The notes beneath the pieces are model-generated. The model did no database searches and was not told the DNA's origin. It was given only the letters and a program-made list of their open reading frames with translations. Source: Deltaproteobacteria bacterium (GTDB taxonomy: Bacteria; Desulfobacterota; Binatia; DP-6). Taken from it: a stretch of 35,093 nucleotides of DNA. Of this stretch, positions 1 through 35,093 are shown piece after piece (position 1 is the stretch's first letter; each line of letters opens with the position of its first letter). The stretch is from positions 1 to 35,093 of the forward strand of contig VBKF01000178.1 of assembly GCA_005888095.1 (NCBI GenBank). The letters are read 5' to 3'. A program made the position numbers and the translations under genes.

Positions 1-158
1 CCAGTGCTCGCGCCCTTCGGGCGCTGCGCGCTTCCGATGCCCCCGGACCCCGCTCGGGGCTCGGCAAAGCCTCGCCCCGCTTCTGGGGCCGCGGCTTCGA
101 CTTATCGGGGGCCCGTCCAGTGCTCGCGCGGCTGCGCCGCGCGCCCCGCGGTGGCACG
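1..158. repeat. Gene-free, hairpin-dense GC-rich DNA
   Basis: I see no credible gene here; the open frames are low-complexity Arg/Ala/Gly products. The stretch holds several short hairpins: GCGCCCttcGGGCGC near position 11 and GCGCGGCtgcGCCGCGC near 125. The 13-mer CCAGTGCTCGCGC occurs twice, at 1-13 and 118-130, so a repeat unit of about 117 bp may run off the left edge. It directly abuts the inverted-repeat element that starts at 159 and is probably more of the same kind of intergenic repeat material. Confidence 0.5.
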
Positions 159-429
159 CTAGGAGGCCGACCCAAGACTTCGTCTTGGGTCGCAAAGCGA
201 GAATGTGCGCCGCGTGAGCACGCGACCGTCATGCTGGGGCCGGCGAAGCCGGCGCGGCAAAACGAGCCGGACACGTCAACGACCCGAAGCCCGCAGGCCA
301 AGACTGGGGAAGCGCGTGTCGGTTTGCCGCGCTGGCTTCGCCAGCCGCGGCACGACGGCGGCGCGTGATACCGACGCCACATGCTCGCGTCCGTTTCGCG
401 ACCCAAGAAGTCTTGGGTCGCGCTCCTAG
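159..429. repeat. Long inverted-repeat intergenic element, copy 1
   Basis: The ends are inverted repeats: CTAGGAGGCCGACCCAAGA at 159-177 and its near complement at 411-429 (2 mismatches in 19). Each end carries its own hairpin with an 11-bp stem (168-178/182-192 and 398-408/411-421). A second hairpin pair lies inside (about 239-258 and 326-351, core CTGGCTTCGCCAG), also in inverted orientation. The right half, read as reverse complement, closely matches the left half of the copy at 16963. No open frame looks coding. The right tip supplies the TAG stop of the minus-strand gene at 426. It resembles a foldback, REP/BIME-like or MITE-like unit, and could act as a terminator. Confidence 0.8.
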
Positions 430-1261
430 TGGATGCTGTGGCTGGTCTTGGCGAGGCGGGCGAGGCGGGCGCGGATGTCGGTGGCGTCGGGGGCGGTGGG
501 GGCCAGCTCGAGGTAGCGGCGGAGGTCGGCAACGGCGGGGGTGACGCAGTCCAGCCGCTCGTAGAGGAAGCCGCGCGTCCGCAGGTCTTCGGGGGAATCC
601 GGGATGAGGACGAGCAGCAGGTCGACCGCGGCGAGCGCGTGTGGGGAGTCGTCGCGGTCGAGGTAGGCGCGGAGAAGGTTGCGCAGCATGCGGCCCAGGA
701 TGTCGGGCGTGCGCGCCGTCCGGACGGCCTCGGGCGGAATCTCACGGACCTCCCGGCCGCCGTGCAGGGCGCGCAGCCGGTCGACGAGCTCGTCATGGCC
801 GACCGGGCGGCCGCCGAAGAAGGGGTCGAGGAGTATCGGCCCGCGGCGTCCCGCAACGCGCACCAGAAAATGTCCGGGAAAGCCCACCCCCTCGACCGGC
901 AGCCCGAGGCGGCGGGTCACCTCGATGAAGACCACCGAAAGGGAGATCGGGATGCCGGTGCGGCGGTCCAGGACGTCGTTCAGGAAGCTGTTGCGCGCGG
1001 GTCGTAATAGTCTTGGGTGTTGCCGCGGAACCCGCACGTGCCGAAGAGATGATCGCCGACGGCCAGCGCGACGTCCTCGGGCGGCATCCCGGCGCCGATG
1101 CGGGCGCGGGCGGCGTCGGCGAGCGCCTCGAGCCTGGCGAGGTAACGCTCGGGCTCGAGGTCGGGATACGCGAGGCGCGCGATCTCGAGTGCGCCACGCC
1201 CGAGGCCGCAGCGGTCCAGGTCGCCAACGAGAGCGGCGAAGTCGGCGCGGAGCGAGCGCAC
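426..1261 (-). pseudogene. SirB1-family transglutaminase-like protein, frameshifted
   Basis: Two overlapping minus-strand frames together encode one SirB1/YchA-type protein with a transglutaminase-like fold and a C-terminal helical, TPR-like part. The first piece (GTG start at 1261) runs through GFRGNTQDYYDPR and then derails. The second continues with NSFLNDVLDRRTGIPISLS, GFPGHFLVRV and the tail ending at 426. Family members read straight through DPxNSFLNxV, so the break is an extra dinucleotide in the GCGCGCG run at about 993-999. This is either a real disruption or a sequencing or assembly error in a GC repeat. The stop TAG lies within the tip of the inverted-repeat element. The molecular role of the family is poorly defined. 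Confidence 0.85.
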
Positions 1262-1315
1262 GGGAGGGGATCTAGCGCATCAGGGGAGAGGCCGCATCAC
1301 GCGCGGCGGGCTCGA

Positions 1316-1344
1316 TTGCATCGCCGGGTCGCGCGTCGTAGAGG
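1316..1344 (+). promoter_or_regulatory. Possible sigma-70 promoter for the hotdog thioesterase gene
   Basis: TTGCAT at 1316-1321 and TAGAGG at 1339-1344 are separated by 17 bp, 17 bp before the ATG at 1362. The -10 match is only fair, so this is tentative. Confidence 0.35.
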
Positions 1345-1361
1345 TCGCGCCCTCCGGCGGC

Positions 1362-2276
1362 ATGGCGGTCGAGGCGAATCGTGAGATGACCGAACGGGTC
1401 CGCGCGCTCGCGGCGCGCTTCGAGAACGTGCCGTACAACCGCCGGCTCGGCCTTCGCGTGGAGGCGGGATCGGCAGACGGCGTCCGCATCCGCGTCCCGT
1501 ACAAGGACGAGAACTCGAACCCCGGGCGGGCACTCCACGGCGGGGTTCCGGCCTCGGCCATCGACATCGCGGGGACGCTGGCGGCGTGGGCGGGCCTCGA
1601 GGACCGGCCCGGGCTCCGCAGCGGCACGCTGGACCTCTCCGTCGACTACATCGCGGCGGCCGTCGGCGAGGACATCGTGGCGGAGGCGCGAGTCCTCCGC
1701 CGCGGCAAGGAGATCGTCTACGCCGAAGTCGACGTGGCCAACGACGCCGGCAAGCGGATCGCGAAAGGTCTCGTCACCCACCGCGCGATCGATCCCGCCG
1801 CGCACCCCGGATGGGACGCGCGACAGCTCGCCCGCGCGCCGGATCTTCCCGCCCGGGCCCCTGCCGACGTGCCGCCACTCGCCCGGGGCCTCGTGTCGGT
1901 GCCCTTCATCGCGCGCCTCGGAATGGTGATCGACGAGATGGCGGACGGGACCGCGACCGTCCGCATGCCGTTCCGGGAGGACAACGCCGACGGCGACGGT
2001 GCCGTCCACGAGGGTGCGCTCGCCGCGCTGCTCGACACCACCGGGGCGATGGCATCGTGGTCGATCGTCGGTCTGGACCTCCGCCACAAGGCTTCCACCG
2101 TCGGCGTCCACCTGAGCTACCCGGGCCGCGCCGTGCGCGAGGACGTGTCGGCCTCGGGCCGAACGCTCCGGCGCGACAACGAGATCTTCCTGAACACGGT
2201 GACCGTCGTCGGTGCCGCTTCGGGTCGGGTCGTCGCCACCGGCTCCGTGACGTACCGGATCGTGGTGTCCGCGTGA
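1362..2276 (+). CDS. Double-hotdog PaaI-like acyl-CoA thioesterase
   Basis: 304 residues forming two hotdog domains in one chain, at about 15-145 and 180-303. The first carries NPGRALHGGVPASAIDIAG, the HGG(V) helix-start motif of PaaI-type thioesterases. The second carries the matching VHEGALAALLDTTGAMASW. Each is followed by the usual beta-strand pair (LDLSVDYIAAA and GVHLSYPGRA). PaaI family enzymes hydrolyse acyl-CoA or aryl-CoA thioesters in the cytoplasm; fusing two domains builds the dimer fold inside one polypeptide. It leads a co-directional group with a 2-oxoacid decarboxylase and an acyl-CoA synthetase, so a thioester pathway is plausible. The substrate cannot be read from sequence. 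Confidence 0.85.
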   Translation: MAVEANREMTERVRALAARFENVPYNRRLGLRVEAGSADGVRIRVPYKDENSNPGRALHGGVPASAIDIAGTLAAWAGLEDRPGLRSGTLDLSVDYIAAAVGEDIVAEARVLRRGKEIVYAEVDVANDAGKRIAKGLVTHRAIDPAAHPGWDARQLARAPDLPARAPADVPPLARGLVSVPFIARLGMVIDEMADGTATVRMPFREDNADGDGAVHEGALAALLDTTGAMASWSIVGLDLRHKASTVGVHLSYPGRAVREDVSASGRTLRRDNEIFLNTVTVVGAASGRVVATGSVTYRIVVSA

Positions 2277-2321
2277 CGCGATGCTTGCGTCCTGCCGGAG
2301 CAGCGTCTAGCGTGCGTCGCC

Positions 2322-3221
2322 GTGAACGCCGCCGTCAGCCTGATGGGGAAGGTCCTCCCGGCCACGGTGCACATCCGGGCCGAGATCCCCGACGTGCATC
2401 CGTCGTCGCGCATCCTCGGCACCGAGCGGATGGGCACCGGCACGATCATCGATCCGGACGGTCTCGTCCTCACCGTGAACTACGTCGTCCTCGGCGCGCC
2501 GCACGTGCGCGTCACGTTGCTCGACAAGCGCGCCTACGTCGCCGAGGTCGTGCATCACGACTTCGCTTCCGGGCTCGCGGTCGTCCGGCTGCCGGAGCGC
2601 GGGCTGCCTGCGCTGCCGCTCCGCCGTCTCGACGGCCTCACCCTGGGCGAGGACACGTTCATCGTCGCGAGCGTCGGCGAGGGCGCGGGGCGCGTCTCCA
2701 ACGGTGCGATCAGCTACATCGGACCGTTCGACGCCAACTGGGAGTACGTGCTCGACCGCGCGGTCATGACCACGGCCATGAACCCCGGCCTCGGAGGCGG
2801 TCCGCTGCTCGACGTCCTCGGACAGGTGATCGGCGTCGTGTCGCTCAACCTGAACGAGATCGGACGGTTTTCGCTCGTCGTGCCCGCCGAGTACTACCTC
2901 GACGCCAGCGACCGCTTCCTCACGCCCGGCCGGCCCGCCGGAGGGCCAGGCCGCGCCTGGCTCGGCATCTTCTCGTACGCGATGAAGGAGCACGTGGTGA
3001 TCGCGGGGCTCCTGCCGGGCGGCCCCGGGGAGCGAGCGGGGCTCAAGGCGGGGGACGTCATCCTCGCGGTCGATGGCGACGAGGTGCGCGACCGCCGTAC
3101 CTTCTACCACCTGCTCTGGCGCCGGCGCCCCGGCGACGAGGTCACGCTGCGGGTCTTTCGCGGCCGGCAGGTGCAGACCGTCCGGGTGGCGTCCGGGGAC
3201 GTCGAGGAGTTCTTCGCGTAG
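2322..3221 (+). CDS. HtrA-like pseudoprotease with C-terminal PDZ domain
   Basis: 299 residues, GTG start. Residues about 5-195 align by motif with the trypsin-like domain of HtrA/DegP, and 205-295 form a PDZ domain (LPGGPGERAGLKAGDVILAV). All three catalytic positions are changed. The His of TNNHVV is Tyr54 (LTVNYVV), the Asp of SDLA/SDIA is Gly84 (FASGLAVV), and the Ser of GNSGGPL is Gly158 (PGLGGGPL). The surrounding fold motifs are kept, including MGTGTIIDPDGLVLT, so the gene is not simply decaying. No signal peptide or membrane segment is visible, so a cytoplasmic binding or scaffolding role is likely. It lies 45 bp after the thioesterase and 19 bp before the decarboxylase. Confidence 0.85.
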   Translation: MNAAVSLMGKVLPATVHIRAEIPDVHPSSRILGTERMGTGTIIDPDGLVLTVNYVVLGAPHVRVTLLDKRAYVAEVVHHDFASGLAVVRLPERGLPALPLRRLDGLTLGEDTFIVASVGEGAGRVSNGAISYIGPFDANWEYVLDRAVMTTAMNPGLGGGPLLDVLGQVIGVVSLNLNEIGRFSLVVPAEYYLDASDRFLTPGRPAGGPGRAWLGIFSYAMKEHVVIAGLLPGGPGERAGLKAGDVILAVDGDEVRDRRTFYHLLWRRRPGDEVTLRVFRGRQVQTVRVASGDVEEFFA

Positions 3222-3240
3222 GGGCCCGGTGCGCGCCACG

Positions 3241-4896
3241 ATGCCGCTCGGCGACTTTCTGGTCGCCTACCTCCAGAAGATCGGCGTGACGCACCTCTTC
3301 GGCATCCCGGGCGACCTGGTGATCCGGCTCTTCTTCCGCTTCGGCAGGCGGCGCGCCTTCCGGATCGTCACGCTCTCGCACGAGCCCGGCGTCGGCTTCG
3401 CCGCCGATGGCTACGCGCGCGCCACCGGGCGGCTCGCCGTCGTCTGCGTCACCTACGGGGCCGGCGGCCACAACATGGTGAACGCGGTCGCCGGCTCGTT
3501 CTCCGAGCGCGTGCCGGTGCTCGTGATCAGCGGGGGGCCGGGCGAGGAGGAGCGCAGGCTCGGCATGCTCATCCACCATCAGGCCAAGGAGATCGAGTCG
3601 CAGCTCCGCATCTACCGGGAGCTCACCTGTGCGGCGCGCGTGCTCGACGACCCGCACACGGCGGCCGAGAGCGTGCACGACGTCGTGCGCACCGTGTGGC
3701 GCGAGCAGCAGCCGGGCTACCTCGAGATCCACCGCGACATGGTGGAGCGGCGGATCCCGGTGCCGCGCGCGATCATCGACTGGGACGGGGCGCTCGCCTT
3801 CCGTCGCTCGGACGAGCGCAAGGTGGAGGAGGCGGTGCGCGAAACGGCCGCGCGGTTCAACGCCTCGCGCCGTCCGCTCACCATGGTCGGCATCGAGACG
3901 TTTCGCTTCAAGCTCCAGCGCGAGGTGCGCGAGCTCGCCGAGCGCATGGGCGCACCGGTCACGACCACGGTGCTCGCCAAGGGCGCCTTTCCGATGGATC
4001 ATCCCCTCTACATGGGTGTCCACATCGGACCGATCAGCCCGCGTCCGATCGTCGAACGGGTGGACGGCGCCGACCTCGTCCTGAACCTCGGGACGCTGCT
4101 CACCGACATGAACCTCGGCAGCCGCCCGCCGAGCATCACCCGTGATCGATCGATCTGGGCGGTCGGCGGTCGCGTCAACGTGAGCTTCCACACCTACACC
4201 GACGTCCACATCCGGGACTTCGTGCGCGGCCTGATGCGCGTCCGCCTGCGCCGCCATCGCGAGCGCATCCGGTACTGCGACAATCTCCCCCCACCGGCCG
4301 AGGACGTCTCGCGCCGCCTGCGCGTGACCGACGTGCTGCACGAGGTGAACCGGTTCCTGCGCGGCCGCCGCGGCTACGCGGTGGTCGCCGAGTCGGGCGA
4401 CATGCTGTTCGCGGGGCTCGACGTCCGGGTGGAGCGCGACGGCGGTTACCTGGCGCAGGGGTACTACGCCTCGATGGGCTTCGGCGTTCCCGGTGCGCTC
4501 GGCGCCGAGATCGCCACGGGGCTCCGACCCCTCGTCCTCTGCGGCGACGGCGCCTTCCAGATGACCGGGCCCGAGATCGCGCACGCGCCGCGCTACGGGC
4601 TGAAGCCCATCGTCCTGCTGATCAACAACGGGGGCTGGCAGATCTTCCGGCCGGTCGTGGCCCGCCCGGAGCTGCTCGAGCTGCCCGCGTGGCCCTACGC
4701 GCAGCTGGCCGACGCCTGGGGCGGGCGGGGCTTCCGCGTCGAGCGCATCGACGAGCTCCGGGAGGCGCTCGTCGAGGCGGATCGCCAGCGCGAGTTCACG
4801 GTGATCGAGGCACGGCTCGGGCCGAACGACCTGTCGCCCGTGTCGCGCAAGTACATCCAGGCCTCGGCCCGTCGCGGCCGCGTGGCCAGCATATGA
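3241..4896 (+). CDS. Thiamine diphosphate-dependent 2-oxoacid (phenyl/indolepyruvate-type) decarboxylase
   Basis: 551 residues from ATG 3241; an in-frame GTG at 3229 is an alternative. The order is PYR domain, central domain and PP domain. Glu48 in HEPGVGFAADGYARATG is the conserved cofactor-activating Glu. IHHQAK (His112-His113) is the double-His motif of the pyruvate/indolepyruvate/phenylpyruvate decarboxylase group. AESGD at about 384-388 and GDGAFQM (435-437) followed by INN (461-463) form the ThDP-Mg site. The HHQAK context recalls Azospirillum phenylpyruvate decarboxylase, so aromatic or branched 2-oxoacids are likely substrates giving aldehydes. Its stop overlaps the start of the acyl-CoA synthetase gene (ATGA), indicating translational coupling. 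Confidence 0.85.
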   Translation: MPLGDFLVAYLQKIGVTHLFGIPGDLVIRLFFRFGRRRAFRIVTLSHEPGVGFAADGYARATGRLAVVCVTYGAGGHNMVNAVAGSFSERVPVLVISGGPGEEERRLGMLIHHQAKEIESQLRIYRELTCAARVLDDPHTAAESVHDVVRTVWREQQPGYLEIHRDMVERRIPVPRAIIDWDGALAFRRSDERKVEEAVRETAARFNASRRPLTMVGIETFRFKLQREVRELAERMGAPVTTTVLAKGAFPMDHPLYMGVHIGPISPRPIVERVDGADLVLNLGTLLTDMNLGSRPPSITRDRSIWAVGGRVNVSFHTYTDVHIRDFVRGLMRVRLRRHRERIRYCDNLPPPAEDVSRRLRVTDVLHEVNRFLRGRRGYAVVAESGDMLFAGLDVRVERDGGYLAQGYYASMGFGVPGALGAEIATGLRPLVLCGDGAFQMTGPEIAHAPRYGLKPIVLLINNGGWQIFRPVVARPELLELPAWPYAQLADAWGGRGFRVERIDELREALVEADRQREFTVIEARLGPNDLSPVSRKYIQASARRGRVASI

Positions 4897-6506
4897 TCGC
4901 GCCGCGCCGGCCCTACGAGCAGCTGGCCGCCGAGTTCCGCTGGCAGGTCCCGGAGGAGTTCAACTTCGGCGCGCTGATCGACGCCTGGGCGACCGACCGG
5001 AGCCGCGTCGCCCTCTACTGGGAGGACGAGGCCGGCCGGCGGGAGCGCTGGACGTTCTGGGACCTCAAGCAGGCGAGCAACCGCTTCATGAACGCGCTCG
5101 CCGGGCTCGGCATGCCGCCGGGCGCGCCGCTCATGGTGATGCTGCCCCGGGTGCCGGCGTGGCAGGCGGCCGTGATCGGCGGCCTCAAGCTCGGCGCCCT
5201 CGTCATCCCGTGCACGGCCTCGCTCCGCGCGAAGGACATCGGGTACCGCGCGCGGCACAGCGGCGCGCGCGCGATCGTCACGGCGCTCGATCTTGTCCCC
5301 GAGGTGGAAGCGGCGCTCGGCGACGCACCGGCGCTCGACATCCGCATCGCGCTCGGCGGGGCGCCGGCGGGATGGCACGACTTCGAGGCGCTCCTCTCGC
5401 GCGCGTCGCCCACCGGCGTTCCGGCGCGCACGCGGACGGACGAGCCGGCCCTCTGCTTCTACACCTCGGGCACCACCCGGGAGCCGAAGGCCGTCCTCCA
5501 CACCCACGCCTACCCCTTCGCGCACCGCTACACGGGCGAGTACTGGCTCGACCTGCAGCGCACGGATCTGCACTGGACGACATCGGACACGGGCTGGGCG
5601 AAGGCGGCCTACGGCGTGCTGTTCGGTCCGTGGATGAACGGCGTGCCGGTGTTCATGTTCAACGGCCGCTTCGACCCCGAGCGCGAGCTCGACCTGCTCC
5701 AGCGCTACGAGGTCTCGGTCTTCTGCGCGCCCCCGACCGAGTATCGGCTGCTCGTCAAGCAGGACCTCGGGCGCTGGCGCCTGCCCCGGCTGCGCCACTG
5801 CACGGGTGCCGGCGAGCCGCTCAACCCCGAGGTGATCCACGCCTGGCACGACGCCTTCCGGCTCCTCATCCACGACGGCTACGGCCAGACGGAGACGACG
5901 CTGCTCGCCGCCAACCTGCCCGGGCTGCCGATCCGGCCCGGCTCGATGGGCAAGCCCTTCCCCGGCCACGACCTCCGCGTCATCGGCGACGACGGGGAGG
6001 AGCTGCCGGCGGGCGAGGTCGGCGATCTGGCGCTGCGCGGCCACCCACCCTCGCTCTTCCGCGAGTACTGGAGGAGCCCGGACGACGCGGGCGCCTGCCG
6101 GCGCGGCGAGTGGTACGTCACCGGGGATCGGGGGAGGCGGGACGGCGACGGCTACCTCTGGTTCGTCGGCCGGGCCGACGACCTCATCATCTCGGCGGGC
6201 TACCGGATCGGCCCGTTCGAGGTCGAGAGCGCGCTCCTCGAGCACCCGGCGGTCGTCGAATCGGCCGTCGTGGCGAGCCCCGACCCGGTGCGCGGCGAGG
6301 TCGTCAAGGCCTTCGTCGTGCTGAAGCCCGGCCGGCTCCCCGGCGACGCGCTCGTGCGGGAGCTCCAGGAGCACGTGAAGCGCGTGACCGCACCCTACAA
6401 GTACCCGCGCGAGATCGAGTTCGTCGATAGCCTGCCGAAGACGGTGAGCGGCAAGATCCGACGCGTCGAGCTGCGCGAGCGGGAGCGGCGGAAGAAGCCC
6501 GGCTGA
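4893..6506 (+). CDS. AMP-forming acyl-CoA synthetase (medium-chain type)
   Basis: 537 residues. ANL-superfamily motifs are complete: the P-loop FYTSGTTREPKAVLHTH (about 188-204, with Arg where Gly is usual), GYGQTETT (about 328-335), YVTGDRGRRDGDGYLWFVGR (about 408-427), the hinge DDLIISAGYRIGPFEVE, and PKTVSGKIRR near 515-524 with the adenylation Lys. It should activate a carboxylic acid to an acyl-CoA through an acyl-AMP. Overall it resembles medium-chain or ACSM-like ligases more than long-chain ones. Start ATG 4893 overlaps the decarboxylase stop by 4 bp. Together they suggest 2-oxoacid to aldehyde to acid to CoA-ester chemistry, though no aldehyde dehydrogenase is present in the window. 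Confidence 0.9.
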   Translation: MIAPRRPYEQLAAEFRWQVPEEFNFGALIDAWATDRSRVALYWEDEAGRRERWTFWDLKQASNRFMNALAGLGMPPGAPLMVMLPRVPAWQAAVIGGLKLGALVIPCTASLRAKDIGYRARHSGARAIVTALDLVPEVEAALGDAPALDIRIALGGAPAGWHDFEALLSRASPTGVPARTRTDEPALCFYTSGTTREPKAVLHTHAYPFAHRYTGEYWLDLQRTDLHWTTSDTGWAKAAYGVLFGPWMNGVPVFMFNGRFDPERELDLLQRYEVSVFCAPPTEYRLLVKQDLGRWRLPRLRHCTGAGEPLNPEVIHAWHDAFRLLIHDGYGQTETTLLAANLPGLPIRPGSMGKPFPGHDLRVIGDDGEELPAGEVGDLALRGHPPSLFREYWRSPDDAGACRRGEWYVTGDRGRRDGDGYLWFVGRADDLIISAGYRIGPFEVESALLEHPAVVESAVVASPDPVRGEVVKAFVVLKPGRLPGDALVRELQEHVKRVTAPYKYPREIEFVDSLPKTVSGKIRRVELRERERRKKPG

Positions 6507-6512
6507 GATGTT

Positions 6513-7169
6513 TCAGCCGAGACCGACGATCGCGATCGAGGTGCGCGCCCTGAACCTCCGGTTCAGGTTGAGCAGCAGCGCGGTGATCGCCTCCAGGTAG
6601 CGCGCGTTGGCGAGCCGGCCCGCGTCGACCGCGCGGAGCCCCGGGAGCTTCGCGACGAGCGCCGCCACTTCGGTGCGAGCCGCCGCGTCGTCGCCGCACA
6701 GGACCACGTCGCCCTCGAGCGCCGCGCTCAGATCCTGCAGCCGTTCGGCGGACACGTTCTTGAAGGCGCTCACCACCCGCGCCGAGGGCACGGCCTTCTG
6801 CACGAGCTCGCCGGCCGACGGTGCCCCCGGCACCGGCGCGAGCTCGAAGAACCCGTCGCGCAGGGCGACGGGCACGGCGACGTCGATCACGAGCTTGCCG
6901 GCAAGCTGGCTGCGCGCGGTCTCGAGGAAGGTCGGCAGCACGGCGGCGGGCAGGGTCAGCACGATGCGCTCGGCGCGGCCGATCGCGTCCCGGTTCTCGA
7001 CGCCCTCCGCGACGGCGCCGGGCACCGCGGCCCGGATGCGCCGGGCGGCCTCGTCGGCTCGTGACGCGCTGCGTGATCCGATCAGGACGGCCTCTCCAGC
7101 CTGCGCGAACCGCATGGCGAGACCAAGGCCCTGGGGACCGGTGCCGCCGACGAAGGCAAAGCCCCTCAT
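6513..7169 (-). CDS. NADPH:F420 oxidoreductase-like protein
   Basis: 218 residues with an N-terminal Rossmann motif FVGGTGPQGLGLAMRFAQAG and the NADP-phosphate pocket IGSRSASRADEA. VENRDAIGRAERIVLTLP and the segment AFKNVSAERLQD match the Fno/NpdG family, which passes hydride between NADPH and coenzyme F420. Length is normal for the family. It is convergent with the acyl-CoA synthetase gene (6-bp gap) and divergent from the phosphatase gene. If correctly assigned it implies F420 in this organism, but no F420 biosynthesis gene lies in the window; a related NADP-binding oxidoreductase is the alternative. The ATG lies 6 bp from a TATGGT -10 element, so the mRNA may be leaderless. Confidence 0.78.
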   Translation of the reverse strand: MRGFAFVGGTGPQGLGLAMRFAQAGEAVLIGSRSASRADEAARRIRAAVPGAVAEGVENRDAIGRAERIVLTLPAAVLPTFLETARSQLAGKLVIDVAVPVALRDGFFELAPVPGAPSAGELVQKAVPSARVVSAFKNVSAERLQDLSAALEGDVVLCGDDAAARTEVAALVAKLPGLRAVDAGRLANARYLEAITALLLNLNRRFRARTSIAIVGLG

Positions 7170-7175
7170 CTCTGC

Positions 7176-7203
7176 ACCATAACGACCGGCGAGACCGATT
7201 GAA
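7176..7203 (-). promoter_or_regulatory. Candidate leaderless promoter of the F420 reductase gene
   Basis: On the minus strand, TTCAAT (7203-7198), a 16-bp spacer and TATGGT (7181-7176) end 6 bp before the ATG at 7169. The -35 hexamer is weak and occupies almost the same bases as the -35 of the divergent phosphatase promoter. Confidence 0.4.
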
Positions 7204-7226
7204 AACCCGCTCCGGCTGCGTATAGT
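7199..7226 (+). promoter_or_regulatory. Candidate leaderless promoter of the phosphatase gene
   Basis: TTGAAA (7199-7204), 16-bp spacer, TATAGT (7221-7226). The GTG start is at 7235, 8 bp beyond the -10, about where transcription should begin, and no Shine-Dalgarno sequence is possible. Confidence 0.6.
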
Positions 7227-7234
7227 CCGCCGCC

Positions 7235-7945
7235 GTGCGCCGCCTCTACCTCATGCGGCACGGGGAGACGCTCTACCTGGGTCGCCAGTCCGAGGACGGC
7301 ACCGACCTCACGCCGGAGGGGCGCCGGCAGATCCAGGCGGCGGCCGAGCTGTTTCGGGCCGTGCCGCTCGACGTCGTGCTCGCGAGCCCCATGCGGCGTG
7401 CGGTCGGCACGGCAACCATCGTCGCGGCGGGGCCCGGCCTTCCCGTCGAGAGCGTGCCCGAGCTGCGCGAGATCACCCCGAAGGTGAGCGACGGGATGCT
7501 CCTCGCGGAGGTGTTTTCCCAGGTTCTCCGCTTCTTCTCCAGCCCGACGGTGACGTGGGATACGCCGTTCGTGGGCGGCGAGACGTTCCGGGAGGTCCGC
7601 GCGCGGCTGCAGCGCTTCCTCGCGGATCTGCTGGCCCGCGGAGGGTGGGAGAACGCGCTCGCGGTGGCGCACGGCGGCGCCAACATGGCGCTCTTCGCGT
7701 GCGTGCTCGGTCTCTCGGAGGGGGAGATCCCGCGGCTCGAGCAGGACCTCGGCTGCATCAACGTCATCGACTTCGACGATGCCGGGCGGGGGCTCGTCCG
7801 GCTCGTCAACTTCTCGGCTCATGACCCGCTCAAGGCCGGCTTGCGGGAGCCCAGCTTCGAGCGGCTCCGACGCGTCCTCGAGGCTCGGGGGCAGGCGCTG
7901 GGCGCCCTCCGGTGGCAGGGGGTAGACCGTGACCCCGAGGTGTGA
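7235..7945 (+). CDS. Histidine phosphatase (phosphoglycerate mutase-like) family protein
   Basis: 236 residues, GTG start. LMRHGET at residues 6-12 holds the catalytic RHG with the phospho-accepting His. DVVLASPMRRAVGTA is the second phosphate-pocket element, and AVAHGGAN carries the second active-site His, followed by the usual C-terminal LGCINVIDFDD strand. The family covers cofactor-dependent phosphoglycerate mutases, alpha-ribazole phosphatases and broad sugar or nucleotide phosphatases. Nothing in the neighbourhood (F420 reductase, rpoD) fixes the substrate. The protein is cytoplasmic with no signal peptide. Placement of the start at 7235 fits both the promoter and the family N-terminus. 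Confidence 0.88.
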   Translation: MRRLYLMRHGETLYLGRQSEDGTDLTPEGRRQIQAAAELFRAVPLDVVLASPMRRAVGTATIVAAGPGLPVESVPELREITPKVSDGMLLAEVFSQVLRFFSSPTVTWDTPFVGGETFREVRARLQRFLADLLARGGWENALAVAHGGANMALFACVLGLSEGEIPRLEQDLGCINVIDFDDAGRGLVRLVNFSAHDPLKAGLREPSFERLRRVLEARGQALGALRWQGVDRDPEV

Positions 7946-7965
7946 GAGGAAAGGCAGATTTCCCC

Positions 7966-7994
7966 TTGACTCTGGCTGAGCCCTGTACTAGCCT
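7966..7994 (+). promoter_or_regulatory. Candidate sigma-70 promoter of rpoD
   Basis: TTGACT (7966-7971), 17-bp spacer, TAGCCT (7989-7994), lying in a locally AT-richer patch after the phosphatase stop. Transcription would start near 8001, giving a leader of about 130 nt before the GTG at 8132. Confidence 0.55.
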
Positions 7995-8131
7995 TTTTGT
8001 CGAAAACTGCGTTCTTAAACCGATCTCCCACCTGGCAGCGACCGATCGACCAAGGACGCGGTCCTATCTCACGCGCACTGCCGGACGGAACGTCTTCGAG
8101 AGCCGCTCGTTAGACCGTCGATCATGAATCC

Positions 8132-9973
<1,842 letters not shown>

Positions 9974-10044
9974 AGGATCGCGTCCAGAGGTAAGACACGC
10001 CTACCGGCGGCGCGCGCCGTCACGCCGGTGGACCGGAGGAGCGG

Positions 10045-10212
10045 ATGCTCGAGAACCTGGAGAAGGAGCTGCGGAAGTGGCGGCAAAGCCGAGCTTCCAA
10101 GCCGCAGCGCGAAGCGCCGACCGACCGGCGCACCGTCAAGGTGAACGGTCAGGACGTGCTCGTCGTGCGGAAGAAGCAGAAGCCGCGGTCCAACGCTCCC
10201 GAGAGTAGCTAG
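10045..10212 (+). CDS. Small basic protein of unknown function downstream of rpoD
   Basis: A 55-residue open frame starts at ATG 10045 after a strong ribosome-binding site (GGAGGA, 5 bp upstream) and ends at TAG 10210-10212. It begins MLENLEKELRKWRQSRASKP, a short amphipathic helix, then has a basic linker and the strand-like VKVNGQDVLVVRKKQKP, ending NAPESS. No family is recognised. Codon use is like the neighbours. It lies 71 bp after rpoD and may be cotranscribed with it. Its high Lys/Arg content could suit nucleic-acid or polymerase binding, but that is speculation. Confidence 0.65.
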   Translation: MLENLEKELRKWRQSRASKPQREAPTDRRTVKVNGQDVLVVRKKQKPRSNAPESS

Positions 10213-10378
10213 GTCGCGATCACCCGCCCCGCACGCCCGGTCGACCGCGGCAGACCGCGCCCCGGACGTTCGTCTGCCGGCGCAGCTGCGCGGGAGTTCG
10301 GCAAAGCGGCTGAGGACTCGCCGCTCGCGCTCAAGTCGTGCGCCCGACGTACCGATATCAGAGTCGGGAGATCTCGGC

Positions 10379-10603
10379 ATGACCAACGCCATAGGGACCG
10401 CGCAGGATCCAGGGCTCGAGCCCGTTGCCGCGGCGTCGCGCGTCGCCGATTCCGGGGCGGAGGCGGCCCGCGCCGCGCTCGACCAGGAGCAGCTGGAGGG
10501 CCGCGAAGCGGTCACCCAGGTCGATTCGCCGGCCGCGGGTCCGGACGGCGGTCCGGCGGCCGACGGCGCGTCGAAGGGCCAGCTCATCGACCGCCGGGCG
10601 TGA
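10379..10603 (+). CDS. Small acidic, low-complexity hypothetical protein
   Basis: 74 residues, ATG with a weak GGGAGA upstream. The product is rich in Ala, Gly, Asp and Glu (QDPGLEPVAAASRVADSGAE), with no signal peptide, membrane segment or recognised domain; it looks disordered. A minus-strand frame (10358-10606) covers the same DNA but has an Arg-rich composition typical of a shadow. The gap from 10213 to 10378 shows no other feature. Coding status is uncertain. Confidence 0.4.
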   Translation: MTNAIGTAQDPGLEPVAAASRVADSGAEAARAALDQEQLEGREAVTQVDSPAAGPDGGPAADGASKGQLIDRRA

Positions 10604-10628
10604 CACGCCCTCGCCCGACCCGTTGCCG

Positions 10629-10656
10629 TTGACTCACGGGGCGGAGCCGCTATGCT
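10629..10656 (+). promoter_or_regulatory. Candidate promoter of the NUDIX gene
   Basis: TTGACT (10629-10634), 16-bp spacer, TATGCT (10651-10656). An ATG 10 bp downstream (10667) opens a 9-codon frame, MRRGVIVGA, ending at 10696, so it overlaps the GTG start of the NUDIX gene at 10689. Confidence 0.55.
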
Positions 10657-10688
10657 CGCGGCGCTCATGCGCCGCGGGGTGATCGTCG

Positions 10689-11513
10689 GTGCGTGAGGAG
10701 CCGGCCGAGCCGCGCCCGTCGAGCACCGTGATCCTCCTCCGCGAGGAGCTCGCCGGCTTCTCCGTGCTGATGCTCGAACGCCATGGGAGCATCGCCTTCC
10801 CGGGTGCCCACGTGTTCCCAGGCGGCGGCGTCGAGCCGGCCGACGCCGACGCGCCCGGGGCGATGCTGCCGAGCGGCCAGCGTTGGGCCGCACCGGGCGA
10901 GGGTGACCGGCCGCCCGAGGCCATCGTCTACTGGATGGCCGCGGTCCGCGAGCTCTTCGAGGAAGTCGGTGTCCTGCTCGCCACCGCGGACCGCCGTCCG
11001 CTCGAGGGGCCGCTGCGAGCCGACGTGGTCGAGCTACGCGGGCGGGTCCAGGCGGGCGAGCCGTTCGGACGCGTGCTCGCGGCCGCCGGCCTGGTCCCCG
11101 CGACGGACCTGCTCTTCTACTTCGCGCGCTGGATCACCCCGGTCGCCAATCCTCGCCGCTGGGACACCCGCTTTCTGATCGGCCGCATGCCACGTGGCCA
11201 GGAGGCCGTGGTCGACGGCACGGAGACGGTGAGCTCGGCCTGGTTCACTCCCCGTGCCGCGCTCGCGGCCTACGAGGCCGGGGCGATCAGCCTGATCCCG
11301 CCGACCGTGCGCACCCTCGACGACCTCGCGCGCTTCGGGTCGATCGAGCAGGCGCTCGACGACGCCCGCCGGCGCGTCGTACGGGCGATGCGACCGGAGG
11401 TCGTCGTCGAGGACGGCACGCCCACGATCGCGTATCCCGACAACACGGGGGGCATCGACGTCCCGCCCAGGCGGCTGGTCCTGCGCGACGGTCGGTGGAG
11501 GCCGGTTCCCTAG
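10689..11513 (+). CDS. NUDIX hydrolase, NUDT19-like with split NUDIX box
   Basis: 274 residues, GTG start. FPGAHVFPGGGVEPADADAP (38-57) is the start of the NUDIX box, and AAVRELFEEVGVLL (84-97) is its catalytic REUXEEXG half. About 30 residues are inserted between the two. That arrangement is typical of the NUDT19/RP2p branch, whose characterised members hydrolyse CoA and acyl-CoA to 3',5'-ADP and phosphopantetheine products. The metal-binding Glu residues (E88, E91, E92) are present, so activity is expected. It could tie in with the acyl-CoA enzymes upstream, but the exact substrate is not readable. It is convergent with the asparaginase gene across a 20-bp gap. Confidence 0.85.
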   Translation: MREEPAEPRPSSTVILLREELAGFSVLMLERHGSIAFPGAHVFPGGGVEPADADAPGAMLPSGQRWAAPGEGDRPPEAIVYWMAAVRELFEEVGVLLATADRRPLEGPLRADVVELRGRVQAGEPFGRVLAAAGLVPATDLLFYFARWITPVANPRRWDTRFLIGRMPRGQEAVVDGTETVSSAWFTPRAALAAYEAGAISLIPPTVRTLDDLARFGSIEQALDDARRRVVRAMRPEVVVEDGTPTIAYPDNTGGIDVPPRRLVLRDGRWRPVP

Positions 11514-11514
11514 T

Positions 11515-11531
11515 GCCGCGCGTAGCGCGGC
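11515..11531. terminator. Bidirectional hairpin between convergent genes
   Basis: GCCGCGCgtaGCGCGGC forms a perfect 7-bp stem that fills the 20-bp gap between the two stop codons. There is no clear U tract, so termination efficiency is uncertain. Confidence 0.55.
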
Positions 11532-11533
11532 TC

Positions 11534-12397
11534 CTAATCGAGCACGACCGTGGCGACCGTATCGCCCTGCCGGTAGGCCGCCGGCATCGATTCCGTCGTG
11601 TGCGCCACGCCGACGTTGCCGCGCGGGTCGAGGAGCACGATCCCCGCGCTCGCGCCGAGGCGACGCTGGAGCACGGCCAGCGACTCGACGGCCGCGCGGG
11701 CGGCGTCCGCACCGCGCGCCACGAGCTCGAGGGCCGAGCGCACCAGGCAGAGCCGGATGATCGCCTCGCCCGGTCCGGTGGCGGAGCCCGCGCCGAGTGC
11801 GTCGTCGGCGTAGGTGCCGGCGCCGATCACCGCGGAGTCGCCGAGACGGCCGCGGCGCTTGCCCGTGACGCCGCCGGTCGACGTCGCCGCGGCCAGGTGT
11901 CCCGCGGCGTCGCACGCGACGGCGCCGACCGTCTCTCCATTGGCCGCCAGCCGTTCCTGCCACCGCCGGCGCGCCTCCTCGGTGACGAGCGCCTCCGGGG
12001 GGCAGGTCGCGAGCCCGTGCCGCCGCGCGAGCTGCTCGGCGGGCTCGCCCACGAGGAGCACCTCGCGGCCCTCGACGAGGATCGCGCGCGCCAGCCGGAC
12101 AGGGCTCCACACCCCGGTGACCGCGCCCACCGCGCCCGCGGCGAGCGTGTCGCCCGCCATGACCGACGCGTCCATCTCGACCACGCCCTCCACGGTCAGG
12201 ACGGAGCCGAGGCCGGCGTTGAAGTGCGGGTCGTCCTCGAGGACGCCGACCGCCGCGATCACCGCGTCGAGGGCGTGTCCCCCGGCGGCGAGCACGGCCC
12301 AGCCCGCCGCCGCGGCGCGCTCGACGCCCTGCCGCCGGGCGCTCCGCTCGGCGGGCGCTTCAGCCCCCGCGCCGCCATGCACGGCGATTGCCGTCAC
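11534..12397 (-). CDS. Isoaspartyl peptidase / type 2 L-asparaginase (Ntn hydrolase)
   Basis: 287 residues, GTG start. AVHGGAG at 5-11 is the conserved N-terminus, NAGLGSVLTVEGVVEMDASVM the oxyanion and substrate region, and GETVGAV places the autoprocessing and nucleophilic Thr at 156. AAATSTGGVTGKRRGRLGDSA follows as in the family. The precursor should self-cleave before Thr156 into alpha and beta subunits and hydrolyse isoaspartyl dipeptides or asparagine. Length is slightly short but complete. The preceding residue is Glu rather than the common Gly, which may alter maturation. The start overlaps the stop of an 11-codon leader frame (GTGA), so translation may be coupled to it. Confidence 0.9.
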   Translation of the reverse strand: MTAIAVHGGAGAEAPAERSARRQGVERAAAAGWAVLAAGGHALDAVIAAVGVLEDDPHFNAGLGSVLTVEGVVEMDASVMAGDTLAAGAVGAVTGVWSPVRLARAILVEGREVLLVGEPAEQLARRHGLATCPPEALVTEEARRRWQERLAANGETVGAVACDAAGHLAAATSTGGVTGKRRGRLGDSAVIGAGTYADDALGAGSATGPGEAIIRLCLVRSALELVARGADAARAAVESLAVLQRRLGASAGIVLLDPRGNVGVAHTTESMPAAYRQGDTVATVVLD

Positions 12398-12429
12398 GGC
12401 GGGAAGGCCAGGCGCGCGCCGTCACGCAT
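12394..12429 (-). CDS. Possible 11-residue leader peptide before the asparaginase gene
   Basis: An ATG at 12429 lies 7 bp beyond a TATAGT -10 element and opens MRDGARLAFPP, stopping at 12394. The stop TGA overlaps the GTG start of the asparaginase gene. If transcription begins at the ATG, this leaderless micro-ORF would deliver ribosomes to the downstream start. It could also be chance, with the asparaginase gene using its GTG independently. Confidence 0.4.
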   Translation of the reverse strand: MRDGARLAFPP

Positions 12430-12436
12430 GGCGGCG

Positions 12437-12466
12437 ACTATAGGGAAGCGCCGCGCAGGGCTGCAA
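12437..12466 (-). promoter_or_regulatory. Candidate promoter of the asparaginase gene
   Basis: On the minus strand: TTGCAG (12466-12461), 18-bp spacer, TATAGT (12442-12437). The same six bases read on the plus strand (CTGCAA) lie 17 bp before TAAACG (12484-12489) and could be part of a weaker divergent promoter for the AhpD-like gene. Confidence 0.55.
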
Positions 12467-12518
12467 CCCGGGCGCGGCTGGTGTAAACGAAGCAAAACCC
12501 GCCAGGAAGGAGACCCGC

Positions 12519-12848
12519 ATGGTGTTTCACGGCGTCGACGTGAAGAAGCAGTTCAAGCGGATGCGCGAGCTTGCGCCGGAGGCCTACCGGAGCTTCCTCG
12601 AGTTCGACGGCAAGGCGTTCGCGGCCGGTGCTCTGCCCCTCAAGACCAAGGAGCTGGTGGCGCTCGGCATCGCCCACATCACGCAGTGCCCGTGGTGCAT
12701 CGAGGCGCACGTCGCGCGCGCGACGAAGGCCGGCGCCACCGACCAGGAGATCGGCGAGGTGATCTTCGTCGCCATGGCGATGGCGGCGGGGGCGGCGTGG
12801 AGCCACGGCGGGCTGGCGCTGCAATGCCTGGAGGAGCACCAGGCGTGA
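12519..12848 (+). CDS. Carboxymuconolactone decarboxylase / AhpD-like protein
   Basis: 109 residues, preceded by a good ribosome-binding site (AAGGAG, 8 bp before the ATG). The core ITQCPWCIEAHVARA gives Cys57-x-x-Cys60 and His64, the CxxCxxxH redox and catalytic motif of AhpD-like members of the CMD family. It is followed by the helical GATDQEIGEVIFVAMAMAAG. Proteins with the CxxC motif act as thiol peroxidase or disulfide-exchange partners rather than as true carboxymuconolactone decarboxylases. Expected to form all-helical oligomers in the cytoplasm. Its stop overlaps the proS start (GTGA), so it is probably the first gene of an operon with proS and pyrF. Confidence 0.9.
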   Translation: MVFHGVDVKKQFKRMRELAPEAYRSFLEFDGKAFAAGALPLKTKELVALGIAHITQCPWCIEAHVARATKAGATDQEIGEVIFVAMAMAAGAAWSHGGLALQCLEEHQA

Positions 12849-14554
12849 CGCGGCTCTCCCGGCTGCTCGCCCCGACGCTGCGCGAGGATCCGTCCGACGC
12901 CGAGGTCGCGAGCCACCGTCTCATGGTTCGCGCCGGCATGATCCGGCAGGTGGCGCGTGGCATCTACGACCTGCTGCCGCTCGGGCTGCGCGCCGTGCGC
13001 CGCGTCGAGACGATCGTGCGCGAGGAGATGGACCGGGCGGGCGCCCAGGAGATCCTGATGCCGGCCGTCATTCCCGCCGAGCTGTGGCGTGAGAGCGGCC
13101 GCTGGGACCAGTACGGGCCCGAGCTCCTTCGTCTCCGCGACCGCTACGAGCGCGACTTCTGCTTCGGCCCGACGCACGAGGAGGTGGTGACCGACCTCGT
13201 ACGCCGGGAGATCCGCTCGTACCGCGAGCTGCCGAAGAACCTCTACCAGATCCAGGTGAAGTTCCGCGACGAGATCCGGCCCCGCTTCGGGCTCATGCGC
13301 GGCCGCGAGTTCCTGATGAAGGACGCGTACTCCTTCCACGTCGACGCCGACGACGCTCGGCGCGAGTACCGGAACATGTTCGATGCCTACACCCGCGTCT
13401 TCGAGCGCTGCGGGCTCACGTTCCGGGCCGTCGAGGCGGGCACGGGAACGATCGGCGGCTCGCTCTCGCACGAGTTCCAGGTGCTGGCGGCGTCCGGCGA
13501 GGACGCCATCGTCTCGTGCCAGCGCTGCGCATACGCCGCGAACGTCGAGAAGGCCGAGGTGCGCCCCGTGCCCGCGCCGGGCGCCGCGGGCGGCCCGCTC
13601 GAGCGCCTGGCAACGCCCGGCAAGCGCAGCGTCGAGGAGGTGAGCGCGTTCCTCGGCCTGCCGCCCGCGCGCTTCATCAAGACGCTGCTCTACCGGACGG
13701 CCGGCGGCGAGGTGGTTGCCATCCTCGTCCGCGGCGATCACGAGGCGTCGGGCACCAAGGTCCAGGCCGCGCTCGGTGGCGAACCCGTGACGCTCGCCGA
13801 CGAGGAGGCGGTCGAGCGGGCGACGGGCGCGCCGGTCGGCTTCGCCGGCCCGGTCGGGCTCCGGGTCCGCATGGTGGCCGACGCCTCGCTGCGCGGCGTG
13901 CGCGGCGCGATCGCGGGCGCGAACCGGGCCGACGAGCACCTCGTCAACGTCGACCAGGAGCGCGATCTCCCCGCGCTGGCCTTCGCCGACCTCCGGCAGG
14001 CGCGCGGCGGCGACGCCTGCCCGCGGTGCGAGGGCGGGGCCTTCGCCGAGCACCGGGGCATCGAGGTGGGGCAGGTCTTCTACCTCGGCACCAAGTACAG
14101 CGAAGCGATGCGCGCCACCTTCCTCGGCGCCGACGGCCGCGAGCGGCCGATCGAGATGGGCTGCTACGGCATCGGCATCACCCGCACCGTCGCGGCGGCG
14201 ATCGAGCAGCACCACGACGACGCGGGCATCGTCTGGCCGGCGCCGCTCGCTCCCTACGGCGCGCACGTCGTCCCCGTCAGCGTGGACGACGCGAAGCTCA
14301 GGGAGACGGCGGAGCAGCTGGCGGCGGCCCTCGACGCCGCCGGGGTCGACCCGTTGCTCGACGACCGCGACGAGCGGCCGGGCGTGAAGTTCAAGGACGC
14401 CGACCTGATCGGGCTCCCGGTGCGGCTCACCGTCGGGGCGCGTGCGCTCGCCCGCGGCTGCGTCGAGCTGAAGCCGCGCGGGGCCCGCGAGGCCGCCGAG
14501 GTGCCGGTCGGCGAGGCCGCCGCCCGAGCGGCCGCGCTCGTGGGACCGCGGTGA
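12845..14554 (+). CDS. proS: Prolyl-tRNA synthetase, bacterial type with editing domain
   Basis: 569 residues from GTG 12845. Class II motif 1 and 2 regions are at about 20-165 (ARGIYDLLPLGLRAVRRVE, FGPTHEEVVTDLVRREIRSY, QIQVKFRDEIRPRFGLMRGR). The YbaK-like editing insertion follows at about 240-385 (FIKTLLYRTAGGEVVAILVR, DHEASGTKVQ). Motif 3 is in EMGCYGIGITRTVAAAIEQ, and the anticodon-binding domain begins near APYGAHVVPV (about 470-565). The insertion places it in the bacterial ProS class that clears mischarged alanyl-tRNA(Pro). Longer frames upstream in the same phase are shadows; the GTGA overlap with the AhpD-like gene and the family N-terminus MTRLSRLLAPTLRE fix the start. Confidence 0.97.
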   Translation: MTRLSRLLAPTLREDPSDAEVASHRLMVRAGMIRQVARGIYDLLPLGLRAVRRVETIVREEMDRAGAQEILMPAVIPAELWRESGRWDQYGPELLRLRDRYERDFCFGPTHEEVVTDLVRREIRSYRELPKNLYQIQVKFRDEIRPRFGLMRGREFLMKDAYSFHVDADDARREYRNMFDAYTRVFERCGLTFRAVEAGTGTIGGSLSHEFQVLAASGEDAIVSCQRCAYAANVEKAEVRPVPAPGAAGGPLERLATPGKRSVEEVSAFLGLPPARFIKTLLYRTAGGEVVAILVRGDHEASGTKVQAALGGEPVTLADEEAVERATGAPVGFAGPVGLRVRMVADASLRGVRGAIAGANRADEHLVNVDQERDLPALAFADLRQARGGDACPRCEGGAFAEHRGIEVGQVFYLGTKYSEAMRATFLGADGRERPIEMGCYGIGITRTVAAAIEQHHDDAGIVWPAPLAPYGAHVVPVSVDDAKLRETAEQLAAALDAAGVDPLLDDRDERPGVKFKDADLIGLPVRLTVGARALARGCVELKPRGAREAAEVPVGEAAARAAALVGPR

Positions 14555-15339
14555 GAGCGCGCTGGCCTCTCCTGCCACCGCGCGCCGATACCATCCGTCA
14601 CCGTCTCATCTTCGCGCTCGACGTCGAGACGCTGAGCGAGGCCGAGCGGCTGGTCGAGCTGCTGCGCGAGGCGGTGGGCGTCTTCAAGATCGGCAAGCAG
14701 CTCTTCCTGCACGCGGGTCCCGAGGTCGTCCGCATGGTCCACCGGCACGGCGCGGAGGTCTTCCTCGACTTGAAGTTCCACGACATCCCGCACACCGTCG
14801 CCCGGGCGGGTGTCGAGGCGGCGCGCCTCGGGGTCCGCTTCTTCGACCTGCACGCGTCCGGCAGCTTCGAGATGATGGAGCGCACGCACGCGGAGGTGGC
14901 GCGCGCCTGCCGCCGCGAGGCGCTCCGGCGCCCGAAGATCCTCGCCGTCACGGTGCTCACGAGCCTCGCGACGAGCGATCTGCGACGCGTCGGGGTGGCC
15001 GATGGCGTCGAGTCGCAGGTGGGGCGGCTCGCGCGGCTCGCCCGCCGCGCGGGCATGGACGGGGTGGTCGCATCGCCGCTCGAAATCGCCCGCATCCGGC
15101 GCGACTGCGGGCGGGGGTTCCTGATCGTCACCCCGGGCGTGCGCCCCGCGGGCCGAGGGCACGACGATCAGAAGCGCGTGATGACCGCGGGCGAGGCGAT
15201 GCGCGCGGGCGCCGATTACCTGGTCGTCGGCCGTCCCATCCGGGATGCGCCCGATCCGCCGGCGACGGCCCGGGAGATGGTGGCGGACATGGCGCGCGGC
15301 TTCCTGGCGGCGCGGATGCGGCCGCCGGCGCGGGGATAG
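14551..15339 (+). CDS. pyrF: Orotidine 5'-phosphate decarboxylase
   Basis: 262 residues from GTG 14551, overlapping the proS stop (GTGA). LIFALDV (Asp24), GVFKIGKQLF (Lys46) and the active-site signature FLDLKFHDIPHTV (Asp73, Lys75, Asp78) are all present. VTPGVRP and GADYLVVGRPI complete the phosphate-binding end of the TIM barrel. It converts OMP to UMP, the last step of de novo pyrimidine synthesis. About 16 residues precede the family's usual N-terminus, so a later start is possible, though no better ribosome-binding site is evident. Coupling to proS is unusual in my experience but reads as one operon. Confidence 0.95.
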   Translation: MRARWPLLPPRADTIRHRLIFALDVETLSEAERLVELLREAVGVFKIGKQLFLHAGPEVVRMVHRHGAEVFLDLKFHDIPHTVARAGVEAARLGVRFFDLHASGSFEMMERTHAEVARACRREALRRPKILAVTVLTSLATSDLRRVGVADGVESQVGRLARLARRAGMDGVVASPLEIARIRRDCGRGFLIVTPGVRPAGRGHDDQKRVMTAGEAMRAGADYLVVGRPIRDAPDPPATAREMVADMARGFLAARMRPPARG

Positions 15340-15482
15340 CGAGGTCTCCGCGCGACCCCTAGGAACTCGACTCGAGGTGAATCTCCGCGCGCGCCGCGCG
15401 TGCGGCCGAGCGCAGCGAGCGGGAAGTGAGGACCCGGCGGGCTGCGCCCGACGGGGCGAGGGGCAGGGAGCCCCTCGCTGAT
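15340..15482. terminator. Convergent intergenic region with terminator-like hairpin
   Basis: GCGAGGGGC (15456-15464), a 5-nt loop and GCCCCTCGC (15470-15478) form a perfect 9-bp stem, followed on the plus strand by TGATTTAG. Further GC-rich partial palindromes lie at 15388-15455. It separates pyrF from the convergent amidase gene and probably terminates both. No ORF here looks real. Confidence 0.6.
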
Positions 15483-16295
15483 TTAGACCGGCAGCCGCCG
15501 GTGTGCGAGGCTCGGCAGCTCCCGGCGCACGCGTGCCAGGTAGGTACGGTCCACCTCGGCGGTCACCACCGCTTCGCCTTCCCCGGCCCGCGCGAGGACC
15601 CGTCCCCATGGATCGACGATCAGCGAGTCGCCGTGGTCGGCGAACCCGTGCGGACTCGCGCCCGCCTGGTCGGGAGCGATCACGTAGCACTGGTTCTCGA
15701 TGGCCCGCGCGCGGCAGAGGACCTCCCAGTGCAGGGCGCCGGTGAAGAACGTGAAAGCCGACGGCACGAGCAGGATCTCGGCGCCGCGCGCGGCGAGCTG
15801 GCGGTAGAGCTCGGGGAAGCGCAGGTCGTAGCAGATCGACAGGCCGAGGGTGCCGAGCGCGGTGGCGACGGTGACGAGGTCGCCCCCTGGCGCCCGCGTG
15901 TCCGACTCGCGCACCGAGACGCGGCCCGGCAGGTCGACGTCGAAGAGGTGCAGCTTGCGATAGCGCGCGAGGAGCCGGCCGGCCGGATCGAAGAGGCAGC
16001 TCGTGTTGTACGCGCGAGGCTCGCCCGGTACGGCTTCCAGGAACGAGCCCGCGCAGAGGTGGACGCGGCACTCGCGCGCGACCGCGGCCATCACCTCGCT
16101 GGTTGGCCCGGGCACGGGCTCCGTGTGCGCCGCCTCGCCGGTCCGCGGGCCGCGCCAGGCGAAGACCTCGGGCAGCACGACCAGCTGCGCGCCGCGCGCC
16201 GCGGCCTCGCGAACGAGTGCCGACGCCCGCGTCACGTTCGCTTCGCGGTCGGGTCCGGACGCCATCTGCACGGCGGCCGCGACGAAGCGCTCCAT
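15483..16295 (-). CDS. Nitrilase-superfamily amidase (Nit1/omega-amidase-like)
   Basis: 270 residues. The Glu-Lys-Cys triad is intact: Glu43 (VVLPEVFAW), Lys114 (RYRKLHLFDV) and Cys155 (LSICYDLRFPELYRQL). FTGALHWEVLCRARAIENQCY and the strand DSLIVDPWGRVLA complete the alpha-beta-beta-alpha fold. The DLRFPELYR context and length fit the Nit1/Nit2 branch, where characterised members hydrolyse deaminated glutathione or 2-oxoacid omega-amides, a metabolite-repair role. Cytoplasmic. It is transcribed divergently from the PhaR-type regulator gene from a good promoter candidate. The precise substrate is an inference from the branch only. Confidence 0.88.
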   Translation of the reverse strand: MERFVAAAVQMASGPDREANVTRASALVREAAARGAQLVVLPEVFAWRGPRTGEAAHTEPVPGPTSEVMAAVARECRVHLCAGSFLEAVPGEPRAYNTSCLFDPAGRLLARYRKLHLFDVDLPGRVSVRESDTRAPGGDLVTVATALGTLGLSICYDLRFPELYRQLAARGAEILLVPSAFTFFTGALHWEVLCRARAIENQCYVIAPDQAGASPHGFADHGDSLIVDPWGRVLARAGEGEAVVTAEVDRTYLARVRRELPSLAHRRLPV

Positions 16296-16312
16296 GCCTG
16301 CTCGAGCGAAAG

Positions 16313-16341
16313 CGCATAGCGTGCGCGTTGTCGACCGTCAA
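16313..16341 (-). promoter_or_regulatory. Candidate sigma-70 promoter of the amidase gene
   Basis: On the minus strand: TTGACG (16341-16336), 17-bp spacer, TATGCG (16318-16313), 17 bp before the ATG at 16295. Confidence 0.55.
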
Positions 16342-16388
16342 ACGCTTGCTCGGCCTCTCCGGGCTGTGATAGCCCCTTCAGTAGGACC

Positions 16389-16946
16389 ATGCGGCTCGTG
16401 AAGCGGTACGGAAATCGGAAGCTCTACGATACGAGCGAGAGCCGTTACGTCACGCTCGAGGAGATCGGGCGCTGGGTGAAGGCGGGCGAGGAAGTGAAGA
16501 TCCTCGAGAACGACAGCGGCGACGATCTCACCGCGGTCACGTTCGCGCAGATCATTCTCGAGGAAGAACGGCGAAAGAGCGGTCTCCTCTCCCTGCCGGT
16601 CCTGCGCGACATCATCCGCCACGGCGAGGCGGCGCTCCAGAACCTCGCCGCCACCGTCGACCGTGGGGTGGAGCTGGTTCGTTCCGCGCCCGAGCGTGCC
16701 GGGCGGCGCGTCCAGGAGCTGACCCAGATTTCCGATCGTCTCGGCGCGCTGCAGCGACTCGTCGACGAGGGCTTCCGGCGCTCGGTCGAGCGGGTGACGA
16801 CGTTGCCGGCGGTCCAGCAGGAGATGCGCCGCATCGAGCGGAGCCTGAAGGCGCTCGAGACGCGCATCACCCGGCTCCGCATGCGGGGCGACGGCGAGCC
16901 ACCCGCGGAACGGCCGCCCGGCGAGGACCGCGGCTCCCGAAGCTGA
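16389..16946 (+). CDS. phaR: PhaR-type polyhydroxyalkanoate synthesis regulator
   Basis: 185 residues. RLVKRYGNRKLYDTSESRYV at 2-21 is the near-invariant start of the PHA/PHB accumulation regulator DNA-binding domain, continuing through LEEIGRWVKAGEEVKILEN and TAVTFAQIILEEERRK. The C-terminal half is helical (about 90-170), with coiled-coil potential in SVERVTTLPAVQQEMRRIER. In studied bacteria PhaR binds DNA and PHA granules and represses phasin and PHA synthesis genes. No PHA synthase or phasin gene lies in this window, so targets are elsewhere. A weak AGGA precedes the ATG. The gene is followed by the second inverted-repeat element. Confidence 0.88.
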   Translation: MRLVKRYGNRKLYDTSESRYVTLEEIGRWVKAGEEVKILENDSGDDLTAVTFAQIILEEERRKSGLLSLPVLRDIIRHGEAALQNLAATVDRGVELVRSAPERAGRRVQELTQISDRLGALQRLVDEGFRRSVERVTTLPAVQQEMRRIERSLKALETRITRLRMRGDGEPPAERPPGEDRGSRS

Positions 16947-16962
16947 GCCACGCGTCGCGCGT

Positions 16963-17272
16963 CTAGGAGCGCGACCCAAGACTTCTTGGGTCGCGGATAC
17001 AGACGCGAGCGTGTGGCGCTCACGTCACGCGCCACCGCCGTGCCGCGGCTGGCGAAGCCAGCGCGGCGGAACGGACACGCGCCGTTCGAAAGGCCTCGCG
17101 ACTCTCATGTGATCCGTTTGGCGATTGGGCCTGTCCGCGGCGGCTGCGAAACCGGGCGTGTCCGTCTGCCGCGCTGGCTTCGCCAGCCGCGGCAGGAGAG
17201 TCGGGCGTGATCCCGACGGAACACTCTCGCATCCGGGTTCGCGACCCAAGATGTCTTGGGTCGCGCTCCTAG
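16963..17272. repeat. Long inverted-repeat intergenic element, copy 2
   Basis: The ends are a perfect 19-bp inverted repeat, CTAGGAGCGCGACCCAAGA at 16963-16981 and its complement at 17254-17272. Each end holds an 11-bp hairpin (16971-16994 and 17241-17264). A perfect 26-bp inverted pair lies inside at 17042-17067 and 17168-17193, each itself a hairpin around GCTGGC...GCCAGC. Smaller matched segments such as ACGGACACG and CGTGTCCGT continue the symmetry, so each arm is about 120 bp with a centre of about 60 bp. The element fills nearly the whole gap between convergent phaR and the stress-protein gene and supplies that gene's TAG. No transposase is present; the reading frames inside are symmetry artefacts. 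Confidence 0.85.
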
Positions 17273-18108
17273 CGGACCAGGAACACCGGCGCCTGGCTGT
17301 TGCGCAGCACGTACTCGGTCGTGCTGCCGAGGACCATCTCGATTATGCGCGAGTGGCCGTACGCGCCGATGAACAGGAGGTCGTGGCCGCCCTCGCGCAG
17401 CGTCTCGGTGATGCGCTGGTGGGGAAGGCCGACCACCGTCTCGCAGCGGAATTCGAGCCCGTAGGGCTGCAGGTAGCGCCGGGCCTCGTCGAGGACCTTG
17501 GTGTCGCCTCCCGCTCCGTCGCGCACGACGTGGATCACGGTGAGCGGGAGCCCGAGCGCGCTGGTCACCTCGGCGGCCGCGTGCATCGCGGCGCTGGCAC
17601 GCTGGGAGCCGTCGTAGGCGAGCAGCGGCCGGCGGATGTCGCCGAACCGCATCGGCGAGACGAAGACGGGCTTCGGGGACTTGCGTGCGACGGACTCGGT
17701 CGTGCCGCCGAGCATGCCGGTCGAGAACTGCTCGTTCAGGCCGCGGTGCCCGATGACGACGAGGTCCGCGGTGCGGGCGGCGTCGCAGATCTCGTTGGCG
17801 ATGATCCCCATGGGCAGCGTCGTGTCGCAGGGGACGTTGCGCTCGCGGCAGCGCTCGGCGAAGGCGTCGAGCAGCACGCGGCCGCGCTCCTGGAGCGCCT
17901 CGCGCATCTTGGAGGAGAAGTCGAGGTACGGCTCGAACCCGAGCGAGCCCGACACGTCGTGGAAGAACGAGCCCTCGATCGAGACGATGTCGATCACGTG
18001 CAGCCCCGTGACCGTCGCGCGCAAGCGCTCCGCCAGCCAGAGGGCGTACTGGAGAGCGGCGTTGGCGTGCTCCGACCCGTCCAGCGCGACCAGGATGTTC
18101 TTGATCAT
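17269..18108 (-). CDS. Tandem-domain universal stress protein (UspA family)
   Basis: 279 residues from ATG 18108. Two Usp domains are fused: 1-150, starting MIKNILVALDGSEHANAALQ, and 155-279, starting RRPLLAYDGSQRASAAM. The second keeps the full ATP-binding pattern G-2x-G-9x-G-S (FIGAYGHSRIIEMVLGSTT). The first has GHRGLNEQFSTGMLGGTT, close to the same pattern. Tandem Usp proteins bind ATP and help in starvation, redox or energy stress; the partner is unknown. A longer open frame upstream is a shadow of the divergent genes. The stop codon TAG lies in the terminal repeat of the element at 16963-17272. Confidence 0.92.
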   Translation of the reverse strand: MIKNILVALDGSEHANAALQYALWLAERLRATVTGLHVIDIVSIEGSFFHDVSGSLGFEPYLDFSSKMREALQERGRVLLDAFAERCRERNVPCDTTLPMGIIANEICDAARTADLVVIGHRGLNEQFSTGMLGGTTESVARKSPKPVFVSPMRFGDIRRPLLAYDGSQRASAAMHAAAEVTSALGLPLTVIHVVRDGAGGDTKVLDEARRYLQPYGLEFRCETVVGLPHQRITETLREGGHDLLFIGAYGHSRIIEMVLGSTTEYVLRNSQAPVFLVR

Positions 18109-18182
18109 GGGGCCCGCCTGCGCGGCATGTACCACCCGCCTTCCCGGCCGCGCAAGCCGCGGGGCAGCCGCGGGGCGGCGCT

Positions 18183-18210
18183 TTGCAAAGGCGGAGGCGT
18201 CGGTTAGAGA
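18183..18210 (+). promoter_or_regulatory. Candidate leaderless promoter before the small protein and fur
   Basis: TTGCAA (18183-18188), 16-bp spacer, TAGAGA (18205-18210). The ATG at 18217 lies 6 bp beyond the -10, so a leader would be almost absent. Confidence 0.4.
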
Positions 18211-18216
18211 GGCTCC

Positions 18217-18501
18217 ATGAGCCGCCGCGACGAGGCCCTCTGCGAGGAGCTGAAGGAGCTTGCCCGCCGCCTCGGCGTCCAGGTCCGGGAGGAGGTGCTC
18301 CTCCGCGAGGTCGGCTACCACGTGCGCAGCGGCGGGTGCCGGCTCAACGGCGAGGACGTCATCTTCCTCGACCGCCACCTCCCTCCGGGCGACCGCGTCC
18401 AGGTCCTGGTCGACCAGCTCGCGGGGCGCGACCTCGAGACCCACTACCTGACGCCCGCGCTCCGCCGGCTGCTCGAGCGCCGGAGCGGCGGCGCGGGCTA
18501 G
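18217..18501 (+). CDS. Small conserved-looking protein of unknown function upstream of fur
   Basis: 94 residues. The N-terminal helix is DEALCEELKELARRLGVQVR, followed by EEVLLREVGYHVRSGGCRLNGEDVIFLDR and a C-terminal helix with ALRRLLERR. The alternation suggests an alpha-beta fold with two Cys and a His (YHVRSGGC) that could bind metal, but I recognise no named family. It lies 10 bp before fur on the same strand and is probably cotranscribed with it, which hints at a metal- or iron-linked role. The reading frame has normal codon bias for the region and an ATG close to a promoter candidate. Confidence 0.7.
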   Translation: MSRRDEALCEELKELARRLGVQVREEVLLREVGYHVRSGGCRLNGEDVIFLDRHLPPGDRVQVLVDQLAGRDLETHYLTPALRRLLERRSGGAG

Positions 18502-18511
18502 CCGACCCCCC

Positions 18512-18994
18512 ATGTCCGTGCGCGCCCGCATGCGGCGGTTCGAGCAGGCGCTGCGCGAGCGCGGGCTCAAGTCGACGGCGCAGCGCGACGACATCGCCCG
18601 CGTCTTCTTCGGCGCCGAGGGCCACCTCTCCGTCGAGGAGCTCTACGCCGCCGTCAGGCGCGTGAACCCGCGCGTCGGGTACGCGACCGTGTACCGCACC
18701 CTCAAGCTGCTCAAGGAGTGCAGCCTGGCCGCCGAGCGCCACTTCGACGACGGGCAGGCGCGTTACGAGCCGGTGGAGGACGACCAGCAGCACCACGACC
18801 ACGTCATCTGCGAGCGCTGCGGCAAGATCGTGGAGTTCGCCAGCGAGGAGCTCGAGCGCCTGCAGGAGCGCATCGGGCGCTTCCTCGGCTTCGTGGTCGG
18901 GCGCCACCGGATGGAGCTCTACGGCATCTGCGCGGAGTGCCGGGAAGGCCGCCGGCGCCACCCGCGCAGCGAGCGCGGCATCCACCGCCTCTGA
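18512..18994 (+). CDS. fur: Fur-family ferric uptake regulator
   Basis: 160 residues. The N-terminal winged helix covers about 8-85 (LRERGLKSTAQRDDIARVFF, GYATVYRTLKLLKECSLAAE, where YATVYRTL is the recognition helix). The C-terminal dimerisation and metal domain holds HHDH (94-97), CERC (Cys100/Cys103), HRMEL (His132) and CAEC (Cys140/Cys143). The two CxxC pairs form the structural zinc site. The neighbouring iron genes and a Fur-box-like palindrome 49 bp downstream support iron sensing over zinc (Zur) or peroxide (PerR), though sequence alone does not exclude those. It probably represses the FTR1 operon and may read into it. Confidence 0.92.
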   Translation: MSVRARMRRFEQALRERGLKSTAQRDDIARVFFGAEGHLSVEELYAAVRRVNPRVGYATVYRTLKLLKECSLAAERHFDDGQARYEPVEDDQQHHDHVICERCGKIVEFASEELERLQERIGRFLGFVVGRHRMELYGICAECREGRRRHPRSERGIHRL

Positions 18995-19010
18995 GCCTCG
19001 CACGGCGCGC

Positions 19011-19040
19011 TTGACACCGGCGCGGCCGCGAGGGTATCTG
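19011..19040 (+). promoter_or_regulatory. Candidate promoter of the iron operon
   Basis: A perfect TTGACA (19011-19016), 18-bp spacer and TATCTG (19035-19040). Transcription would start near 19047, inside the Fur-box palindrome and only about 13-19 nt before the two possible ATG starts. Confidence 0.6.
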
Positions 19041-19042
19041 AA

Positions 19043-19061
19043 ATTGAAAAGCGTTTTCAAT
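19043..19061 (+). promoter_or_regulatory. Fur-box-like operator
   Basis: ATTGAAAAGCGTTTTCAAT is a perfect 8-3-8 palindrome of 19 bp, the length of a Fur box and with its TTGAAAA/TTTTCAA-like character. It stands out sharply from GC-rich surroundings. It covers the expected transcription start and the first two bases of ATG 19060, so a bound repressor would block initiation. The fur gene is immediately upstream. Confidence 0.8.
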
Positions 19062-19398
19062 GACCATGCGCACCCGCACCGCACTCGCCATCGCGTTCGC
19101 GCTCTTCCTCGGCGCGGCCCGAGGGATGGCGGCGGAGGACCGGACCATCCCGCTCGCCGTCGAGGAGGCGGGGTTCGCCCCGGCCGAGGTCGAGGCGCCC
19201 ACCGGCGCGCGCGTCCGCCTGGAGGTCACCAACCGGACCGCGGCGGCGATCGAGTTCGAGAGCTTCGAGCTGAACCGTGAGCGGGTCATCCAGCCGGGGC
19301 AGACGGCCGCCGTCTACGTCTCGGGCCTGGATCCCGGCCGCTACGAGTTCTTCGACGACTTTCACCACCAACGCCGTGGCGCCCTGCTGGTGCGGTGA
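19060..19398 (+). CDS. Periplasmic cupredoxin-like protein linked to FTR1
   Basis: 112 residues from ATG 19060; the ATG at 19066 is an equally likely start. A signal peptide (MRTRTALAIAFALFLGAARGMAA) precedes a cupredoxin domain with FAPAEVEAPTGARVRLEVTN and an RYEFFDDFHHQRRGALLV ending. The type 1 copper ligands are not conserved: the usual HEF His is Glu65 and the Cys position is in FFDD. Instead there is an acidic cluster, Glu65, Glu67, Glu70 and Glu74, plus Asp99, Asp100, His102 and His103. This resembles the cupredoxin parts of EfeO-type iron proteins, so ferric-ion or mixed metal binding is likelier than electron transfer. It is first in the Fur-box operon, 6 bp before the FTR1 gene. 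Confidence 0.82.
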   Translation: MTMRTRTALAIAFALFLGAARGMAAEDRTIPLAVEEAGFAPAEVEAPTGARVRLEVTNRTAAAIEFESFELNRERVIQPGQTAAVYVSGLDPGRYEFFDDFHHQRRGALLVR

Positions 19399-19404
19399 GG
19401 GGCG

Positions 19405-20253
19405 GTGTTCGAGACGCTGCTCATCGTCTGGCGCGAGTCCCTCGAGGCGGCGCTGATCGTCGGCGTGCTCCTCACCTACCTCGCGCGGAGCGGCCAGCGC
19501 AGCGGTATCCCGTACGTCTGGGCCGGCAGCCTCCTGGCGGTCCTCGCGGCGCTGGCGTGCGGCGTCGCCTCGAACGACGCCGCCTCGCACCTCGATGCCG
19601 ACCTGCAGGAGCTCGTGCAGGCGGGTATCCTCTTCCTCGCCGTCGCCGTGCTCACCTGGATGGTTCTCTGGATGCACCGCAACGCCGCCGGCCTGGGCGG
19701 CGACCTGCGGCGCAAGGCGGACCAGGCGCTGGCGACGGGCCGGCTGGTCGGCGTGGCGACGATCGCCTTCGTGGCCGTCTTCCGCGAGGGCCTGGAGACG
19801 GTGCTCTTCCTGTGGGGCGTACTCGTCCAGCGCGCCGACCTGACGGCGCTGCCCTTCGTCGCGGCCGGGCTCGGCGGCGCCGCGCTCGCCATCGCCACCG
19901 CCTGGCTGTTCTTCCGCGGCTTCCGGTTTTTGAGCCTGCGGCGCTTCTTCCGCGTGACCGGCGTCCTCCTGCTCCTGGTGGCGGCCGGCCTCCTCGTCTC
20001 GGGCGTCAACAAGCTGATCGGGCTCGGCTACCTCTCGCCGATCGTCTCGCAGGTATGGAGCACGGCGTGGCTCGTGCGTGACGACAGCCCGCTCGGCGCG
20101 TTCCTCGCGGCCCTCGTCGGCTACCGCTCGCGTCCCTCGCTCGCCGAGGTGCTCGCCTTCGTCGCCTACGTGCCGCTGATGCTGTGGGCGCTGCACCGGG
20201 TGGACCGGGCGCGCCCGCCGGACGAGCGCGCGCCGGCCCGCTCGGCCGCCTGA
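19405..20253 (+). CDS. FTR1/EfeU-family high-affinity iron permease
   Basis: 282 residues, GTG start, about seven predicted membrane helices. The two REXXE iron-passage motifs are complete: RESLE (10-14) in the first helix and REGLE (127-131) in the fourth. Helices follow at ILFLAVAVLTWMVLW, LPFVAAGLGGAALAIATAWLF, VTGVLLLLVAAGLLVSGVN and LAFVAYVPLMLWAL. The family carries ferric or oxidised ferrous iron across the inner membrane, in E. coli with EfeO and EfeB. Neither partner is here; the cupredoxin-like protein and an outer-membrane-like protein stand in their place. The GTG start 6 bp after the cupredoxin stop implies one operon under Fur control. Confidence 0.93.
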   Translation: MFETLLIVWRESLEAALIVGVLLTYLARSGQRSGIPYVWAGSLLAVLAALACGVASNDAASHLDADLQELVQAGILFLAVAVLTWMVLWMHRNAAGLGGDLRRKADQALATGRLVGVATIAFVAVFREGLETVLFLWGVLVQRADLTALPFVAAGLGGAALAIATAWLFFRGFRFLSLRRFFRVTGVLLLLVAAGLLVSGVNKLIGLGYLSPIVSQVWSTAWLVRDDSPLGAFLAALVGYRSRPSLAEVLAFVAYVPLMLWALHRVDRARPPDERAPARSAA

Positions 20254-20263
20254 CACCTCGCTG

Positions 20264-21085
20264 ATGACGAGGACGTGCGCCGTGCTTGTGGGCCTGCTCG
20301 TGTGCGGGCCGGAGGCGACGCCGGCGCGGGCCCTCAACTTCTTCGAGCTCGAGGTGTACCCCGCGACCACCGAGGGCAAGGGCCTGCACGAGCTCGAGAA
20401 CATCACGAGCCTCGTCGCCGACGGCCGGCGCCCGAGCGCCGAGGAAGCCGCCGGCGAGGAGCCGCGCCGCCATCGACTCCTCCGCACCACGCTCGAGTAC
20501 GACTACGGGCTGACGGACAAGATCGACGTGGCGGCGTACCTCGACTTGCAGCGGCCGAACGGCGAGGAGCTCGAGTACGCCCAGTCCCGCTTCCGCGCGC
20601 GCGGGGCGTTCTTCGACAAGGGGCGCTTCCCCCTGGATATCGGCTGGTACGTCGAGGCCGAGGTGCCGGACAAGGGCGCGTCCGAGCTCGAGCTCGAGTT
20701 CCGCCCCATCGTGTCGCGGGACATCGGGCGCTTCTCGGTGGATCTGAACCCGATGTTCGAGCTGCCCACCGTCACCTCGGAGCGCCGCACGCTGGAGTTC
20801 GACTACGGCGCCCGCGTCTACTACCGCCTCTCCCGCAACCTCGTGCCCGGTGTCGAATTCTTCGGCGACGCCGGACAGATCCGCCGCTTCGACCCGGCCC
20901 GCGCGCAGCAGCACTACGTCTTCCCGACCCTCTACGGCCGGCTCGCCCGTGGCCTCAAGTTCGTCGTCGGCCCGGGCTTCGGCCTCACGCGGGCGAGCGA
21001 CCCCGTGATCGTGCGGCTCGGTGTGGAGTACGAGTTCACGCTGCCCGCGGGCGGCGGGGGCGGGCCCCCGCGGCCGACGTACTGA
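20264..21085 (+). CDS. Predicted outer-membrane beta-barrel protein of the iron operon
   Basis: 273 residues with an N-terminal signal peptide (CAVLVGLLVCG, cleavage near ARA|LNFFELE). The rest is rich in alternating strands ending in aromatic residues, such as TTLEYDYGLTDKIDVAAYLDL, DIGWYVEAEV, FDYGARVYYRL, FVVGPGFGLT and a terminal VRLGVEYEFTL. This looks like a small barrel of the outer-membrane transporter-like type, although the final residues are a Gly/Pro tail rather than the usual C-terminal Phe. I cannot name the family. At 10 bp after the FTR1 gene it is probably cotranscribed and could admit iron or a chelate to the periplasm; that is inference from position. Confidence 0.72.
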   Translation: MTRTCAVLVGLLVCGPEATPARALNFFELEVYPATTEGKGLHELENITSLVADGRRPSAEEAAGEEPRRHRLLRTTLEYDYGLTDKIDVAAYLDLQRPNGEELEYAQSRFRARGAFFDKGRFPLDIGWYVEAEVPDKGASELELEFRPIVSRDIGRFSVDLNPMFELPTVTSERRTLEFDYGARVYYRLSRNLVPGVEFFGDAGQIRRFDPARAQQHYVFPTLYGRLARGLKFVVGPGFGLTRASDPVIVRLGVEYEFTLPAGGGGGPPRPTY

Positions 21086-21148
21086 GCCGCCGACGGAACA
21101 TGGTTGCGGCGCGAGGCGGCGCCAGGCATATGCGCCTCGGAGGAAATC

Positions 21149-22225
21149 ATGTCCATGGCCCGTCACGAGCCGATTCCGCTGCCTCCGCAGGGCGCCCTCG
21201 AGACCGTCCCCGAGTCCTCGGACACGGTCTTCAACTGGGACTACGAGGTCGGCCGCGACTCGCTCCTGAACCTCTACGAGAAGGGCAAGCGGCTGCAGTG
21301 GAACGCGTCGACCGACATCGACTGGTCGATCGACGTCGACCCCGAGCGGTTCCCCGATTTCCTGCCGCCCGAGCAGGTGAACGCGCTGCTCAATCCGCCG
21401 GAGAAGCTCGAGGTGAAGGAGCTGGTCCGGGTGCGCACCCACCAGCTCGGCTGGATGCTCTCCCAGTTCCTGCACGGGGAGCAGGGGGCGCTGCTGGCGA
21501 CCGCGCAGATCGTCAACACGGTGCCCTGGGTCGAGGCCAAGTTCTACGCCGCCAGCCAGGTGGCCGACGAGGCCCGCCATGTGGAGGTCTACCGCCGCTA
21601 CCTGACCGAGAAGCTGCCGTTCGCCTTCCCGGTCAACCCCCATCTCCACACGCTGCTCGCCCAGATCATCCGCGAGCCGCGCTGGGACATGACCTACCTC
21701 GGCATGCAGATCATGGTCGAGGGCCTGGCGCTCGCCGCCTTCGGACTCATGAACTTCATGAACCCGCAGGAGCCGCTGATCCAGCAGATCACCGGCTACG
21801 TCATCCGCGACGAGGCGCGGCACGTCGCCTTCGGCGTCCTCTCGCTCGAGGAGGTGTACCGCCAGATGACGGCCGCCGAGCTCCGCGAGCGCGAGGAGTT
21901 CGTGATCGAGGCCGCGCACCTGATGCGCGACCGCCTGCTGATGGAGGAGGTGTGGGAACGGCTCGGCTACGACGTCGACGTGTGGGTCAAGTGGTCGCTC
22001 GAGACGCCCTTCATGCAGGCGTTCCGCCAGCTCCTCTTCGCCAAGATCGTGCCCAACCTGAAACGCCTCGGGCTGCTCACGCCGCGGGTGCGCGAGGCGT
22101 TCGCCAAGATCGGCGTGCTGCAGTTCGAGGACATGCCGGACTCGACGCAGGACGAGCGGGTGACGGTACCCCCGGCGCTGGCCGCGCTCTTCCCCGAGCT
22201 GGCGGCGACGGCGCCCGCGCTCTGA
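21149..22225 (+). CDS. Ferritin-like diiron carboxylate protein
   Basis: 358 residues from ATG 21149, with a strong GGAGG site 6 bp upstream. A four-helix ferritin-like core has a full diiron set: Glu111 (FLHGEQGALL), Glu141 and His144 (VADEARHVEV), Glu191 (IMVEGLALAAFG), Glu222 and His225 (IRDEARHVAFG). The duplicated DEARHV motif and length of about 360 place it with ribonucleotide-reductase-like oxygenases or oxidases rather than iron-storage ferritins. The N-terminus has LYEKGKRLQWNASTDIDWSI, which I cannot tie to a characterised enzyme. It is 63 bp after the barrel gene, so cotranscription with the iron importer is possible. Substrate is unknown. Confidence 0.82.
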   Translation: MSMARHEPIPLPPQGALETVPESSDTVFNWDYEVGRDSLLNLYEKGKRLQWNASTDIDWSIDVDPERFPDFLPPEQVNALLNPPEKLEVKELVRVRTHQLGWMLSQFLHGEQGALLATAQIVNTVPWVEAKFYAASQVADEARHVEVYRRYLTEKLPFAFPVNPHLHTLLAQIIREPRWDMTYLGMQIMVEGLALAAFGLMNFMNPQEPLIQQITGYVIRDEARHVAFGVLSLEEVYRQMTAAELREREEFVIEAAHLMRDRLLMEEVWERLGYDVDVWVKWSLETPFMQAFRQLLFAKIVPNLKRLGLLTPRVREAFAKIGVLQFEDMPDSTQDERVTVPPALAALFPELAATAPAL

Positions 22226-22228
22226 GCC

Positions 22229-22413
22229 CAGGAGGCTGTCCGAGTAACGCTCCGGCTGCGGCGAACGATCCGGGGGCTGCGAGCGGCGTGCTCGCGCCTC
22301 CCTCGTGCGGCCGCGGCGCGGAGCGCCGCGTGAGTTGGCACGCCTCCTCGGTCGGCGCTGCGCTTGCCGCTCTCGCTCCCCGGCTCGCCGTCGGTTACTC
22401 GGACAGACTCCTG
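22229..22413. repeat. Second type of inverted-repeat intergenic element
   Basis: CAGGAGGCTGTCCGAGTAAC (22229-22248) and its complement at 22394-22413 (1 mismatch in 20) bound a GC-rich centre with further hairpins, such as GCGGCGCTCCGCGCCG-like palindromes near 22310-22330. It begins 4 bp after the diiron gene's stop and ends at the base next to the stop codon of tatD, so it exactly fills a convergent gap. Its sequence differs from the elements at 159 and 16963. Open frames through it look non-coding. Confidence 0.75.
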
Positions 22414-23211
22414 TCAGCCTCCGAGGGCGAAGAGCCGCCGGGCGTTCGCCGTCGTCGCCGCGGCGACCGTCGCGAGCGGCACGCCCCGCACGGTCGCGAC
22501 CGCCTCCGCGACCAGCCGCACGTGCGCCGGCTCGTTCCGCCGGCCCCGGTGGGGGACGGGCGCGAGATACGGCGCATCGGTCTCGACGAGCAGGCGGTCG
22601 AGCGGCACGGTGCGCACCGCGTCGCGCAACGCCTCGGCGTTCTTGAAGGTGACGATGCCCGCCACCGAGACCGAGAACCCGAGGTCGAGGTAGCGGCGTG
22701 CGTCGTCGCGGTCGCCGGTGAAGCAGTGGATGACGCCGCCGACCGCCGCCGCGCCTTCGGCGGCGAGGATCGCCGCCGCCTCGGCGTGCGCCTCGCGCAC
22801 GTGGACGACGAGCGGCCGCCCGACCGCGCGCGCCAGCGCCACCGTGCGCGCGAAGGCGGCGCGCTGGACGGCGCGCGGGGAGCGGTCGTAGTGGAAGTCG
22901 AGCCCCGTCTCGCCGACCGCGACGATGCCCGGGCTCGCGGCCAGGCGCGTGAGCGTCGCGAAGGCGGCGTCGTCGCCGCTCGAGGCGTCGTGCGGGTGGA
23001 TGCCGACCGTCGCCACGATCGCGACCGGCGCCTGCCGCCCGGCGAGCGCCACGGCCCGGAAGTTCGACTCGACGGGCCCCGTCGCGCCGACGCAGACGAG
23101 CGTGGTGACGCCGGCGGCCGCGGCGCGCGCCAGCACGGCCTCGCGGTCGGCATCGAAGTCGGGCTCGGCGAGGTGGCAGTGCGAGTCGACGAGCGCGATC
23201 GGCTCGCTCAC
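22414..23211 (-). CDS. tatD: TatD-family metal-dependent hydrolase/DNase
   Basis: 265 residues from GTG 23211, overlapping the metG stop (GTGA). Metal ligands are in place: VDSHCHLAEPDF (HxH), GIHPHDAS, GETGLDFHYD (Glu), VVHVREA (His), GVIHCFTG (His) and LLVETDAPYL (Asp). TIM-barrel hydrolases of this family act as 3'-5' exonucleases on DNA or RNA or as D-aminoacyl-tRNA-like deacylases. A longer frame upstream in the same phase is a shadow of metG. The metG-tatD order is common in bacteria. The last gene of the tmk-holB-ricT-metG-tatD run, it ends against the second inverted-repeat element. Confidence 0.93.
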   Translation of the reverse strand: MSEPIALVDSHCHLAEPDFDADREAVLARAAAAGVTTLVCVGATGPVESNFRAVALAGRQAPVAIVATVGIHPHDASSGDDAAFATLTRLAASPGIVAVGETGLDFHYDRSPRAVQRAAFARTVALARAVGRPLVVHVREAHAEAAAILAAEGAAAVGGVIHCFTGDRDDARRYLDLGFSVSVAGIVTFKNAEALRDAVRTVPLDRLLVETDAPYLAPVPHRGRRNEPAHVRLVAEAVATVRGVPLATVAAATTANARRLFALGG

Positions 23212-24737
23212 TCGGCCGGCACCTCGACGCGCGGGAAGAGCGGCTCGGGCGGCAGCGTCCGGTGGCCCGGCGCGAAGGCCGCGCCCCAGGGCAGGTCGAG
23301 CTCCCCGAGGCGCGCCGCGGGAAGGCCGAGGAGTGTCGCCAGTCGTTCTCCCGTCTCGGGCAGGAAGGGGGCGAGCAGCTGCGCCGCCGTTCGCAGCGCC
23401 TCGCACAGCTCGTGGAGGATCGCGCCGACGCGCGGCAGCCGGCCGGGGTCCTTGGCGAGCGTGAAGGGCGCCGTCTCGACGACGTACTTGTTGGCGTGGT
23501 CGAGCGCCCGCCACACCGCTTCGAGCCCGCGGTGGAAGGCGAGGTCCGCGATGTGCACGTCGAGCTCGCGGGCCGCGGCGGCGAAGGCGGCGCGCATGGC
23601 GTGGTCGGCGGCCTCGGGCGCGAGGGGCTGCACGACGCCCCCGAAGTAGCGCTGCTGCATGGCGAGCACGCGGCTCGCGAGGTTCCCGAGCCCGTTGGCC
23701 AGGTCGCCGTTCGAGCGTGCGACGAGCGCCTCCTCGCTGAACTCGGCGTCCTGCCCGAAGGCCATCTCGCGCAGGAGATAGTAGCGGAACGCGTCCATGC
23801 CGTAGCGCGCCTTCATGTCGAGCGGCCGGACGACGTTGCCGATGCTCTTCGACATCTTCCCCTGCTGCATCTGCCAGTGGCCGTGCACGCACAGGCGGCG
23901 GTAGAGCGGCAGCCCCGCCGCCATCAGCATCGTCGGCCAGAAGACCGCGTGCGCCTTCAGGATGTCCTTGCCGATCAGGTGCTCGGCGGCGGGCCAGAGC
24001 TCGATGCGGCCGAGGTGCACGAGGGCGCTCACGTAGTTGAGGAGCGCGTCGAACCAGACGTACGTCACGTAGCGGTCGTCGAAGGGCAGCTCGATCCCCC
24101 ACGAGAGCCGGCTCTTCGGACGCGAGATGCACAGGTCGCCGACCGGCTCGCGGAGGAGCGCCAGGACTTCTCGGCGGTACCCTTCCGGCACGATCAGCCC
24201 GGGGTTCGCTTCGAGAATCGCCACCAGCCGCTCCTGGTAGGCGCTCATGCGGAAGAAGTAGTTCTCCTCGGCGAGCTCCGTGGGTGCGACGCGATGATCG
24301 GGGCAGAGCCCGTCGACGAGCTCGCGCTCCTGGTAGAAGCGTTCGCAGCCGAAGCAGTAGAGGCCGCGGTAGCTGCCGAAGTAGACGTCGCCTTTCGTGT
24401 GGATGTCGGCCAGGACCTTCTGCACGAAGGCCACGTGGTAGGCATCGGTGGTGCGGATGAAGTGGTCGTAGCGAAGCCCTGCCGCGTCCCACGTGGTCCG
24501 GAAGATGCCGCTCACGCGGTCGGCGTGCTCGCGCGGCGAGACGCCCGCGGCGGCCGCCGCCTGGGCGATCTTGTCGCCGTGCTCGTCGGTGCCGGTGAGG
24601 ACGAAGGCCGTCCGGCCGCGAGCGCGCCAGAAGCGGGCGAGCACGTCGGCAACGAGGGTCACGTAGGTGTGGCCGAGGTGCGGCTCGGCGTTGACGTAGA
24701 AGAGCGGCGTCGTGAGGTAGATCGGTTCGCGCGCCAT
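23208..24737 (-). CDS. metG: Methionyl-tRNA synthetase
   Basis: 509 residues. A class I catalytic domain carries HLGH (the HIGH signature, about 20-23) and KMSKS (in QGKMSKSIGN). A zinc knuckle follows the connective region (YCFGCERFYQ and LCPDH). The anticodon-binding helical domain begins after LANGLGNLASRV and extends to about 480. It has no C-terminal tRNA-binding (Arc1p/Trbp111) extension, so it is the short form. It charges tRNA(Met) in the cytoplasm. The start ATG is 13 bp after ricT, and its stop overlaps the start of tatD, so translation is coupled. Confidence 0.97.
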   Translation of the reverse strand: MAREPIYLTTPLFYVNAEPHLGHTYVTLVADVLARFWRARGRTAFVLTGTDEHGDKIAQAAAAAGVSPREHADRVSGIFRTTWDAAGLRYDHFIRTTDAYHVAFVQKVLADIHTKGDVYFGSYRGLYCFGCERFYQERELVDGLCPDHRVAPTELAEENYFFRMSAYQERLVAILEANPGLIVPEGYRREVLALLREPVGDLCISRPKSRLSWGIELPFDDRYVTYVWFDALLNYVSALVHLGRIELWPAAEHLIGKDILKAHAVFWPTMLMAAGLPLYRRLCVHGHWQMQQGKMSKSIGNVVRPLDMKARYGMDAFRYYLLREMAFGQDAEFSEEALVARSNGDLANGLGNLASRVLAMQQRYFGGVVQPLAPEAADHAMRAAFAAAARELDVHIADLAFHRGLEAVWRALDHANKYVVETAPFTLAKDPGRLPRVGAILHELCEALRTAAQLLAPFLPETGERLATLLGLPAARLGELDLPWGAAFAPGHRTLPPEPLFPRVEVPAE

Positions 24738-24750
24738 GGGCCGTCCGCGA

Positions 24751-25593
24751 TCAGGCGTCGGCGCGCCGCGTGACCAGGTCGTCGAGGCTGGCCTCGACCT
24801 CGATGCCGTCCTCGGCGCGCCGCACGACCACGGTCCGCTTGAGGATGTTCTGCCGGACGATCACCCCGTCCCCCTTCACGCACTCGACGTGGCTCCCGGG
24901 CGCCGGCAGGCCGCGCTTGAGCTCCAGATACGTCTGATACTCGTACCGCATGCAGCACTTGAGCCGACCGCACTGACCCGCGAGCTTCGATTGGTTGAGC
25001 GCGAGCCCCTGCTCCTTCACCATCTTGACGGTGACGGCCTCGAACTCCCTGAGCCACGACGAGCAGCAGAGCTCGCGCCCGCAGACGCCGAGCCCGCCGG
25101 CCACCTTGGCCTCGTCGCGCGCCCCGATCTGCTTCATCTCGACGCGCGTGCCGAGCGATTGCGCCAGCGTGCGCGCCAGCTCGCGAAAATCCACCCGATC
25201 CTCGGCGAAGAAGTAGAAGGTCGTCTTCGTCCCGTCGAACGTCCGCTCCGCCTTGACGAGCTTCATCGGGAGGCCACTGCCGCGGACGTGCTCGAGGGCC
25301 GAGCGGTACGACTCGCGCTCGCGCTGGAAGTTCTGGTCCTCTCGCCCCAGGTCACGGGCGTCCGCCTTCTTGATCACCCGTTGCAGGACGCGGGGCTTGC
25401 TGAGCGCTCGCGCCGTGACCGCGATCGTACCGAGCTCCGGCCCGCGCTCGGTCTCGACCAGGACCCGGTCGTCGCGGCGAAGGATCAGCGGACCCGGGTC
25501 GAACTCGTAGATCTTGCCGGCAGGACGGAAGCGGACTCCGACGGCCACCGGGCCGGACGCCGGGCCCACGCCTGCGTCATCCTGATCCATCAC
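24751..25593 (-). CDS. ricT: RicT/PSP1-domain protein (YaaT family)
   Basis: 280 residues from GTG 25593, or ATG 25590. The PSP1 C-terminal domain occupies about 60-230, with TFYFFAEDRVDFRELARTLA and RVEMKQIGARDEAKVAGGLG. It is followed by the Cys clusters CGRELCCSSW and CGRLKCCMRYEYQTY, seen in RicT proteins that, in Bacillus, bind Fe-S clusters with RicA and RicF and control RNA processing. No RicA or RicF homologue lies here, so the partner set is unknown. The gene's position between holB and metG is a widespread bacterial arrangement. Its start overlaps the holB stop. Confidence 0.92.
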   Translation of the reverse strand: MMDQDDAGVGPASGPVAVGVRFRPAGKIYEFDPGPLILRRDDRVLVETERGPELGTIAVTARALSKPRVLQRVIKKADARDLGREDQNFQRERESYRSALEHVRGSGLPMKLVKAERTFDGTKTTFYFFAEDRVDFRELARTLAQSLGTRVEMKQIGARDEAKVAGGLGVCGRELCCSSWLREFEAVTVKMVKEQGLALNQSKLAGQCGRLKCCMRYEYQTYLELKRGLPAPGSHVECVKGDGVIVRQNILKRTVVVRRAEDGIEVEASLDDLVTRRADA

Positions 25594-26606
25594 GCCGATC
25601 CATCGACGAGATCGCCCACCGTGCCGTCCCGCTCGAGCGCCCGCAGCGCGAGCAGCATGGTCTCGAGCGCAAGGACGCGGTTGGCGTTCCGTGCCAGAGC
25701 ATCGATCGTATCACAGACGACCTCGAGCTGGCGAAGCAGGCGAGCGGGCTGACTGCGATCGGCGGCCGCGCGGACCGCCGCGGCCGCGTCCGGGTTGCGG
25801 CGTGGCGGATCGCCGGTGAGCGCCGTCTCGAGGACGTCGCGGTACCAGGACGCCGTGGTACCCAGCGCAGCGTCCACGGCGCCCCGCGACAGCTCCTGCG
25901 CGAGCGCCGAGAGCGCCGCGGCGTCGGCCGTACCGAGCGCGGGGAGGGCTTTCAGCACGGCCGCGCGGGCGCGGGCCTCCTCGTCCCCCGACAGCGCGAC
26001 CGCCCGGCCCGGCGAGCCCTCGGCCTCGGCCGCCAGCAGGGCAGCCCGCTCGGGGGCCGCGCCCCGTGCGACCAACACCCGCGCCACGGCCTCGGGCGGC
26101 AGGGGATCCATGCGCACCGCCTGGCAGCGCGAGCGGACCGTCGGCAGCAGGAGGGCCGCCGCGGCGGCGGTCAGCAGGAGCACGGCGCTCGGGGGCGGCT
26201 CCTCGAGCGTCTTCAGCAGCGCGTTCTGAGCCGGCTCGCTGAGGCAGTGTGCGCCGTCGATGATGGCGACCTTCCGGTGCGCCATGAGCGGTTGCAGGGC
26301 GAGCCAGCGCGCGAGCTCTCGGACCTGCTCGATGCGGATGTCGCGCCGCTCCGCGTCGCGCTCCACGGTCCGGAGGTCGGGATGCGTGCCGGCCGCAACG
26401 CGGGTGCAGTGGGCGCAGGCCTGGCAGGCGTCGCCGGCGACGGGTGCGGCGCAGAGGATGCGCGCCGCGAAGGCGTCGGCGACCAGACGCTTGCCGATGC
26501 CCGGCGGGCCGCTCAGGAGGTATGCGGCGGCCAGGCGGTCCGCGGCGGCAGCGCGGCGAAGCCGCTCGATGGCCCGGCCGTGGCCGACGACGTCCGCGAA
26601 TCTCAC
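25590..26606 (-). CDS. holB: DNA polymerase III subunit delta prime
   Basis: 338 residues from GTG 26606. AAA+ domain: LLSGPPGIGKR at 31-40 (the Walker A Thr is Arg, which may weaken nucleotide binding as in other delta-prime proteins), IIDGAHCLSEPAQNALLKTLEEPP for Walker B and sensor regions, and PTVRSRCQ (SRC motif). A four-Cys zinc module (Cys52, Cys61, Cys64, Cys67) sits in the usual place. A C-terminal helical domain mediates clamp-loader assembly. It loads the beta clamp at the replication fork. Both ends overlap neighbours by 4 bp (tmk before, ricT after). Confidence 0.93.
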   Translation of the reverse strand: MRFADVVGHGRAIERLRRAAAADRLAAAYLLSGPPGIGKRLVADAFAARILCAAPVAGDACQACAHCTRVAAGTHPDLRTVERDAERRDIRIEQVRELARWLALQPLMAHRKVAIIDGAHCLSEPAQNALLKTLEEPPPSAVLLLTAAAAALLLPTVRSRCQAVRMDPLPPEAVARVLVARGAAPERAALLAAEAEGSPGRAVALSGDEEARARAAVLKALPALGTADAAALSALAQELSRGAVDAALGTTASWYRDVLETALTGDPPRRNPDAAAAVRAAADRSQPARLLRQLEVVCDTIDALARNANRVLALETMLLALRALERDGTVGDLVDGSA

Positions 26607-27340
26607 GCCGCCCTCGCGAGTCGGCGCTCGGCCTCCGCGACGATGCGGGCGCGCACCGACTCGATCGAGGCGGAGCCGTCGACCACCCAGAAGCGGGCGG
26701 GCTCGGCGGCGGCGAGGGCGCGAAAGCCTGCCCGGACGCGCTCGTGGAAGGCCAGGGACTCCCGCTCGATCCGGTCCAACTCTAACGGCGCGGCGCCCGA
26801 GGGCGCCGCGCCTCCTCGCTCGGGACTGGCGCCACGACCTTCGGGAGTGGCGCGACGACCTTCGGGACTCGCGCCACGACCTTCGGGACTGACGCGGCGA
26901 GCTTCGATGCGGTGCAGGCCTTCGGTGGCGGGGCAGTCGAGCAGGAAGGTCAGGTCCGGGACGAGGCCGCGGCGCGCCTGGGCGTCGAGCGCGCGGACAA
27001 CGCTCAGGTCCAGGCCGCGGCCGTAGCCCTGGTACGCGATCGTGGAGTCCGAGAAGCGGTCCGAGAGCACGACGTGGCCCGCAGCGAGCGCCGGGCGGAT
27101 CACCTCGGTGACGTGCTCGCTTCGATCGGCGCAGTAGAGGAAGAGCTCGGTGAGCGGCGCGAGCGACGGTGCCCCGGGGCCGAGCAGCAGGCGGCGGATG
27201 GCCGCCCCGGCGGGCGTCGCCCCGGGCTCACGGGTCTCGACGACCGGGTATCCGGCGGCCCGCAGGTGCTCCGCGAGGAGGCGGAGGTGGGTCGACTTGC
27301 CGGAGCCCTCGATCCCCTCGAAGGTGACGAAGAGCGCCAC
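26603..27340 (-). CDS. tmk: Thymidylate kinase with repeat insertion in the LID
   Basis: 245 residues against about 205-215 for the family, GTG start. FEGIEGSGKSTHLRLL (7-22) is the P-loop, TREPGATPAG the DRE/TREP-type region, and VLSDRFSDSTIAYQGYGRGL (91-110) the substrate site. The LID follows HRIEARR (143-149). There, residues 150-185 are an insertion made of four 7-residue repeats close to SPEGRGA, then APSGAAP. The family sequence resumes with LELDRIERESLAFHERVRAGF. It phosphorylates dTMP to dTDP. The insertion lies in a mobile loop and adds several Arg; the effect on activity is unknown. It is 45 bp after the receiver gene. Confidence 0.93.
   Translation of the reverse strand: MALFVTFEGIEGSGKSTHLRLLAEHLRAAGYPVVETREPGATPAGAAIRRLLLGPGAPSLAPLTELFLYCADRSEHVTEVIRPALAAGHVVLSDRFSDSTIAYQGYGRGLDLSVVRALDAQARRGLVPDLTFLLDCPATEGLHRIEARRVSPEGRGASPEGRRATPEGRGASPERGGAAPSGAAPLELDRIERESLAFHERVRAGFRALAAAEPARFWVVDGSASIESVRARIVAEAERRLARAA
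26807..26890 (-). repeat. In-frame 21-bp tandem repeat within tmk
   Basis: Four imperfect copies of a 21-bp unit (on the plus strand, TCGGGA starts at 26820, 26841, 26862 and 26883) encode SPEGRGA, SPEGRRA, TPEGRGA and SPERGGA. Being a multiple of three, the expansion preserves the frame. Confidence 0.9.
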
Positions 27341-27385
27341 GGGCGTGCCTTCGTCTAACCCGCAGGCCCAGGGCCCGCAAGCGCG

Positions 27386-27766
27386 TCAGTCGGGCCGTTC
27401 GGTGCCGAGGACCAGACCGATGCCGTAGAGCAGCTGCTTCGCGCTGAACGGCTTGGTGATGTAGTAGTCCGCGCCGTACTTGTAGCCCGCCAGGAGATCC
27501 TCGTCCTGATCCTTGGCGGTCACCAGGATCACCGGCACGCCGGCCGTGGCGGGGTTGGCCCTCAGCCGATCGAGGACCTCCATGCCGCTCATCTGCGGCA
27601 TCATGACGTCGAGCAGGACGAGATCGGGGCGCTGCTGCTCGACCGAGGCGAGCGCGCTCGGGCCGTTGTAGGCGACGCGTACCTCGAAGCCCCGGCTCAG
27701 GAGAATTTCCCGCGCGATGGTGACGTTGTCCTGGTCGTCGTCGACCACGAGGATCAGGGTGCTCAC
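27386..27766 (-). CDS. Single-domain response regulator (CheY-like), distal copy
   Basis: 126 residues, GTG start with AGGGAGG 8 bp upstream. A receiver domain only: the acidic pocket DDD (9-11), phospho-acceptor Asp53 (LVLLDVMMPQ), Thr83 (LVTAKD) and Lys105 (ITKPF). No output domain follows. It begins 25 bp after the other receiver and closes the run from the minor pilin genes. Such proteins act by phospho-dependent binding to motors, kinases or regulators; by position it may serve the pili in the way of PilG/PilH-type proteins. No histidine kinase lies in the window. Confidence 0.9.
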   Translation of the reverse strand: MSTLILVVDDDQDNVTIAREILLSRGFEVRVAYNGPSALASVEQQRPDLVLLDVMMPQMSGMEVLDRLRANPATAGVPVILVTAKDQDEDLLAGYKYGADYYITKPFSAKQLLYGIGLVLGTERPD

Positions 27767-27790
27767 CGTCTCGTCCTCCCTAGGTTCGGG

Positions 27791-28162
27791 TCAGGGCTCG
27801 GGAAGAAACTGGCGCACCACCTCGCGGAGGGTCTGTGGCCGGCAAGGCTTGGGTACGTATGCATCACATCCCGCTGCGCGCGCCCGTTCCTCGTCCCCGC
27901 GCATCGCGAAGGCGGTGAGCGCGACGATCGGAATATCGGCCGAATCGGGCGCGGCCTTGATTCGCCGCGACGCCTCGAAGCCGTCGAGGCCGGGCAGGGC
28001 CAGGTCCATGATGATGAGGTCGGGCCGGTCTTCGCGGGCGGCGGCCACGGCTGCCACGCCCGTCGCCGCCTCTATGACGTCGTAGCCCTCGCGGGCGAGT
28101 ACCTTGGTGACGATGCGGCGGTGGTCCGGATCGTCCTCGACCACGAGTATGCGTTTCGGCAT
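27791..28162 (-). CDS. Single-domain response regulator (CheY-like), proximal copy
   Basis: 123 residues from ATG 28162 (GGAG upstream). Receiver features: EDD (9-11), Asp53 (LIIMDLALPGLDG), Thr83 (IVALTAFAMRGD) and Lys105 (VPKPC). The LTAFAMRGDEERARAAGCD region resembles stand-alone receivers of the DivK/Spo0F type and those partnered with hybrid kinases. No output domain. The start is 17 bp after the pilX-like gene, so it is probably cotranscribed with the minor pilin genes. Only about a third identical by eye to its neighbour, so this is not a fresh duplication. Longer open frames upstream in this phase are shadows. Confidence 0.9.
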   Translation of the reverse strand: MPKRILVVEDDPDHRRIVTKVLAREGYDVIEAATGVAAVAAAREDRPDLIIMDLALPGLDGFEASRRIKAAPDSADIPIVALTAFAMRGDEERARAAGCDAYVPKPCRPQTLREVVRQFLPEP

Positions 28163-28179
28163 GGACTCCGCTGGCCCCG

Positions 28180-29238
28180 CTATGCCAGATCCTTGACACC
28201 GAGCAGGACGGGGCGCCGCGGCAAGGGGAGCAGCCGGTCGACGCCGTCCAGGGCGGCCCGGGACTGACGGAGGCGGAGCGTGCCGTCGACCATGAGCACG
28301 GGGGCCGCGGAGCCGCCCGTCCATCCAATCCAGAGCGCGCCGCCGACCGCCAGGCTTCCGCCGGCCTGGACGCGCACACCCCCCGCCGCCACCACGAGGC
28401 CAGTAAAGTCCAAGGCGCTCCGGATGTCGAGCGTTCCGTCGACGAAGAGCAGACCTGCGCCGCTGAGCGGCGCATCGACGACCAGGTCGCCCCGAACGCG
28501 CGCCAGACCGCCGGGGAGCGTGCCCGCGAGGGGAAGCGCGCCGACGTCACCGGCCCCGGCCGCGACGAGCCGTCCGACCAGCGCGGCGAGCGGCGCGCCC
28601 GGCGCGGTGAACGGCGGCACGGTGCCGTGCGTCGCGACGTGCGACCCTTCGCCCGCCAGCCAGGCGTCGAGCGACACGGGATCGGCCGGCGCGGCGAGTG
28701 CGGCCAGCGCCGCCGCCGTGGCATCGGCCGCGTCGGTGCCGTCGACGTCGAGCGTGCCGGCGATCGTCCCCGCGGCCGGGGCTCCGCCGAGCCACAGCAG
28801 AGCCGGCACGCCGGGGGCCCGCGAGCGGCCGACGATCGCTTCGAGGCGTCGCCGGCCACCGGCGGCGGCGGCATCGACGGTGACGAGCAGGCGGGCCGGC
28901 GTCGCGGCCCCGGGCGGCCGCCGTGCGGTGGCGGAGCATCCGGCCGGTGCGACGAGCGTCCCATCGTCGGGGGTGGCGGCCACGCCATCCGGGCCGGCGA
29001 GGGCGGCGTCGAAATCCCAGCCGGGAGGGGTGGCCGCGACGAGGCCGGCGAGACAGCCGTCGGCGGCTGCGAGTGCGGCCGTGGCTGCCCGCCGGAAGCG
29101 GGCGAGGATCACCTCGGTGCGCGTCAGGTCGGCGAGCGCCGCGGTGAACGACACGGAGACGGCGAGCGCCGCGAGGGCCGCGGGCAGCGAGCTCACGCCG
29201 CGCGGGCGGCTCCTTCGGCGCACGCGCGCCGCGGTCAT
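28180..29238 (-). CDS. PilX-like type IV pilus assembly protein
   Basis: 352 residues from ATG 29238, overlapping the pilW-like stop (ATGA). A short basic N-terminus RRRSRPRGVSS leads into one hydrophobic helix (LPAALAALAVSVSFTAALADL) without the prepilin Glu5. The rest is Ala/Gly/Asp-rich, with strand-like repeats near the C-terminus (GDLVVDAPLSGAGLLFVDGT, LVVAAGGVRVQAGGSLAVGG). This layout fits PilX-type proteins of deltaproteobacterial pilus loci, which sit among minor pilins. The assignment rests more on context and N-terminal topology than on conserved residues. Confidence 0.6.
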   Translation of the reverse strand: MTAARVRRRSRPRGVSSLPAALAALAVSVSFTAALADLTRTEVILARFRRAATAALAAADGCLAGLVAATPPGWDFDAALAGPDGVAATPDDGTLVAPAGCSATARRPPGAATPARLLVTVDAAAAGGRRRLEAIVGRSRAPGVPALLWLGGAPAAGTIAGTLDVDGTDAADATAAALAALAAPADPVSLDAWLAGEGSHVATHGTVPPFTAPGAPLAALVGRLVAAGAGDVGALPLAGTLPGGLARVRGDLVVDAPLSGAGLLFVDGTLDIRSALDFTGLVVAAGGVRVQAGGSLAVGGALWIGWTGGSAAPVLMVDGTLRLRQSRAALDGVDRLLPLPRRPVLLGVKDLA

Positions 29239-29807
29239 TCGCCGCTCCGCAGCGCGACCAGCACGGTGCGCGCCGTCGGGCCGTGGAGGGCCGTCGGGAC
29301 GAGCGTCAGGTCCAGGGCGAGCGCGCGGATCCGCGCTCGATCCGCGGCGCCCAGCCCCGCGGATGGAACCGCGAAGGCCGTGCCGGCCGCGTCCAGGTAG
29401 CGGAGCCCGCACGCGCTGACGCCGTCGGCGAGGGGCAGTGACTGCCGGCCGACGATGCGGGAGAGGCGCCGGTTGGCAGCGCTGCACGCATACGCGGTCT
29501 GCTCCTCCGACGTGCCGTCGACGAGGCCGTCGCCGTCGAGGTCGGCGCCGAAGGTGACCGCGTCGGGCCGCGCCTCGACGACGCGCTCGATCCCGGCGCC
29601 CGCGGGGTCGTATCCCGCGCGGCGCGCATCGAAGGTGAAGGCCTCGACCGCCAGCTGGGCCGTATCCTCCGCCTCGCCGCGCGCGCCGGCGGCGGCGACG
29701 AGCCGCGCGCCGACCGCGACCGCCGCGGTGAGGGCGGCGAGGGCGAGGAGACCGAGCAGCGTGCCGACGAGCAGCTCGACGAGACTGGCGCCGCGCTCGG
29801 CGTTCAT
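29235..29807 (-). CDS. PilW-like minor pilin
   Basis: 190 residues from ATG 29807 with GGAGG 7 bp upstream. A class III type prepilin signal MNAERG|ASLVELLVGTLLGLLALAAL gives cleavage after Gly6 and Glu at mature position 5. The following body (FDARRAGYDPAGAGIERVV, DLDGDGLVDG) resembles PilW minor pilins, including the RRAGY segment seen after the helix. Two Cys (YACSAAN, SACGLRYL) could form the pilin disulfide. Both ends overlap neighbours by 4 bp. Minor pilins prime pilus assembly in the inner membrane. Confidence 0.82.
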   Translation of the reverse strand: MNAERGASLVELLVGTLLGLLALAALTAAVAVGARLVAAAGARGEAEDTAQLAVEAFTFDARRAGYDPAGAGIERVVEARPDAVTFGADLDGDGLVDGTSEEQTAYACSAANRRLSRIVGRQSLPLADGVSACGLRYLDAAGTAFAVPSAGLGAADRARIRALALDLTLVPTALHGPTARTVLVALRSGE

Positions 29808-30145
29808 GGCAGAGCCTCCGTCGCGAGCGTCAGCGATCTCCACGTCCAGTCGACGCGCACGGCGAGCCGGGTCGGAGCGCCGCGGCCCTCGACCACGGAC
29901 CAGGTCCGGACGAAGCGCGTGCCGTCCGCGGCCACGGGGCCATCGCTGCCGCCTGCCCGGGGTCCCACGCGCAGGGCTTCGAGTCGCTCGCCCGCCAGCG
30001 CGAGCGCCGTGGCGGTGTTCCGGGCCAGGCGGAGCCCGTCGACCGTCACCGCCGCCGTGGCGGCGAGACCCGCAAGCGCGATCCCGGCGAGCGCCGTCGC
30101 CACCACGGCCTCGACCACCGAGGAGCCGCTCCGGCCGCGGCTCAC
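29804..30145 (-). CDS. PilV-like minor pilin
   Basis: 113 residues, GTG start overlapping the stop of the preceding gene (GTGA). Prepilin signal MSRGRSG|SSVVEAVVATALAGIALAGL with Glu5 after the predicted cleavage; Ser replaces the usual Phe or Met at position 1. The remainder (TVDGLRLARNTATALALAGERLEAL) is typical of PilV/GspI-class minor pilins, with the AxxLAxxRLEALR segment. A short globular domain ends WRSLTLATEALP. It should be processed by the PilD peptidase encoded just upstream. Confidence 0.8.
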   Translation of the reverse strand: MSRGRSGSSVVEAVVATALAGIALAGLAATAAVTVDGLRLARNTATALALAGERLEALRVGPRAGGSDGPVAADGTRFVRTWSVVEGRGAPTRLAVRVDWTWRSLTLATEALP

Positions 30146-30612
30146 TGGACCCTCACGCGGCCGCGCTGGTTCACGATCACGCTGCGGGCGCGGGCACCCG
30201 CCGCGAGCGTGACGGTGGCGTTCTGTGCGGTACCGAGGCCGCCGAACTGGACGCGGTCGCGCGCCGGCAGGGCCGCGAAGCGGACGCCCGCCGGGAGCCA
30301 GCGCGTCTCGAGCAGCGCGCCGGCGCCGTCGCGCAGCTCGAGGACCATGCGTACGGCGTCGAGCCGGACCTCCATCGAGCCGCCGGCCGCGAGCGCCCGC
30401 CCGCGGGCCAGCCGCAGCGCGGTGGCGACGGTGCGCGCGCTGCCGGCGAGCCGTGCGCAGTCGACCAGCTCGACCATGCGTGCCGTCGCAACGCCGGCGA
30501 GAATTGCCGCCAAGGCGACACCCCCGAGCGCCTCGAGCAACGTGAACCCGCGTCGATCCGTACGCGCCTCCCCGGCACGCCGACCGGGCGGGTGGCGCGT
30601 GCGGATGCTCAG
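30142..30612 (-). CDS. GspH/FimT-like pseudopilin with no canonical start codon
   Basis: The frame encodes a prepilin signal RRG|FTLLEALGGVALAAILAGVA and a GspH/FimT-type body (VATALRLARGRALAAGGSMEVRL, then VIVNQRGRVRVQ). Between the upstream stop TAA (30613-30615) and the cleavage site there is no ATG or GTG. The only options are CTG at 30612, giving MSIRTRHPPGRRAGEARTDRRG before the cleavage point, or a TTG inside FTLLE that would delete the signal. A GTG at 30578 is in another frame, so a one-base error or a real frameshift is also possible. The end overlaps the PilV-like start. Confidence 0.7.
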   Translation of the reverse strand: MSIRTRHPPGRRAGEARTDRRGFTLLEALGGVALAAILAGVATARMVELVDCARLAGSARTVATALRLARGRALAAGGSMEVRLDAVRMVLELRDGAGALLETRWLPAGVRFAALPARDRVQFGGLGTAQNATVTLAAGARARSVIVNQRGRVRVQ

Positions 30613-30653
30613 TTACCGGCGGTGTTCAGCTGATGCAAGGGGCCCAAGAGTTT

Positions 30654-30685
30654 GTGAATGAATCGACGGGAGGGGATTCGTTCAC
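30654..30685 (-). terminator. Hairpin after pilD
   Basis: GTGAATGAATC (30654-30664) and GATTCGTTCAC (30675-30685) form an 11-bp stem with one mismatch and a 10-nt loop, 8 bp beyond the pilD stop on the minus strand. There is no U tract, so it may be a partial terminator or an RNA-stability element. Confidence 0.45.
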
Positions 30686-30692
30686 AGACTCC

Positions 30693-31568
30693 TTAGCCGA
30701 CGCGCCAGGGCATCGTCAGGTCGGGCAGGTAAAGGGCGAGCATCGCGCCGAGGGCGAGGAAGGGGCCGAAGGGGATCGCCGTCCGGCGCGCCGCGCGCCG
30801 CGCGAACGGCAGGAGGGCGCGAGGTCCGAGCCGCCGCACGACCCGGCGTCCACCGCGTCCCCCGCCGCGCACCGCGATGAGCGTCATGCCGGCGAGCGAC
30901 CCGGTGAGCGAGGCGACGACGAGCACGGCCGGCACGGCTTGCCAGCCGAGGAAGGCGCCGATCATCGCGAGGAGCTTCACGTCGCCGTAGCCCATGCCCT
31001 CCACGCCGGTCCAGCGCTCGTACCCCCAGGCGACGGACCACAAGAGCCCTCCGCCGACCAGCACACCGAGGAGCGCGTCGAGCGGGGCGACGCGGCCGGG
31101 GAGGAATGCGCTGGCGAGGCCCACGACGACGCCGGGCAGGCTCACCTCGTCGGGGATGAAGCGGTGGTCGAGGTCGATGAAGGTGATGAGCAGCAGCGCG
31201 GCGGAGAAAGCGAACGCCACAGCCGCCGCCGGCGTCGCCCCGAAGCGTGCGAGCGCCAGGAGCGCGAGTGCCCCCGTCGCCCCCTCGACCAGCGGGTAGC
31301 GCGCGGGGATGCGCGCCCGGCAGGCGCGACAGCGAGCCCCGAGCCACGCCCATGAGACGAGCGGCAGGTTGTCGTACCAGGCGATCGGCGTCGAGCAGCG
31401 GGGGCAGTGCGAGCCCGGGCGCACGATCGACTCGTCGGCCGGGAGCCGGTGGATGCAGACGTTCAGGAAGCTACCGATGCAGGCGCCGACGGTGAAGGCG
31501 AGCGCGAAGAGCGGCCAGTCCGCGGCCGCGGCGGCGGGGAGCAGCATCCCTGAGATGACCTGGGTCAA
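30693..31568 (-). CDS. pilD: Prepilin peptidase / N-methyltransferase PilD
   Basis: 291 residues. An N-terminal domain has the zinc tetracysteine pair CPRC (55-58) and CRAC (80-83) plus GSFLNVCIHRLP, the methyltransferase part. The peptidase part has the two aspartates, in FIDLDHRFIPDE (about 130-141) and GMGYGDVK (Asp196), among about eight membrane helices. It cleaves the leader of prepilins before Phe or Met and methylates the new N-terminus at the inner membrane. The substrates, PilA and four pilin-like proteins, are encoded on both sides. A strong terminator separates it from pilA, so it needs read-through or its own promoter; none is obvious. Confidence 0.94.
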   Translation of the reverse strand: MTQVISGMLLPAAAAADWPLFALAFTVGACIGSFLNVCIHRLPADESIVRPGSHCPRCSTPIAWYDNLPLVSWAWLGARCRACRARIPARYPLVEGATGALALLALARFGATPAAAVAFAFSAALLLITFIDLDHRFIPDEVSLPGVVVGLASAFLPGRVAPLDALLGVLVGGGLLWSVAWGYERWTGVEGMGYGDVKLLAMIGAFLGWQAVPAVLVVASLTGSLAGMTLIAVRGGGRGGRRVVRRLGPRALLPFARRAARRTAIPFGPFLALGAMLALYLPDLTMPWRVG

Positions 31569-31618
31569 CGGCTATCCTGGGTGGGTGGACGGGTCAAACG
31601 TGGCGCCCCAAAACAGAC

Positions 31619-31645
31619 GGGGGACGGACCGCTGGTCCGTCCCCC
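31619..31645 (-). terminator. Intrinsic terminator after the pilA pair
   Basis: GGGGGACGGACC, a 3-nt loop and GGTCCGTCCCCC give a perfect 12-bp stem. On the minus strand it is followed by GTCTGTTTTG. It lies 25 bp beyond the stop of the second pilA and should end the abundant pilin transcript. Confidence 0.85.
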
Positions 31646-31670
31646 GCCGATCGTGCGACTGGAGAAGGAG

Positions 31671-32069
31671 CTACGACACCGTCAGGTTCGGCGAACCGGC
31701 GGCGGGAGCGCTGTTCCAGGTGTAGGTCTTGTTGCCGCTGGAATGGGTGGAGACGCAGTTGAAGGTCGTGGCGGTCCCCGTGCAGGTGATCGTCACGCCG
31801 CCCGACAGCGTGAAGCCCGGCAGCGTCGTCGTGCAGGCGCTGTCGGCGCAGCTCGCATACGTGTTGTTGTCCACGAAGGACGCCTCCTCCGCCGACGCTG
31901 CGTTGCGGACGTCGGCCTCGGCGCGGGCGTTGAAGCCCCGCGTGCGGTAGGCGGCGAACTGCGGGATGGCGATGGCGGCGAGGATGCCGATGATGGCCAC
32001 CACGACGAGGAGCTCGATCAGCGTGAACCCCTTCGACTTCTTCCGCTTCATCTTGGATACCTTGGCCAT
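31671..32069 (-). CDS. pilA: Type IV major pilin PilA, downstream copy
   Basis: 132 residues. A long, Lys-rich leader MAKVSKMKRKKSKG is cleaved before FTLIELLVVVAIIGILAAIA, with Glu5. The mature protein is about 118 residues: the N-terminal helix FAAYRTRGFNARAEADVRNA, then four Cys (YASCADSAC, ITCTGT and FNCVS). The end is NSAPAAGSPNLTVS. It differs from the copy immediately upstream by a handful of residues (N-terminus, NNTYASCADSACTT, LSGG). GGAGGA precedes the ATG; the two genes are 14 bp apart and share one promoter. It would assemble into the pilus fibre after PilD processing. Confidence 0.94.
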   Translation of the reverse strand: MAKVSKMKRKKSKGFTLIELLVVVAIIGILAAIAIPQFAAYRTRGFNARAEADVRNAASAEEASFVDNNTYASCADSACTTTLPGFTLSGGVTITCTGTATTFNCVSTHSSGNKTYTWNSAPAAGSPNLTVS

Positions 32070-32083
32070 GCTCCGTCCTCCTC

Positions 32084-32482
32084 TTAGGACACTGTCAGGT
32101 TCGGCGAGCCGGCGGCGGGAGCGCTGTTCCAGGTGTAGGTCTTGTTGCCGCTGCTGTGGGTCGAGACGCAGTTGAAGGTCGTGGCGGTCCCCGTGCAGGT
32201 GATCGTCACGCCGCTCGACAGCGTGAAGCCGGGCAGCGTCGTCGCGCAGGCGCTGTTGGCGCAGCTGGCGTACGCGTTGTTGTCCACGAAGGATGCCTCT
32301 TCGGCCGTCGCCGCGTTGCGGACGTCCGCCTCCGCCCGGGCGTTGAAGCCGCGGGTGCGGTAGGCAGCGAACTGCGGGATCGCGATCGCGGCGAGAATAC
32401 CGATGATCGCCACGACGACGAGCAGTTCGATCAGCGTGAAACCCTTCGACTTCTTCCGTTTCATCTTGGTAACCTTGCTCAT
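32084..32482 (-). CDS. pilA: Type IV major pilin PilA, promoter-proximal copy
   Basis: 132 residues. Leader MSKVTKMKRKKSKG, cleavage before FTLIELLVVVAIIGILAAIA. Mature sequence is near-identical to the downstream copy, with NNAYASCANSACAT and LSSG differences. Coding DNA for the C-terminal half is almost identical between copies, while the conserved N-terminal helix differs at many third positions. The gene begins about 53 nt after the expected start of a sigma-54 type promoter. Adjacent pilC and pilT genes supply the assembly platform and retraction motor. Open frames on the plus strand here are shadows. Confidence 0.94.
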   Translation of the reverse strand: MSKVTKMKRKKSKGFTLIELLVVVAIIGILAAIAIPQFAAYRTRGFNARAEADVRNAATAEEASFVDNNAYASCANSACATTLPGFTLSSGVTITCTGTATTFNCVSTHSSGNKTYTWNSAPAAGSPNLTVS

Positions 32483-32545
32483 GCTTCCTCCCCTTGGATG
32501 GCGTTGTGGGCGGCGTTGTGTGTGCGCCGTGTCTGCATCAGGCGG

Positions 32546-32561
32546 AGCAAGCGGGGTGCCA
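32546..32561 (-). promoter_or_regulatory. Sigma-54 type (-24/-12) promoter of pilA
   Basis: On the minus strand TGGCACCCCGCTTGCT reads 32561 to 32546. It has GG and GC elements exactly 10 bp apart and matches the TGGCAC-N5-TTGCT consensus. Transcription would start near 32535. Sigma-54 with PilR drives pilA in Pseudomonas and Myxococcus; no pilR or pilS is in the window. The rest of 32483-32689 shows no gene. Confidence 0.75.
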
Positions 32562-32689
32562 CGCGCGCACCGCGCATGCCATGCGCCGCATCGGGCCGCG
32601 GATCGTACATCTTCGAGCACCCGCGCCCGGGCGTGCGCGACGCTCCTCGTCACGACGCGCGACGCCCTCGTTACCGAAATGACGCCGCA

Positions 32690-33910
32690 TCACTCCATCA
32701 CCGCGCCGAGCTGGAAGATCGGCAGGTACATCGAGATCACCAGGCCGCCGATCACGACGCCGAGGAAGAGGATGACCGCCGGCTCGAGCAGGGACATGAG
32801 GTTCGCCACCGTGTTGTCCACCTCGTCCTCATAGAAGTCCGCGATCTTCTGCAGCATGCTGTCGAGGGCGCCGGTCGTCTCCCCGACGGCGATCATCTGG
32901 CAGACCATGGGCGGGAATACCTTGCTCTCGGTGAGCGGCTCGGCGATCGTGCGGCCGCTCGAGATGCTGGTGCGCGCCGTGAAGATCGCCTTCTCGACCA
33001 CCTTGTTGCCCGCCGTGCGGGCGGTGATGTTGAGGGCGTCGAGAATCGGGACTCCTGACGAGATGAGCGTGCCGAGCGTCCGGGTGAAGCGGGCGACTGC
33101 CGACTTCCGGATGAGCGCCCCGAAGACCGGCACCTTGAGCATCGTGCGGTCGATCGCGAAGCGGCCCTTCTCGGTGCGATAGGCCGAGCGGATCACGACG
33201 GTGGCGATGATCGGCGCGGCGATGAGGTACCAGATGTGCGCGATCGTGAATTCAGAGAGGGCCATGACGAACTCGGTGGGCGCCGGAAGCCGGTGTCCGA
33301 AGCTCTTGAAGACGTCCGCGAAGACCGGGATCACCCAGATGAGGAGGATCGTCGTGACCAGGATCGCCGCCGCCACGATGCACGACGGGTAGATCATGGC
33401 GCCCTTGATCTTGCTCTTCAGCTTGGCGGCCTTCTCGAGGTAGTTCGCCAGACGAACGAGGATCGTGTCGAGGATGCCGCCGATCTCGCCGGCCTGGACC
33501 AGGCTCGTGAAGAGGTCGCTGAAGACCTTCGGGTGCTTGCGGATCGAGTCCGCGAGCGTCGTGCCGGCCTCGACGTCGTCCTTCACCTGCCCGAGGACCT
33601 TGCGGAACGCCTTCGAGTCCGTCTGTGCGGCGAGGATGTGCAGGCACTGCATGATCGGCAGCCCGGCGTCGATCATGGTGGCGAACTGGCGCGTGAAGAT
33701 GACGATGTCCCGGGTCTTCACCTCGGAGCCGATCGCCGGCATGCGGATCTCGAAGTCGAGACCCTTGCCCTTCTCCTTGATGCGCGCCGTGTTCGGCTGG
33801 ATGCGCTGCGTCCGGAGACGGATGATGACGGCCTCGCGGCTCGTCGCCTCCATCTCGCCTTTGAGCGTCTCGCCCTTGGGCGAGACCCCTTGCCAGTGAT
33901 AGACCGCCAT
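32690..33910 (-). CDS. pilC: Type IV pilus inner-membrane platform protein PilC
   Basis: 406 residues. A cytoplasmic N-terminus (MAVYHWQGVSPKGETLKGEM, EAVIIRLRTQRIQPNTARI) precedes two GspF/PilC domains. The first covers about 70-195 (FTRQFATMIDAGLPIMQCL, LVQAGEIGGILDTIL, then AAAILVTTILLIWVIPVFADVF). The second covers about 270-400 (FTRTLGTLISSGVPILDAL, MIAVGETTGALDSML, then LEPAVILFLGVVIGGLVISMYLPIF). Three membrane helices in the family's pattern. It links the PilB and PilT motors to the growing pilus. The stop lies upstream of the pilA promoter region; pilT precedes it by 9 bp, so pilT-pilC form one unit. Confidence 0.95.
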   Translation of the reverse strand: MAVYHWQGVSPKGETLKGEMEATSREAVIIRLRTQRIQPNTARIKEKGKGLDFEIRMPAIGSEVKTRDIVIFTRQFATMIDAGLPIMQCLHILAAQTDSKAFRKVLGQVKDDVEAGTTLADSIRKHPKVFSDLFTSLVQAGEIGGILDTILVRLANYLEKAAKLKSKIKGAMIYPSCIVAAAILVTTILLIWVIPVFADVFKSFGHRLPAPTEFVMALSEFTIAHIWYLIAAPIIATVVIRSAYRTEKGRFAIDRTMLKVPVFGALIRKSAVARFTRTLGTLISSGVPILDALNITARTAGNKVVEKAIFTARTSISSGRTIAEPLTESKVFPPMVCQMIAVGETTGALDSMLQKIADFYEDEVDNTVANLMSLLEPAVILFLGVVIGGLVISMYLPIFQLGAVME

Positions 33911-33919
33911 CGTCCCTCC

Positions 33920-35005
33920 TCAGCCCGCGGCCCGGCCGAGCCGCGGCTGGCCGAGCATCGTCCGGACCTCCTCGATCTCGGTGGCGTGGCCCATCGCCTC
34001 TTCGGGGGTGATCACGTTCTGCTGCACGAGCGCGATGAGCGACTGGCTCATCGTCTGCATGCCGAACTTCGTCTGCCCCACCTGCATCTGCGAGTAGATC
34101 TGGTGGACCTTCTCCTCGCGGATGAGGTTGCGGATGGCGGCGTTCGGGATCATCACCTCGGCGGCGAGCACGCGTCCCCGCCCGTCGCGCCGCGGGATGA
34201 GCTGCTGGGAGATCACCGCCTGGAGCACGAGCGAGAGCTGGGCCCGCACCTGCGCCTGCTGGTGGGGCGGGAAGACGTCGATGATGCGGTTGATCGTCTG
34301 CACGGCGCAGTTGGTGTGCAGCGTCGAGAAGGCCAGGTGCCCGGTCTCGGCGACCACCAGCGACGCCTCGATGGTCTCGAGGTCGCGCATCTCGCCGATC
34401 AGCACGATGTCCGGGTCCTGGCGCAGCACGTGCTTGAGCGATTGCGCGAAGCTGTGCGTGTCGGAGAAGACCTCGCGCTGGTTCACCAGGCAGCTCTTGT
34501 GCACGTGCACGAACTCGATCGGGTCCTCGACCGTGACGATGTGCTCGTGCCGCTCGCGGTTGATCTTGTCGATCATCGCCGCGAGCGTCGTGCTCTTCCC
34601 GCTGCCCGTCGGCCCGGTGACCAGCACGAGCCCGCGTGGCAGCTGGGTGAGCCCGGGCACCGAGGCCGGCAGCCCGAGCTGCTGGAGCTGTGGCGTCTCG
34701 TGCGGGATCATGCGGAAGGCGCCGCCGACCGCGCCCTTCTGCAGGTAGAGGTTGCCGCGGAAGCGGCTCACGCCCTTCACGCCGAAGGAGAAGTCGAGCT
34801 CGCTGTCCTCCTCGAACTTCTTCTTCTGCGCCTCGGTGAGGAGGCTGTAGCAGAGCTGCTTCGTGTCGTTGCCGCTGAGCGGCGGGTGTGCGAGGGGCAC
34901 CAGCTCGCCGTGGAGCCGGATGACCGGCGGGCTGTCGGTGGTGAGGTGGAGGTCCGACGCCTTGCGCTCGATCATCTCGCGCAGGAACGCTTCCATCGAT
35001 GGCAT
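33920..35005 (-). CDS. pilT: Twitching motility retraction ATPase PilT
   Basis: 361 residues from ATG 35005 (MPSMEAFLREMIERKASDLH); ATG 34996 and a GTG at 35053 are alternatives. An N-terminal PAS-like domain leads to the RecA-like ATPase with Walker A GPTGSGKST, the Asp box (IVTVEDPIEFVH), Walker B DIVLIGEMRDLETI and the His box (GHLAFSTLHTN). The C-terminal AIRNLIRE motif is the retraction signature that separates PilT from the extension ATPase PilB. It depolymerises pili for twitching, with PilC as its platform. PilB is not in the window and may lie upstream beyond 35093. GAAEV-like context MIPNAAIRNLIREEK supports the call. Confidence 0.96.
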   Translation of the reverse strand: MPSMEAFLREMIERKASDLHLTTDSPPVIRLHGELVPLAHPPLSGNDTKQLCYSLLTEAQKKKFEEDSELDFSFGVKGVSRFRGNLYLQKGAVGGAFRMIPHETPQLQQLGLPASVPGLTQLPRGLVLVTGPTGSGKSTTLAAMIDKINRERHEHIVTVEDPIEFVHVHKSCLVNQREVFSDTHSFAQSLKHVLRQDPDIVLIGEMRDLETIEASLVVAETGHLAFSTLHTNCAVQTINRIIDVFPPHQQAQVRAQLSLVLQAVISQQLIPRRDGRGRVLAAEVMIPNAAIRNLIREEKVHQIYSQMQVGQTKFGMQTMSQSLIALVQQNVITPEEAMGHATEIEEVRTMLGQPRLGRAAG

Positions 35006-35093
35006 GGCAGCCGCGAGGAGCAGGCCCCGTGCCACCCCGCCGGCCCGCCGCACCGCGTCCCCGGCGTCCGCGCAGCGTCAGCTTTGCGTCACT

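Follow-up and report, generated by a model that had tools for sequence, protein, structure and literature searches.

The window is the whole stretch of DNA analysed here, 35,093 nucleotides long, and corresponds to contig C178 of the host genome (G000; 5.46 Mb, 271 contigs). Palindromes at 159–429 and 16963–17272 had been described in the initial annotation, and both are present at these positions, with lengths of 271 bp and 310 bp. They are designated here as copy 1 and copy 2 of family A. A copy of a second repeat, family B, lies between them. The features are as follows.

159–429, no strand: copy 1 of the short subtype, 271 bp with both CTAGs counted; six G000 copies, itself among them, are 96–100% identical to it
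159–162, no strand: left CTAG of copy 1, a copy of the target
168–192, plus strand: left terminal hairpin of copy 1, CGACCCAAGAC-TTC-GTCTTGGGTCG
239–253, plus strand: core of the left inner hairpin of copy 1, GCCGGC/GCCGGC variant
326–351, minus strand: right inner hairpin of copy 1, 26 nt
399–420, minus strand: right terminal hairpin of copy 1
426–429, no strand: right CTAG of copy 1; read on the minus strand, its TAG terminates the minus-strand ORF 426–1037 in frame
15359–15486: family B copy, 93% identical to the query copy; its right end supplies the stop of a minus-strand gene
16963–17272, no strand: copy 2, long subtype, 310 bp including both CTAGs
16963–16966, no strand: left CTAG of copy 2; the TGA of the plus-strand ORF 16389–16946 is 16 nt upstream
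16972–16993, plus strand: left terminal hairpin of copy 2, CGACCCAAGA-CT-TCTTGGGTCG
17042–17067, plus strand: left inner hairpin of copy 2, 26 nt
17168–17193, minus strand: right inner hairpin of copy 2, 26 nt
17242–17263, minus strand: right terminal hairpin of copy 2
17269–17272, no strand: right CTAG of copy 2; read on the minus strand, its TAG terminates the minus-strand ORF 17269–18594 in frame

The perfect 19-bp ends attributed to copy 2 are exact, and the perfect 26-bp inner pair corresponds to the 26-nt inner hairpin, which is the same on both arms. The arms of copy 2 are 108 nt each and 80% complementary, with a spacing of 94 nt. In copy 1, the 23-nt ends are 91% complementary and the 45-nt inner arms 82%. 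The folding energy relative to dinucleotide shuffles has a z-score of -10.25 for positions 159–432 (0 of 200 shuffles as good) and -14.49 for copy 2 (0 of 100). Another GC-rich hairpin repeat, at 1–158, abuts copy 1 on the left. A sequence resembling this repeat adjoins a single-arm remnant at another locus (L037), after about position 3200, as judged by eye.

The whole-genome search proposed in the initial annotation reveals 28 copies in G000, six with a length near 270 bp and 22 near 309 bp, two of the latter being truncated at contig ends. The two palindromes are thus neither the only copies nor a local duplication. Two hairpin-only and two single-arm remnants, sorted by hand, are present beside the 28 copies. 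With copy 1 as the query, 113 stretches of G000 match, both orientations counted. The alignment of the G000 copies shows sharp boundaries and high identity, and the uncut copies span 268–311 bp, including one of 302 bp. The ends read GAGnnCGACCCAAGA, where the head CTAGGAGC is followed by a hairpin. CTAG is seen at both ends in 22 of 26 uncut copies. When up to 3 mismatches are allowed, the end motif has 66 matches in G000 versus 4 for the reversed control.

The distribution of family A was analysed in seven genomes of the same bacterial family, G000–G006, among which G001 is a same-genus relative of G000, and in more distant genomes of the class. A DNA search of 58 genomes, 51 of them outside the family, with copy 2 as the query matches 19 genomes. 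The matches are strong in G001 and G002, clear in G004, G005, and G006, and weak in G003. The matches outside the family (12 of the 51 class genomes) have E-values of only 8.7e-5 to 0.01 and are taken as noise. A covariance model of one arm, used with stricter filters and at most 40 matches scored per genome, finds matches in six of 98 class genomes. All six belong to the seven-genome family (not G003), and 0 of the 91 class genomes outside it match. The exact terminal-hairpin pattern occurs 59, 41, 95, 0, 1, 63, and 2 times in G000 to G006, respectively, and its reversed control has no match in these genomes. Contig VAYC01000340.1 (L158), titled Actinobacteria AC_48, also carries the end pattern. 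Its sample label is the same as that of the Deltaproteobacteria isolate DP_26, and it is possibly misbinned.

From the outside in, each arm begins with CTAG and five bases, most often GAGCG, followed by a 10–11-pair terminal hairpin, about 50 variable bases, an 11-pair inner hairpin, and a subtype-specific center, the other arm being its mirror. The terminal stem is CGACCC[A/G]AGA ... TCT[T/C]GGGTCG. In G002, where complete copies are near 340 bp, CCCGAGA/TCTCGGG is seen in 11 of 12 aligned loci. The matched stem change noted earlier, CTGG/CCAG versus CCGG/CCGG, is real and recurrent in the family. In 42 arms chosen by the hairpin pattern (set A1), all 882 stem cells pair, with 36 double and 0 one-sided changes; this 100% pairing is partly due to the selection. 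Among arms found by and fitted to the covariance model, 99.5% of 1038 cells pair in set A2 (12 double and 2 one-sided changes) and 99.1% of 2104 cells in set A3 (141 double and 8 one-sided changes). Because A1 was selected by pattern and A2 and A3 were fitted to the model, the double changes are stronger evidence than the pairing rates. A few of the listed hairpins in G005 have one imperfect pair. The symmetric stem change fits recognition at the DNA level at least as well as recognition of RNA.

The initial annotation raised the possibility of a non-autonomous mobile unit. This is supported by the many near-identical copies, by presence and absence between species, and by empty sites with one CTAG. 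The joined flanks of 12 G000 copies were searched against G001 and G002 (set 1), and those of 12 G001 or G002 copies against G000, G001, and G002 (set 2). Matches spanning the joint number nine at seven of 12 sites in set 1 and nine at eight of 12 sites in set 2. Thirteen of these 18 matches were viewed base by base, the remaining five being L216, L109, and L110 in G001 and L132 and L134 in G002. Ungapped empty sites with one CTAG are seen for C106 and C150 in G001 and for L110 in G000, and one with CTAA for L128 in G002. The ungapped empty site of C150 in G002 reads GTAG, which counts against a YTAR target. Since orthologous empty sites hold one CTAG (three), CTAA (one), or GTAG (one), the element duplicates a CTAG-type target, and this is clean at a few sites only. 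At a palindromic CTAG, a 2-bp duplication of TA and a 4-bp duplication of CTAG are indistinguishable. The G000 site of L133 is unclean, with one CTAG versus two in tandem in the joined flanks. That of L137 is gapped around a CTAA. The empty site of C70 contains no CTAG in G001 or G002, and those of C159:10658, C210, and C221 contain diverged spacers. The remaining searched sites match on one side only, or other DNA separates the sides.

One copy (C92) splits the 3' remnant of a RAYT-like gene. When its flanks are joined with a single CTAG, the reading frame stays open across the joint, and its alignment with relatives there is ungapped, with 25 of 39 residues identical. At G000:C90:63557-64129, a long and a short copy are side by side, with one CTAG common to both. 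Family A has several features of a MITE: it is short and multi-copy (28 copies), has terminal inverted repeats (the exact 19-bp ends and the 108-nt arms of copy 2), and duplicates its target (three CTAG and one CTAA clean sites and the frame continuity at C92, other sites being unclean). The genomes are fragmented (271, 510, and 630 contigs), and an assembly artefact, or a set of ordinary immobile terminators, would be conceivable for repeats in such assemblies. The copies are, however, found in unrelated contexts in several genomes, and the orthologous sites lacking the element contradict this explanation, which is highly improbable.

The genes flanking the element were called with a codon model, which was applied also to the relatives; its training set consisted of 102 ORFs from G000 that show the expected GC pattern. 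In total, 190 element ends in 110 stretches were scored, from the G000 copies and part of the relatives' copies, after the removal of 3 overlapping matches out of 193. The neighbor runs toward the element at 145 ends and away at 12; it is not confidently coding at 30 and too short at 3. Thus, the direction is toward the element at 145 of the 157 ends with a confidently coding neighbor. By genome, the ratios of toward to away are 37/4 in G000, 15/1 in G001, 43/5 in G002, 46/2 in G005, 2/0 in G004, and 2/0 in G006. At 125 of the 145 toward-facing ends, the stop of the neighbor falls at -16 to +3 nt relative to the terminal hairpin. At 74 of the 120 ends with intact CTAG, the stop is exactly at -8, which is the TAG of CTAG.

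At least one neighbor stops in CTAG in 19 of the 22 G000 copies with both CTAGs, versus 22 of 68 other CTAGs (Fisher p 1.2e-5). Both neighbors do so in 5 of the 22 copies, versus 1 of 68 other CTAGs in the same stretches (Fisher p 0.003). In a second CTAG background with family B masked, 20 of 66 are at stops, 6 inside coding sequences, and 40 elsewhere. Based on these counts, a lack of CTAG inside genes is by itself insufficient to account for the bias, though undercalled genes could inflate the last class. Convergent gaps were what the initial annotation expected of a terminator-like or REP-like role, and they are found, as the 145 toward-facing ends show. Because the target itself is a stop codon, a terminator role and target choice cannot be told apart by this placement. 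Target choice, selection, or a combination of the two may underlie the bias toward gene ends.

Taken together, both palindromes are probably (roughly 0.8) copies of a MITE-like, non-autonomous transposable element with a YTAR target that serves as a stop codon. An enzyme supplied in trans would insert the element into a CTAG-type (YTAR) tetranucleotide and duplicate the site. YTAR holds TAG or TAA on either strand, and the target could be a single gene's stop or the point at which the stops of two convergent genes overlap. Because the target is a stop codon and is duplicated, each gene would retain a stop after insertion, and the element could sit at gene ends with little harm. The terminal hairpin begins 5 bp inside CTAG and would be placed just behind the stop codon of the neighbor on that side. 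Later, deletion between the near-identical terminal hairpins, or decay, would reduce the element to solo hairpins.

Solo hairpins are seen in several genomes. C94:55691 is a 40-bp CTAG-hairpin-CTAG sequence; with the same flanks, G001:C223 contains the 309-bp element. This remnant would be explained by deletion between the terminal hairpins. As judged by eye, the junction of copy 2 is occupied by the full copy in G000. In G001 it contains a decayed copy that keeps the right terminal and both inner hairpins, and in G002 one solo, older hairpin. Twenty further hairpins (18 in G005 and 2 in G001) were scored as 14 solo hairpins and 6 arms, where some of the solo hairpins may be diverged arms. On the outer sides of these 20 hairpins (34 in total), the adjacent gene runs toward the hairpin in 23 cases, its stop being near in 21 of them, and away in 2 cases; 9 sides are not coding.

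The persistence of the hairpins bears on another explanation, in which the host keeps them between convergent genes as a bidirectional terminator or 3'-end stabilizer. This is compatible with mobility. The hairpins are directly behind stop codons, their stems covary, and the copy 2 junction holds some form of the hairpin in all three genomes. At 41 of the 53 ends that lack CTAG and face a coding gene, the stop is still no more than 16 nt away from the hairpin. However, a simple scan of copy 2 finds 0 stem-loops with a T-tract, covariation may also arise by copying of a few master elements, and the gene-end position largely follows from the target. Judged from the sequences, retention by the host is a tentative possibility, and any 3'-end role of the hairpins is putative. 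The initial annotation also considered a structured RNA source. Nothing points to a known structured RNA, because a search of the window against Rfam gives no family at the gathering threshold.

Family B is about 129 bp long. It has one end motif in common with family A and is otherwise unlike it. A family B query, which includes 37 bp of flank, matches G000 32 times, G001 3 times, G002 23 times, and G003 0 times; its 1 match in G005 covers the flank only. Among 26 G000 copies, a gene runs toward the right end in 24, and in 23 it stops at that end. At the left end, the gene runs toward it in 12, of which 9 have the stop near, and away in 4, and the flank is not coding in 10. The right-end tetranucleotide, read by eye in the 26 copies, is CTAG in 14, CTAA in 3, TTAG in 2, TTAA in 3, and other in 4. 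Based on both flanks, family A in one genome corresponds to family B in another at three places: G002 L216 and G000:C91, G001 L137 and G002:C344, and G000:C90 and G002:C530. Based on one flank, G002 L109 and G000:C206 are also the same place.

A DDE enzyme with a YTAR preference, IS5-like, is favored as the candidate mover of family A. The CTAG and CTAA empty sites correspond to the YTAR target of IS5-group MITEs, with the one GTAG site against it. DDE_Tnp_1 (PF01609), the transposase expected in the host of an IS5-group MITE, has 0 matches in G000. PF01609 matches are present in G001, G002, G003, and G006. The end motif of the element is absent from all six DDE_Tnp_1 loci in the relatives, at which four proteins are named IS1380, IS4, IS701, and IS1182, and no IS5/IS4-type parent is found. 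By eye, the ends of the IS701 (L194, G006), IS1380 (L193, G002), and IS4 (L192, G003) family elements seem to be beside CTAG or TTAG, and these ends differ from those of the element. An IS630-type parent was rejected because DDE_3 (PF13358) has 0 matches in G000. A parental IS with the same ends would appear as a distant pair of ends; none is seen in the G000 assembly, and the assemblies may lack such an IS.

The main rival to a DDE enzyme is a Y1 enzyme. Under a mechanism like that of REPINs or IS200, CTAG would be the target plus the right-end tetranucleotide, which would also look like a 4-bp duplication. The arms would then be REP-like units that a RAYT-type Y1 (HUH) enzyme moves in single-stranded form. 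The terminal hairpins near the ends and the covarying stems with few one-sided changes fit recognition of folded DNA, and G000 has seven Y1_Tnp matches, six of them above the cut-off. The head CTAGGAGC with its hairpin resembles REPs such as GTAGGAGC with its hairpin, as far as these are described in PMC2817692. However, none of the eight stretches covered around the seven Y1 genes carries the end motif, and the two Y1 proteins compared with REP_Tyr_transpos resemble it weakly, at 40.7 and 35.5 bits, far under the 80-bit cut-off. The arms exceed 100 bp, contain two hairpins, and show full inverted symmetry, in contrast to short REPs, and family B, with one end motif in common, has YTAR at the other end in 22 of 26 copies (by eye). 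A RAYT partner was rejected, as DNA similarity among the Y1 loci extends little past the gene and no element is in the surroundings covered. Movement by a Y1 enzyme is rather unlikely. As judged by eye, three RAYT-like paralogues (L074, L075, and L076) have in common a promoter-like upstream stretch like TTGACACATGATAGGTAGACTGCTATTAT.

As a MITE-like element, family A is ordinary in kind. What is unusual is that it is placed so tightly at stop codons, that its hairpins persist, and that two families occupy one niche. It might be speculated, with some reserve, that there is a class of bacterial transposable elements targeting the palindromic double stop (YTAR). Such elements would spare two convergent genes and place a hairpin behind each stop, thereby acting as bidirectional modules for 3' ends that spread by themselves. 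The class would include at least two families with distinct sequences, A and B, in the same niche and at the same junctions in different species. If so, a four-base target renders a transposon nearly harmless, being a stop codon on both strands that is duplicated. It would be a testable case of how mobile repeats reach gene ends, an open question for REP-like repeats. The natural pairs of insertions and empty sites would also allow one to ask whether the hairpins alter transcript ends between convergent genes.

The literature covered, which leaves most subscription papers outside, yielded no account of repeats that target stop codons. Several known systems are similar in part. SPRITE of Streptococcus pneumoniae can be likened by its description, as a repeat with a terminator-like structure; unlike the element, it is described as rho-independent terminator-like (PMC10969869). 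PATEs of Haloquadratum have near-terminal palindromes and a terminal-only version that arises via repeat-mediated deletion. In contrast to the element, they are described as lacking inverted terminal repeats and as related to IS605-type elements (PMC3119063).

REP, BIME, and REPIN sequences with RAYTs are also inverted hairpin units, often between convergent genes, with a similar head (PMC2817692, PMC1525189, in the parts available). Family A likewise contains an inverted pair of hairpin units. Unlike them, it has CTAG in place of the GTAG or GTGG head, long two-hairpin arms, and site duplication. No cognate rayt is beside the element copies, and none flanked by the repeats is found in G000.

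The target resembles that of IS5 and IS711. According to the available parts of the reports, IS5 duplicates YTAR, with CTAG, the commonest, in 15 of 24 listed sites (PMC5493358, PMC10359306), and IS711 also targets YTAR, with a reported preference for palindromic repeats (PMC2266754). In contrast to the element, these are autonomous ISs, and G000 is without a DDE_Tnp_1 transposase. MITEPsy1 of Pseudomonas syringae is 100 nt long with 18-nt ends, duplicates CTAG or YTAA, and has ISPsy2 as its suggested parent (PMC3189936). Its printed ends differ from those of the element, and its description, as far as available, contains no link to stop codons. Like family A, MITEPsy1 is short and non-autonomous, with inverted ends and a CTAG-type duplication.
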